IMG/VR virus record: IMGVR_UViG_3300003852_000026
Location: 1 to 39,126 of that record
Reading direction: 5' to 3' (one strand)
Source: a virus
Length of the DNA: 39,126 nt
Position 1 is the first letter of the stretch, and each line of letters begins with the position of its first letter. The position numbers were made by a program, and so were the translations under genes. A model generated the notes under the pieces. The model was given only the letters and a program-made list of their open reading frames with translations, was not told the DNA's origin and did no database searches. Below are positions 1 to 39,126 of the stretch, one piece after another.

Positions 1-753
1 TCATGTAGTTCAGGTTGTGCACGAACCCATTCGAAGTGTGTAATAGTCTCTTGCGCACAATGTAAAAAACCTGTAAAGAGATCACTCAAATATAAATCTA
101 AACACTCATTCTGTTCACGATCTTGTTCTGCTATATTCAATAATAAATTAAAAGATTATAGTTGGATAACACCCGAATTTAAACAGAAATTATCAATCAA
201 GATGAAAAATATTCCACCAGCTGGTTTTAGATTAAATCCTAAGTTATACGGTAGTAAAGGTGGTAGATGTAGTAAACGGAAATTGCCTCGCATCGAATCA
301 ATATGTCAAAACAAATCATGCAATAAAATCTTTGAACATATATCAACAACTAAACGTGTTTACTGCTGCAGAGCTTGTGCAGATCAAAATCGTTATCATC
401 CAAATTCTACCATTGTTCATCGCTCAACATATAAAGATCAACAAATGGATTCTGGTGCGGAACTTATTTTTGCAAAGCTACTCGACACAGTTAACATAAA
501 ATGGATTAAAAATCAGACTCAATATTTCTCATTTATTGGCTTAAATGGAAAGCAGAAAAGATACTACCCAGATTTCTTTTTACCTGATCATAATTTATGG
601 ATAGAAATTAAAGGCAAACGATATATAAGGCCTGATGATGAATTGCGAAGAGCGGCTGTTGGTAATATTGTTCTTATAATGGCATCAGAACTTCGCAATT
701 CATCAGCTGTTTTATCAAAAATAACGCAGATTCGCCAGGCCGGCTCTGCGTAA
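1..753 (+). CDS. Zinc-finger homing endonuclease, 5' end outside window
   Basis: The reading frame is open from the first base to the stop at 751-753, so an ATG at 202 is internal and the gene starts upstream of the window. Visible protein is 250 residues. The N-terminal part holds two Cys-rich fingers (CAQC...FCSRSC; CQNKSC...CCRAC). The C-terminal domain reads YYPDFFLP followed about 8 residues later by WIEIKGK, the PD-(D/E)XK-like core of phage free-standing homing endonucleases related to the Vsr-like group. Such enzymes cut an uninvaded allele and spread by gene conversion. It lies plus-strand beside the minus-strand tRNA array, as do the genes at 1778 and 3504. Family-level call is good; target site unknown. 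Confidence 0.8.
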   Translation, partial: SCSSGCARTHSKCVIVSCAQCKKPVKRSLKYKSKHSFCSRSCSAIFNNKLKDYSWITPEFKQKLSIKMKNIPPAGFRLNPKLYGSKGGRCSKRKLPRIESICQNKSCNKIFEHISTTKRVYCCRACADQNRYHPNSTIVHRSTYKDQQMDSGAELIFAKLLDTVNIKWIKNQTQYFSFIGLNGKQKRYYPDFFLPDHNLWIEIKGKRYIRPDDELRRAAVGNIVLIMASELRNSSAVLSKITQIRQAGSA

Positions 754-914
754 GCCTTTGTAGGTTCCACTGCCACTGGCAGGTAACAAATTGAATTCTC
801 TATCTAGGTCTCATGTTCATCACCTAGCCAATCCCGTATATCCTGCCTTCTACCTTATTAGGGTGGGGATATGCTGCTGTTCCATCGTCAGGCTCTCTTA
901 CATCAATAGAGAAA

Positions 915-1000
915 TGGTGCGCCGTGATGGAGTTGCACCACCCGAGCCTTTCGACACGAGATTTACAGTCTCGCCCGCTACTCCTACGGTCTAACGACGC
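915..1000 (-). tRNA. tRNA-Tyr (GTA)
   Basis: Minus-strand cloverleaf of 86 nt with encoded CCA. Acceptor GCGTCGT pairs with ACGGCGC (one G-U). The anticodon stem CGAGA/TCTCG closes loop CTGTAAA, anticodon GTA, with U33. A long variable arm follows, as in bacterial tRNA-Tyr. The T-stem GGTGG/CCATC closes a non-canonical loop TGCAACT instead of TTCRANY. Three bases separate it from tRNA-fMet. Confidence 0.88.
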
Positions 1001-1003
1001 AAA

Positions 1004-1078
1004 TGGTTGCAGGGGCATCGTTGCAGATGCATTTTGAGGTTATGAGCCTCACGAGTTGGCGATTACTCCACTCCTGCG
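1004..1078 (-). tRNA. Initiator tRNA-fMet (CAT)
   Basis: 75 nt with encoded CCA. The acceptor starts with C opposite A72, the unpaired 1-72 position typical of bacterial initiators. The loop CTCATAA in stem TGAGG/CCTCA gives anticodon CAT, with two G-C pairs next to the loop; the third pair is A-U, unlike E. coli. The segment GTGGAGTAA...CTCG resembles E. coli tRNA-fMet. The T-arm is GCATC/GATGC with a 6-nt loop TGCAAC. Elongator Met or Ile2 is less likely because of the C1-A72 mismatch. Confidence 0.82.
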
Positions 1079-1085
1079 TCAAAAT

Positions 1086-1113
1086 TGGTGTAGGTCTCCG
1101 GAATCTCACCGGC
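1086..1113 (-). other. Isolated tRNA 3'-half remnant
   Basis: Reading minus: T-arm GCCGG, loop TGAGATT, CCGGA, then GACCTAC, A, CCA. This is a good tRNA 3' end lying 7 bases from tRNA-fMet, but I cannot find a matching acceptor 5' strand (GTAGGTC or wobble form) in the following 200 bases. It may be a relic of deletion or recombination, or part of an RNA I cannot fold. Confidence 0.4.
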
Positions 1114-1337
1114 CTTCTTGTCGCGGTTTCATCTCTATTTTAATCTAATATAACTAACTATCATCCAACACTTACCGCAAGCGGTAATATATGTCTTTTA
1201 AGATCTCCTCACCTCTAATATAGAAGACAAGAGACTTAAAAGGTTATATATTATCCATAATATATAGACAATTGTGCATTTTACACCTAGCCTACAAATT
1301 CAGTATAGATGAATTGATAATTAAATCAACATAAAAG
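1114..1337. other. Spacer with inverted repeats
   Basis: No gene seen. It contains the palindrome TTACCGC-AA-GCGGTAA (1172-1187), and an 8-bp inverted repeat CTTTTAAG (1195-1202) / CTTAAAAG (1235-1242) bracketing about 32 bases. Neither has a convincing U-tract, so terminator function is uncertain. Confidence 0.4.
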
Positions 1338-1484
1338 TGGTGCGCTGAGCAGGATTCGAACTGTAGTAATACAATCAATTGAGTTGTATCACAACAATAG
1401 ACTCATGTGGATTCCGGTCTACCACTGCTAACTGCAACCTCCCGGCTAAACACCGGGCGCCATTACCTGTTAGGCCATCAGCGC
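1338..1484 (-). tRNA. tRNA-like gene interrupted by 70 nt in the T-arm
   Basis: The acceptor GCGCTGA/TCAGCGC is perfect and is followed by A and CCA. The D-stem GCC/GGC has a GG-containing loop; the anticodon stem CCCGG/CCGGG is perfect. The T-stem 5' part GCAG (1432-1435) is separated from GTTCGAATCCTGC (ending at 1361) by 70 bases at 1362-1431. Removing them restores a standard 77-nt tRNA with T-arm GCAGG-TTCGAAT-CCTGC. The anticodon loop TGTTTAG would read TTT (Lys), but position 33 is G instead of U, so function is doubtful. The insert can close on itself by GTGGTAG/TTACTAC. Intron, nested tRNA relic or recombination scar are all possible. Confidence 0.6.
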
Positions 1485-1505
1485 ATAAATTTTTGCGTAA
1501 GCTAG

Positions 1506-1689
1506 TAGGCAAACTATTAACATCTCACACCCCTCAAATGGGGCTCGGATATCATGTGCTTCTCTGCACCATCTTAAGCTAAAAGAGCACGAGTAATAGG
1601 CAAACTCCACGCTACCATCTACACTGATCACTCAGCTACACCGGGCATTCCCAGCTAACGGAGCATTTGGGTGCTTCTCTGCATTACTC
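1506..1689 (-). repeat. Two related tRNA-like elements sharing short repeats
   Basis: Two units share TAGGCAAACT (1506-1515; 1597-1606) and GTGCTTCTCTGCA (1556-1568; 1671-1683). The second unit is closed by a 7-bp stem GAGTAAT (1591-1597) / ATTACTC (1683-1689), like an acceptor stem, and holds a CTGA-GTGA-TCAG hairpin like a variable arm. I could not draw a complete cloverleaf for either. The repeats suggest duplication of one tRNA-like ancestor. Confidence 0.35.
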
Positions 1690-1700
1690 GTAAACGAATC

Positions 1701-1790
1701 AGTAGAGTGAGGGATTTGAACCGGAGGAGCTACCTCTTTCTCTCGAGCCGGTCAGAGCTCTTTTCCATGCCGTGTACTTAGGCCTCTACT
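1701..1790 (-). tRNA. Degenerate or interrupted tRNA-like gene
   Basis: Acceptor strands GTAGAG (5', near 1789) and CTCTAC (3', 1702-1707) pair, and the T-loop TTCAAAT is canonical. The T-stem is intact only if 11 bases are skipped: GAGG, then 11 nt, then G-TTCAAAT-CCCTC. This is the same position as the 70-nt insert in the unit at 1338. The anticodon arm candidate GAGC/GCTC has an 8-nt loop TCTGACCG. CCA is not encoded. Its 5' end overlaps the stop codon end of the endonuclease gene at 1778. Ser/Leu type is possible; identity unresolved. Confidence 0.4.
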
Positions 1791-2758
1791 AAATGGTTTA
1801 AAATTTCCTGTTTAATGTCATCTACTTTACCAGCATGAAGTACAATATTATTTTGTTCACGAACTAATCTAAGCTTTTCAGCATCTTGTTTCATCTTATA
1901 TGGATTTTTCGGATCTAAATAAACATTAAGAGCCGGTAAAAAGAAATCTGGGTAATACCGGCGACGTTTACCGCTACCATCAATATACCATAGCATTAAT
2001 TTTCTACTCCGTCGCCATTCGATATTCTTTTCATCTAAAAATTTTGCGATATCAACTTCCCAACTTGAATCCATTAAAATATCTTTGTATCTATACCGCT
2101 TAAAATTAGTCTCACCACCACAATTTGGATTAGCTAGTGAATTACGTGAAAGTAGTTTACTCTTACAGTCAGGACTACAGGTCTTTGCAATTCTTGTGGA
2201 TTTTCTTGTAATAAAATTAGCGTCACAGATTATACATTTTGTAAATATAAATCGTGGAAATTGGGTCATATCTAAATCTTCTACTCTCTTACTCGGTGAT
2301 GAGGAGAGATATAACCGCGGATGTGTTGCGTAATATTGTTTCTGCTGTTGCTTGCGTATTTCAACTTTACATGTATCACAATAAATTTCAGGTACATTTA
2401 TATAAGTTGTTACTAACTTCTTACAACCTTTACACGGTATTTCTTTTCGTTGTTTAGCTAATATCGGTATGTTATATTGGCGAGAACATTTATGTGAACA
2501 ACATTGTTGTGAACGATTTTTAAATGGTATATATCGCTGGCACACCGGGCAATGTTTAGGTGATTTATTGTATAATATTTCTGCTTCAATCAACTCTACT
2601 CTACCACCCGATCTACCTAGGTACTGTGGAAATGTTCGTTTTAATAACTCTCTACTAATATGTAGTTGGCGCGCGATCCAATCTGTCGGTCGGTGCTCAG
2701 TATGCCACTTCAGTATCTGTTGTCTATTTTCCTCAATAATTCGTTGTTGCTTACCCAT
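1778..2758 (-). CDS. Multi-zinc-finger homing endonuclease
   Basis: 326 residues. The N-terminus has a helix-turn-helix-like segment (WIARQLHISRELLKR, about residues 27-41). Three Cys-rich fingers follow (CPVC...CCSHKC; CKGC...CDTC; CIIC...CSPDC). The C-terminal nuclease domain has DSSWE, RYYPDFFLP and YLDPKNPYKMKQDAEK. In the last motif DPK stands where related enzymes have EIK, so a D...K catalytic pair is inferred. It should act as a mobile DNA endonuclease with modular DNA-binding fingers. The ATG at 2756-2758 has no Shine-Dalgarno sequence. The last codons overlap the 5' end of the tRNA-like unit at 1701-1790, so the gene may have been inserted against that tRNA. Confidence 0.78.
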   Translation of the reverse strand: MGKQQRIIEENRQQILKWHTEHRPTDWIARQLHISRELLKRTFPQYLGRSGGRVELIEAEILYNKSPKHCPVCQRYIPFKNRSQQCCSHKCSRQYNIPILAKQRKEIPCKGCKKLVTTYINVPEIYCDTCKVEIRKQQQKQYYATHPRLYLSSSPSKRVEDLDMTQFPRFIFTKCIICDANFITRKSTRIAKTCSPDCKSKLLSRNSLANPNCGGETNFKRYRYKDILMDSSWEVDIAKFLDEKNIEWRRSRKLMLWYIDGSGKRRRYYPDFFLPALNVYLDPKNPYKMKQDAEKLRLVREQNNIVLHAGKVDDIKQEILNHLVEA

Positions 2759-2811
2759 ATATCAATACTTATGTAATAAGTATGGTGGAGCAACTAGTTT
2801 TTACAGAGACG

Positions 2812-2884
2812 TGGAGATGGTCGGTACCGCCCCGACTTCTACCGGGTGCAAACCGGTCGTGTTACCTTTTAGCACTACACCCCC
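2812..2884 (-). tRNA. tRNA-Ala (TGC)
   Basis: 73 nt without encoded CCA. Acceptor GGGGGTG/CATCTCC has two G-U pairs. The D-stem is GTG/CAC. Anticodon stem ACCGG/CCGGT closes TTTGCAC, anticodon TGC with U33. The T-stem GTCGG/CCGAC is perfect but its loop is GGCGGTA, not TTCRANY. Confidence 0.8.
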
Positions 2885-2902
2885 ATAAAATTAGATAGGC
2901 TG

Positions 2903-2978
2903 CGTACTATCCGCTATACGATCCGAGCGCGGCGGTATCTCTACCGCTTACCCAGGTGGGATTCGAACCCTTAGTACG
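2903..2978 (-). other. tRNA-like element of 76 nt
   Basis: Closed by a perfect 7-bp stem CGTACTA (2972-2978 on the minus strand) / TAGTACG (2903-2909). Inside are GGG-TTCGAAT-CCC, the hairpin GCGGTA-GAGA-TACCGC (2932-2947) and CGCT...AGCG. It has tRNA length and an acceptor-like stem, but the arm order and spacing do not match a normal tRNA: a TTCGAAT loop sits in the D-arm position. Identity unresolved. Confidence 0.35.
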
Positions 2979-2990
2979 TTTCAGTTAGAT

Positions 2991-3065
2991 TGGTAGTCCA
3001 TAGCAGTAACGCTCTGCTTTATCCTGTTAGAGAGACAGGCGAATTAACTTTTATTCTAATGGACC
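2991..3065 (-). tRNA. tRNA-Glu (CTC)
   Basis: 75 nt with encoded CCA. Acceptor GGTCCAT/ATGGACT (G-U at 1-72), D-stem GAAT/ATTC, anticodon stem CCTGT/ACAGG around CTCTCTA (anticodon CTC, U33), T-stem AGCAG/CTGCT. The T-loop is AGCGTTA, identical to that of tRNA-Gly at 5279. Confidence 0.83.
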
Positions 3066-3075
3066 ATAAATACGA

Positions 3076-3149
3076 TGCTGGTGTTTTGCTAATGCTAAAC
3101 TACACTAGTTTTTGTTACTAGCGGCGGACCTTGCACCCACGACTCCAGC
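3076..3149 (-). tRNA. tRNA-like gene, anticodon CAA?
   Basis: Acceptor GCTGGAG/CACCAGC has one mismatch; D-stem GTGG/CCGC has a GG-containing loop; anticodon stem CTAGT/ACTAG closes AACAAAA (would read CAA, Leu). Position 33 is A, the T-stem is poor and the variable arm is short for Leu. CCA is not encoded. It could be a decayed tRNA. Confidence 0.45.
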
Positions 3150-3294
3150 AAATTGAATTAGAAGGTAGAACTGTCTACCCAGTTTGGAGCCACAGACGCG
3201 ATGAACTTCTCAGTATTCACCAGCTCTCAGACAAAATTGAACGAGTGCATTGGCCGTCATTCTCACTTCCTGCCTTATTTCTAAGGTTCTAAAT

Positions 3295-3369
3295 TGGTAG
3301 CCTTGGTAGGAGTTTCACCTACAACCTTCCACTAATCGGGTGGATACTCTAAAGTTGAGTTACAAGGCC
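3295..3369 (-). tRNA. tRNA-Ile (GAT)
   Basis: 75 nt with encoded CCA. Acceptor GGCCTTG/CAAGGCT, anticodon stem TCCAC/GTGGA around CCGATTA (anticodon GAT, but C at position 33), T-stem GTAGG/CCTAC with loop TGAAACT. The stems are clean; the C33 and the T-loop are unusual. Confidence 0.78.
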
Positions 3370-3375
3370 GTAAAT

Positions 3376-3451
3376 TGGTACCCCTGGCGATGGTTGCAAT
3401 CGCTGTCGCTCGGTTAAAAGCCGAATGCTTATCTCGTTAAGCTTCAAGGGC
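3376..3451 (-). tRNA. tRNA-Lys (TTT)
   Basis: 76 nt with encoded CCA. Acceptor GCCCTTG/CAGGGGT with wobble pairs, D-stem GCTT/AAGC, anticodon stem TTCGG/CCGAG around CTTTTAA (TTT), T-stem GCGAT/ATCGC with loop TGCAACC. Six bases separate it from tRNA-Ile. Confidence 0.86.
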
Positions 3452-3503
3452 GTTAAATTGAAATTAGAGGTTGTATTCCGTAGCCGCGATACTAAGTATA
3501 CTT

Positions 3504-4178
3504 ATGAAAGAACAAATCATCGAAGCAGTTCGACAATATTATAAAACATATAACAAATCTCCAGGAATTCCAAATAGTTGTAATCCTCTGATGCCTGATG
3601 TACCATGTTATGCAACAATTAAAAAATACTTCAATTCGTGGAATGAAGTCTTAAACATTGCAGATATACCATTAAACATGAAGTCACCAAAATCGAGAGT
3701 GCAAATTATATGTGCAAACTGTGGTAATACTAGAATGATACAACCTACAAGAATAAGTCAAACAAAACGCTCTTTTTGTAGTAAACATTGTGCAGGTACA
3801 TATAATAGTAAACTACCAAAACATAAAACATTTCAATCAAAAGCAGAAAAGCAAATTAGAAAATATATTACAACTAACTATCCAAATCTTGAATTCATCA
3901 CAAATAACAAATCACATATCGGTTACGAACTTGATATTTTTATACCGAGTCTCCAACTCGCTTTTGAAATAAATGGTATTCATCACTACAAACCTATATA
4001 TGGTACACCTTTATTTGAAAAAATAAAAATACGTGATAATTTACGAGTTGAAATGTGTGCTGCAAAAAATACAACACTCATAGTTTTAAATATTTCTAAA
4101 CTCTCCCAATATACAGATAAGCATATGCAACCGTTTTATCAAATAGTAGATACTGCAATTAAAGATCACATGAAATAG
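3504..4178 (+). CDS. Homing endonuclease, Vsr-like fold
   Basis: 224 residues from ATG 3504; an upstream in-frame ATG at 3471 adds 11 residues and is less likely because it lies close to tRNA-Lys. Residues about 70-105 form a Cys finger (CANC...FCSKHC). The C-terminal half has GYELDIFIPSLQLAFEING followed by HHY and a later RDNLR, the pattern of phage endonucleases with a Vsr-type nuclease core. The plus-strand orientation inside a minus-strand tRNA array and lack of linkage to other genes fit a free-standing mobile gene. The start has AT-rich DNA and no Shine-Dalgarno sequence. Confidence 0.75.
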   Translation: MKEQIIEAVRQYYKTYNKSPGIPNSCNPLMPDVPCYATIKKYFNSWNEVLNIADIPLNMKSPKSRVQIICANCGNTRMIQPTRISQTKRSFCSKHCAGTYNSKLPKHKTFQSKAEKQIRKYITTNYPNLEFITNNKSHIGYELDIFIPSLQLAFEINGIHHYKPIYGTPLFEKIKIRDNLRVEMCAAKNTTLIVLNISKLSQYTDKHMQPFYQIVDTAIKDHMK

Positions 4179-4511
4179 TCTCGATTCGGTAACCAATTTC
4201 TCGGTGTTAATCATTTATCTCAGTCTTTGCAAACTGGTCGATCGTTAAAATCGACTGCCCCAACCATTGCCTGGGTAACGTGTAGCACTACCATCCATAT
4301 TTGTACTTGCATCTACTATGTGGTCAATGAATCATAGGCTTATTCTATAACCCCTTTATTTCACCCTTCCTGCTGAACTTATCCGAGTTTTTCAAGGGCT
4401 CAGGAATGATTCTCCCACGAGCTGCTGTGATGGCGCGAACTTCCTCTAACAACCCAGACCTATTGTATTCATAGGTGACAGGGCTATCAGCGATAGGTCG
4501 AATGAGTAAAT
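4179..4511. other. Unassigned part of the tRNA array
   Basis: No protein gene seen. On the minus strand there are tRNA-sized arms: the stem GTCGAT/ATCGAC around TTTAACG (would read TAA), CAGTT-TGCAAA-GACTG, and CCCA...TGGG with a GG loop. I could not join these into a full cloverleaf. Probably degenerate or interrupted tRNA genes. Confidence 0.3.
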
Positions 4512-4619
4512 TGGCGCGAGGGGAGATGTATCAGATCTCATTTCAGCACTACCGAGTTTTAATCGGTTGATACGGCGACTTATCAGCTTGGGTTGAAAAT
4601 CAACCACTGCTGCCCTCTC
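4512..4619 (-). tRNA. Long tRNA-like gene, possibly Ser
   Basis: 108 nt. The 3' end is clear: T-stem GAGAT/ATCTC with loop CTGATAC, acceptor CCCTCGC, G73, CCA. The 5' acceptor GAGAGGG pairs with one mismatch. D-stem CAGC/GCTG encloses a 21-nt loop that itself folds (GGTTG/CAACC). Next come TGATA/TATCA with an 8-nt loop AGTCGCCG and an arm ACCGA/TCGGT that may be a variable arm. G73 and the long variable arm suggest Ser, but the anticodon cannot be fixed. Confidence 0.45.
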
Positions 4620-4625
4620 ATAAAA

Positions 4626-4697
4626 TGGCCCCGCCGTAAGGTATCTCACCCTACTTACCGGATTTGGAGTTCGGTTTGTTCAATTGAACGCGGCGGG
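4626..4697 (-). tRNA. tRNA-Trp (CCA)
   Basis: 72 nt with encoded CCA. Perfect acceptor CCCGCCG/CGGCGGG, G73. D-arm GTTC-AATT-GAAC has only a 4-nt loop and lacks the usual GG. Anticodon arm CCGAA/TCCGG (one A-C mismatch) closes CTCCAAA, anticodon CCA. T-stem TAGGG/CCTTA has loop TGAGATA. The D-loop looks truncated relative to E. coli tRNA-Trp. Confidence 0.75.
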
Positions 4698-5004
4698 ATT
4701 AAAGTGGTTGGCCGAGTTTGCACACGCAGTTGCAACCGCGTAGCCTTATCGTGTAGAATTTGCACCTACCCATTGCTGATCAGGCAATGTACTCCCAACA
4801 GTGTATAAATTTTATGTTCAACATATCACACTCGCCAGAGCTAGGGAATCGAACCTTAGATACACTGAACATGGTAGCCGAGCAGTAGTGCTGAATACGC
4901 TCATCACCGTTTCGGCGACACAAATTGGGCGCTCTCGTTTATCCCCTATCACTGTCGGAAATCACAGTAACGATTCGGGGCCTGAAACGCAATTCCGAGA
5001 TTAA
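4698..5004. other. Structured RNA region without resolved gene
   Basis: On the minus strand at 4753-4788 an anticodon arm ATTGC-CTGATCA-GCAAT (GAT, Ile) is followed by T-arm GTAGG-TGCAAAT-TCTAC, but no acceptor stem pairs. Around 4828-4920 another TTCGATT-containing unit has outer stem TCGCCG/TGGCGA but irregular arms. The hairpin at 4936-4989 is listed separately. Confidence 0.35.
4936..4989 (-). ncRNA. Long multi-segment hairpin in the tRNA array
   Basis: On the minus strand three nested stems line up: CGTTT/AAACG, CCCC/GGGG and ACTGT/ACAGT, ending in an 8-nt loop GATTTCCG. Outer flanks AATTG/CAATT can extend it. It does not fit a cloverleaf and has no U-tract. It could be a processing signal or small RNA within the tRNA transcript. 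Confidence 0.4.
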
Positions 5005-5106
5005 TCCAGATGGAAGGATTTGAACCTTCGGCGTCTGCATGATCACCCTTTTGCGGTGTCTTGTACCATCATAGTGTGCAGCGGTCTACCACTGAACTAC
5101 ATCTGA
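5005..5106 (-). tRNA. tRNA with 30 extra bases in the anticodon loop
   Basis: The acceptor TCAGATG/CATCTGG, the canonical D-arm TAGTTCAGTGGTAGA, a 5-nt variable region and the perfect T-arm GAAGG-TTCAAAT-CCTTC all have standard spacing. The anticodon stem CTGCA/TGCAG is perfect but encloses 37 bases instead of 7. The extra 30 contain ATGAT/ATCAT and CACC/GGTG pairings. Without the excision point the anticodon cannot be called. CCA is not encoded. An intron in the anticodon loop is the simplest reading; a decayed gene is the alternative. Confidence 0.6.
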
Positions 5107-5114
5107 AATTGAAT

Positions 5115-5218
5115 CCAGTTACAGCAGCTGGGGACGAGAACCCTGTTACTCCCGTGTCGAAATGACTTTGAATTGGGTGCGAAGCTATCACCACATGAAC
5201 TCGTAATTACTGTAACTG
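5115..5218 (-). other. tRNA-like element with 9-bp closing stem
   Basis: CAGTTACAG (5210-5218 on minus) pairs perfectly with CTGTAACTG (5116-5124), followed by G. Inside is an extended T-arm-like hairpin ending in GGG-TTCTCGT-CCC, about 8 of 10 pairs long. The length (104 nt) suggests a Ser/Leu-type or expanded tRNA; the anticodon is unresolved. Confidence 0.4.
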
Positions 5219-5248
5219 AAATAAAAGGCTCGCGCAAAGCGACAAGCC
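5219..5248 (-). terminator. Probable intrinsic terminator after tRNA-Gly
   Basis: The minus strand reads GGCTTGT...GCGAGCC (7 bp with G-U pairs) followed by TTTTATTT. It lies about 30 bases past the CCA of tRNA-Gly and could end or attenuate the array transcript. Confidence 0.45.
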
Positions 5249-5278
5249 CAACACCTCCTACCATGGGTAAGTGTGAAA

Positions 5279-5353
5279 TGGAGTGCGAGACGGGTAACGC
5301 TCCCGCTTGACCTTCCTTGGCAAGGAAGTGCCTCACTTTTAGGCTACTCACAC
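5279..5353 (-). tRNA. tRNA-Gly (GCC)
   Basis: 75 nt with encoded CCA. Acceptor GTGTGAG/CTCGCAC (one G-U), 8-9 TA, D-stem GCC/GGC, perfect anticodon stem CTTCC/GGAAG around TTGCCAA (GCC), T-stem GCGGG/CCCGT. The T-loop AGCGTTA is non-canonical and matches tRNA-Glu. It is the first clean tRNA downstream of the array promoter. Confidence 0.87.
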
Positions 5354-5490
5354 ATGAAATTAAAGGGGGAGCCAAAGCTCGACCCCATTAAATCGACGAT
5401 AGAGCTTTCTCTGTTCCGTCGAACGCCGTGCTATTTTGGAGCTTATATCCAACCTGGGTTCTGCTTTCGCATAACACCCCACGACCGTTT
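5354..5490 (-). other. Structured leader of the tRNA transcript
   Basis: Between promoter and first tRNA the minus strand has hairpins: GGGG..GAGC-TTTG-GCTC-CCCC (about 5366-5387), TCGACG...CGTCGA with inner AGAG-AAAG-CTCT, TTGGA-TATAAGC-TCCAA, and a GC-rich hairpin with a GAAA tetraloop. No complete tRNA recognised. Likely an untranslated leader or processing region. Confidence 0.35.
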
Positions 5491-5494
5491 AGCG

Positions 5495-5523
5495 ATTTTA
5501 TACTTTCTAAGCACCTTTTTCAA
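5495..5523 (-). promoter_or_regulatory. Sigma70-like promoter of the tRNA array
   Basis: -35 TTGAAA (5518-5523), 17-base spacer, -10 TAAAAT (5495-5500), pointing into the tRNA array. It follows the strong terminator at 5568-5606, as expected for an independent transcription unit. Confidence 0.6.
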
Positions 5524-5567
5524 GGAGGCTCGCTGTGAGAGTTCTAAGCCTATCCGTAAATTCCTAA

Positions 5568-5606
5568 TAAAAAACCCGCTACTTTTTTCTTTTTAGTAGC
5601 GGGTTT
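5568..5606 (-). terminator. Strong intrinsic terminator
   Basis: An 11-bp stem AAACCCGCTAC/GTAGCGGGTTT with an A-rich loop on the minus strand is followed by a run of T. It should end transcription of the minus-strand genes at 5812-6232 and insulate them from the tRNA array. On the plus strand the tail is weaker. Confidence 0.8.
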
Positions 5607-5811
5607 CAAAATCTCTGACAAAACCCACTACATTGTAAATCCTTTTTCGTCCGAATTCGCAATCGTAGTCTCATGACGCAGACAATACGGTTGCCAAGGG
5701 CTATTACCCTTTATACTCGCTCTTGTTGTTGGCATTGTTCGCATTTTAAATTACTTATGCTTCGCGTTTCTTTTTCTACTATCAATATACATACTATTTT
5801 TTAAAGTGCAA

Positions 5812-6063
5812 CTATTTTTCTTTACGTAATTCACGCAACAATAAATCAAGTATAGGTCTCTTCACTTCAAAGTCTATATTATCACGCAAAGCAACCCATA
5901 TAGAACGACCAGTGTCTGAATCTATTTCCAAACTTGTCGCATCAAAAGTAGGCATACGAACAACACCTGTTATAAGATTCTTGGGTATAGTTAAAACCCA
6001 AGTTTCTACAGATCTCTGCTCGTGATAATCTTGCTCTACCTTACTCACCTTTATACCTTTCAA
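5812..6063 (-). CDS. Hypothetical protein, 83 aa
   Basis: Not recognised. It begins MKGIKVSKVEQ and ends in a charged helix (LRELRKEK). No membrane segment or metal motif. Its start lies 23 bases inside the end of the zinc-ribbon gene at 6041, so the two are probably co-transcribed and translationally coupled. About 205 bases of non-coding DNA separate it from the terminator at 5568. Confidence 0.6.
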   Translation of the reverse strand: MKGIKVSKVEQDYHEQRSVETWVLTIPKNLITGVVRMPTFDATSLEIDSDTGRSIWVALRDNIDFEVKRPILDLLLRELRKEK

Positions 6064-6232
6064 TATCTAGCTTGCTAAGATTCCACGGTACCATGTGACC
6101 ACACTTATTACAGCTAAATTTTTCAGCCCACTCACCATACACACTCTTATCTCGATATGTACCATTCTTACACTTTAAACAACGTTTCCGGTACATATTA
6201 AACACTCTCTGAATTATACGTGTGTTGGTCAT
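6041..6232 (-). CDS. Small zinc-ribbon protein, 63 aa
   Basis: The sequence has CLKC (about residue 18) and CNKC (about 41), spaced as in a four-Cys zinc ribbon, within a basic N-terminal half. Such small phage proteins often bind nucleic acid or polymerase, but no specific family is recognised. The promoter at 6249-6276 drives it; the leader is about 11 bases and lacks a Shine-Dalgarno sequence. Confidence 0.65.
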   Translation of the reverse strand: MTNTRIIQRVFNMYRKRCLKCKNGTYRDKSVYGEWAEKFSCNKCGHMVPWNLSKLDIERYKGE

Positions 6233-6239
6233 AGATTCG

Positions 6240-6248
6240 ATAAATACT
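6240..6248 (+). promoter_or_regulatory. ATAAATACT late-promoter-like motif
   Basis: ATAAATACT lies 10 bases before ATG 6259. The same word precedes starts at 11830, 20764, 32258 (minus) and 38241 (minus), and resembles the T4 late consensus TATAAATA. Confidence 0.5.
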
Positions 6249-6276
6249 ATTATAGCGTATGTTAAACGAAAGTAAA
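6249..6276 (-). promoter_or_regulatory. Promoter for the 6232-5812 genes
   Basis: -10 TATAAT (6249-6254), 16-base spacer, weak -35 TTTACT (6271-6276). It overlaps the plus-strand ATAAATACT motif at 6240-6248, forming a divergent control region. Confidence 0.5.
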
Positions 6277-6433
6277 GAAATTTTTAAGATTTATTCTGGT
6301 TCACCTGCAAGTATTAATGTTACTGTTACCAACACTGATAAGTGATAAACTGTTAGTTATGTCAGATGAGGCTGCTTTAAACTCGATTATTATATCCATT
6401 GCTGAAGCCAACCAAGTAATATGGGTCAGTTGA
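6259..6433 (+). CDS. Small protein split by a frameshift (28 + 38 codons)
   Basis: ATG 6259 opens 28 codons ending DK-TGA at 6343-6345. A second frame (ATG 6317 to TGA 6433) continues with DKLLVMSDEAALNS... A +1 shift at AAG-TGA would fuse them into a protein of about 57 residues. The junction GATAAGTGATAAA contains a near-repeat, so a small indel is also possible. The first part is polar and the second looks like an amphipathic helix plus a hydrophobic end. Programmed shift, pseudogene or sequencing error cannot be told apart here. Confidence 0.35.
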
Positions 6434-6449
6434 CAGCTGTGTAGCATTA

Positions 6450-6875
6450 ATGGAGACGAAGTCAGTAAAATTCTGTGACATATGTATGTATTTATATTTT
6501 GACGCTATAAATATCAATGTGAACGTCTACGAATCTAGATTTCTAGCAGAGGGTGATTTTGACCCTCTCTATGATGTACCACCTTACAGCATTTATAAGG
6601 TATCCTTCAGATATGATGGTAAGAATTATGCTACTACTGTTCGTGTTAATAGTCTACACGAGAAAGAAAGCGCTATCGCACCTGCAGTTGCAAAGGTTCT
6701 ACGATCCCTTGGAGTTGAGTCAAACGGTATTTTGACAGATACCATCTTTAACATTAAGCATTTTCCAAAGAATTACAACCTCAAAGTAGAATACAAAGAG
6801 GATGTAAAGAAACCTACTAATATGCGTGAGCTCTTCAAGAAGAAGCGTCGACCTACTCGTAGTCCTTCAGCATAA
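6450..6875 (+). CDS. Hypothetical protein, 141 aa
   Basis: Not recognised. A mixed alpha/beta composition is followed by a basic C-terminal tail (LFKKKRRPTRSPSA) that could bind nucleic acid. ATG 6450 has no Shine-Dalgarno sequence. It follows the small split gene by 16 bases and its end overlaps the convergent VWA gene by 23 bases. Confidence 0.6.
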   Translation: METKSVKFCDICMYLYFDAININVNVYESRFLAEGDFDPLYDVPPYSIYKVSFRYDGKNYATTVRVNSLHEKESAIAPAVAKVLRSLGVESNGILTDTIFNIKHFPKNYNLKVEYKEDVKKPTNMRELFKKKRRPTRSPSA

Positions 6876-8187
6876 ACTTATTACTCTTCGGTGGGATGCA
6901 ATGCTGATAGTTCTCTGATAGGAACCAATACCATCTTTCCGGTCTCACAGGAGATACATTGTCACCGTAACCATCTGTAATAATGAAGATAGCATCCGGG
7001 TAACGGTCAGTTTTCTTCTTCTTCATATCCTGTTGAATATAGTCTTCAATGATATGAAATGACGTACCACCAAACCCGTAGAGCTTCTTAGAAGCAAAAG
7101 ATGTTTCGTATATCTGCGTATCAAAGCAAAACAACCTAATGTCAAACCGCTCTTCAGGTAGCGATGATGCAGCTTTCCAAAAGCGATCAGCCAGATGAGC
7201 GCAGCTACCAGATGTATCTAAAAAGAACATCACCTGTACGCGTCTGTTTTCGTCAGCAAAGGAATCTGTCTCCATTTCGGTTGGAATAAAGATCTTACCA
7301 GCACTAAGCGATTGAACGGTGCAGAAACGACGGTTAATACGCGCCCATTGATCCTTCGATTTATCAGAGCGATACATATACTTCTGCATCCAGCGCTTAA
7401 TAACGGTCTCCCATTTACTCTTCTTAACAACCTTAACGTTGACCATTACTTTAACGACTCCACCAGCAGTAGAACCAGCTTGCTTAGTGGTTTTTGATTC
7501 GTCGTCAATAGACTTCTCAACAGCCTTTTTCAGGTTATCGACTTCCTTATCAGAAAGAGCATCACAAGCTTCTTCAACCTTACCGTCAATCTCTTGCTGA
7601 GAATCAGAGTCACCAAATGCTTCACCACCTTCAAATTCACCGTGAGTGTCAACAGTTCTGCATTGACCCTTACCTTCACCTTTACCACCGCTTTGCGGCT
7701 GACCTTTGCCACCTTCACTCACGTTAACGGTCTTAGCATTCTTTATCAACTCATTGTAGTAGAAGTCCATTGAACGTTCCTTTTCAATACCGTTAGGGAA
7801 TACAGTGTCATACCAGCAGAGCTCTGCTTGGTTCATAACACGTTTACGATCAAACCCGAAGTTTTTGACTAGGCTTTCGTTAATCACAACATCAGCTGCA
7901 ATGTTACCAATCTCCGGGTGTTTACCTTTGAGACGAGCACCATGATAAAGTATCAAATGCAAAGCTTCGTGACAGATTACAAACTTGCGGTTGTAATCAT
8001 CCAGGCTAGCCCAGAACTTAGGATTAAAGTTGAATCCAAAGTAATTGCCTTCCTTGTCAAAGGTAACCGCAGCAGTTGGAATCTTGTCATTCACAACCGG
8101 GCGACCCATTTGCCACAGCCTAGAGAAGATACCGTGGTAGCACTCTAGGTCTTGCGCTATGTTAAAAAACTCATCGAGAGTTATCAT
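6853..8187 (-). CDS. Metallopeptidase-like/VWA fusion protein
   Basis: 444 residues. The N-terminal domain carries HEALH (about residues 73-77) in ICHEALHLILYHGARLKG, the signature of the DUF2201-type putative metallopeptidase domain. A Gly/Lys/Glu-rich linker follows (about 170-210). The C-terminal domain has the VWA MIDAS motif DTSGS (about 320) and a later ITDGYGD. VWA proteins of this kind work with MoxR AAA+ ATPases as metal-dependent adaptors or chaperones. The partner is encoded immediately upstream with an ATGA overlap (8184-8187), so coupled synthesis is expected. The substrate is unknown. Whether HEALH is catalytic is not shown. Confidence 0.8.
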   Translation of the reverse strand: MITLDEFFNIAQDLECYHGIFSRLWQMGRPVVNDKIPTAAVTFDKEGNYFGFNFNPKFWASLDDYNRKFVICHEALHLILYHGARLKGKHPEIGNIAADVVINESLVKNFGFDRKRVMNQAELCWYDTVFPNGIEKERSMDFYYNELIKNAKTVNVSEGGKGQPQSGGKGEGKGQCRTVDTHGEFEGGEAFGDSDSQQEIDGKVEEACDALSDKEVDNLKKAVEKSIDDESKTTKQAGSTAGGVVKVMVNVKVVKKSKWETVIKRWMQKYMYRSDKSKDQWARINRRFCTVQSLSAGKIFIPTEMETDSFADENRRVQVMFFLDTSGSCAHLADRFWKAASSLPEERFDIRLFCFDTQIYETSFASKKLYGFGGTSFHIIEDYIQQDMKKKKTDRYPDAIFIITDGYGDNVSPVRPERWYWFLSENYQHCIPPKSNKFMLKDYE

Positions 8188-9620
8188 ATGAATTTAGCAA
8201 GATTTGCTTTGATGTATTCGTTAACCTTCTTGGACTGACGCGGGGTGATATTGTCCTTCTTGTACTCAAACAAGCAGTTGTGAACGTAAGAGAACACATT
8301 ATCAAACCCACTGAAACCAGACATAGCCGTATAATCAGATGTACTCTCAATCATATCGCACAAGCAGTTTGACACATTCTCAGCTTCAGATACAGTGAGA
8401 CCAACTGATTTCTTGATGTAATTGTCAACCAGTGTAACAGTCAATGATTCAAAGAGCTGTCTACGATAGGTCGTACCTTTCACGATATACGCACCGTATG
8501 AAGCAAGCAAAGAAGTAACATTGTTGCTCGTGTAACCAAGATACGCTGAACGCGGTTTATTCACTTTTCCAGCAAGATTCTTAAAGGTCAACTTGCTGAT
8601 ATCCATTGGTGAATTACGCGCCATTTCAAGGATGTGAGACGCGAGACGCTTCTGTACATTCTTATTGGTCGAAGCACCTGCAATCACAGTCTTATACGTA
8701 TTGTAATCATTGAATACAAAGTTTTGAACAGCAAGGTTGTTCGTAGTGAGAATCACCTGCTTCTCTTCAGGTATGAACGGGAAGAAGATACTAATCCTCT
8801 TCGGGTCTTCACAGATATACTTGAAGGTGCTGTTGTAGTTATTCTCATCAGCGATGAACAGCTTAGCTTGCTCCATATCGTCAGTTTTCATAACTTCATC
8901 CAAGCGCTTGCGGTATGAACCACACTTGAGCTCAGTAATCAGTTTACTCACGTTGATCTTCTGTGGAAGCACATCACGGACGTCACCACCGTCGATATAC
9001 ATCTGAACAGCGTACTCCAAACGACGAGGGCTAACAAGATCTTTCTCCTTTGCTTCGAGTTCATTCCACCAGGAGACTGCAGACTCACCTAGACCACTCT
9101 CAAAGCGGCGACGGAAGAAGCTGAGGTCGGGTTTGTAAGGTACAATCACTTGAACATGGAAGCGATCTCTTTGCGCGGGGTCAAGCTTTTCAACATCATA
9201 CCGGACTTCACCAGCATCTTCACCATCGCTATCTGGATTAACAGCAACCCATATGATCTTGAGATTGTTGAACTTACGACCGTTGATAGACTTAAACTGA
9301 ACCAACTCCATAGTCGCATTACGAACTTTGGGTTGGCTGCGGTTATATTCGTCCAGGAAGATCGCTTGGATCTCATCATCCGCGAAGCACTTGGGGCGGA
9401 TGAGGTCGATATAAGTACTACCGTCTGCATCGGTGACTTCTTTAGGTACACCTACAAAGTCCACCCACGGGTCGAGAGTCGATGCAGAGAAGTAGCGCCA
9501 CTTCAATTTGGCGCGTTCAAATGCATCAATGATGCGCGCGGTCTTACCCACGCCGTGTTTACCTTCGAATAGTACGTTGTAGTTGTTTTTGATCCAAAAA
9601 TCGAGCTTATTGTCAGTCAT
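8184..9620 (-). CDS. MoxR-type AAA+ ATPase
   Basis: 478 residues from ATG 9620. Walker A is GKHGVGKT (about 20-27), Walker B is AIFLDE (about 95), followed by NPDSDGED and an Arg-finger region DPAQRDRF. This is the MoxR/AAA_5 pattern of ATPases that pair with VWA proteins. A TTG-started extension of 61 residues is possible but unlikely: its sequence is basic and irregular and contains the promoter at 9627-9655. That promoter puts the transcript start almost on ATG 9620. The gene overlaps its VWA partner by ATGA. The target of the ATPase is unknown. Confidence 0.82.
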   Translation of the reverse strand: MTDNKLDFWIKNNYNVLFEGKHGVGKTARIIDAFERAKLKWRYFSASTLDPWVDFVGVPKEVTDADGSTYIDLIRPKCFADDEIQAIFLDEYNRSQPKVRNATMELVQFKSINGRKFNNLKIIWVAVNPDSDGEDAGEVRYDVEKLDPAQRDRFHVQVIVPYKPDLSFFRRRFESGLGESAVSWWNELEAKEKDLVSPRRLEYAVQMYIDGGDVRDVLPQKINVSKLITELKCGSYRKRLDEVMKTDDMEQAKLFIADENNYNSTFKYICEDPKRISIFFPFIPEEKQVILTTNNLAVQNFVFNDYNTYKTVIAGASTNKNVQKRLASHILEMARNSPMDISKLTFKNLAGKVNKPRSAYLGYTSNNVTSLLASYGAYIVKGTTYRRQLFESLTVTLVDNYIKKSVGLTVSEAENVSNCLCDMIESTSDYTAMSGFSGFDNVFSYVHNCLFEYKKDNITPRQSKKVNEYIKANLAKFI

Positions 9621-9626
9621 GTTTTT

Positions 9627-9655
9627 ATTGTATGTTGATTTGTTTTGTTTTTCAA
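9627..9655 (-). promoter_or_regulatory. Promoter giving a leaderless mRNA
   Basis: -35 TTGAAA (9650-9655), 17-base spacer, -10 TACAAT (9627-9632). Only six bases separate the -10 from ATG 9620, so initiation at the usual distance starts at or next to the A of ATG. Confidence 0.65.
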
Positions 9656-9793
9656 GTTTTTTCTTCGACAATTTCGGTGTATACGTTAACGGTATATAAG
9701 GTGCATATATTACTGTTGGTGCACCAGGATGTACCTTCATCTGCTTTGGAGTTGACCACTTCATTGTCCATTTTTTTCTCATCTGAACAGGAT

Positions 9794-9818
9794 GATAGTG
9801 CAATATTATTGCACTATC
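9794..9818. promoter_or_regulatory. Perfect 12-bp inverted repeat
   Basis: GATAGTGCAATA-T-TATTGCACTATC. It lies between the stop of the 9835-10494 gene and the promoter of the first MoxR gene. It lacks a T-tract, so a regulator-binding operator or RNA hairpin is more likely than an intrinsic terminator. Confidence 0.55.
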
Positions 9819-9834
9819 AAGGAGAAACTACAGA

Positions 9835-10494
9835 TTACTCAGCGGGGGTAGATGTTTGAGGGATTTGATGTTGTGTACCGAGACCGGCATTCACAATATC
9901 AAGAGCAGCGTGGCGATCAGTATCAACATCAGAGATTTCATAACTGACACCTTCAAGCTCAATAGCTACAATACTACCGATACCATAACGCCTCAAGACG
10001 ACCTCCATATCACCAGTAGGTCTGGAAGGAGCAAGGTAATCCTTACACTCTTCTTTTGTCTTTTCACTAAACGTACCGATATTGCTCTTAACAACAAAAC
10101 GCTGAGATGCAGAAGATTGTGGAAGTACTTGAACGTAATGTTTACCAGCGTGCTCTATGATAGATGACGAGGTGTGAGTACCGTATGTTCTACCAGGAAC
10201 ATGAATTTCTCCCGGGCTAGCAATGTTAAGCTTTTCCTGCTTTTTTGTTGCGTAATCGGAATTAAGCAAACCTTCAACCTGAGACACCTTATAAATCACA
10301 CCTAGAGGATTCTTCTTCTTGTATGTTGCATCTACAATAGAGGTAAACTTAGTCGGTATATCTTTACCTTGAAGTTTGTTAATTTTATCAATCAGTTCAG
10401 CTTTGGTGATTTTTACGGCAGTAGGAGAGAAGCCGTAAGCCATCTCTGTCAACAAACTCTTTTCCATTTTATGCAGCGTCTTGATAAATTTCAT
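9835..10494 (-). CDS. Hypothetical protein, 219 aa
   Basis: Not recognised. The N-terminus is basic and helical; the rest is a polar beta-rich sequence ending in a Gln/Pro/Thr tail. No catalytic motif is visible. The ATG is preceded by TATAAATA at 10501-10508, an exact match to the T4-type late consensus, which suggests late expression and perhaps a virion role. The inverted repeat at 9794 follows its stop. Confidence 0.6.
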   Translation of the reverse strand: MKFIKTLHKMEKSLLTEMAYGFSPTAVKITKAELIDKINKLQGKDIPTKFTSIVDATYKKKNPLGVIYKVSQVEGLLNSDYATKKQEKLNIASPGEIHVPGRTYGTHTSSSIIEHAGKHYVQVLPQSSASQRFVVKSNIGTFSEKTKEECKDYLAPSRPTGDMEVVLRRYGIGSIVAIELEGVSYEISDVDTDRHAALDIVNAGLGTQHQIPQTSTPAE

Positions 10495-10500
10495 ATGAGA

Positions 10501-10508
10501 TATTTATA
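10501..10508 (-). promoter_or_regulatory. TATAAATA late-promoter-like motif
   Basis: TATAAATA on the minus strand, 6 bases before ATG 10494. Identical to the T4 late consensus; the mRNA would have an extremely short leader. Confidence 0.55.
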
Positions 10509-10536
10509 ATGTCATTTGAACGAAAGCTCAACTAAA

Positions 10537-10830
10537 TTATGAAGTAATTTTCCTATAATTCTTATTCCAGATTGCTGTTGCCATTCGTGCTGATATAATC
10601 TCTACAGTTTTTTCATTTAGATCTGGGAAGTACATATGAAGCATCTCGTGAATTAATGTCTTGAGATATCTTTGAGATTTCTGGCGAGGGTCAATCTCAA
10701 TCAGTGACGTACCGCACCAATACTGGCCGTAGTTTTGCTCTTTTCCTAATTTGCGCTCTTTTACGTTAGGTACCCATAATGGAGCTACCTCGGTTTGTAG
10801 TGTTACACCCGTTATTTTACGCTTCTTCAC
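10537..10830 (-). CDS. Small HExxH metallopeptidase-like protein
   Basis: 97 residues. HEMLH (about residues 65-69) within LKTLIHEMLHMYFPDLNE is a zincin signature, with a downstream Glu as possible third ligand, as in SprT-like proteins and small phage peptidases. It starts with GTG directly after the TAG of the RadA-like gene, so it is translationally coupled to it. The role could be protein processing or release of DNA-bound proteins; this is inference. It is the third HExxH protein in the window. Confidence 0.6.
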   Translation of the reverse strand: MKKRKITGVTLQTEVAPLWVPNVKERKLGKEQNYGQYWCGTSLIEIDPRQKSQRYLKTLIHEMLHMYFPDLNEKTVEIISARMATAIWNKNYRKITS

Positions 10831-11736
10831 CTAATTACTTATTCGCTCGTATTGCGCAGTGTTACCTCTACCGCTTTTTGTAACCATTTCATTGAGAACC
10901 ATTTCTCTTAGTAATGTCATTGCAGCAGCAACATTACCGTTTACAAGAGGCATCACTTTTTGGAGGGTAATCTCACCTTCAATCTTGAGAACTTCTGTCC
11001 ATAGCTTATTACGAGTGCTATGTTTCTGTACAGTTATTGTCGGATTTACAAGAGGTTCAGTATCAAAGACATATCCCTTAGATGTCATAGTACCAGTTAA
11101 TTCACCTGCGGCACCAAAGCGATTCTTGTCGAACATAATATGCCTACATTCATCAGATTCACCAGCTTCTGGACCAACTATGCGCATATTTGCATCTACT
11201 ACATGTAGAAGGTCGCTAGAACCTTTTAGTATGCCCTGTTTAGTTAGGTGACATACAAACCCTGTAGTGCACTCATGTTCTTGTGCTTTACTAACGATCG
11301 TTTCATAACAGTATTTTTCATGAGCTCTTGTATTCAATCCATGCTTCGTTGTTAGACCTGGAAAGGAATCTATAATCAGAATATCGAATAGAGGCATAAG
11401 AGCAACAATCTCATCTACATCGCTTTTATTACCCAACATCACATCTTGTACACCAAGACGGTTGCAGGTAAATGCCATTTGATATATACTCTCCTCGCAA
11501 CCAGCTACACATACACTATACCCCTGCTTGGTTGTCGCTTCTAACATTTGAAACAAGAAAGTAGATTTACCTAGACCAGCTCGACCAGTGAATGTAAAAG
11601 TTGAACCGGGTAGCCAACCACCGGAGAGAAAGCTATCTACAGCAGGTATACCTGTAGTTATGCGTTTATAGAATACTCCTGGAATTACAACATCCTTTGC
11701 GGGCTTAAATTCAGTCGGTGCTATTTCAATATTCAT
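10831..11736 (-). CDS. RadA-like RecA-family ATPase
   Basis: 301 residues. An N-terminal TGIPAVDSFLSGG segment precedes Walker A GRAGLGKST (about 49-57) and Walker B DILIIDS (about 116-122), as in the KaiC/RadA branch of RecA-fold ATPases. The C-terminal part lacks a clear Lon-like domain and seems to end in a winged-helix-like segment (KIEGEITLQKVMPLVNG). It probably acts in recombination or replication. The leaderless promoter at 11744-11772 drives it; the HExxH gene follows without a gap. Confidence 0.72.
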   Translation of the reverse strand: MNIEIAPTEFKPAKDVVIPGVFYKRITTGIPAVDSFLSGGWLPGSTFTFTGRAGLGKSTFLFQMLEATTKQGYSVCVAGCEESIYQMAFTCNRLGVQDVMLGNKSDVDEIVALMPLFDILIIDSFPGLTTKHGLNTRAHEKYCYETIVSKAQEHECTTGFVCHLTKQGILKGSSDLLHVVDANMRIVGPEAGESDECRHIMFDKNRFGAAGELTGTMTSKGYVFDTEPLVNPTITVQKHSTRNKLWTEVLKIEGEITLQKVMPLVNGNVAAAMTLLREMVLNEMVTKSGRGNTAQYERISN

Positions 11737-11743
11737 TAAATGT

Positions 11744-11772
11744 ATAATACAGGAAAGCTAATTTTAAGTCAA
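11744..11772 (-). promoter_or_regulatory. Strong promoter giving a leaderless mRNA
   Basis: -35 TTGACT (11767-11772), 17-base spacer, -10 TATTAT (11744-11749). Seven bases then separate it from ATG 11736, so the transcript should start at the start codon. Confidence 0.7.
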
Positions 11773-11808
11773 GATAATTTTAAGCACCTAGAATTTTATT
11801 ATTAGATA

Positions 11809-11817
11809 ATAAATACT
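11809..11817 (+). promoter_or_regulatory. ATAAATACT motif and SD of the 11830 gene
   Basis: ATAAATACT is followed by AAAGGACAC-ATG. This gene is one of the few in the window with a recognisable Shine-Dalgarno sequence (AAAGGA). Confidence 0.5.
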
Positions 11818-11829
11818 AACAAAGGACAC

Positions 11830-12102
11830 ATGGTAAAAAAATGGACAGTTAAAGTAGGTAAGAAAGATGTACAAGTCGTTGATAGTAAAGGTGTTGCAGA
11901 CGCTATCGAGATATGTACACGTGCATTAGAATACCTAAGCGACAATAAAGTCGACTACTCTGTTGGACCTCTTCTTGAAGCACGATGTGATGGTGTCTCT
12001 GAATTTAAAAGAACTGATGTGGTATTAGCTAATGCAGGTAGATATTATGAAGCTGCTGAGATGCAACGATTAGTTAAGCAAGTCAACGACTCTAAAGGTT
12101 GA
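11830..12102 (+). CDS. Hypothetical protein, 90 aa
   Basis: Not recognised. The N-terminus is basic (MVKKWTVKVGKKDVQV) and is followed by alternating helices; no Cys, no membrane segment. It has an AAAGGA ribosome-binding site 3 bases before ATG and an upstream ATAAATACT motif. It lies divergently from the RadA-like gene and its end overlaps the small convergent gene at 12092 by 11 bases. Confidence 0.6.
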   Translation: MVKKWTVKVGKKDVQVVDSKGVADAIEICTRALEYLSDNKVDYSVGPLLEARCDGVSEFKRTDVVLANAGRYYEAAEMQRLVKQVNDSKG

Positions 12103-12271
12103 CGAGTGATGCTTTTACTTGCACCTTCTCCAACCACACTCTAATATTATCTTCAGATAGCTCGAACTTGGTAGCAAGTGCTTCAATATGATCATCATCC
12201 TCTGCTACATTAGAGAGAAGCTCTGTCAATATATCTTCACCTTCAACTTGAGTAATTGTATCTCCATCCAT
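12092..12271 (-). CDS. Small acidic HTH-like protein, 59 aa
   Basis: ATG 12271 to TAG 12092. The sequence is acidic in the first half (GEDILTELLSNVAEDDDH). It then has a segment IEALATKFELSEDNIRVWL that resembles a helix-turn-helix. It is placed just downstream of the terminator at 12287-12324, in line with the minus-strand genes. The HTH is read by eye; a transcription or replication accessory role is only a guess. Confidence 0.55.
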   Translation of the reverse strand: MDGDTITQVEGEDILTELLSNVAEDDDHIEALATKFELSEDNIRVWLEKVQVKASLVNL

Positions 12272-12286
12272 GATATTTTATTTAAG

Positions 12287-12324
12287 ACAAAAGGGTGCGA
12301 TTTTTTACGACCGCACCCTTTTGT
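12287..12324 (-). terminator. Intrinsic terminator, possibly bidirectional
   Basis: A 13-bp stem ACAAAAGGGTGCG/CGCACCCTTTTGT with a 12-nt loop. On the minus strand it ends the 12338-12661 gene; T-rich DNA on the plus-strand side would allow termination in the other direction as well. Confidence 0.75.
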
Positions 12325-12337
12325 TTTGTATTACTGA

Positions 12338-12661
12338 TTATTCAGCTTTTCCCCACTTACCGTTCATCTTGATGGCAGCCTGAAGCTCAGCCTCAGCGAT
12401 GTCGGTCGTACACGTACTGTTGAGCTCTTGACGAACTTCAACCAACGTCTTACCCTGACGGAGCAAGCGAAGCGCTTCACGGCTGATGTATTTCTTCAAA
12501 TACTCGTCCGTAGAGACACCAGCCTGGCTGGCCTTGGACTCGAGATACGCCTTGTTCGTCAACCGGCCCTTACCGGTAACGATACACTGCAGCTTCGGCG
12601 TAATAACGCGAGCGGGTTTGGTCGGTTTCGTTTCGTCTGTCGTTGTGTTAGTTGTTGTCAT
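12338..12661 (-). CDS. Hypothetical protein, 107 aa
   Basis: Not recognised. A Thr-rich N-terminal tail (MTTTNTTTDETKPTKP) precedes a basic helical core (residues about 25-95) with KYISREALRLLRQGKTLVEV. GC content is higher than in its neighbours. A promoter with TTGAAC and TACAAT (12674-12701) lies so close that the leader is about five bases. Its own terminator follows, so it is a separate unit. Confidence 0.6.
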   Translation of the reverse strand: MTTTNTTTDETKPTKPARVITPKLQCIVTGKGRLTNKAYLESKASQAGVSTDEYLKKYISREALRLLRQGKTLVEVRQELNSTCTTDIAEAELQAAIKMNGKWGKAE

Positions 12662-12673
12662 AAATGTAATAAT

Positions 12674-12701
12674 ATTGTATAGACAAAAAGATATAGTTCA
12701 A
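12674..12701 (-). promoter_or_regulatory. Promoter of the 12661 gene
   Basis: -35 TTGAAC (12696-12701), 16-base spacer, -10 TACAAT (12674-12679). Twelve bases separate the -10 from ATG 12661, predicting a leader of about 5 nt. Confidence 0.55.
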
Positions 12702-12739
12702 CTGTTTTTCTGTCTTTTTTTATCTAAAGATCTAAATAA

Positions 12740-12994
12740 TTGTATAACATGGCAAATAAAGTAAAATACCAATCCAATCAATTAAGTGATGTTTACACTC
12801 ATATTCTTCATGAAGATGTATCAGCTGCACAGGTATCTGTTATTTTAAAGACGCCAATTGAGAAGCTGGGTAATTACCTACGGAAGTTGAAGGCTTCAAA
12901 CCCGTATAAGTACGGTGAAATGATAGCATTAGCCTTTTTAGATGACAGGTGTATAAAGAAGATACATACCGTGTTACACGGTGCTAACACCTAG
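12740..12994 (+). CDS. Hypothetical protein, 84 aa
   Basis: Not recognised. Helical, with a possible HTH-like part (SAAQVSVILKTPIEKLGNYL) around residues 28-47. No Shine-Dalgarno sequence before ATG. Its stop abuts the end of the convergent gene at 12995. Confidence 0.55.
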   Translation: MYNMANKVKYQSNQLSDVYTHILHEDVSAAQVSVILKTPIEKLGNYLRKLKASNPYKYGEMIALAFLDDRCIKKIHTVLHGANT

Positions 12995-13321
12995 TTATTC
13001 AGTTAGAGCAAGATTCTGCACCCACATCATCAACGACAGTGTATCAGTGAACTGATCAACATACTTCTTCAATTGAGACGTGTATCGCTCAGAGAATCCG
13101 CTAGCATCAAACTCTTTATTGATAAAAGCCTTCATTCTCTTTAGGTTAGGTCCAACATTATCGTCAAAATCAAAGGTGTCTGCTAGCTTTTCACCAATTC
13201 GACTAAATTTTTCACGAGTTGTAGTAGATGGCTTAGCTGCATCCATGTCTTCTACATAAAGAACCATATCCTTAAAAGATATCTTCTCAAGACGTTTTGT
13301 ATTCATGTTTTTTTGATTCAT
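12995..13321 (-). CDS. Hypothetical protein, 108 aa, end of MoxR operon
   Basis: Not recognised. Charged, helical, with no Cys; contains a DDNVGPNLKRMKAFIN segment. The ATG is one base past the stop of the MoxR-type gene at 13323, so it belongs to that operon and may be an accessory to the second MoxR/VWA module. An internal ATG six codons on is an alternative start. Confidence 0.6.
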   Translation of the reverse strand: MNQKNMNTKRLEKISFKDMVLYVEDMDAAKPSTTTREKFSRIGEKLADTFDFDDNVGPNLKRMKAFINKEFDASGFSERYTSQLKKYVDQFTDTLSLMMWVQNLALTE

Positions 13322-13322
13322 A

Positions 13323-14924
13323 TTAAGGTGTTTTATTAATACCTATTCTGGTTGCTGCCGCGATTGCTTCATCTACATGCGTATCATTCAAAGCGGTATA
13401 TGACGCTATAATAGCTGCTCCCAGTGATTCATCTTTTGCTTTGAGATCGCAAAGCAATGTTGTTAGCTTTTCTAGACTTAGCTCAGCGGATTTCTTAAGA
13501 ACCTTTTCAAACATATCTTCATATGTAGACGGCGGTGAAGAATTCTGTATTATACCTTTACCGTTACCGTCACCAATAACTTCATCACCAAGAACGATAA
13601 GTTGATTGAGAATATATTTCTCCCAAGCGAGTTCATCTGCCATGTTTAGCTGAGAGAAGTCGATATTGAATAATGATACGCGATTAAACGCCGGTTTTGA
13701 CGTTTTTTGCAAATACTCTTTCAATCCTGTTGCCCAATCGTACCCACAGAAGAGACCTGCCTCGCGAATAACCTCATTTACCCACTCGCTTGATAGTTTC
13801 TTCTTCTCTTCAGTTGTTGTAGCAGAAGCTAGATCGTTATTGAATCTACTAGTTATCATTCTAAACGTCTGGCTATATTGTACAATACTACGAGGGCTAG
13901 GCCAACCATGCTGATTTGCTCCTTTACCAAACTTACCACCTGAATATTTTCTAGGCATCACGAGAAACGTTTTCTTTGGATCCGTCTTAACGTAATCTAC
14001 GATAAATTGATCGACATAAGTCTTACCCGTCTTCTCATTTATTGTGGTTGCATATCTGAACCACAACTCAGGATCTGCTACAAGAGTACCAATCTTACAA
14101 CGGTTTGTTGCAGCGGGTGTCATATCAGTTGTAAGCTCCTCGAACATATCACCTAAGTTACCTGCACCACATACAAATACGTTTGGACTCATCGGATGTT
14201 CACCGATTACTCTGTCCCAAAGAATCTGATACATGATCTTACAAACATCAGGGTTTGCTTGATTGATTTCATCTAGCAGTAGAATACCTGCAGCATCAGG
14301 ATTAGTCACCATGTGCACCCAAATAGGTGTAGTGTTTACTTCGTATTCTTTTTTATTACCAACCATTGGTAGACCAGTAATATTCTCTACAAGCATGGAA
14401 GCTGATCTAACGTCAAAAATCCAAAAGTAATCTTTCAGATTTTCCATTACGGTTTCTTTCTCTGCCCATGTTGGTAAATTGTTAAAGATGATAACATCTT
14501 TAGATTTCTCATCTCCTTCTATAGCTTGAACCTTTCCTTTTATCGTTGCGCTAATAGTGTTACGATCATTGAAATGTTTGCGTTTAACCTTCTTACCGAA
14601 CTGTTTTAATATTTCACTCTTACCAATACCAGGTAACCCCCAGATGAGCATTGTATTCTTTTCAGGTTTATCTTCGCTTGTTTCAAAAGCGTTCCAAAGT
14701 GCTTGTTCAACCGTCTTGTAGGATAGCTTAATAGAACCAGTTTTGACTTCTTCTACTTTATCACCCTTTGATCTGTCTAGAGTAGCTTGCTCGAAATCTG
14801 TCGGGTCTTCACCTGTATACGCGTCAAAAGGTGAAATAGGCGGCGGAGCCTCTTCAGCACTACCATATTTGCTTGCTTCTCCAAGAAGAAATTTTTCTAC
14901 TAGTTTTTGGTCGAGTTTTTTCAT
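13323..14924 (-). CDS. Second MoxR-type AAA+ ATPase
   Basis: 533 residues from ATG 14924 (MKKLDQKLVEK). An upstream in-frame extension overlaps the VWA gene and is unlikely. Walker A is GLPGIGKS (about 95-102) and Walker B is GILLLDEINQ (about 215). A sensor/Arg-finger stretch DMTPAATNRC follows. The long insert between Walker A and B (about 100 residues) sets it apart from the 8184 paralogue. It sits 25 bases after the VWA gene and one base before the 12995 gene. A second MoxR-VWA chaperone-like machine is the best reading; the substrate is unknown. Confidence 0.78.
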   Translation of the reverse strand: MKKLDQKLVEKFLLGEASKYGSAEEAPPPISPFDAYTGEDPTDFEQATLDRSKGDKVEEVKTGSIKLSYKTVEQALWNAFETSEDKPEKNTMLIWGLPGIGKSEILKQFGKKVKRKHFNDRNTISATIKGKVQAIEGDEKSKDVIIFNNLPTWAEKETVMENLKDYFWIFDVRSASMLVENITGLPMVGNKKEYEVNTTPIWVHMVTNPDAAGILLLDEINQANPDVCKIMYQILWDRVIGEHPMSPNVFVCGAGNLGDMFEELTTDMTPAATNRCKIGTLVADPELWFRYATTINEKTGKTYVDQFIVDYVKTDPKKTFLVMPRKYSGGKFGKGANQHGWPSPRSIVQYSQTFRMITSRFNNDLASATTTEEKKKLSSEWVNEVIREAGLFCGYDWATGLKEYLQKTSKPAFNRVSLFNIDFSQLNMADELAWEKYILNQLIVLGDEVIGDGNGKGIIQNSSPPSTYEDMFEKVLKKSAELSLEKLTTLLCDLKAKDESLGAAIIASYTALNDTHVDEAIAAATRIGINKTP

Positions 14925-14949
14925 TTCGATATTATTATTTATGTTTAAA

Positions 14950-16581
14950 TCACGAGCCTCCGCCGGTGCCGTCATCATAAGTTGTAACAGACGCACCAAA
15001 ATTTGTGAACTCTGCACCTCTGCGCCTATTAAACAGTGACATAGGTCCAAAGATCGCTATCGGAGCATCTGGTAAGACGTCTACATTAGACTCTACTTCC
15101 AAGTCGGTAATATAAATGACACCTGCTAGCTTAGGTATGATTTCAGGTTGCTCAGCTTGTATATACTGTGCTACAGAACTCATATTGGTACCACCACCAC
15201 CAGGTAAACCAGCAGCATTCAACTCGTCTATTTTTTGATCTACTGTATTTGGAGTTATGTACATAACTCTATCTGCAAATACTGTGTAATCCCATGGAAT
15301 TAAAAGAACGTTCATGTTCATTTTCTCTACGATGTCAAACACCTCAGCGAAGAACACTTTCTGAAACTTCTCGTCAAATACAGAACCTGATGTGTCAATC
15401 GCTACGACAACAGTTCTCTGTGGTGGGCCACCAGATTTAGGAGCTCTGCCGGGTAAATACTGACCTCTTACAGAGCCTGATCTTGAAGGGCGTCTTATTG
15501 AACGTGAGCGAGATACCGTTGGTACACCTTTCTTGAGGAAATCGCGTAGGATCTCTCTCCAGTCAGCGTTATTACGAGACTTTAATATAGTCTTCATGAT
15601 AGCACTGGATGAACCAGTACCTCTACCAGATTCCTCTGAATCTTTATACTTCTCTATAATATTATCAATAACGTTATCAGATAACGGTTCATGTCTTAAG
15701 TGCTTAGCATCTTCAGGGTCAAGCAATTCGATATTTTCATCATCGGTTATCTCTGAATCTTTACCTATTTGATTAATAGCTGGTGACTCCCCTTCTTCTC
15801 CTTTTCCTTCTTCTCCTTCACCCTCGTCTTCACCCTCTCCTTTTCCTTCTCCTTTTCCTTCTTCTCCTTCACCCTCGTCTTCATCCTCGTCTTCACCCTC
15901 TCCTTTTCCTTCACCACCTTTACCTTCTCCTTCTCCTTTTCCTTCACCACCTTTACCTTCTCCTTCTCCTTTTCCTTTGCCGCCTTCTCCTTCTCCTTTT
16001 CCTTTTTTACCACCGGGGGGCATAGGTTGACCCTCTTCTCCATCATCGTCACCTTCTCCATCATCGTCACCTTCTCCATCTCCATCATCGTCACCTTCTC
16101 CATCTTCTCCATCTCCCTCGTCATCACCTGATGATGATGCTAGAACAACTTGACTACTTTTTACACCGGACACAACTGCCTCACTAACAACAAGATCCTC
16201 TTCAGGCATAATATCAAGATCTTGCTCACCGGGTATGGTACCTTCTGCTTTAACGATAACACCATACTTACCAGTACCTTTAAATTTTACACGGTCACCA
16301 GGTTTAAACAGTTTAGGTTTCTTATCCTTATCTTTACCACCTTTATCCTTATCACCCTTATCTTTGTCACCTGGCTGGTTCTGTGGGGTTGGAGGTCTGA
16401 AAACTATTTCATCCGGTGGTGTATTACCAGGTGAGCCTCCACCTCCACCACTACACGGGTTATAAATTACTGGCTTAAGAAACGCATTATTAAACTCGGT
16501 GCTGTGCGTGTTGTACCTATTTCGTATTGGTTGCTGTACCGGTACTACTGGTACTACTGGTTTTGGTAATGGTTTAGCCAT
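14950..16581 (-). CDS. VWA-domain protein with Gly/Glu/Lys repeat arm
   Basis: 543 residues. The N-terminus is Pro-rich. Residues about 95-115 (RVKFKGTGKYGVIVKAEG) look like a small KOW/SH3-type barrel. Residues about 150-270 are low-complexity Asp/Glu/Gly/Lys repeats (units like GEGKG and EDEGEGEEGKG). The C-terminal VWA domain has MIDAS DTSGS (about 395) and GGGGTN. The acidic arm could bind cations or basic partners. Together with the ATPase at 13323 and the HExxH protein at 16583 it forms a three-gene version of the fused pair at 6853-9620. Confidence 0.78.
   Translation of the reverse strand: MAKPLPKPVVPVVPVQQPIRNRYNTHSTEFNNAFLKPVIYNPCSGGGGGSPGNTPPDEIVFRPPTPQNQPGDKDKGDKDKGGKDKDKKPKLFKPGDRVKFKGTGKYGVIVKAEGTIPGEQDLDIMPEEDLVVSEAVVSGVKSSQVVLASSSGDDEGDGEDGEGDDDGDGEGDDDGEGDDDGEEGQPMPPGGKKGKGEGEGGKGKGEGEGKGGEGKGEGEGKGGEGKGEGEDEDEDEGEGEEGKGEGKGEGEDEGEGEEGKGEEGESPAINQIGKDSEITDDENIELLDPEDAKHLRHEPLSDNVIDNIIEKYKDSEESGRGTGSSSAIMKTILKSRNNADWREILRDFLKKGVPTVSRSRSIRRPSRSGSVRGQYLPGRAPKSGGPPQRTVVVAIDTSGSVFDEKFQKVFFAEVFDIVEKMNMNVLLIPWDYTVFADRVMYITPNTVDQKIDELNAAGLPGGGGTNMSSVAQYIQAEQPEIIPKLAGVIYITDLEVESNVDVLPDAPIAIFGPMSLFNRRRGAEFTNFGASVTTYDDGTGGGS
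15783..16130 (-). repeat. Low-complexity coding repeat
   Basis: Tandem imperfect GGTGAAGG/GGAGAAGG-type units on the minus strand encode the Gly/Glu/Lys arm of the VWA protein. Unit lengths of about 15-33 bases recur, so length variation by slippage is likely. Confidence 0.7.
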
Positions 16582-16582
16582 A

Positions 16583-17584
16583 TTACATTAATCCTTGCTT
16601 TCTTTCTGCTTTCAATTTTGATAATTTTTTAGCCTCTTCTTCGGTAATCTCTCGAACTGTGTATGTTACGTTATTCTCATTACTGTAGTCTTTATAGACG
16701 TCTTCAACAACCCCAAAAGTATTTCTACTTGTGTCGAATACAACATCACCATACTCAAAAACTTTTATATCCTTTAATGCTTTTACGTTTAATTTCTCCT
16801 TCAATTCCTCAAACACCGATTCCCAGTTGCGGCCTTTAAGGTCAAATCTAAGATTAACTAGTTGCGGTTGAGCAATTGATATATCCGGTACATCAACATC
16901 AACATACAATACCTGCAGGTTAAACCGACCACCGGCGGCTTGTATACCACCTTCAGGTAAATGAAAATTTGAATCCGTTAAATCACTGTTAATATACGCA
17001 TCTGTTGCATAATTGGCAAGTCTAAAAGGTGTTCGCCCTTTCAAGCGGTCCCAGTGACGCAGGAAGACGTGTAATGCTTCATGTGCTAATACACCTATCA
17101 ACTGTTCATCAGTTAGCAGAGATGCATAACCGAGGTTTACTAGAAGGTTAGTATTTGGAGAAATACCAAACGTTGGGCAACCTTTACCTGTTTTGGGATT
17201 GTAGCCTACATAAACAGTAGGAATTTCCTGTAGGATATCTCCTAGCTCTGCACATCTTTTTCTAACAGCTATCTTAGCTTTCGTAATGCGATCTTTATCC
17301 GCTGGTGTTGGTTTTCTCTTCTCCATCATTGCGGTAGTGTACTTTATCTCGTTCTTGACGTATTTCTCAACAGTTGGTCGAACAACTGGCGGTATAAATC
17401 CAAAATCACCTGACAAAGCTAATACACCGCTCTCTTCCGCTTGCTTCTTAAAATAGCTATAGTACACCGTGTAGAACGCTGCTTCAACCGATCCCTTCCA
17501 GTCAAAAGGTAAATCGAATATTCGAGGGGCGGCCTCGCTGAATTGTGGATTCTCTACAAAGAGAGCTAATTGGTCGAATTTCAC
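16583..17584 (-). CDS. HExxH metallopeptidase-like protein of the second MoxR module
   Basis: 333 residues from GTG 17584. HEALH in LIGVLAHEALHVFLRHWDRLKG (about residue 190) matches the DUF2201-type N-terminal domain seen fused to VWA in the 6853 gene; here it is separate. The C-terminal third has a small beta-rich segment (VFEYGDVVFDTSRNTFGVVEDVY) similar in style to a KOW barrel. One base separates its stop from the ATG of the VWA gene, so the three genes are one operon. Catalysis is unproven. Confidence 0.72.
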   Translation of the reverse strand: MKFDQLALFVENPQFSEAAPRIFDLPFDWKGSVEAAFYTVYYSYFKKQAEESGVLALSGDFGFIPPVVRPTVEKYVKNEIKYTTAMMEKRKPTPADKDRITKAKIAVRKRCAELGDILQEIPTVYVGYNPKTGKGCPTFGISPNTNLLVNLGYASLLTDEQLIGVLAHEALHVFLRHWDRLKGRTPFRLANYATDAYINSDLTDSNFHLPEGGIQAAGGRFNLQVLYVDVDVPDISIAQPQLVNLRFDLKGRNWESVFEELKEKLNVKALKDIKVFEYGDVVFDTSRNTFGVVEDVYKDYSNENNVTYTVREITEEEAKKLSKLKAERKQGLM

Positions 17585-17628
17585 GAAATTATTTATTGAT
17601 TATTCATGCAAAAACCATAACTATTTAC

Positions 17629-17958
17629 ATGGGTTGCATATTAGAAATCATATTGAGATCGTGTTTGGTATCTACTTGTCTATTCATATGGTTTAAAACC
17701 GAGGCATTCTATGAATATTTTCAGTGGCTACCTCTCAACGTAATCAAAGAATACAAAAACAAATGGTCCTTCAAGTCAAACTTTTTAGATTTTGTCGCTA
17801 GTAAGTATAGTAATTTCTTCATTCGGCTGATAATCTGTCCGAAATGTCTAGGCTTCTGGATTAGCATTGCTAGTTGTTATAGCACCCTATCTCTAATGCC
17901 AGCTGTTTACATTTTAAGCCTGTTTATATACAGCAAATTAAGCCATGTTGATCTTTAA
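17629..17958 (+). CDS. Small membrane protein with CPKC motif
   Basis: 109 residues from ATG 17629 (MGCILEIILRS). Hydrophobic segments at about residues 4-20 and 70-105 flank a basic middle. ICPKCLGFW lies just before the second hydrophobic region, a CxxC arrangement seen in several phage membrane proteins of unknown role. The start follows CTATTTACATGG, a 12-base word repeated at the 36129 start. It overlaps the next gene by 14 bases. Confidence 0.6.
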   Translation: MGCILEIILRSCLVSTCLFIWFKTEAFYEYFQWLPLNVIKEYKNKWSFKSNFLDFVASKYSNFFIRLIICPKCLGFWISIASCYSTLSLMPAVYILSLFIYSKLSHVDL

Positions 17959-18208
17959 TAACTACGAAGAGTTTTATAATGCGCTTGGATCTTTCGACTG
18001 TAAAGATTGCCACACTGTGCAATTCTTTATAAATGCTGTCAATAACAGCAAGGGCTGTGGATGTTCAAGCAGAAAGCTTGCAGCACGAGATAGATACCAG
18101 AATATACCACAAGATATTATACCTGAAGAACGTGAAAAATTGTTAAAATTTTTAAACGTTGAAAAAATCGAATTACACAGTGATAATAATTGGACAGCAA
18201 TTTTATGA
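17945..18208 (+). CDS. Hypothetical protein, 87 aa
   Basis: Not recognised. It has a CKDCHT motif and a CGCSSRK motif (residues about 19-42), so a metal or thiol function is possible. It overlaps the genes on both sides (17958 end; ATGA at 18205), indicating a tight operon. Confidence 0.6.
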   Translation: MLIFNNYEEFYNALGSFDCKDCHTVQFFINAVNNSKGCGCSSRKLAARDRYQNIPQDIIPEEREKLLKFLNVEKIELHSDNNWTAIL

Positions 18209-18372
18209 TGAAAACATATGGAAAAGGAAAAGGACCTGAAAAAGGTCGTGATCTTAAAAAGTTCAGAGATAATTATGACGAGTCTATGCCAAGTGCTTAT
18301 AAGCCTAAATGGTTACGAGAGCTAGATGAAGAGCGAAATAATCAAGCACAGCCTCCTCCTAAGTCTGATTAA
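18205..18372 (+). CDS. Small basic protein, 55 aa
   Basis: Starts at the ATGA overlap with the previous gene (MMKTYGKGKG). The first 20 residues are Lys/Gly-rich, the rest polar and Pro-rich at the end. No family recognised. It might bind nucleic acid or be a small virion part. Confidence 0.5.
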   Translation: MMKTYGKGKGPEKGRDLKKFRDNYDESMPSAYKPKWLRELDEERNNQAQPPPKSD

Positions 18373-18384
18373 GTATTTGTTTAT

Positions 18385-19761
18385 ATGGCGACTTCACCGT
18401 TTGACAGCGCAGAGCAAGAGATACAGGAGCTAGCTAAAGAAGCCTTTTCAACAAGGGTTATGAAAGCTTTTGTAGCTAATAACCCATCATTTACTCAAAA
18501 ACCACCTACTGTAGGTGGTGGTAATACTCTTGCTCGGTATAGCCATCTCCATGGTAAACTCGTACAGGGTTCGGTATGGAACAAACACCTCCTGACAGCT
18601 ACTGGCATCTTAGTTGGGTTTGCAAAGGTAGAACCTAGAAATACAACATCACCATACGCACCTGTAATATACACTGTACCACCGAAACTGACTGACCCCG
18701 GGACACATGCACCATTACCCCATGTACCCGAAACAACACCAGCTCAAATAAGAAAGCGTTTTGTACTATTAGGCGCTGACACTGTTAGACCTTTAACGAG
18801 CTTACACACAATATTTGACACGATATGCAAATATTTAGAGGGTAAAGGGTATAAGAAAATGCCTCAAAGTCACGGTGGCTCTAATTTTATTTGGGAAATA
18901 TTTGCAATGGGTGAATATGAAAACGATACGGCACTTTATCTACACGTACGTTCTGATACAGCGAAGAAGAACGTAACTTTTGGTTACGCAGTTATGTATC
19001 CCGGGTGCCCAGATTGGGTAAAATATACTAGACACGCAGTAGGTATTTCTGGTGATCAACAAGAGCGTGCATTACCTTCTGTTACTGATTCAGGTATGCA
19101 AGATATCATACCAGGTATAGATTTCGGTGAATTTACTTCAACAGGTGGATTTAAACCTACAGATATTGATGACTTTAAAAAAGCGTTCTTGTTCTATACT
19201 GATATCACACTCAAAAGCACTAAGGGTCGAATGCTTGCAAGCAGCCTACTCTCATCTGGTAGAGCAAATACACTATACAACATAGAGCAGGGTAAAAGAA
19301 TAGAATTTGATGATCTCCGTTTCAAGCTGATGTATCTCATGACTGCATGGGGTACAATAACCTCGAATATACAGGGTGTTAATTTCATTTTTTATGATAA
19401 TGAGCTGCTACAGACTTTTGTCGATACTGTAGGTATACCCGACATATCAGGTATGAATACTGAAGAGTATGATACCTGGGTACAAGCAGATTGGTACAAG
19501 TACGCTATAGTTAAGCTGCTCTTACCACCATTCTTCATGGAGTATAAAGACAAAATAGTCCTACCAGCTGAGGCTTACCTACACCATAAAAGCATACAAG
19601 CAAAAATCGGTAAAGTTGGTGCACCTAAAGGTTTTGATGAAGCTAAGATTCAATGCCAACTAAGAGCGTTTATGGGAGCTATTAATACTGTTATACGGTT
19701 AAAGGATAGATTTACACCTGAACGCGCTTCATTTGCTTTACGAACTGCAATAGAACGTTAA
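18385..19761 (+). CDS. Hypothetical protein, 458 aa
   Basis: Not recognised. It begins MATSPFDSAEQEIQELAKEA; the middle is beta-rich with many aromatic residues and the C-terminal third is helical (MTAWGTITSNIQGVNF onward). No nucleotide-binding or catalytic motif was seen. The size and position between small genes and the lysis block suggest a structural or assembly protein, but that is a guess. The start has an AT-rich upstream region (TATTTGTTTAT) and no Shine-Dalgarno sequence. Confidence 0.6.
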   Translation: MATSPFDSAEQEIQELAKEAFSTRVMKAFVANNPSFTQKPPTVGGGNTLARYSHLHGKLVQGSVWNKHLLTATGILVGFAKVEPRNTTSPYAPVIYTVPPKLTDPGTHAPLPHVPETTPAQIRKRFVLLGADTVRPLTSLHTIFDTICKYLEGKGYKKMPQSHGGSNFIWEIFAMGEYENDTALYLHVRSDTAKKNVTFGYAVMYPGCPDWVKYTRHAVGISGDQQERALPSVTDSGMQDIIPGIDFGEFTSTGGFKPTDIDDFKKAFLFYTDITLKSTKGRMLASSLLSSGRANTLYNIEQGKRIEFDDLRFKLMYLMTAWGTITSNIQGVNFIFYDNELLQTFVDTVGIPDISGMNTEEYDTWVQADWYKYAIVKLLLPPFFMEYKDKIVLPAEAYLHHKSIQAKIGKVGAPKGFDEAKIQCQLRAFMGAINTVIRLKDRFTPERASFALRTAIER

Positions 19762-19799
19762 TAGTTGCATTAATATATTTCCGATATTATAATGCGTTA

Positions 19800-20030
19800 A
19801 TGAAAAAAGCAAAAGCTGTAACTGAACCACCTATTTACGCTAAAACAGTTCAGCCTGAATCCTTTGAAGCATGGGTGAGAGAATTTACTGGTGGTCCAAA
19901 CGGTTGTCAAATACCTCACGGTGGAACCTGCGTCAGGCCTGATATACTTCTACACAACGACAAGTGCTGTGATACATGCGAATGTGTTCAACACTGTTTA
20001 TGTAAATCAAAAAAGCTTAGAAAGAAATGA
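19800..20030 (+). CDS. Small Cys-rich protein, 76 aa
   Basis: The C-terminal half has nine Cys in about 40 residues (GTCVRP, KCCDTCECVQHCLCKSK), a dense pattern that suggests metal binding or disulfides. The N-terminal half is a polar leader without a clear signal peptide. Its end overlaps the convergent o-spanin gene by 24 bases. Function unknown. Confidence 0.6.
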   Translation: MKKAKAVTEPPIYAKTVQPESFEAWVREFTGGPNGCQIPHGGTCVRPDILLHNDKCCDTCECVQHCLCKSKKLRKK

Positions 20031-20339
20031 TTTCTTCTGAGGTACTGTTGTAATTACATTCGATGACTGGAGAGAGTATACAATAGTCCTAACCTTCGCT
20101 AGATATGCAGTAGTTTCAGCAATATTCTTTGATAGAGCCTTATAGTTGTTTGCATCTAACGCAAAATATGCATTAGATTCAACGTTAATAATCTTCCATT
20201 CTACCGTTTCCATCTTAACACGTGGTGGTAGCGAAGGTATGTACGGTCTAATAGATTGCGAGGTGACGATATTCTCCGTTGCGCATCCAGATAAAAGTGC
20301 AACGGCTATTAGCAATGTGTATAAAATTGATGTTTTCAT
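20007..20339 (-). CDS. Outer-membrane spanin lipoprotein (Rz1-like)
   Basis: 110 residues from ATG 20339, which overlaps the i-spanin stop as ATGA; an ATG at 20348 is an alternative. The N-terminus MKTSILYTLLIAVALLSGC is a lipoprotein signal with lipobox LSGC. The rest is periplasmic. Two-component spanins fuse inner and outer membranes in the last step of Gram-negative lysis. Pairing with the coiled-coil membrane protein upstream and the endolysin beyond supports the call. Confidence 0.72.
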   Translation of the reverse strand: MKTSILYTLLIAVALLSGCATENIVTSQSIRPYIPSLPPRVKMETVEWKIINVESNAYFALDANNYKALSKNIAETTAYLAKVRTIVYSLQSSNVITTVPQKKSFLSKLF

Positions 20340-20713
20340 GGTTTCCATTGGGGATCAGTTAAATTTTCGAGTGCATCCAGTGCTTTTTGAGACCCGCTAT
20401 TAACTCTAATCTCAATTAGACCTGCCTTCTTCTCAGCGAGTAGAGCAAGATTGTGTTTATTGAATACTTCGACTTTAGCTTGAGCATTACTATTGATTAT
20501 ATCGCTTTGTTGTTGAATAAAATCAATACGCTTAACTGTCTCGTTGTAATTGTTAGATACCTGCGTGATTGTTTCCTTCTGTAATTTGTTTTCTATCTGA
20601 AGAGTAGCTACCTGCTCATGTAATCTAGTGTTAACCTTATACTGCCAATATGCAGTACCACCAGCTACTAGAATAATAGCTGCCATAAAGCTTATGATAT
20701 ACGTCATAAGCAT
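20336..20713 (-). CDS. Inner-membrane spanin (Rz-like)
   Basis: 125 residues from ATG 20713 (MLMTYIISF); a TTG-started longer form reaching 20764 is possible. One N-terminal transmembrane helix (residues about 3-25) is followed by a coiled-coil (about 30-95). It ends in KKAGLIEIRVNSGSQKALDAL, which resembles the C-terminus of many Rz proteins. It would span the periplasm and bind the lipoprotein partner. It runs divergently from the endolysin. Confidence 0.75.
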   Translation of the reverse strand: MLMTYIISFMAAIILVAGGTAYWQYKVNTRLHEQVATLQIENKLQKETITQVSNNYNETVKRIDFIQQQSDIINSNAQAKVEVFNKHNLALLAEKKAGLIEIRVNSGSQKALDALENLTDPQWKP

Positions 20714-20748
20714 ATTTACTTTGTCATTAGCATTGTGCAAGTCGTCGA

Positions 20749-20757
20749 ATAAATACT
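20749..20757 (+). promoter_or_regulatory. ATAAATACT motif before endolysin
   Basis: ATAAATACT lies 6 bases before ATG 20764, consistent with late expression of a lysis gene. Confidence 0.55.
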
Positions 20758-20763
20758 GTTGCA

Positions 20764-21495
20764 ATGGTACGATTTAAAACATATTATACAGGCGATATGC
20801 AAACAGAGGGTGTTTTGTCAAAAGCTCTAGGCACTGCAGGTTTAGCTGGTGCATTAGCGCTTGGTGGTATGCACTATAATCATAACCAACATAAACAATC
20901 TACACCTGTTAAGCAAACTGCTGCTGTTAAGCATACTGTAGCAGCTCCTGTGAAGCATACACCTGTCAGCACAATTGCAGCAAAGCCAGTTGATAATACA
21001 TCAACTAATTCTATTGCAGATACAATTAAAAAATACGAGAATAGTAAAGCTGATCCAGAGGGTGGCTGGGATAAGTCAAGAGGCCGATGGTATGCACATG
21101 AAAGCAAAGAAAAAGGTAGTGATACAATAGCTTACGGTCATAAAATACTACCAGGTGAAAATTTCAGTAAAGGTCTCAGTGATACAGACGCTCTGTTGCT
21201 CTTGAAGAGAGATATAGTTAAGAAAGAAGCATTTGCAGGTACAAAAATTACGAACTACACCGCTTTACCGATCTATGTTAAGACTGGCATAATTAATGCA
21301 CTATATCGTGGTGATCTAGGCCCTAAGACTATTGCACTCATGAATGCAGGTCAATGGAGCAAAGTACCAGCAGAGTATTTGAACCATACTAATTATACAA
21401 GTGGTAAATGGCAGGGTGTAAAGAAGAGGATGGAAGCAAACGCTGAGGCTTTCAAACGGTATGCTAAAGAGCTAAAGTCTATTTCGCATCGATAA
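20764..21495 (+). CDS. Endolysin, lysozyme-like muramidase
   Basis: 243 residues. Residues about 15-35 (TAGLAGALALGG) are hydrophobic and weak, possibly a membrane or signal-arrest segment. A Lys/Pro/Ala/Thr linker follows to about 80. The C-terminal domain has KKYENSK (candidate catalytic Glu), then DTIAYGHKI, GLSDTDALLLLKRDI and a final ALYRGDLG segment. This order matches lysozyme-type (GH24-like) phage muramidases. It cuts peptidoglycan. It is next to the spanin pair; no holin was recognised in the window. The ATG has no Shine-Dalgarno sequence. Confidence 0.72.
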   Translation: MVRFKTYYTGDMQTEGVLSKALGTAGLAGALALGGMHYNHNQHKQSTPVKQTAAVKHTVAAPVKHTPVSTIAAKPVDNTSTNSIADTIKKYENSKADPEGGWDKSRGRWYAHESKEKGSDTIAYGHKILPGENFSKGLSDTDALLLLKRDIVKKEAFAGTKITNYTALPIYVKTGIINALYRGDLGPKTIALMNAGQWSKVPAEYLNHTNYTSGKWQGVKKRMEANAEAFKRYAKELKSISHR

Positions 21496-21832
21496 AAACT
21501 TCACCGTAAACTTCTAGCTGACCCATTACCTGCTGGAACTCTTTCTGAGACATTTTCTTCCAACCTGCGAGCTTACGAATACATTCATCAGCCTTCTTTT
21601 CGACAAACTTCGTATCTTCAACGTGTTTTAGAGATTGCTTATACGGTATCTCTTTAGCTTTAAAATGGATAGCGGTGAGCTGAGCATAACCACCTTTTGC
21701 TGCAGCAGCTTTTTGAATCTTTTCAGCACCAGTCGCGCGTGCTTTTATAAACTTTTTGTCTTCTTCTACACACTTGCAATCTTTAAGGTGCTTTTCGAAG
21801 ACTAGACTAAATACATTGAATTCATCGCTCAT
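21479..21832 (-). CDS. Hypothetical protein, 117 aa
   Basis: Not recognised. Helical and Lys-rich, with CKCVEEDKKF near residue 20. It lies convergent with the endolysin, overlapping by 17 bases. The start is preceded by CTAAATACAAGT-ATG, similar to the late motif. Confidence 0.55.
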   Translation of the reverse strand: MSDEFNVFSLVFEKHLKDCKCVEEDKKFIKARATGAEKIQKAAAAKGGYAQLTAIHFKAKEIPYKQSLKHVEDTKFVEKKADECIRKLAGWKKMSQKEFQQVMGQLEVYGEVFIDAK

Positions 21833-21840
21833 ACTTGTAT

Positions 21841-22290
21841 TTAGATAACTCCAAAGAGTTTCGACAGGGTATACACATCATCGTGGTATGTTTGCTCAAC
21901 GTTAACAGTAGTACCGTATTCACCATACGGGTCAGATGAGTCTACTGGTACAATTGTCGAAGATTGAGATATAACAGCGGGTCCTTTGTCTATGATTAAT
22001 CGAAGTAGTTGATAAGTTTCGATAGTATTCTTAGATCTCTCAACAAAATCCTTTATAATGTCTACTGTCAAGGTACCTTTAAGACTACCAAATGGATTGG
22101 CATACAAGCCAAAAACATGGTGTGGGAGATATTTCATTGTCATCATCGCACAATCTCGTATAACAGGTACCGCTGCAGGTGCCTGCACAGTAATACCGGT
22201 TGTTGGTGCGTTGAACGCTTTTGTCGCTGGAGTCATCAGCTTGCTTATAGGAGCTGTGCTATTCGATAAAATTATTTCTTCTAGTGTCAT
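21841..22290 (-). CDS. Hypothetical protein, 149 aa
   Basis: Not recognised. The N-terminal third is rich in Ala/Pro/Thr (AFNAPTTGITVQAPAAVPV) and the middle is helical. Its ATG overlaps the stop of the deaminase gene as ATGA, so it is in the same operon as the nuclease and deaminase. Confidence 0.55.
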   Translation of the reverse strand: MTLEEIILSNSTAPISKLMTPATKAFNAPTTGITVQAPAAVPVIRDCAMMTMKYLPHHVFGLYANPFGSLKGTLTVDIIKDFVERSKNTIETYQLLRLIIDKGPAVISQSSTIVPVDSSDPYGEYGTTVNVEQTYHDDVYTLSKLFGVI

Positions 22291-22700
22291 AGTTGTATTA
22301 ATTTAATCTGAAACTTATCAGCCATCTTGAATGTTAATTCTTTATCGTAATTTTCTAAAAAATCATGATAGTAAACTACTCTGATACCTTTTTGAGCAAT
22401 GGTGCTCATACACTTATTACATGGTAAGTGTGTAACCGCTAATATTTCTACTTCACCACGCTTTACATTACTCAATACATTCTCCTCGGCGTGCAGAACA
22501 AATGGTCTACGCTCATCCCTATTCGACCAGTCAATATCAACACCGGTTGGTGGTCCATTATACCCAACTACTATACCCTTATCAAACTTGATAGCAGCAG
22601 CACCGACCTGTATCCAGGGATCTTCGCTACGACAATCAGCTATATCAAGAGCTAGCTTCATCGCGGTCTCCGGCCAATTTTTTCGTTCTCTACCGTGCAT
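22287..22700 (-). CDS. Deoxycytidylate (dCMP) deaminase-like
   Basis: 137 residues. The zinc-binding HAEEN (about residues 70-74) and PCNKC (about 94-98) with the preceding GYNGPP are the hallmark of the dCMP/cytidine deaminase family. Converting dCMP to dUMP feeds dTMP synthesis, a common phage nucleotide-pool function. It overlaps the nuclease gene upstream and the 149-aa gene downstream, so these three are co-expressed. Confidence 0.85.
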   Translation of the reverse strand: MHGRERKNWPETAMKLALDIADCRSEDPWIQVGAAAIKFDKGIVVGYNGPPTGVDIDWSNRDERRPFVLHAEENVLSNVKRGEVEILAVTHLPCNKCMSTIAQKGIRVVYYHDFLENYDKELTFKMADKFQIKLIQL

Positions 22701-23364
22701 TCAAAAGATTAATTACATCGTTTTTCAAGTATGCAACTGGATAGCGTTGAAATGTCTCTGCAATCTTGTCATAGTAAAAGACACCTAACTGTCTTACAAT
22801 TCTACCTGTCATCAGATGATACAAATATGCATATAGTGAAAGCTGCATACTATAATTGTTATATTCACAGTCTGTGAAATGGTCCAACGGAGGTTTCAAC
22901 ATCTTATCATACCCAGAGAAGAAGTTAAATTTCTTGTTTGTTTTAATATCAAAGACATCGAAATATTTTCCATCTGGGTGTATAATATCTGCAGTACCTG
23001 CAATCTTATACTGGTGATTGTAAACGAGCTGTTCATGCAACGTACCAGCTTTCTTAGTGTAGTTACCCATCTTCTTAAACTCATTAACGAGTTTTTCATT
23101 TTCAGGTTCAACCATACCGTTTTTAGCATACTCTTCTAGAATTGCATGTATCTTGGTACCAATTACTTTTGAATCGTTATTAGTCTTCTCCCACTCTGCT
23201 AAAATCTCTGCTTGAGTTACACCGCGCTTCTGAGCGACAAATCTTGATATATTTTCCTTATCAAACTCTGATTTAAATTTACCTAATATAGTCGATACTG
23301 AGATATACTTCTCGTTGGTTAGAGTGTTTGTGTAAACGTGCTTTACTGGGTCAAAATGTATCAT
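22690..23364 (-). CDS. PD-(D/E)XK exonuclease, RecB/Cas4-like
   Basis: 224 residues. Motifs in order: HAILEEY (about 62), HEQLVY (about 98), GTADII (about 110) and FDIKTNKKF (about 125), followed by a Gln in MQLSLYAYL. This is the order H...E...D...(D/E)xK...Q of RecB-family nucleases. It probably processes DNA ends in replication or recombination. The start is MIHFDPVKHVY; upstream is TATACTTTTAGT-ATG, without a Shine-Dalgarno sequence. Confidence 0.78.
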   Translation of the reverse strand: MIHFDPVKHVYTNTLTNEKYISVSTILGKFKSEFDKENISRFVAQKRGVTQAEILAEWEKTNNDSKVIGTKIHAILEEYAKNGMVEPENEKLVNEFKKMGNYTKKAGTLHEQLVYNHQYKIAGTADIIHPDGKYFDVFDIKTNKKFNFFSGYDKMLKPPLDHFTDCEYNNYSMQLSLYAYLYHLMTGRIVRQLGVFYYDKIAETFQRYPVAYLKNDVINLLNAR

Positions 23365-23405
23365 ACTAAAAGTATAGCGTATGAATATTGAAACTCCAGA
23401 AACAA

Positions 23406-25364
23406 TTACAAGTCAAAGTCCAGCTTAGGTACGTTTACTGCAGATAAGGTAGTTTTGAAATTACCCCACAAGGAATTAGTTATATACTTGGGCCCTGAAA
23501 TATTTAAGTTAAAGTGGTTAAAGGTTGACCCGATATAGAATACAATCGTTTGACCTAAAGATATACCAAAATCTTGTAGCTTAAAATTCCAAGTATGGTG
23601 AGTATTTGATGTACTATCTGAGACTACTGTTACAAGGGGTGCTTCGTATGTAGTAGCAGACCCTGTAACAGTAAACGTTTGTAATACACCCACTAAACCT
23701 GCAGCAGTATATGTGCTAGCTGCACCAGCATCCTGTAGAATTACAGATAACTGCTCAGTACTTAAAGCTTGTAACTGCGATACACTGTAGGTTGATAAAA
23801 TCGATGTAACTGTATTGGATACTAGATATGGATCCAATATCTTAGTTTGTGTACCAGCCTTAAGCTTCTTATCTGTTAGCAATTGAGGCGCGACTAAAAG
23901 AGCAAGCTCCTCTTGTCTCTTAGCAGCACTCTTCTTTGCTGAGAGTGGTGTAAGTTTAGCAATATCAGCCTCGCTCAGATTAACAGTATCTACTAATGTC
24001 GTAATGCGGCCGGATTTACGACCCAGCACCTCAACAATTGCGCCTTTGCCATTCTTACTTGGTAATAAAAAATACGAAAATGATTTAGTTAAATTGTCTA
24101 TGGTAGCCTGATTACTACTGATCACCCTAGGTGCGACTACGCTTGACACAGCTTCCATTAGAGTGCTTGGTATAACTGTACCGCTGTTTGTTACCCTTTT
24201 ACGGTCACCTGATACACCAATATATAATGTCACTCGAGTTGGTGCGTTGTCCATTGTAATACTAATAGGTGCATCCAGCATTATAAAGTTACCACCAATA
24301 TCAGGTGATAATTTAGTCTCAACTATAAAACCAGGTAAATTGCTGAGATAGAGTGGTGCTACAGGTGTTACTAAATAGTTGCCAGTTCTCTTATCTTTAA
24401 ATATAACTGGAGTAGCTGATACAGTGGTAGACTGGGATGGTGTATACACTGCATATACTAAAGGATCGTAATTAACCGCGCCTAGAAAAGTAGAAAACTT
24501 TATTGGACCTGTTGGATCATCACCAATATCTAGATCTTGTCCACCATAATAACTCAACTTTATGTTCGAAAGAGGTAGAGTTGTTGTATTCACTTGCTTG
24601 GAGAATCCAAGCTTTGTTACCTGGTTATATGATGTAGTTACTTTATCATACACTACAGGTATTGTAAATTGCTCGGATTTATGCAACCCATTATTAACAA
24701 CAATCACGTTGTAAGTGTACGGAGCTGATAAACCACTGACTAGAGTGTATGGGTTGTTAAGAGTTACAGCTGATGCAGTAAACGTAGTTGTTGATCGCTT
24801 CGCACTATTGGTCGCATTAATTGCACTAACTGAGAATGTACCAGAACTTAACGGTATTGTTTTAAATGTTAATGTAATCTTACCATTCTTAGCTGTATGA
24901 TACTTCGTATAAGCCTCTGACCAACCATCAATACTAAATGTATTAAACCCAGTCTTAATTGTCTGTACATATGGTGCCGTCGTAGTTTTTAGATAAGAGG
25001 TTGATAACGTAAACGTTTCAGTTGACGATAAACTCGGGCAATTAACAACTACATTATAGGTATAAGGTGCTGTTAAACCTGTCGCAATCTTATACTCGGT
25101 ACCTAAAACGATACCACCAGATGTAAAAACTGTTATTGTCTTCTGCGCAGGTTTAGCTGTGTTGTAGGCACTAACAGAGAACATATTAGCACCATGTGGT
25201 ACCTCGGCGAATACCATTGAGATGAAACCATCGTGTTTTGTATGATATGTTGTGTATGTCTCTGTATACCCTTTAACTAAGAAGGAGGTGTTACTTATAC
25301 CCGCTCCATAGAGCGTGTCAATATCTACAAAACTTAGATCGGTAAAAGGTAAAACTGTTGACAT
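23406..25364 (-). CDS. Virion or adhesion protein with tandem repeats, 652 aa
   Basis: Not assigned to a family. Two copies of an Ig-like or fibronectin-like beta-repeat are visible at about residues 25-125 and 135-240. They share YxTYHTxxxGxIxxxF, FSVSAxN and a SGLSAPYTYNVIV-type ending. The middle has many Thr/Ser beta strands and the last quarter contains a helical SEADIAKLTPLSAKKSAAKR stretch. The start overlaps the stop of the S74 fibre gene (TAATG). The composition and location make it a tail-fibre-associated or decoration protein. Confidence 0.65.
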   Translation of the reverse strand: MSTVLPFTDLSFVDIDTLYGAGISNTSFLVKGYTETYTTYHTKHDGFISMVFAEVPHGANMFSVSAYNTAKPAQKTITVFTSGGIVLGTEYKIATGLTAPYTYNVVVNCPSLSSTETFTLSTSYLKTTTAPYVQTIKTGFNTFSIDGWSEAYTKYHTAKNGKITLTFKTIPLSSGTFSVSAINATNSAKRSTTTFTASAVTLNNPYTLVSGLSAPYTYNVIVVNNGLHKSEQFTIPVVYDKVTTSYNQVTKLGFSKQVNTTTLPLSNIKLSYYGGQDLDIGDDPTGPIKFSTFLGAVNYDPLVYAVYTPSQSTTVSATPVIFKDKRTGNYLVTPVAPLYLSNLPGFIVETKLSPDIGGNFIMLDAPISITMDNAPTRVTLYIGVSGDRKRVTNSGTVIPSTLMEAVSSVVAPRVISSNQATIDNLTKSFSYFLLPSKNGKGAIVEVLGRKSGRITTLVDTVNLSEADIAKLTPLSAKKSAAKRQEELALLVAPQLLTDKKLKAGTQTKILDPYLVSNTVTSILSTYSVSQLQALSTEQLSVILQDAGAASTYTAAGLVGVLQTFTVTGSATTYEAPLVTVVSDSTSNTHHTWNFKLQDFGISLGQTIVFYIGSTFNHFNLNISGPKYITNSLWGNFKTTLSAVNVPKLDFDL

Positions 25365-26689
25365 TATTTTTTATCATTTAATTCTCGTATTGCCTCAATA
25401 ATGAGTGGTATGATTTTTTCATACTGTACACCTTTATACCCATTCTGTCTATCCGCTACAGCAGATGGTATAACCTTCTCAACTTCTTGAGCTATGACAC
25501 CAATATCATGTCCATTATAGATGCTCTTCGAATTCCAGTCAAACTCTACACCACGTAAACTCATTAGCTTATCAAGAGCACTTGTAATAGGTACAATATT
25601 ATCTTTAAGTCTACTATCAGATGAATAGTACGCAACTACGTCACCAGTTGCACTTATATCACCTACAACTGTACAACCATTAGTAAGAATTGTTCTACCG
25701 CTAAGAGCTATGTTATATGCACTCAGCCCCTTGAAGTTGTTTGTGTTGACTCCAAACCATGGCTGTGTATTAACTGTTAGTATAGGTCCATTAATACCAC
25801 TCACGTCAATCAATGTAACTGGGCTTGGATCTCCATTGTACAAGACGAGGGCTGTAAGAGCAGGGTGACCTGTTGTATCAATATTAAGCGATGTTAGTGA
25901 CATCGCAGTTGTGCTTATTGCATTGTAACCGCTTAAGAAAGTAGCAGCACCTTTAACATACAAGTTACCTTCTACTAATACAGCTCCATTGGTTTTACCA
26001 CCAGTGAACACGAACCCGGGATTAGCGCTCGTACCTGTGCTTGTTGTAGTTGTAAACCTGAAAGCTGATTGAGTAGAAAATGTAGTGTAACCTGTACCAC
26101 CTACATTACGGAAATTAACGCTGCAAGAGTTGCTAGCAGATAGCTGTATCTGTGATGTATTGGCTTCACCGTTTATAAAGAGTGGTCCACCCACTGCAAG
26201 CTTGGCAGGTGTTACACTAGTCCAATTATTGTAGATGTTACCTATAAAGACGTTACCGGCGCTCATTGCCCAGTAAGCTGAGTCTAGTTCAAGCTTGTTT
26301 ACACTCTGCTGTACGTTACCTGATGCAGATGACTCTGTGAAGTAACTTAAACCTGTACCGGGGAGGTCATCAAATATAATATTGGTGCCTACTGTTATCC
26401 AGCCTAAGCTTGCCGGATCTTGTAATGCCCACAGCTTTTGAGTAGATGTTTCAAATACAGTATCACCTGGTTGAGCTTGTGATACCTCAGAAAGGTAAGT
26501 TACAACACCGATAAGCTTATTACCAGCAACAGTGCTATCACCAACAGTGCCGTTACCAATAAACAATCGCTTAGTATCTATAGCGTATGCTAGTTCACCT
26601 GTGTCAAGTGTAGCATATTGTCGCTCGAGGTCTGTACCTCTACGAACTATCAAACGAATTACAGTATTGCTGTTAATATTAACTGACAT
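25364..26689 (-). CDS. Tail fibre with S74 intramolecular chaperone
   Basis: 441 residues. The N-terminal RLIVRRGTDLERQYATLDTGELAYAID-like segment is a virion-attachment domain shared with the 26692 gene. The middle is beta-rich. The C-terminus has SDSRLKDNIVPI, IGVIAQEVEKVIP and a final helix, which mark the peptidase S74 self-cleaving trimerisation chaperone. It should trimerise, then cut off the last about 100 residues; the catalytic Ser is expected in SDSRLKDN. Confidence 0.85.
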   Translation of the reverse strand: MSVNINSNTVIRLIVRRGTDLERQYATLDTGELAYAIDTKRLFIGNGTVGDSTVAGNKLIGVVTYLSEVSQAQPGDTVFETSTQKLWALQDPASLGWITVGTNIIFDDLPGTGLSYFTESSASGNVQQSVNKLELDSAYWAMSAGNVFIGNIYNNWTSVTPAKLAVGGPLFINGEANTSQIQLSASNSCSVNFRNVGGTGYTTFSTQSAFRFTTTTSTGTSANPGFVFTGGKTNGAVLVEGNLYVKGAATFLSGYNAISTTAMSLTSLNIDTTGHPALTALVLYNGDPSPVTLIDVSGINGPILTVNTQPWFGVNTNNFKGLSAYNIALSGRTILTNGCTVVGDISATGDVVAYYSSDSRLKDNIVPITSALDKLMSLRGVEFDWNSKSIYNGHDIGVIAQEVEKVIPSAVADRQNGYKGVQYEKIIPLIIEAIRELNDKK

Positions 26690-26691
26690 AA

Positions 26692-27003
26692 TTATGTGAT
26701 TTTCAAATAGTTATCAGAAGACGAATTATCGCTTCCAGATAGTGCATATAAACCGCTTAACCCGATTACATATACCAAGTCACCAGGTTGCACGAATTGT
26801 ATGGGGTTAACATCGCTAAAGCTACCAGCTATATAGAACTTGGTACCTACTGGCCATCCACCAGCTCGTTCACCATCACCTACAAATAGTCTACGTGAGG
26901 CATTATCAGTCGTTATACCCAGCTCACCGTCAGACAAAATAATTGTCTTGCGATCAGCGTCAGTGCCTCTCCGAATAAGAAATTTTACAAGATTTTGAGC
27001 CAT
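26692..27003 (-). CDS. Short protein with fibre attachment domain, 103 aa
   Basis: VKFLIRRGTDADRKTIILSDGELG followed by RRLFVGDG closely follows the N-terminal domain of the neighbouring S74 fibre (RRGTDLERQ...TGELAYAIDTKRLFIGNG). It ends after that domain, so it may be a baseplate adaptor or a truncated fibre paralogue. The start is preceded by GATAAATAATTCAA, close to the late motif. Confidence 0.7.
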   Translation of the reverse strand: MAQNLVKFLIRRGTDADRKTIILSDGELGITTDNASRRLFVGDGERAGGWPVGTKFYIAGSFSDVNPIQFVQPGDLVYVIGLSGLYALSGSDNSSSDNYLKIT

Positions 27004-27012
27004 TTGAATTAT

Positions 27013-28620
27013 TTATCTCAAGATTACGGGTTGGTTCTGAAAGTAACTTGAATCTTGTATTATAACGTTACTCTTTCCTATGATAGATGCTTGTATATCA
27101 TAGATTTTCTTTAATCCTCTGTTTATCGCAGCAGATGTAAGCACCTCATTATTTCCGATAATGTGGTCGGGTGTAATCTGATACGCTGTCAAGTCAAGAT
27201 CGTCTAATAAAAAGTATAGAGTACCAGCAAATAATGGTACCTGATTTACATCATATACACCTGTAAAGCGACCTCTGATCTTGTCTTTTAATCGCAGGTG
27301 ATTGAGCAGCAGTTTAATCACAGCCTTTGAAAACACCCATGGTTGAACATATTCACCACCTGAGGTTTTAATCTCTTGCAATTCGTACACCGGAAAATCG
27401 TCGTAGGATAGGACGCTTATAAGATTCTCAGTCTCGGTTAAATTGAGAATATTAGTTACACCATTCTTAGATGTAAATGCAAACACTGCATCGTCAGTTG
27501 TATTTGGTACTGCAGCGCTATCTACGCAGAGTATACTATCTTGGCTATAACCAAGCCTGTATAGAGTAAATTTGCCTACAATATGAGAAGGTTTACTCAA
27601 ATACAACTTATATACATTTTCCGATGTAACAATATAATAAAAGTTGACAAACGCTTTAGATGTAAATACGTTTCGTATACTTGCATAGTCAGGTATATTC
27701 TTAGCAATGAGTGTTGCTTCGATAACTTTAAAATCAGATGTCAGCTTTATTATGTGGCATGTACCTGTAACGATTATAAATTCACCAGTGACTTCATTAG
27801 AGATGATACGCTTTGGTGATGTATTAACAAGTGTATGCTTCAATTGGTAGGCATTAACAAAATTCAAGCTAGCATCATACTGCTTAACCGTGTAGTTACC
27901 AGAATCGAGAATGTATATATTGTTGTTGTATATGCACATCGATGTTGGATTATTAAACGCATATCTATCTTGGAAAGAACCTGAACCTCCAATTACCTTA
28001 TCGAGAATAAGTGTATTCGGAAATATATCATCTGTCAATAATCCAGTTATGTTGTACCTGTACAGGTTATTGTAAAACGCATCAATCACATAAAGGAAGT
28101 TACCATGGACCTTGATATCTGTTATTGTCTTGAACGTTAGATCTGAGTCTATATTCGCATTAAACGTACTGAGTAATGTATTGATAGCTGATGTACCATC
28201 TGTTTGCGTAACAGTAATGTGCGTCTCTGACGCACTGAAGAGAAGATACCCATTGTAAACAGAACTATAAACTGCATGTACATTGTTTACGATATCATAC
28301 TGTTCCATACCAATAGTTGATAGCGGTTGGTAAACAGATTGAGACGTAGTCGGAAGATACCACTCAAACGATGTACCTGAAACACCAGCTACGTAATTCA
28401 GAGAATCGGGTATGATATTTGAACTTACCCTCGTTATACCATACAAGTAGAGAAAATTATGATACAACTTCTCTACTGCATCGTTTACAACTCTAAATGA
28501 TATCAGCTCGTTTGGTTGGATTTGAATAGTTTCATACGAATACGGCAATTCGAAAGATTCGCTAATAAACCTGTCATGTAGCATTCCAGACTGATCAAAG
28601 ATTGTTTCTATTTGATTCAT
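27013..28620 (-). CDS. Structural protein with beta-propeller-like repeats, 535 aa
   Basis: Residues about 160-270 contain NHL-like strands (KVHGNFLYVIDAFYNNLYRYN; MCIYNNNIYILDSGNYTVKQYD). A blade-like pattern continues to about 400. The N-terminal and C-terminal parts are unassigned. Beta-propellers in phage tails usually serve protein or sugar binding. It is flanked by fibre genes on the same strand. Confidence 0.62.
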   Translation of the reverse strand: MNQIETIFDQSGMLHDRFISESFELPYSYETIQIQPNELISFRVVNDAVEKLYHNFLYLYGITRVSSNIIPDSLNYVAGVSGTSFEWYLPTTSQSVYQPLSTIGMEQYDIVNNVHAVYSSVYNGYLLFSASETHITVTQTDGTSAINTLLSTFNANIDSDLTFKTITDIKVHGNFLYVIDAFYNNLYRYNITGLLTDDIFPNTLILDKVIGGSGSFQDRYAFNNPTSMCIYNNNIYILDSGNYTVKQYDASLNFVNAYQLKHTLVNTSPKRIISNEVTGEFIIVTGTCHIIKLTSDFKVIEATLIAKNIPDYASIRNVFTSKAFVNFYYIVTSENVYKLYLSKPSHIVGKFTLYRLGYSQDSILCVDSAAVPNTTDDAVFAFTSKNGVTNILNLTETENLISVLSYDDFPVYELQEIKTSGGEYVQPWVFSKAVIKLLLNHLRLKDKIRGRFTGVYDVNQVPLFAGTLYFLLDDLDLTAYQITPDHIIGNNEVLTSAAINRGLKKIYDIQASIIGKSNVIIQDSSYFQNQPVILR

Positions 28621-28621
28621 A

Positions 28622-28912
28622 TTATATACAGTTAGCTATAACAATTTGGTCGGAGGTTTTTGTCACTATATTATCACCCGCTTTCGTCACTATATTGCAA
28701 TTAGACGCTGGTGTAGGAGTGGGTGTCTCCGTTGGTGTGGGTGTAGGTGACGGTGATGGTCCCGGTGTCGGGTAAGGTGTTAAATTATGTCCAACAGCCG
28801 TATTCGAAAACCCCTTAATAGACATATTCTTACGTGAGAACACCTTTGCAGATGCACTTTGCGTACTAATAAGTCGTCTATTTGAATCAAATCGATTAGG
28901 CGGTGTTGGCAT
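28622..28912 (-). CDS. Small protein with Pro-Thr repeat, 96 aa
   Basis: A basic N-terminal half (RRLISTQSASAKVFSRKN), then [13 protein letters not shown] at about residues 55-68, then a short tail with two KAGDN/KTSDQ-like repeats. It shares the Pro-Thr linker with the large genes at 32286 and 34361. It may be a connector or decoration protein. CATAAAATACA precedes its ATG. Confidence 0.6.
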   Translation of the reverse strand: MPTPPNRFDSNRRLISTQSASAKVFSRKNMSIKGFSNTAVGHNLTPYPTPGPSPSPTPTPTETPTPTPASNCNIVTKAGDNIVTKTSDQIVIANCI

Positions 28913-28949
28913 TGTATTTTATGTTAAGGTTGATCGTTTCATATACTTA

Positions 28950-31900
28950 TTAGGTTGAACCATCGCTATATGGCTCAGCTGTTTGTACCCATTTTATAGA
29001 TGCCGTTGTATTAACTGGTAATACGTTTTGTAGCTTCGCAGAAATTCGAGCTGTTAACAATTTTTGTAACTCTTCAGGTATGTTACCTACATTTATACAT
29101 ACAGCTGAATGAGCAGCTTTATTAATAGGTACATCCAGCTTAAAGAAACGTTCAATTTCATCAACAAATGACCGTATACCAGCTGGCATATTATATACAA
29201 TACTTGGTATGGTCTTAGAGCTGTTAGCAATAGCAACAATATCGGAATCATTCAAAGCGTCATCATATATGCAAAAGTTTTTAAGTTTGCAACCTACCAT
29301 GTAATGATTTTTTTGCTTTAAATATTGTGGCAATGTAGAATTATAGAAAGGAGTAGCACCGATTACTATTGGCCTATCTAATGTCTTAGAGAATGTATAT
29401 TGACCTGGTACGAATTGTATATCATCCATCTTCAGACCGTCAACAAAACAAGCGAAGTCTCCACGCAACGCGTCAAACCGAACTACCAGATTGTGGTAGC
29501 CAGTACCCATACTACTAGTAGGTATCGTAAGGGTAAATTCCTCACGATTAGTGTTTATTATGTTATTAACTACAATCTTAGCAGTTATATCACTAGAGTA
29601 ACCAGATGAATGTCTACGAACGTAATCCCCATTACTTGTATTCTGCATTGCCATTAGATGTGGGAATAGATTATCAGTTGTAAAGGAACTGTGAAATATA
29701 CCTGTATCAAGGTATCTGAATACTGTTATCGATGTGTCACCTGGTGTAATGCTTTGTGTGGTAACTATAGCATAGTTCTGTTGACCTGCTGCAGTGACTT
29801 CATTTATAAAGTCTACATCAACGGGTACTTTACCATTGGTATTAATCAATACATTGCATATCTCCTGACGAGCGCTAGTATATGCATAGAGAGTTGAATC
29901 TGTTGCGATCCAAAAATTATCAAACCTATCAATATTGAAATCTCTTATTGGTACACTTGTCTGGAAGAATGGATAATCAATATTATTGACCGTGTCCCAT
30001 TTTCTAATCTCAATATCGTTATCCATGTGATAGATATCAGATCCTATTACATGCAGCTTAGAGCTAGGTAAACAAAATATATTATCGTTTATTTTAGCTG
30101 TAGTATAACACGCAGATAAGGCTACACCACTTAACGTAGTTGCTGTCTGTGTTGTAACGCTACTTGTATCAAGAGTATAATCTAATACACTTCTACCAGA
30201 TACAGTGCTAACTAACATTGTTATTGTATTATCTGTATGATAGCTATCAATAATGCCTACTGGTGTTGGTGGTATAATTTCACCTATTACAGTATTCTTT
30301 GTTGTTAAACGGTATACGTTTCCGGTATCCAATGTAACATAATAGTCTGAGACATTTCTCTCACGTGATAACGATGCAATATTACTCTCAAACTCAACTG
30401 TGTCTAACAACACACCGTCAGTGTTATAGATGTAGAGATTGTTTAAGTTGAAAAAGCACAAAAATGGTGTTATGTCAGTAGCACTGAATAGTCCTATACC
30501 ATCCTTAATAAAGTTACCTATGAACTGATTAGCGAACGGAGTAGTCCATTTTGGTACACTTAGGTCAACTGATATAGTGAACCGGTTGTTATGTATAATA
30601 GAAGAAAGAGACACTGTTGTCGAGTATTGTTGACCATCAAAAGAAAACTCACCAACTTCTTCAACTCTGTCATACATCTGAGTATTGTTAACATAGTAGT
30701 TAACTAACCCACTTTGAATCACAGATGGTGCTAAAGTTTTGAGATACGTCTGTATGTCATTGGTACCAATGTGATGGTAAGCATAATATACACCAGGTTC
30801 AAAATACAAATCACTAGGTTTATCAAAAAACGCGGTATTTGCACAAACAGTCCCTACAATTGTAGAAAAATTGGTTATGTAGGTGTTGATATTAGTACTA
30901 GTTAGAGCTTCGAGGAATGTCGTCGCCATCGGGTTATAATACCTATCTACCCAAAGAGGTTGCGTTTTACAGTCAACACCAGCGGACAACCAAGAACACA
31001 AGAATACACCATTAGCTTCATCTGTAGACTGACCGAACGGTGATGTATACTTATATGCACCTCTTCTCTTAAAGATCTTATCTGACTTAACTGGGTGATC
31101 GCTTGCAACTGCTCCACATCTAGCTATGTCAGTATCATTTACATTGAGCTGTTTATATGGATAAATGTTGCCGGGTACATGAAAATACGTTATTGCATCA
31201 GCTTTAAACGTTAGCATGTTAGTCTTACCGGTGTAGCTTAAAGATATATTATCATCACCTAACAACTGTGGAGCACCAGTGAATATGCGATTATATTCTC
31301 TTGAAACGTATTTATCAGATGTAAAGTACTCGCTAGGTTGTACGTTATTATTCTGTGGTGTTAACTCATTCTTAAGAGATAGTATGTTGACATTAAAGTG
31401 ACCATCTGTTATATCATGGTATTCTGTGTTAACTAGAAAGTTGTTACTAGCTACTGTTGCGTCAGCTGTATTTAATTCAACGTTAAAATCTTTTGTATAT
31501 GAAGCTCTTATATCATCTAGCTTGTATGATGAAGTAGGTGCACTATGAGGTCTCAATCTCATTACACCATTAAGATTATATGGGTGATTAGATCCCGTTG
31601 GTGGTTGCCTTAGAGCTATTCTACGAGTAAACGGGTTGTATGTTGCGTAATACGGAAAATCAAAAATCTTCTTATACAAGATCATTAGATCTGTCTCTTT
31701 GTCATAGAAGTAATAAAAAATTTGAGGGCTTCCTACACCTAGTGCATCTAATCCAGCATCAACTGCAAAGCTGAGATTGAAGGTATAATCAAGAGTAAGA
31801 TATCTTAAAATACCAGCGTGCTCATGTGAAATTTTACAGAGCATGTTATCTATAAACGATATATCAAAGAAGTTACGATTTTGTGGGGTTGGTGTCTTCT

Positions 31901-32258
31901 CAATGAAGGTGCGTATGCTTGTTTGACCTGTATCGTTACTTTCGTCTACACCCCAATAGAAAGACTCTTGCGATGTACCTTCAATAGCATCAAACGAAAA
32001 GAAAGTTGAAAATGAATTCGGTGTATGCTCGAGTGGTGTTATTGTAAAGAAATCACTAAGCTTCTTTTTCTTTGTCAAGAACAGATTAGAGAAGTTGTTT
32101 ACCTTGCAGTCTGCAACACCAGACAGGAGCTGACTAAAGTTAAAATTCACCTGCTCATCGCTGTAAAACCCACGGCCTTGTAAATCTGCCGCAGAATCGT
32201 ACGGGTAAATAGGTGTCAACTTCTCAAAAATCTCTGTTGAATATAGCTGTTGATGCAT
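28950..32258 (-). CDS. Large tail or adhesion protein, 1102 aa
   Basis: The largest gene here. The N-terminal 500 residues are unassigned and aromatic-rich. A beta-rich section with propeller-like strands spans about 560-830 (for example IRDFNIDRFDNFWIATDSTLYAY). Two LamG/concanavalin-type segments are likely, near residue 560 and 900-1020 (FTLTIPTSSMGTGYHNLVV; FACFVDGLKMDDIQF; LKNFCIYDDALND). The last 80 residues are helical. It probably contributes to host surface binding. An ATAAATACT motif precedes the ATG. Confidence 0.65.
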   Translation of the reverse strand: MHQQLYSTEIFEKLTPIYPYDSAADLQGRGFYSDEQVNFNFSQLLSGVADCKVNNFSNLFLTKKKKLSDFFTITPLEHTPNSFSTFFSFDAIEGTSQESFYWGVDESNDTGQTSIRTFIEKTPTPQNRNFFDISFIDNMLCKISHEHAGILRYLTLDYTFNLSFAVDAGLDALGVGSPQIFYYFYDKETDLMILYKKIFDFPYYATYNPFTRRIALRQPPTGSNHPYNLNGVMRLRPHSAPTSSYKLDDIRASYTKDFNVELNTADATVASNNFLVNTEYHDITDGHFNVNILSLKNELTPQNNNVQPSEYFTSDKYVSREYNRIFTGAPQLLGDDNISLSYTGKTNMLTFKADAITYFHVPGNIYPYKQLNVNDTDIARCGAVASDHPVKSDKIFKRRGAYKYTSPFGQSTDEANGVFLCSWLSAGVDCKTQPLWVDRYYNPMATTFLEALTSTNINTYITNFSTIVGTVCANTAFFDKPSDLYFEPGVYYAYHHIGTNDIQTYLKTLAPSVIQSGLVNYYVNNTQMYDRVEEVGEFSFDGQQYSTTVSLSSIIHNNRFTISVDLSVPKWTTPFANQFIGNFIKDGIGLFSATDITPFLCFFNLNNLYIYNTDGVLLDTVEFESNIASLSRERNVSDYYVTLDTGNVYRLTTKNTVIGEIIPPTPVGIIDSYHTDNTITMLVSTVSGRSVLDYTLDTSSVTTQTATTLSGVALSACYTTAKINDNIFCLPSSKLHVIGSDIYHMDNDIEIRKWDTVNNIDYPFFQTSVPIRDFNIDRFDNFWIATDSTLYAYTSARQEICNVLINTNGKVPVDVDFINEVTAAGQQNYAIVTTQSITPGDTSITVFRYLDTGIFHSSFTTDNLFPHLMAMQNTSNGDYVRRHSSGYSSDITAKIVVNNIINTNREEFTLTIPTSSMGTGYHNLVVRFDALRGDFACFVDGLKMDDIQFVPGQYTFSKTLDRPIVIGATPFYNSTLPQYLKQKNHYMVGCKLKNFCIYDDALNDSDIVAIANSSKTIPSIVYNMPAGIRSFVDEIERFFKLDVPINKAAHSAVCINVGNIPEELQKLLTARISAKLQNVLPVNTTASIKWVQTAEPYSDGST

Positions 32259-32263
32259 TTATT

Positions 32264-32272
32264 AGTATTTAT
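32264..32272 (-). promoter_or_regulatory. ATAAATACT motif before the 1102-aa gene
   Basis: Minus-strand ATAAATACT, 5 bases before the ATG 32258 (AATAA between). Confidence 0.5.
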
Positions 32273-32285
32273 TACGTGGTATAGT

Positions 32286-34364
32286 CTATGTAGAGCTGCG
32301 AGCCACCTGTAAATGGCTACCAACTACAGTGCGGCCAGCTAGTGAACCAGTTGACGACAACAACCATCTAAAGGACGAATATGCAGATACTCTAGGAACT
32401 CTAATATAACCAACATCGTAATCACCTGGTTGACAGCTATACAGAGTTGTCCATGGTACGCTTATACCACTGCTTGGATATGTTGCTGTACCTTGTATTA
32501 GAGACACGAAGCTCTCACCATATTGAAATGGTGTAAACGTTAACACATTATAAAACCGATCTATCTCCTGTATAATACCATCTTTAAATTCATGTATAAC
32601 CCATGCAGTGTTAGCAGTTGTAGTGGTTGTCCATTGAGATGATTGATCTATACTAAATGCGTTGTTTGCTGTGCTCACATTACCAGATGCGTAATCATGA
32701 CCCTGCGCATAAACAGGTGAGATATGCATACCAATCAATGATACGTCAGTTGGTGTAGGTACTGGAGTCGGTATAGGTGGGGTTGGAGTTGGGGTTGGAT
32801 ATTGGTATGTACCATACAGTGCCAAGTACTTACCCACTACGGTAACACTAGACAGCGAAGCTGTCGATGAAAGCAACCAACGGAATGAGTTGTATGCGCT
32901 AGTCCATGGCACTGGTAAACGAGCAGGGTCAATATAATACAAGCTGCTTGTTGAACTGTATATAGTAGTCCACGGTACACTTAAACCACTGCTTGGATAT
33001 GTAGCAGTTCCTTGAAGGAGTGTAACATAATTACCACTAAGTCCTCCAGTAAAATAGAATCGACCTGTAAACCGATCAACTGCTGCATATTGATTTGGTT
33101 TCATCTCAAATGTTATCCAGGCAGATGGAGCTTTCGTAAATGCATTCCACATAGTAGTGGTATTATCAAATGCATGAAATGCGCTTAACCCAGCCATCTG
33201 AGATGAAGCGTATATATGGCCATACGCATTAACATCTGCAGCTATATTATTAGTACCGTTAAGTGTTCTTACCGGTGTCGGGGTTGGTGTTGGTACAGGT
33301 GTTGCTGTAGGTAGAAAATAACCATACACTTGAATAGCGCTTGCAGCTGATCCAAAATTACTATTAATATTCTTAGATGCATGTTCAATTCTAATACCTC
33401 TGAAAGATGATAGTGAATTTATAATTTGTGGTGATATTCTATCAAAACTAAAAAACGACGCTGCAGTAAGCAGTGGAACGCAGCCGTGATAGTCATGGGG
33501 TGTAGTTGATCGATTATCGTATATAGCCCTAGGATCACCTGAAGTACCGAATACGATTGTATGTATATTTTGACCTTCTTTGTCAGAAGGCATATAAACT
33601 GAACCAGAAAGCTTTTTGATAATAACTTTCTGGTTAACACCAAAATCATACGAAATCCAAGACGTTACTAATGCACTAGATGAGGTTAGGTGCCATGTAT
33701 CAATCCAATAATCACCAACAACTTTATCAAATGCTCTCCAAGCTTCATGTCCAATAAAAGAACCCTCACCTTCTGAATCTGCTGTACCTGAAGGTCTTGA
33801 GTCATCTACCATCTTAGGTATCAGCTCGACTATTACAGGTGTCGGAGTCGGTGTTGGTAGTGGTGTTGATGTTGGTAGCGGTGTAGGAGTCGGAGTAGTA
33901 CCATATATACCAGACAGTTGAAGCATATTTGCCACCACAGTCATACTATTCTGCAGTGGGTTATATGCGCTAACACCCCAGCGGAAGGATCTATAATCAC
34001 CAGGGACGAAGCTATTCTCCCCAGGTAATCCACCTATATAACCACTACTTATTGAATTACTTGATAATGCTAAAACATGCCAATCACCATCTGTTGCAGA
34101 TATAGCTTCTGCAGTAGTACCTTGTAAAAACGTAGTCCAGTTTGCAGCGCTGTTTACATTATCAACATTTAAAAAACCAGACCTCATCCAAGCTGTAACA
34201 GTAAAACCAAAATCGTATGTTACTGCCCAATATGGGTAAACTTTATTAGACGTATAGCCTACCCATGCACCACCTACACCATCAAACGCTTTCCAAGCGG
34301 CGGATGTTGTACCTAATATACTAGTAGCGGATGCTGTTCCAAATGGTGTTGTATTTGATATCAT
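32286..34364 (-). CDS. Multi-module discoidin-like adhesin with Pro-Thr linkers, 692 aa
   Basis: Starts at ATG 34364 (MISNTTPFG), overlapping the upstream stop as ATGA. A longer frame into the upstream Pro-Thr repeat is out of frame with that gene and is an artefact. Four globular modules of about 130-170 residues each begin with an A-W/F-x-A-F-D-type motif (AWKAFDG; AWRAFDK; AFHAFDN; ANNAFSI). They have discoidin/F5-8C-like features and are joined by linkers such as [19 protein letters not shown]. Modules 3 and 4 share [12 protein letters not shown] and SFRWLLSST. Carbohydrate binding is inferred from the fold pattern. Confidence 0.68.
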
Positions 34365-35497
34365 GGAATTAACGGATAAGGGGTTTGCGACACTGTCGGT
34401 GTCGGAGTCGGAGTTGGTGGTACCGCTGTTGGTGTCGGTGGTATCGCTGTCGCAGTAGGTACTGGTGTTGCAGTAGGTACTGGTGTCGGTGTAGGCGGAA
34501 TCTCCGTTGGTGTAGCTGTCGGACCTACCCACGGTGTAGGTGTAGGTACTATATCAGTCGCTGTTGGAGTAGGTGTTGCTGTTGGAGTAGGTGTTGCAGT
34601 TGGAGTAGGTGTAGGAGTCTCAGTTGGTGTTGGAGTAGGTGTCTCAGTCGCTGTTGGTGTAGGTGTAGGCGTCTCAGTTGGTGTTGGTGTAGGAGTCTCA
34701 GTCGCTGTTGGTGTAGGTGTTGCAGTTGGTGGTGGTAATGTAGGTGTAGGTAGTGGTGTCGCTGTTGGCATTGGAGTAGGTGTAGGACCATACGAGATTT
34801 TTAATTTCGTAGCTGCTAACAAATCATCACTTTCAACCTCGAACATACACATTGAGTTACTACCTCTAGCTGCTGATAGCTGTGATACAGAAACAATATG
34901 AACATTATCTATATCGTAAATTGAATTAGGGTAGACTGTAACACTGTAGTAGTAAAATATCTGAGTCATATCACCGCATAAAGCTGTGATCGCAGGTGTA
35001 TATGTTATTGGATTTGATGATGCATAATACACGAATGACTGAGGTAACTGTGTTGGTGAGTTTATGTTTGTTTCACCGAAAAATACTTGATCTGAAAAAT
35101 CAATATAGTGATTTAGAATTGGTCGATTAACTACAATTGCTTCCTCACCGTTTCCTGGTTCATATATAATTTTGAGTACGTCGTGCTGTGATGTATCAAT
35201 ACCAGAGGGTACAAATGTTATTGTAGTATCACCTTTGATTGTTATCTGTGGTATATATTGGGTTTGATTAACCACCTGGTAACCCCACGGAAAGAATTCT
35301 CCACCACACACATAAGATGTAAATGTTGTATCAATATAACTACCTGTATCTGGATCGCTCCAGAAACCACCAAAAGCAGATAAACCTCTATAATCAACTT
35401 CACCAAGAACTGGGTCTCTGAAGAACCACGCGTCTAGCACACTCGGCTGAATTGCAGAGAGTGCTGAACTTGTCAACGTGATGAAAAGTGTCTTCAT
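34361..35497 (-). CDS. Tail protein with long Pro-Thr stalk, 378 aa
   Basis: An N-terminal domain of about 240 residues, beta-rich and unassigned, is followed by about 130 residues of [10 protein letters not shown] repeats with almost no other residues. This resembles a mucin-like stalk. The DNA of the stalk is a tandem repeat. The neighbour 32286 gene starts within its stop codon, so the two are made together and may form one appendage. The ATG lies after TATTATAAC, without a Shine-Dalgarno sequence. Confidence 0.62.
34368..34785 (-). repeat. Pro-Thr coding tandem repeat
   Basis: Imperfect units of 6-18 bases built from CCTACTCCAACA-like words encode the Pro-Thr stalk. Shorter tracts of the same type occur near 28700-28750, 32740-32800, 33270-33310 and 33830-33900. 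Confidence 0.75.
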
Positions 35498-35518
35498 GTT
35501 ATAATACTTAATGTAGAG

Positions 35519-36115
35519 CTAGAGCCATGACCCAGCGTTTTTGTGCTGTCCATACTGAAAAAGTTTACGTTCTTTATATGGATATTCAAAATATACATGG
35601 CTGTTTGCTTTATAGTCTGTTCGCCCTTCAAGAGCATTCGTCAAAAACATGGGACCTGCAAAATTTAAAACATCTGTAGTGTTCTGAATTTTGGGGACAT
35701 ATTCTATCTTACTAACAATATCCTCCACGCACAATGTACCTGGTCGACTATAAAAGATACTATTCGTAAGAAGTGGTGAGTCTGATTCGTGAAAAAATAT
35801 AGTAGATAGCTTAGTTTGGTTTATCAAACTTTCAACATTACGAAACCACTCAATGTCAAGATCCGCATACAACCCACCGAGTTTATGTATAATACATAAT
35901 CTAGCTAAATCCGATCGTGCAATCGGCCATTTAATACATGAAAGGTATGCTGGATATAAAACCGGGAAGAAAGTTTCTATAAACCTCTCAATGCGCTCAT
36001 TGTTCCACAAAACAACTTCCCAGTTGGGGTGTAATGATTTAAATGAAGACTGGTACACAGCAGCATATGGCGGTATCTCGTTACCTATCCAAATTTGATG
36101 TAAAGTCTTAACCAT
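35519..36115 (-). CDS. GT32-like glycosyltransferase
   Basis: 198 residues. HQIWIG near the N-terminus and RSDLARLCIIHKLGGLYADLDIEWF (about 68-92) match the DXD sugar-transferase family (Gly_transf_sug, GT32). ADLD supplies the DXD-type nucleotide-sugar/metal site. It would move a sugar onto an acceptor from a sugar nucleotide. It lies directly downstream of the Pro-Thr adhesins on the same strand and shares a 13-base divergent promoter region with the radical SAM gene at 36129. The acceptor is unknown. Confidence 0.78.
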   Translation of the reverse strand: MVKTLHQIWIGNEIPPYAAVYQSSFKSLHPNWEVVLWNNERIERFIETFFPVLYPAYLSCIKWPIARSDLARLCIIHKLGGLYADLDIEWFRNVESLINQTKLSTIFFHESDSPLLTNSIFYSRPGTLCVEDIVSKIEYVPKIQNTTDVLNFAGPMFLTNALEGRTDYKANSHVYFEYPYKERKLFQYGQHKNAGSWL

Positions 36116-36128
36116 TGTAGCTATTTAC
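36116..36128. promoter_or_regulatory. 13-base divergent spacer
   Basis: TGTAGCTATTTAC separates two divergent ATG codons. Minus reads GTAAATAGCTACA. No Shine-Dalgarno sequence is possible for either gene here, and promoter elements must lie inside the coding regions. Confidence 0.5.
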
Positions 36129-37109
36129 ATGGTAACTGTAAATATTCAAATGTACGAGGCAGACAGCATCGAGATAGATATAACAGAGCACTGTAACTTA
36201 CGCTGCGCTCAGTGTACTCATAATGCTCCTTATTTTAAAACATCAGACACCCACTATACTCTTGAGCAATTTAAGAAAGATATAGATATCTTATCTAACA
36301 AAATACATTTCAATGCTATTAGACTGGTTGGTGGTGAACCGCTGCTGAACAATGATTTAGTAGAGATGCTTGAACACATCACAAATTCAAAAATAACTAA
36401 TCAAATTGTTCTTGTGACGAATGGTATACTGTTAAGTGACACACCTCGCAGAGTATTTGAGCTAGTAAGCAGCGTGAGAGTTAACATCTACCCACTTTCA
36501 GCTGATAAGATGCAGTCAGTAAAAGATGGTGTATTGTCGTTACGATCCTCTCACCCAGAATTAGACGTTATAACTAATGTAACAAATTACTTTTCAAAAA
36601 CTAACACAATAGAAAAGATAACAGATGAAGCTCTCGTTAATAAAATCTACAGTAAGTGTATAGCCCGAGTTGACGGGTTCAATTTATTCAATGGCAGAAT
36701 TTATAGATGCTATGCATCTCGACGGAAATACAAATACCTAAAACAGCATCAGCATCTAATAAAGGATGATTTTGAATATCTAAACAACCCGGACTTAGAC
36801 GCGATACGAATTACGACTGAAACATCTGACAAGGATTTTCATGACTTCTTCGTCCAATCTGCACCGCCTGTAGCGTGCCAGTGGTGTTTAGGGTGCTCGG
36901 GAAAACAATTGCCTCACAAGCAGTTACAAGACTTCACTAATGACATTGCAACCCTTAAAGATCTTGATTTTAAAGCGGGTGAAGCTTATTTGAGTAATTG
37001 TATACTGAGTTGGTCACATCTAAAACCGTCGTCCTTAAAGAATAACCCATTCTTTAAGATGGAGCATGTAAAGGAATACTATAAATACTTTACCACATCG
37101 CCGTTCTAA
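36129..37109 (+). CDS. Radical SAM protein
   Basis: 326 residues. HCNLRCAQC (about residues 19-27) is the CxxxCxxC 4Fe-4S/SAM motif; RLVGGEPLL follows at about 63. The C-terminal CQWCLGC supplies extra Cys for an auxiliary cluster or Zn site, as in twitch/SPASM-type enzymes. It would generate a 5'-deoxyadenosyl radical for modification of a peptide, sugar or nucleoside. It is convergent with another radical SAM gene (20-base overlap) and divergent from the glycosyltransferase. Confidence 0.8.
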   Translation: MVTVNIQMYEADSIEIDITEHCNLRCAQCTHNAPYFKTSDTHYTLEQFKKDIDILSNKIHFNAIRLVGGEPLLNNDLVEMLEHITNSKITNQIVLVTNGILLSDTPRRVFELVSSVRVNIYPLSADKMQSVKDGVLSLRSSHPELDVITNVTNYFSKTNTIEKITDEALVNKIYSKCIARVDGFNLFNGRIYRCYASRRKYKYLKQHQHLIKDDFEYLNNPDLDAIRITTETSDKDFHDFFVQSAPPVACQWCLGCSGKQLPHKQLQDFTNDIATLKDLDFKAGEAYLSNCILSWSHLKPSSLKNNPFFKMEHVKEYYKYFTTSPF

Positions 37110-38241
37110 ACTCAGGAAATACATCTAGGTAATTAAATTTGTCGTTTTGATTTTGCATAAACGCTTCGAACTTCTCTTTTGAAATATTATTCGGTCTAAG
37201 CAATATTTGCTGAATGTGTGTAATTTTCTCCGGTACAGTCATAAGATTAAGCTCCTTATCAGTACATTCACCTAGGTACGCTTTGTACTCGTCAAGCTTC
37301 TTGTACGCTAACACTTTTAGCTTTGACGGCATTACATTTACTGACAGCTCTTCCGGGTTTGTTAGGCAATATAATCTCAAATTGTCCTTTGTCAGGTACC
37401 CCTTTTCAATCCAGTCCTTATGAAAGTCGAACAGGTTTAAAACACTTAAATTTGTAACAGTTGGCTGTGCAGCAAACTTGATGTTCGGGTAGTTGCACAT
37501 TGCTTCTCTATTTGCCTCTATCTGATTCCAATTAGCCCCTCTACGTATATACTCTAACCGTGTTCCACTACAATCTAGACTACCGAAGATCTTTACATTC
37601 TTGAAGTTGTTGAGTAGCTCATACATATTGCGACCTTTATACATATAACCACTCATATTCGTAGAGAACTGAACCTCTATATCAGAGCGGCCTTGCTCTA
37701 ATAACAGGTCGAGTAAGCTATAAAAACTCTCGTTTAAGTGTGGTTCACCACCTACTAGATATAAAATATCTAGTTCTTTAAGTGTTTCTTTGGCAACTGA
37801 CAATAATTCTTCAGTTGTCTTAAAACAGGTCTTTAGTTTTGCTCCATCAAACATTGTGCTGTGTTGACTGCTGCAATAGAGGCACTTGAAATTACAGATA
37901 TTAGACACATTTATCTCCCAGCATTTGAGATTATATGCAAATGTACCGTCTTCCTGTGTATTTTTAAAATATTCAGTTTGCAAATCTTGATACTTCTGCG
38001 GAGCAAGGTGTTTAAACGGCTGCTTACCGTCTATGCAGTGTCGTTTGCAAACCTCGGGCATTTGTCCATTTTTAAGCTGCTGCCTCAGCTTTTTTATTGT
38101 CGGTGAATTAAACAACGCTTCAGGAGACTCTGATGTTAGGCCAACTTTATACTCTTCCTCTCCGAACACCTTACAACACGGATAAGCGTAACCATCCGTG
38201 TGGTATATTAGATGAAACCAAGGAAAAATACAAGTAGACAT
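37090..38241 (-). CDS. Radical SAM/SPASM-like protein
   Basis: 383 residues. ICNFKCLYC (about residues 113-121) is the CxxxCxxC motif, followed by VGGEPH at about 163. An N-terminal segment FPWFHLIYHTDGYAYPCCKV with a later CKRHC looks like a SPASM-type region placed before the core; this permuted order occurs in some radical SAM families. It could work on the same substrate as the 36129 enzyme. An ATAAATACT motif (38245-38253) precedes the start. Confidence 0.78.
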   Translation of the reverse strand: MSTCIFPWFHLIYHTDGYAYPCCKVFGEEEYKVGLTSESPEALFNSPTIKKLRQQLKNGQMPEVCKRHCIDGKQPFKHLAPQKYQDLQTEYFKNTQEDGTFAYNLKCWEINVSNICNFKCLYCSSQHSTMFDGAKLKTCFKTTEELLSVAKETLKELDILYLVGGEPHLNESFYSLLDLLLEQGRSDIEVQFSTNMSGYMYKGRNMYELLNNFKNVKIFGSLDCSGTRLEYIRRGANWNQIEANREAMCNYPNIKFAAQPTVTNLSVLNLFDFHKDWIEKGYLTKDNLRLYCLTNPEELSVNVMPSKLKVLAYKKLDEYKAYLGECTDKELNLMTVPEKITHIQQILLRPNNISKEKFEAFMQNQNDKFNYLDVFPEFRTAMW

Positions 38242-38244
38242 GTA

Positions 38245-38253
38245 AGTATTTAT
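38245..38253 (-). promoter_or_regulatory. ATAAATACT motif between divergent genes
   Basis: ATAAATACT on the minus strand, 3 bases before ATG 38241; the divergent gene starts at 38257. Confidence 0.5.
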
Positions 38254-38256
38254 CGG

Positions 38257-39009
38257 ATGTATAAAGAATATCGAGTTTTGAAAGAATCTGAAAAGCTTAA
38301 GGGTTTTATCAGGTTTATAAACATTTTACCATCTACCGGTAAGCGTAAATTACTAGGTATCGGTATTAGTGACTCTATTACTTTAAAATATTATGCCGAG
38401 CTAGACAAAGCTGATGACGTGTTACAAAGCGACTTCTTCCACATCTCTACAGCAAATTCATTTAAGCTTTACAGTACTCATCAGGCTAGGGAATATGAAT
38501 CCAGTCTGGCTATTGGCATAAAGATTAGTAAAGATACCGTTACAAAATATTTTCACGTTAAGGTTACACCTGGTACTATCATTCCGAATTATGAATCTCA
38601 GTTGTGGTTTTTTAAAATACTCAAAATAGATCCGATAACATTACCTATTGGAATATCTGGTGAAATACAACAGACTAATTGCAGAGCATGTATACCACCT
38701 TTAAAGCTTAAAAGTTATTACTATCTGCGAACACCTGAAACTGTAGAGCGTTTTATAGCTTTCAAAAGGTTAAATGTTGACCCGTTATTAGTAGATCACA
38801 TTGAAATGTATGCCACGGATACAGATTTTAAATATAATCTCATCTTTAAGGAAGCAGATACTGAAGTAGCTATGTCTGTTTTAACTGAGCGTGAAAAACA
38901 GATTGTTAAAGATCTTCAGCCGGAGATAAATCGACCCATATTATACGCAGGGCGGACAGCCAAGGAAGCTACTGTGTATTACTCTTTAACTAACAATAGT
39001 ACGCTGTAA
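38257..39009 (+). CDS. Hypothetical protein, 250 aa
   Basis: Not recognised. ATG 38257 (MYKEYRVLKESEKL) is chosen since an earlier in-frame ATG at 38212 lies inside the radical SAM gene. The N-terminal half is basic, with TGKRKLLGIGISDS; the rest is a mixed alpha/beta fold without Cys clusters apart from CRACIPP. The gene is divergent from the radical SAM gene and its end overlaps the partial gene at 38986. Confidence 0.58.
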   Translation: MYKEYRVLKESEKLKGFIRFINILPSTGKRKLLGIGISDSITLKYYAELDKADDVLQSDFFHISTANSFKLYSTHQAREYESSLAIGIKISKDTVTKYFHVKVTPGTIIPNYESQLWFFKILKIDPITLPIGISGEIQQTNCRACIPPLKLKSYYYLRTPETVERFIAFKRLNVDPLLVDHIEMYATDTDFKYNLIFKEADTEVAMSVLTEREKQIVKDLQPEINRPILYAGRTAKEATVYYSLTNNSTL

Positions 39010-39126
39010 CATAAATGCCTCTGCATATGGGTGTGCAATCTCACCACCACGTTTAATAGCATAAGCTCTGATATATTCTGAATCTCGCAAACGACTGTAT
39101 TCTCCTGGGTAACACTTCATTGCATC
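38986..39126 (-). CDS. Partial hypothetical protein, 3' end only
   Basis: A minus-strand frame is open from the window edge to TAA at 38986-38988. The visible 46 residues read DAMKCYPGEYSRLRDSEYI and on to a helical end (PYAEAFMLQRTIVS). The 5' part lies outside the window. It overlaps the convergent 38257 gene by 24 bases. No family recognised. Confidence 0.5.
   Translation of the reverse strand, partial: DAMKCYPGEYSRLRDSEYIRAYAIKRGGEIAHPYAEAFMLQRTIVS

Follow-up and report, generated by a model that had tools for sequence, protein, structure and literature searches.

A tRNA gene in the array of a huge phage is interrupted in its T-arm, and we confirm this interruption as real and unusual. 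The window, i.e. the complete stretch of 39,126 nt analyzed here, is a 39-kb virus contig, a metagenome fragment from a tailed phage. This phage is a very large or huge uncultured one with a 595-kb relative, LR756511.1, whose ATPase is 38.5% identical to the one encoded at 8184-9803; it also has relatives in IMG/VR. At about even confidence we favor the interpretation that a redundant tRNA was interrupted by recombined debris of the array over the alternative of an excised intron; instead of being spliced, the gene may be disabled.

The gene extends over 147 nt on the minus strand, from 1484 to 1338, exactly where an earlier sequence-only reading had located it. If 1431-1362 (70 nt) are cut out, a 77-nt form remains, GCGCTGATGGCCTAACAGGTAATGGCGCCCGGTGTTTAGCCGGGAGGTTGCAG+GTTCGAATCCTGCTCAGCGCACCA, in which all pairs of the acceptor stem (7/7), the anticodon stem (5/5) and the T-stem (5/5) are formed, the D-stem has 3 pairs, and CCA is encoded. 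All four stems, the 7-nt anticodon and T loops and the CCA end are therefore present once these bases are removed. The arms follow one another in the normal 5'-3' order in our scan, and not in that of a circularly permuted or split tRNA, which would put the 3' half upstream of the 5' half.

Table 1. Features of the interrupted gene, of its array and of a related phage.
Feature	Positions	Strand	Basis
Acceptor stem 5' strand, GCGCTGA	1478..1484	minus	7/7 pairs with 1342-1348
D-arm, GCC-TAACAGGTAAT-GGC, canonical GG	1459..1475	minus	Rfam alignment, scan
Anticodon arm, CCCGG-TGTTTAG-CCGGG; anticodon would read UUU; G33	1441..1457	minus	scan
T-stem 5' strand, GCAG (positions 49-52)	1432..1435	minus	scan
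70-nt insert, between positions 52 and 53	1362..1431	minus	T-stem and 7-nt T-loop fix length (scan); same region looped out by Rfam
CAGTGGTAGACCG inside insert, identical to D-arm of tRNA-Ile (5106-5005)	1415..1427	minus	13 nt exact; p 0.001 against window tRNAs
Hairpin in insert, GUGAUACAA / UUGUAUUAC	1363..1395	minus	folding
G53, T-loop TTCGAAT, T-stem 3' strand CCTGC	1349..1361	minus	canonical elbow
Acceptor 3' strand TCAGCGC, discriminator A, CCA	1338..1348	minus	pairing with 1478-1484
Intact tRNA-Lys(TTT), same array	3379..3451	minus	Rfam 42.6 bits; scan 30.1
tRNA-Ile(GAT), 30-nt insert 5075-5046 in anticodon loop	5004..5107	minus	ARAGORN with introns; Rfam 47.3 bits; scan 25.6
Examples of ~55-nt element, L091 (LR756511.1 285000-293000)	6415-6359, 6214-6157, 5955-5897, 4238-4179, 3730-3673	minus	covariation

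Our custom scan scores cloverleaf geometry and tolerates a single insert, at most about 110 nt long, within a loop or at a junction. It assigns exactly 70 nt to the insert with a score of 27.2, whereas dinucleotide shuffles of the same 5 kb (n = 30) reach at most 20.0 and the other strand at most 18.1. The covariance-model check proposed in the sequence-only reading (cmscan, 9 kb searched) recovers even the uncut gene, at 31.2 bits against a gathering score of 29 for RF00005, with 77 nt looped out in the T-loop. Because the scan score exceeds the shuffle maximum and Rfam agrees, the interruption is well beyond chance, and the earlier claim of a T-arm split by 70 nt, which yields a 77-nt tRNA on removal, holds. 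In BLAST searches against phages, matches to the spliced form cross the junction (tRNA-Gln, 81% over 63 nt, E 8e-6); the uncut gene has no match. The spliced halves fit to the base (GCAG^GTTCGAATCCTGC), and the sequence joined at 1432/1361 would read GGTTGCAG before and GTTCGAAT after the junction. The 5' edge is ambiguous: a second GCAG 7 nt on, ending at 1425, would give a 63-nt insert and a 12-nt variable loop. Furthermore, a 5-bp repeat, CAGTT, occurs at both insert edges; a join through it would produce 76 nt and a poorer T-stem, which means that the repeat does not trivially account for the good fit. Exact-pattern scans of IMG/VR with the spliced T-arm/acceptor, the D-arm and the 3' part retrieved no close relatives of the gene, and the neighboring proteins have either no relative or only relatives in distant phages, mostly without interrupted tRNAs.

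With the loop taken as 7 nt, the anticodon is UUU, and of 353 huge-phage tRNAs a tRNA-Lys(TTT) matches best over the full length, narrowly ahead of a tRNA-Val. Judged from these sequences, the gene is probably a second, Lys-type tRNA copy. Compared with the usual CTTTTAA, its loop TGTTTAG has changes at positions 32, 33 and 38 (U32, G33, G38). Position 33 is U in 364 of the 368 uninterrupted huge-phage tRNAs surveyed; the G found here, to which the sequence-only reading had already objected, speaks against a working tRNA. Since an ordinary tRNA-Lys(UUU) is encoded 1.9 kb away (3451-3379), the interrupted gene is redundant, and its loop changes make it odd in the decoding loop itself.

The tRNA array lies on the minus strand between about 5350 and 920. 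Standard tools pick up little of it, 2 genes (ARAGORN) and 4 at the cut-off (Rfam, whole window); our scan reports uninterrupted tRNA-Gly, Lys, Ile, Glu, Ala and Tyr, each with 27-31 points. In the interrupted tRNA-Ile(GAT), taking out exactly 30 nt produces a fully canonical anticodon loop according to both ARAGORN and the scan. Several stretches show tRNA features but are resolved by no tRNA search (5225-5107, 4925-4700, 4510-4200 and 3290-3150); they speak for frequent rearrangement, of which homing-type endonucleases are a likely source. Three such enzymes are predicted from PHROG matches in or beside the array, at 202-753 (plus strand), 1778-2758 (minus) and 3471-4178 (plus). Two readings made by eye were discarded, i.e. 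a second 52/53 insert at 1797-1700, GAGG[TAGCTCCTCCG]GTTCAAATCCCTC, in a gene that is otherwise irregular, and a circularly permuted arrangement of 4799-4704 and 2980-2898, where no matching stems exist. No RNA ligase is recognizable in the part of the 39-kb fragment's proteins that was searched.

Most of the uninterrupted array tRNAs have non-canonical elbows (minus strand, 5353-5279, 3451-3295, 3065-2991, 2884-2812 and 1000-919), with T-loops such as AGCGTTA, GGCGGTA, TGCAACC and TGAAACT and D-loops often without GG; unlike them, both interrupted tRNAs have canonical elbows. Some of these T-loops also occur in the related phage contigs L084 and L086, and the tRNA array of the latter includes, according to ARAGORN, a tmRNA gene at 9766-10152. 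Directly upstream of the interrupted gene, on the minus strand, are two copies of a structured element of roughly 100 nt (1693-1590 and 1582-1495), which share TGCAGAGAAGCAC and AGTTTGCCTAYTA. This element matches no Rfam family and has no further copy in the roughly 1.26 Mb of sequence searched.

The 13 exact bases that the 5' end of the insert shares with the D-arm of tRNA-Ile indicate that the insert is at least partly tRNA debris, although the p value of this identity is 0.06 when it is set against about 240 to 350 huge-phage tRNAs. The GTGGTAG/TTACTAC pairing described in the sequence-only reading is present, and together with TACAA/TTGTA it can form a tRNA-like helix of 7 bp + 5 bp with about -8.9 kcal/mol, compared with -15.9 for the free fold. 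A partly tRNA-derived insert is thus a fair reading of the sequence. The D-arm identity makes the nested tRNA relic suggested earlier a possible source of the insert; a whole nested tRNA would call for more than this match and a helix weaker than the free fold. The insert alone, with two hairpins, is not significantly more stable than its shuffles (z -1.3), and its folding apart from the tRNA (gap 6.6 kcal/mol) is equaled or surpassed by 35% of shuffled inserts. Rfam contains no family that matches the insert or the sequence just upstream. A group I intron was rejected, because the insert has only 70 nt and no Rfam match to the conserved catalytic core. Likewise, the best alignment to a bulge-helix-bulge (3-nt bulges round a 4-bp helix) is incomplete, with 3 of 4 central pairs, and the model of the LR756511.1 insert family (R1) has no match in the window array with filters off.

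Interrupted tRNAs recur in huge phages, and a site in the T-arm is rare. Several of these phages have small inserts, 16-93 nt long; in huge phages other than Lak-A1 and LR756511.1 they lie mostly in the anticodon or variable region, and some of those in the variable region may be ordinary long arms. Several hundred tRNAs scanned include one further T-arm candidate; this gene, L104:8647-8528, one of the LR756511.1 tRNAs, is readable as GGAG[18 nt]GTTCAATTCCTCC, which is the same 52/53 site. The tRNAs of Lak megaphages carry 'enigmatic' introns, one of them perhaps itself holding a tRNA, and the sequence of one intron is conserved from cohort to cohort (Devoto et al. 2019, PMC6784885), which speaks for a function in Lak phages. 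In Lak-A1, our scan finds 3 long inserts inside the anticodon loop or next to it, which by eye hold an acceptor plus T-arm; the insert of the window does not sit in that loop. The sequence-only reading took the known tRNA introns of phages to be large group I introns of the anticodon loop; the Lak introns (PMC6784885) and the inserts of 16-93 nt contradict this.

In LR756511.1, near 288-291 kb, at least five tRNAs are interrupted by a conserved element of ~55 nt with two covarying stems, P1 and P2, and the motifs ACTTGG-hairpin-CCCC ... TACAAAC. Seven of 12 pairs covary, and no shuffle reaches the covariation score. The element, which is possibly a new small intron, is located between acceptor and D-arm, in the D-arm, or between D-arm and anticodon arm. 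Model R1 detects 11 copies in LR756511.1 and none in 7 records of other huge phages, two of which are perhaps the same genome; nearly all other phages searched lack it as well, apart from one weak match (E 0.06). A short exact pattern of the element is absent from IMG/VR. At L091 6100-5980 and 3430-3310 the element is permuted, with GTTCGTCCC..TACAAAC before and ACTTGGACGAAC after apparently whole tRNAs, as if bringing the tRNA ends together or circularizing the tRNAs. The same tRNA region contains, after a TACAAAC element (minus strand, about 5525-5270), a stretch that by eye resembles part of 23S rRNA, ACGGTCATAAGGTAGCGA .. GGTAATGACGGCC, with no rRNA match in Rfam.

According to the model we favor, the starting point was a second, probably Lys-type, tRNA copy in a huge-phage array full of partial and rearranged tRNA pieces. 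Recombination would have joined a 70-nt piece, derived at least partly from another array tRNA, into the T-stem between positions 52 and 53. Because of the intact tRNA-Lys(UUU) nearby, the spare copy would have been free to lose its decoding function, as its abnormal anticodon loop suggests, and its transcript most likely yields no decoding tRNA. This model is favored by G33, by the intact Lys copy, by the resemblance of the insert to debris and by the messy state of the array, and an insert without a known splicing signal counts for it as well. On the other hand, perfect stems and a canonical elbow argue against a loss of function, since the stems should decay too; only a recent event would explain their state. 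The removal of exactly 70 nt without loss or gain of a base, where the CAGTT join would be worse, also speaks against debris, as do the recurrence of interrupted tRNAs in huge phages and the conserved Lak intron.

The alternative that comes closest, possible but in our view the less probable, is that the 70 nt are excised from the transcript and the halves joined to the 77-nt tRNA, for example by a nuclease together with a T4-like RNA ligase of the phage, or through the action of tRNA end-processing enzymes on a tRNA-like insert. Excision would restore exactly a canonical T-arm in a gene with perfect stems, an encoded CCA and a score above the Rfam cut-off; a second tRNA of the array, tRNA-Ile(GAT), gains its canonical loop in the same way, and Lak-A1, LR756511.1 and other huge phages provide precedents. 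However, G33 and the spare Lys copy count against it, the insert shows neither a group I or other Rfam match nor a complete bulge-helix-bulge or a match to the LR756511.1 family, and it folds apart from the tRNA no better than shuffled inserts. The tiny intron and the circular joining considered in the sequence-only reading have the fit of the two halves in their favor and nothing beyond it.

It is improbable that the insert is retained as an elongated T-arm in a tRNA-like RNA with another purpose, e.g. a decoy for a tRNA-cutting defense nuclease. Such a role would agree with stems that are kept while loop positions 32, 33 and 38 differ, and the altered loop beside UUU would be in line with resistance to a cut on the 5' side of the anticodon; it has been proposed that phage tRNAs evade such nucleases through changes in the anticodon loop (PMC10264068). 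Yet without excision the cloverleaf lies 6.6 kcal/mol above the free fold. An assembly error or chimeric contig, conceivable for a metagenome fragment, is highly improbable given that both sides fit to the base and that the contig contains a second interrupted tRNA.

Such small tRNA inserts occur in several unrelated huge phages. It is doubtful that huge phages remove them, in the present case from the T-stem, through cutting and joining by a route undescribed for bacteria or phages. Excision of even one insert would mean that these phages supply or recruit a tRNA-splicing system of an unknown kind; without any excision, the tRNA arrays of huge phages would be largely not what gene counts suggest. 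To our knowledge, bacteria and their phages have no known splicing route for tRNA inserts this small. In archaea, the non-canonical sites of tRNA introns include the T-arm. Archaeal tRNA introns at such sites are likewise small inserts outside the anticodon loop (PMC4090602), but they are cut at a bulge-helix-bulge, of which the window insert has no complete example. Turning to bacteria, the group I introns of tRNA genes comprise several hundred nt, are self-splicing and reside in the anticodon arm. Like the window insert, they interrupt tRNA genes (PMC3984707). The Lak inserts are alike in belonging to a huge phage and a tRNA array, in being small and not of group I, and in containing tRNA-like matter; the clearest ones in Lak-A1 lie in or beside the anticodon loop with a nested acceptor plus T-arm in our own parse, whereas the window insert lies in the T-stem at 52/53, with a D-arm match and a weak tRNA-like helix. 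The conserved sequence and the two covarying stems of the main LR756511.1 insert family are missing from the window, but the two phages are related and both have tRNAs interrupted outside the anticodon loop.
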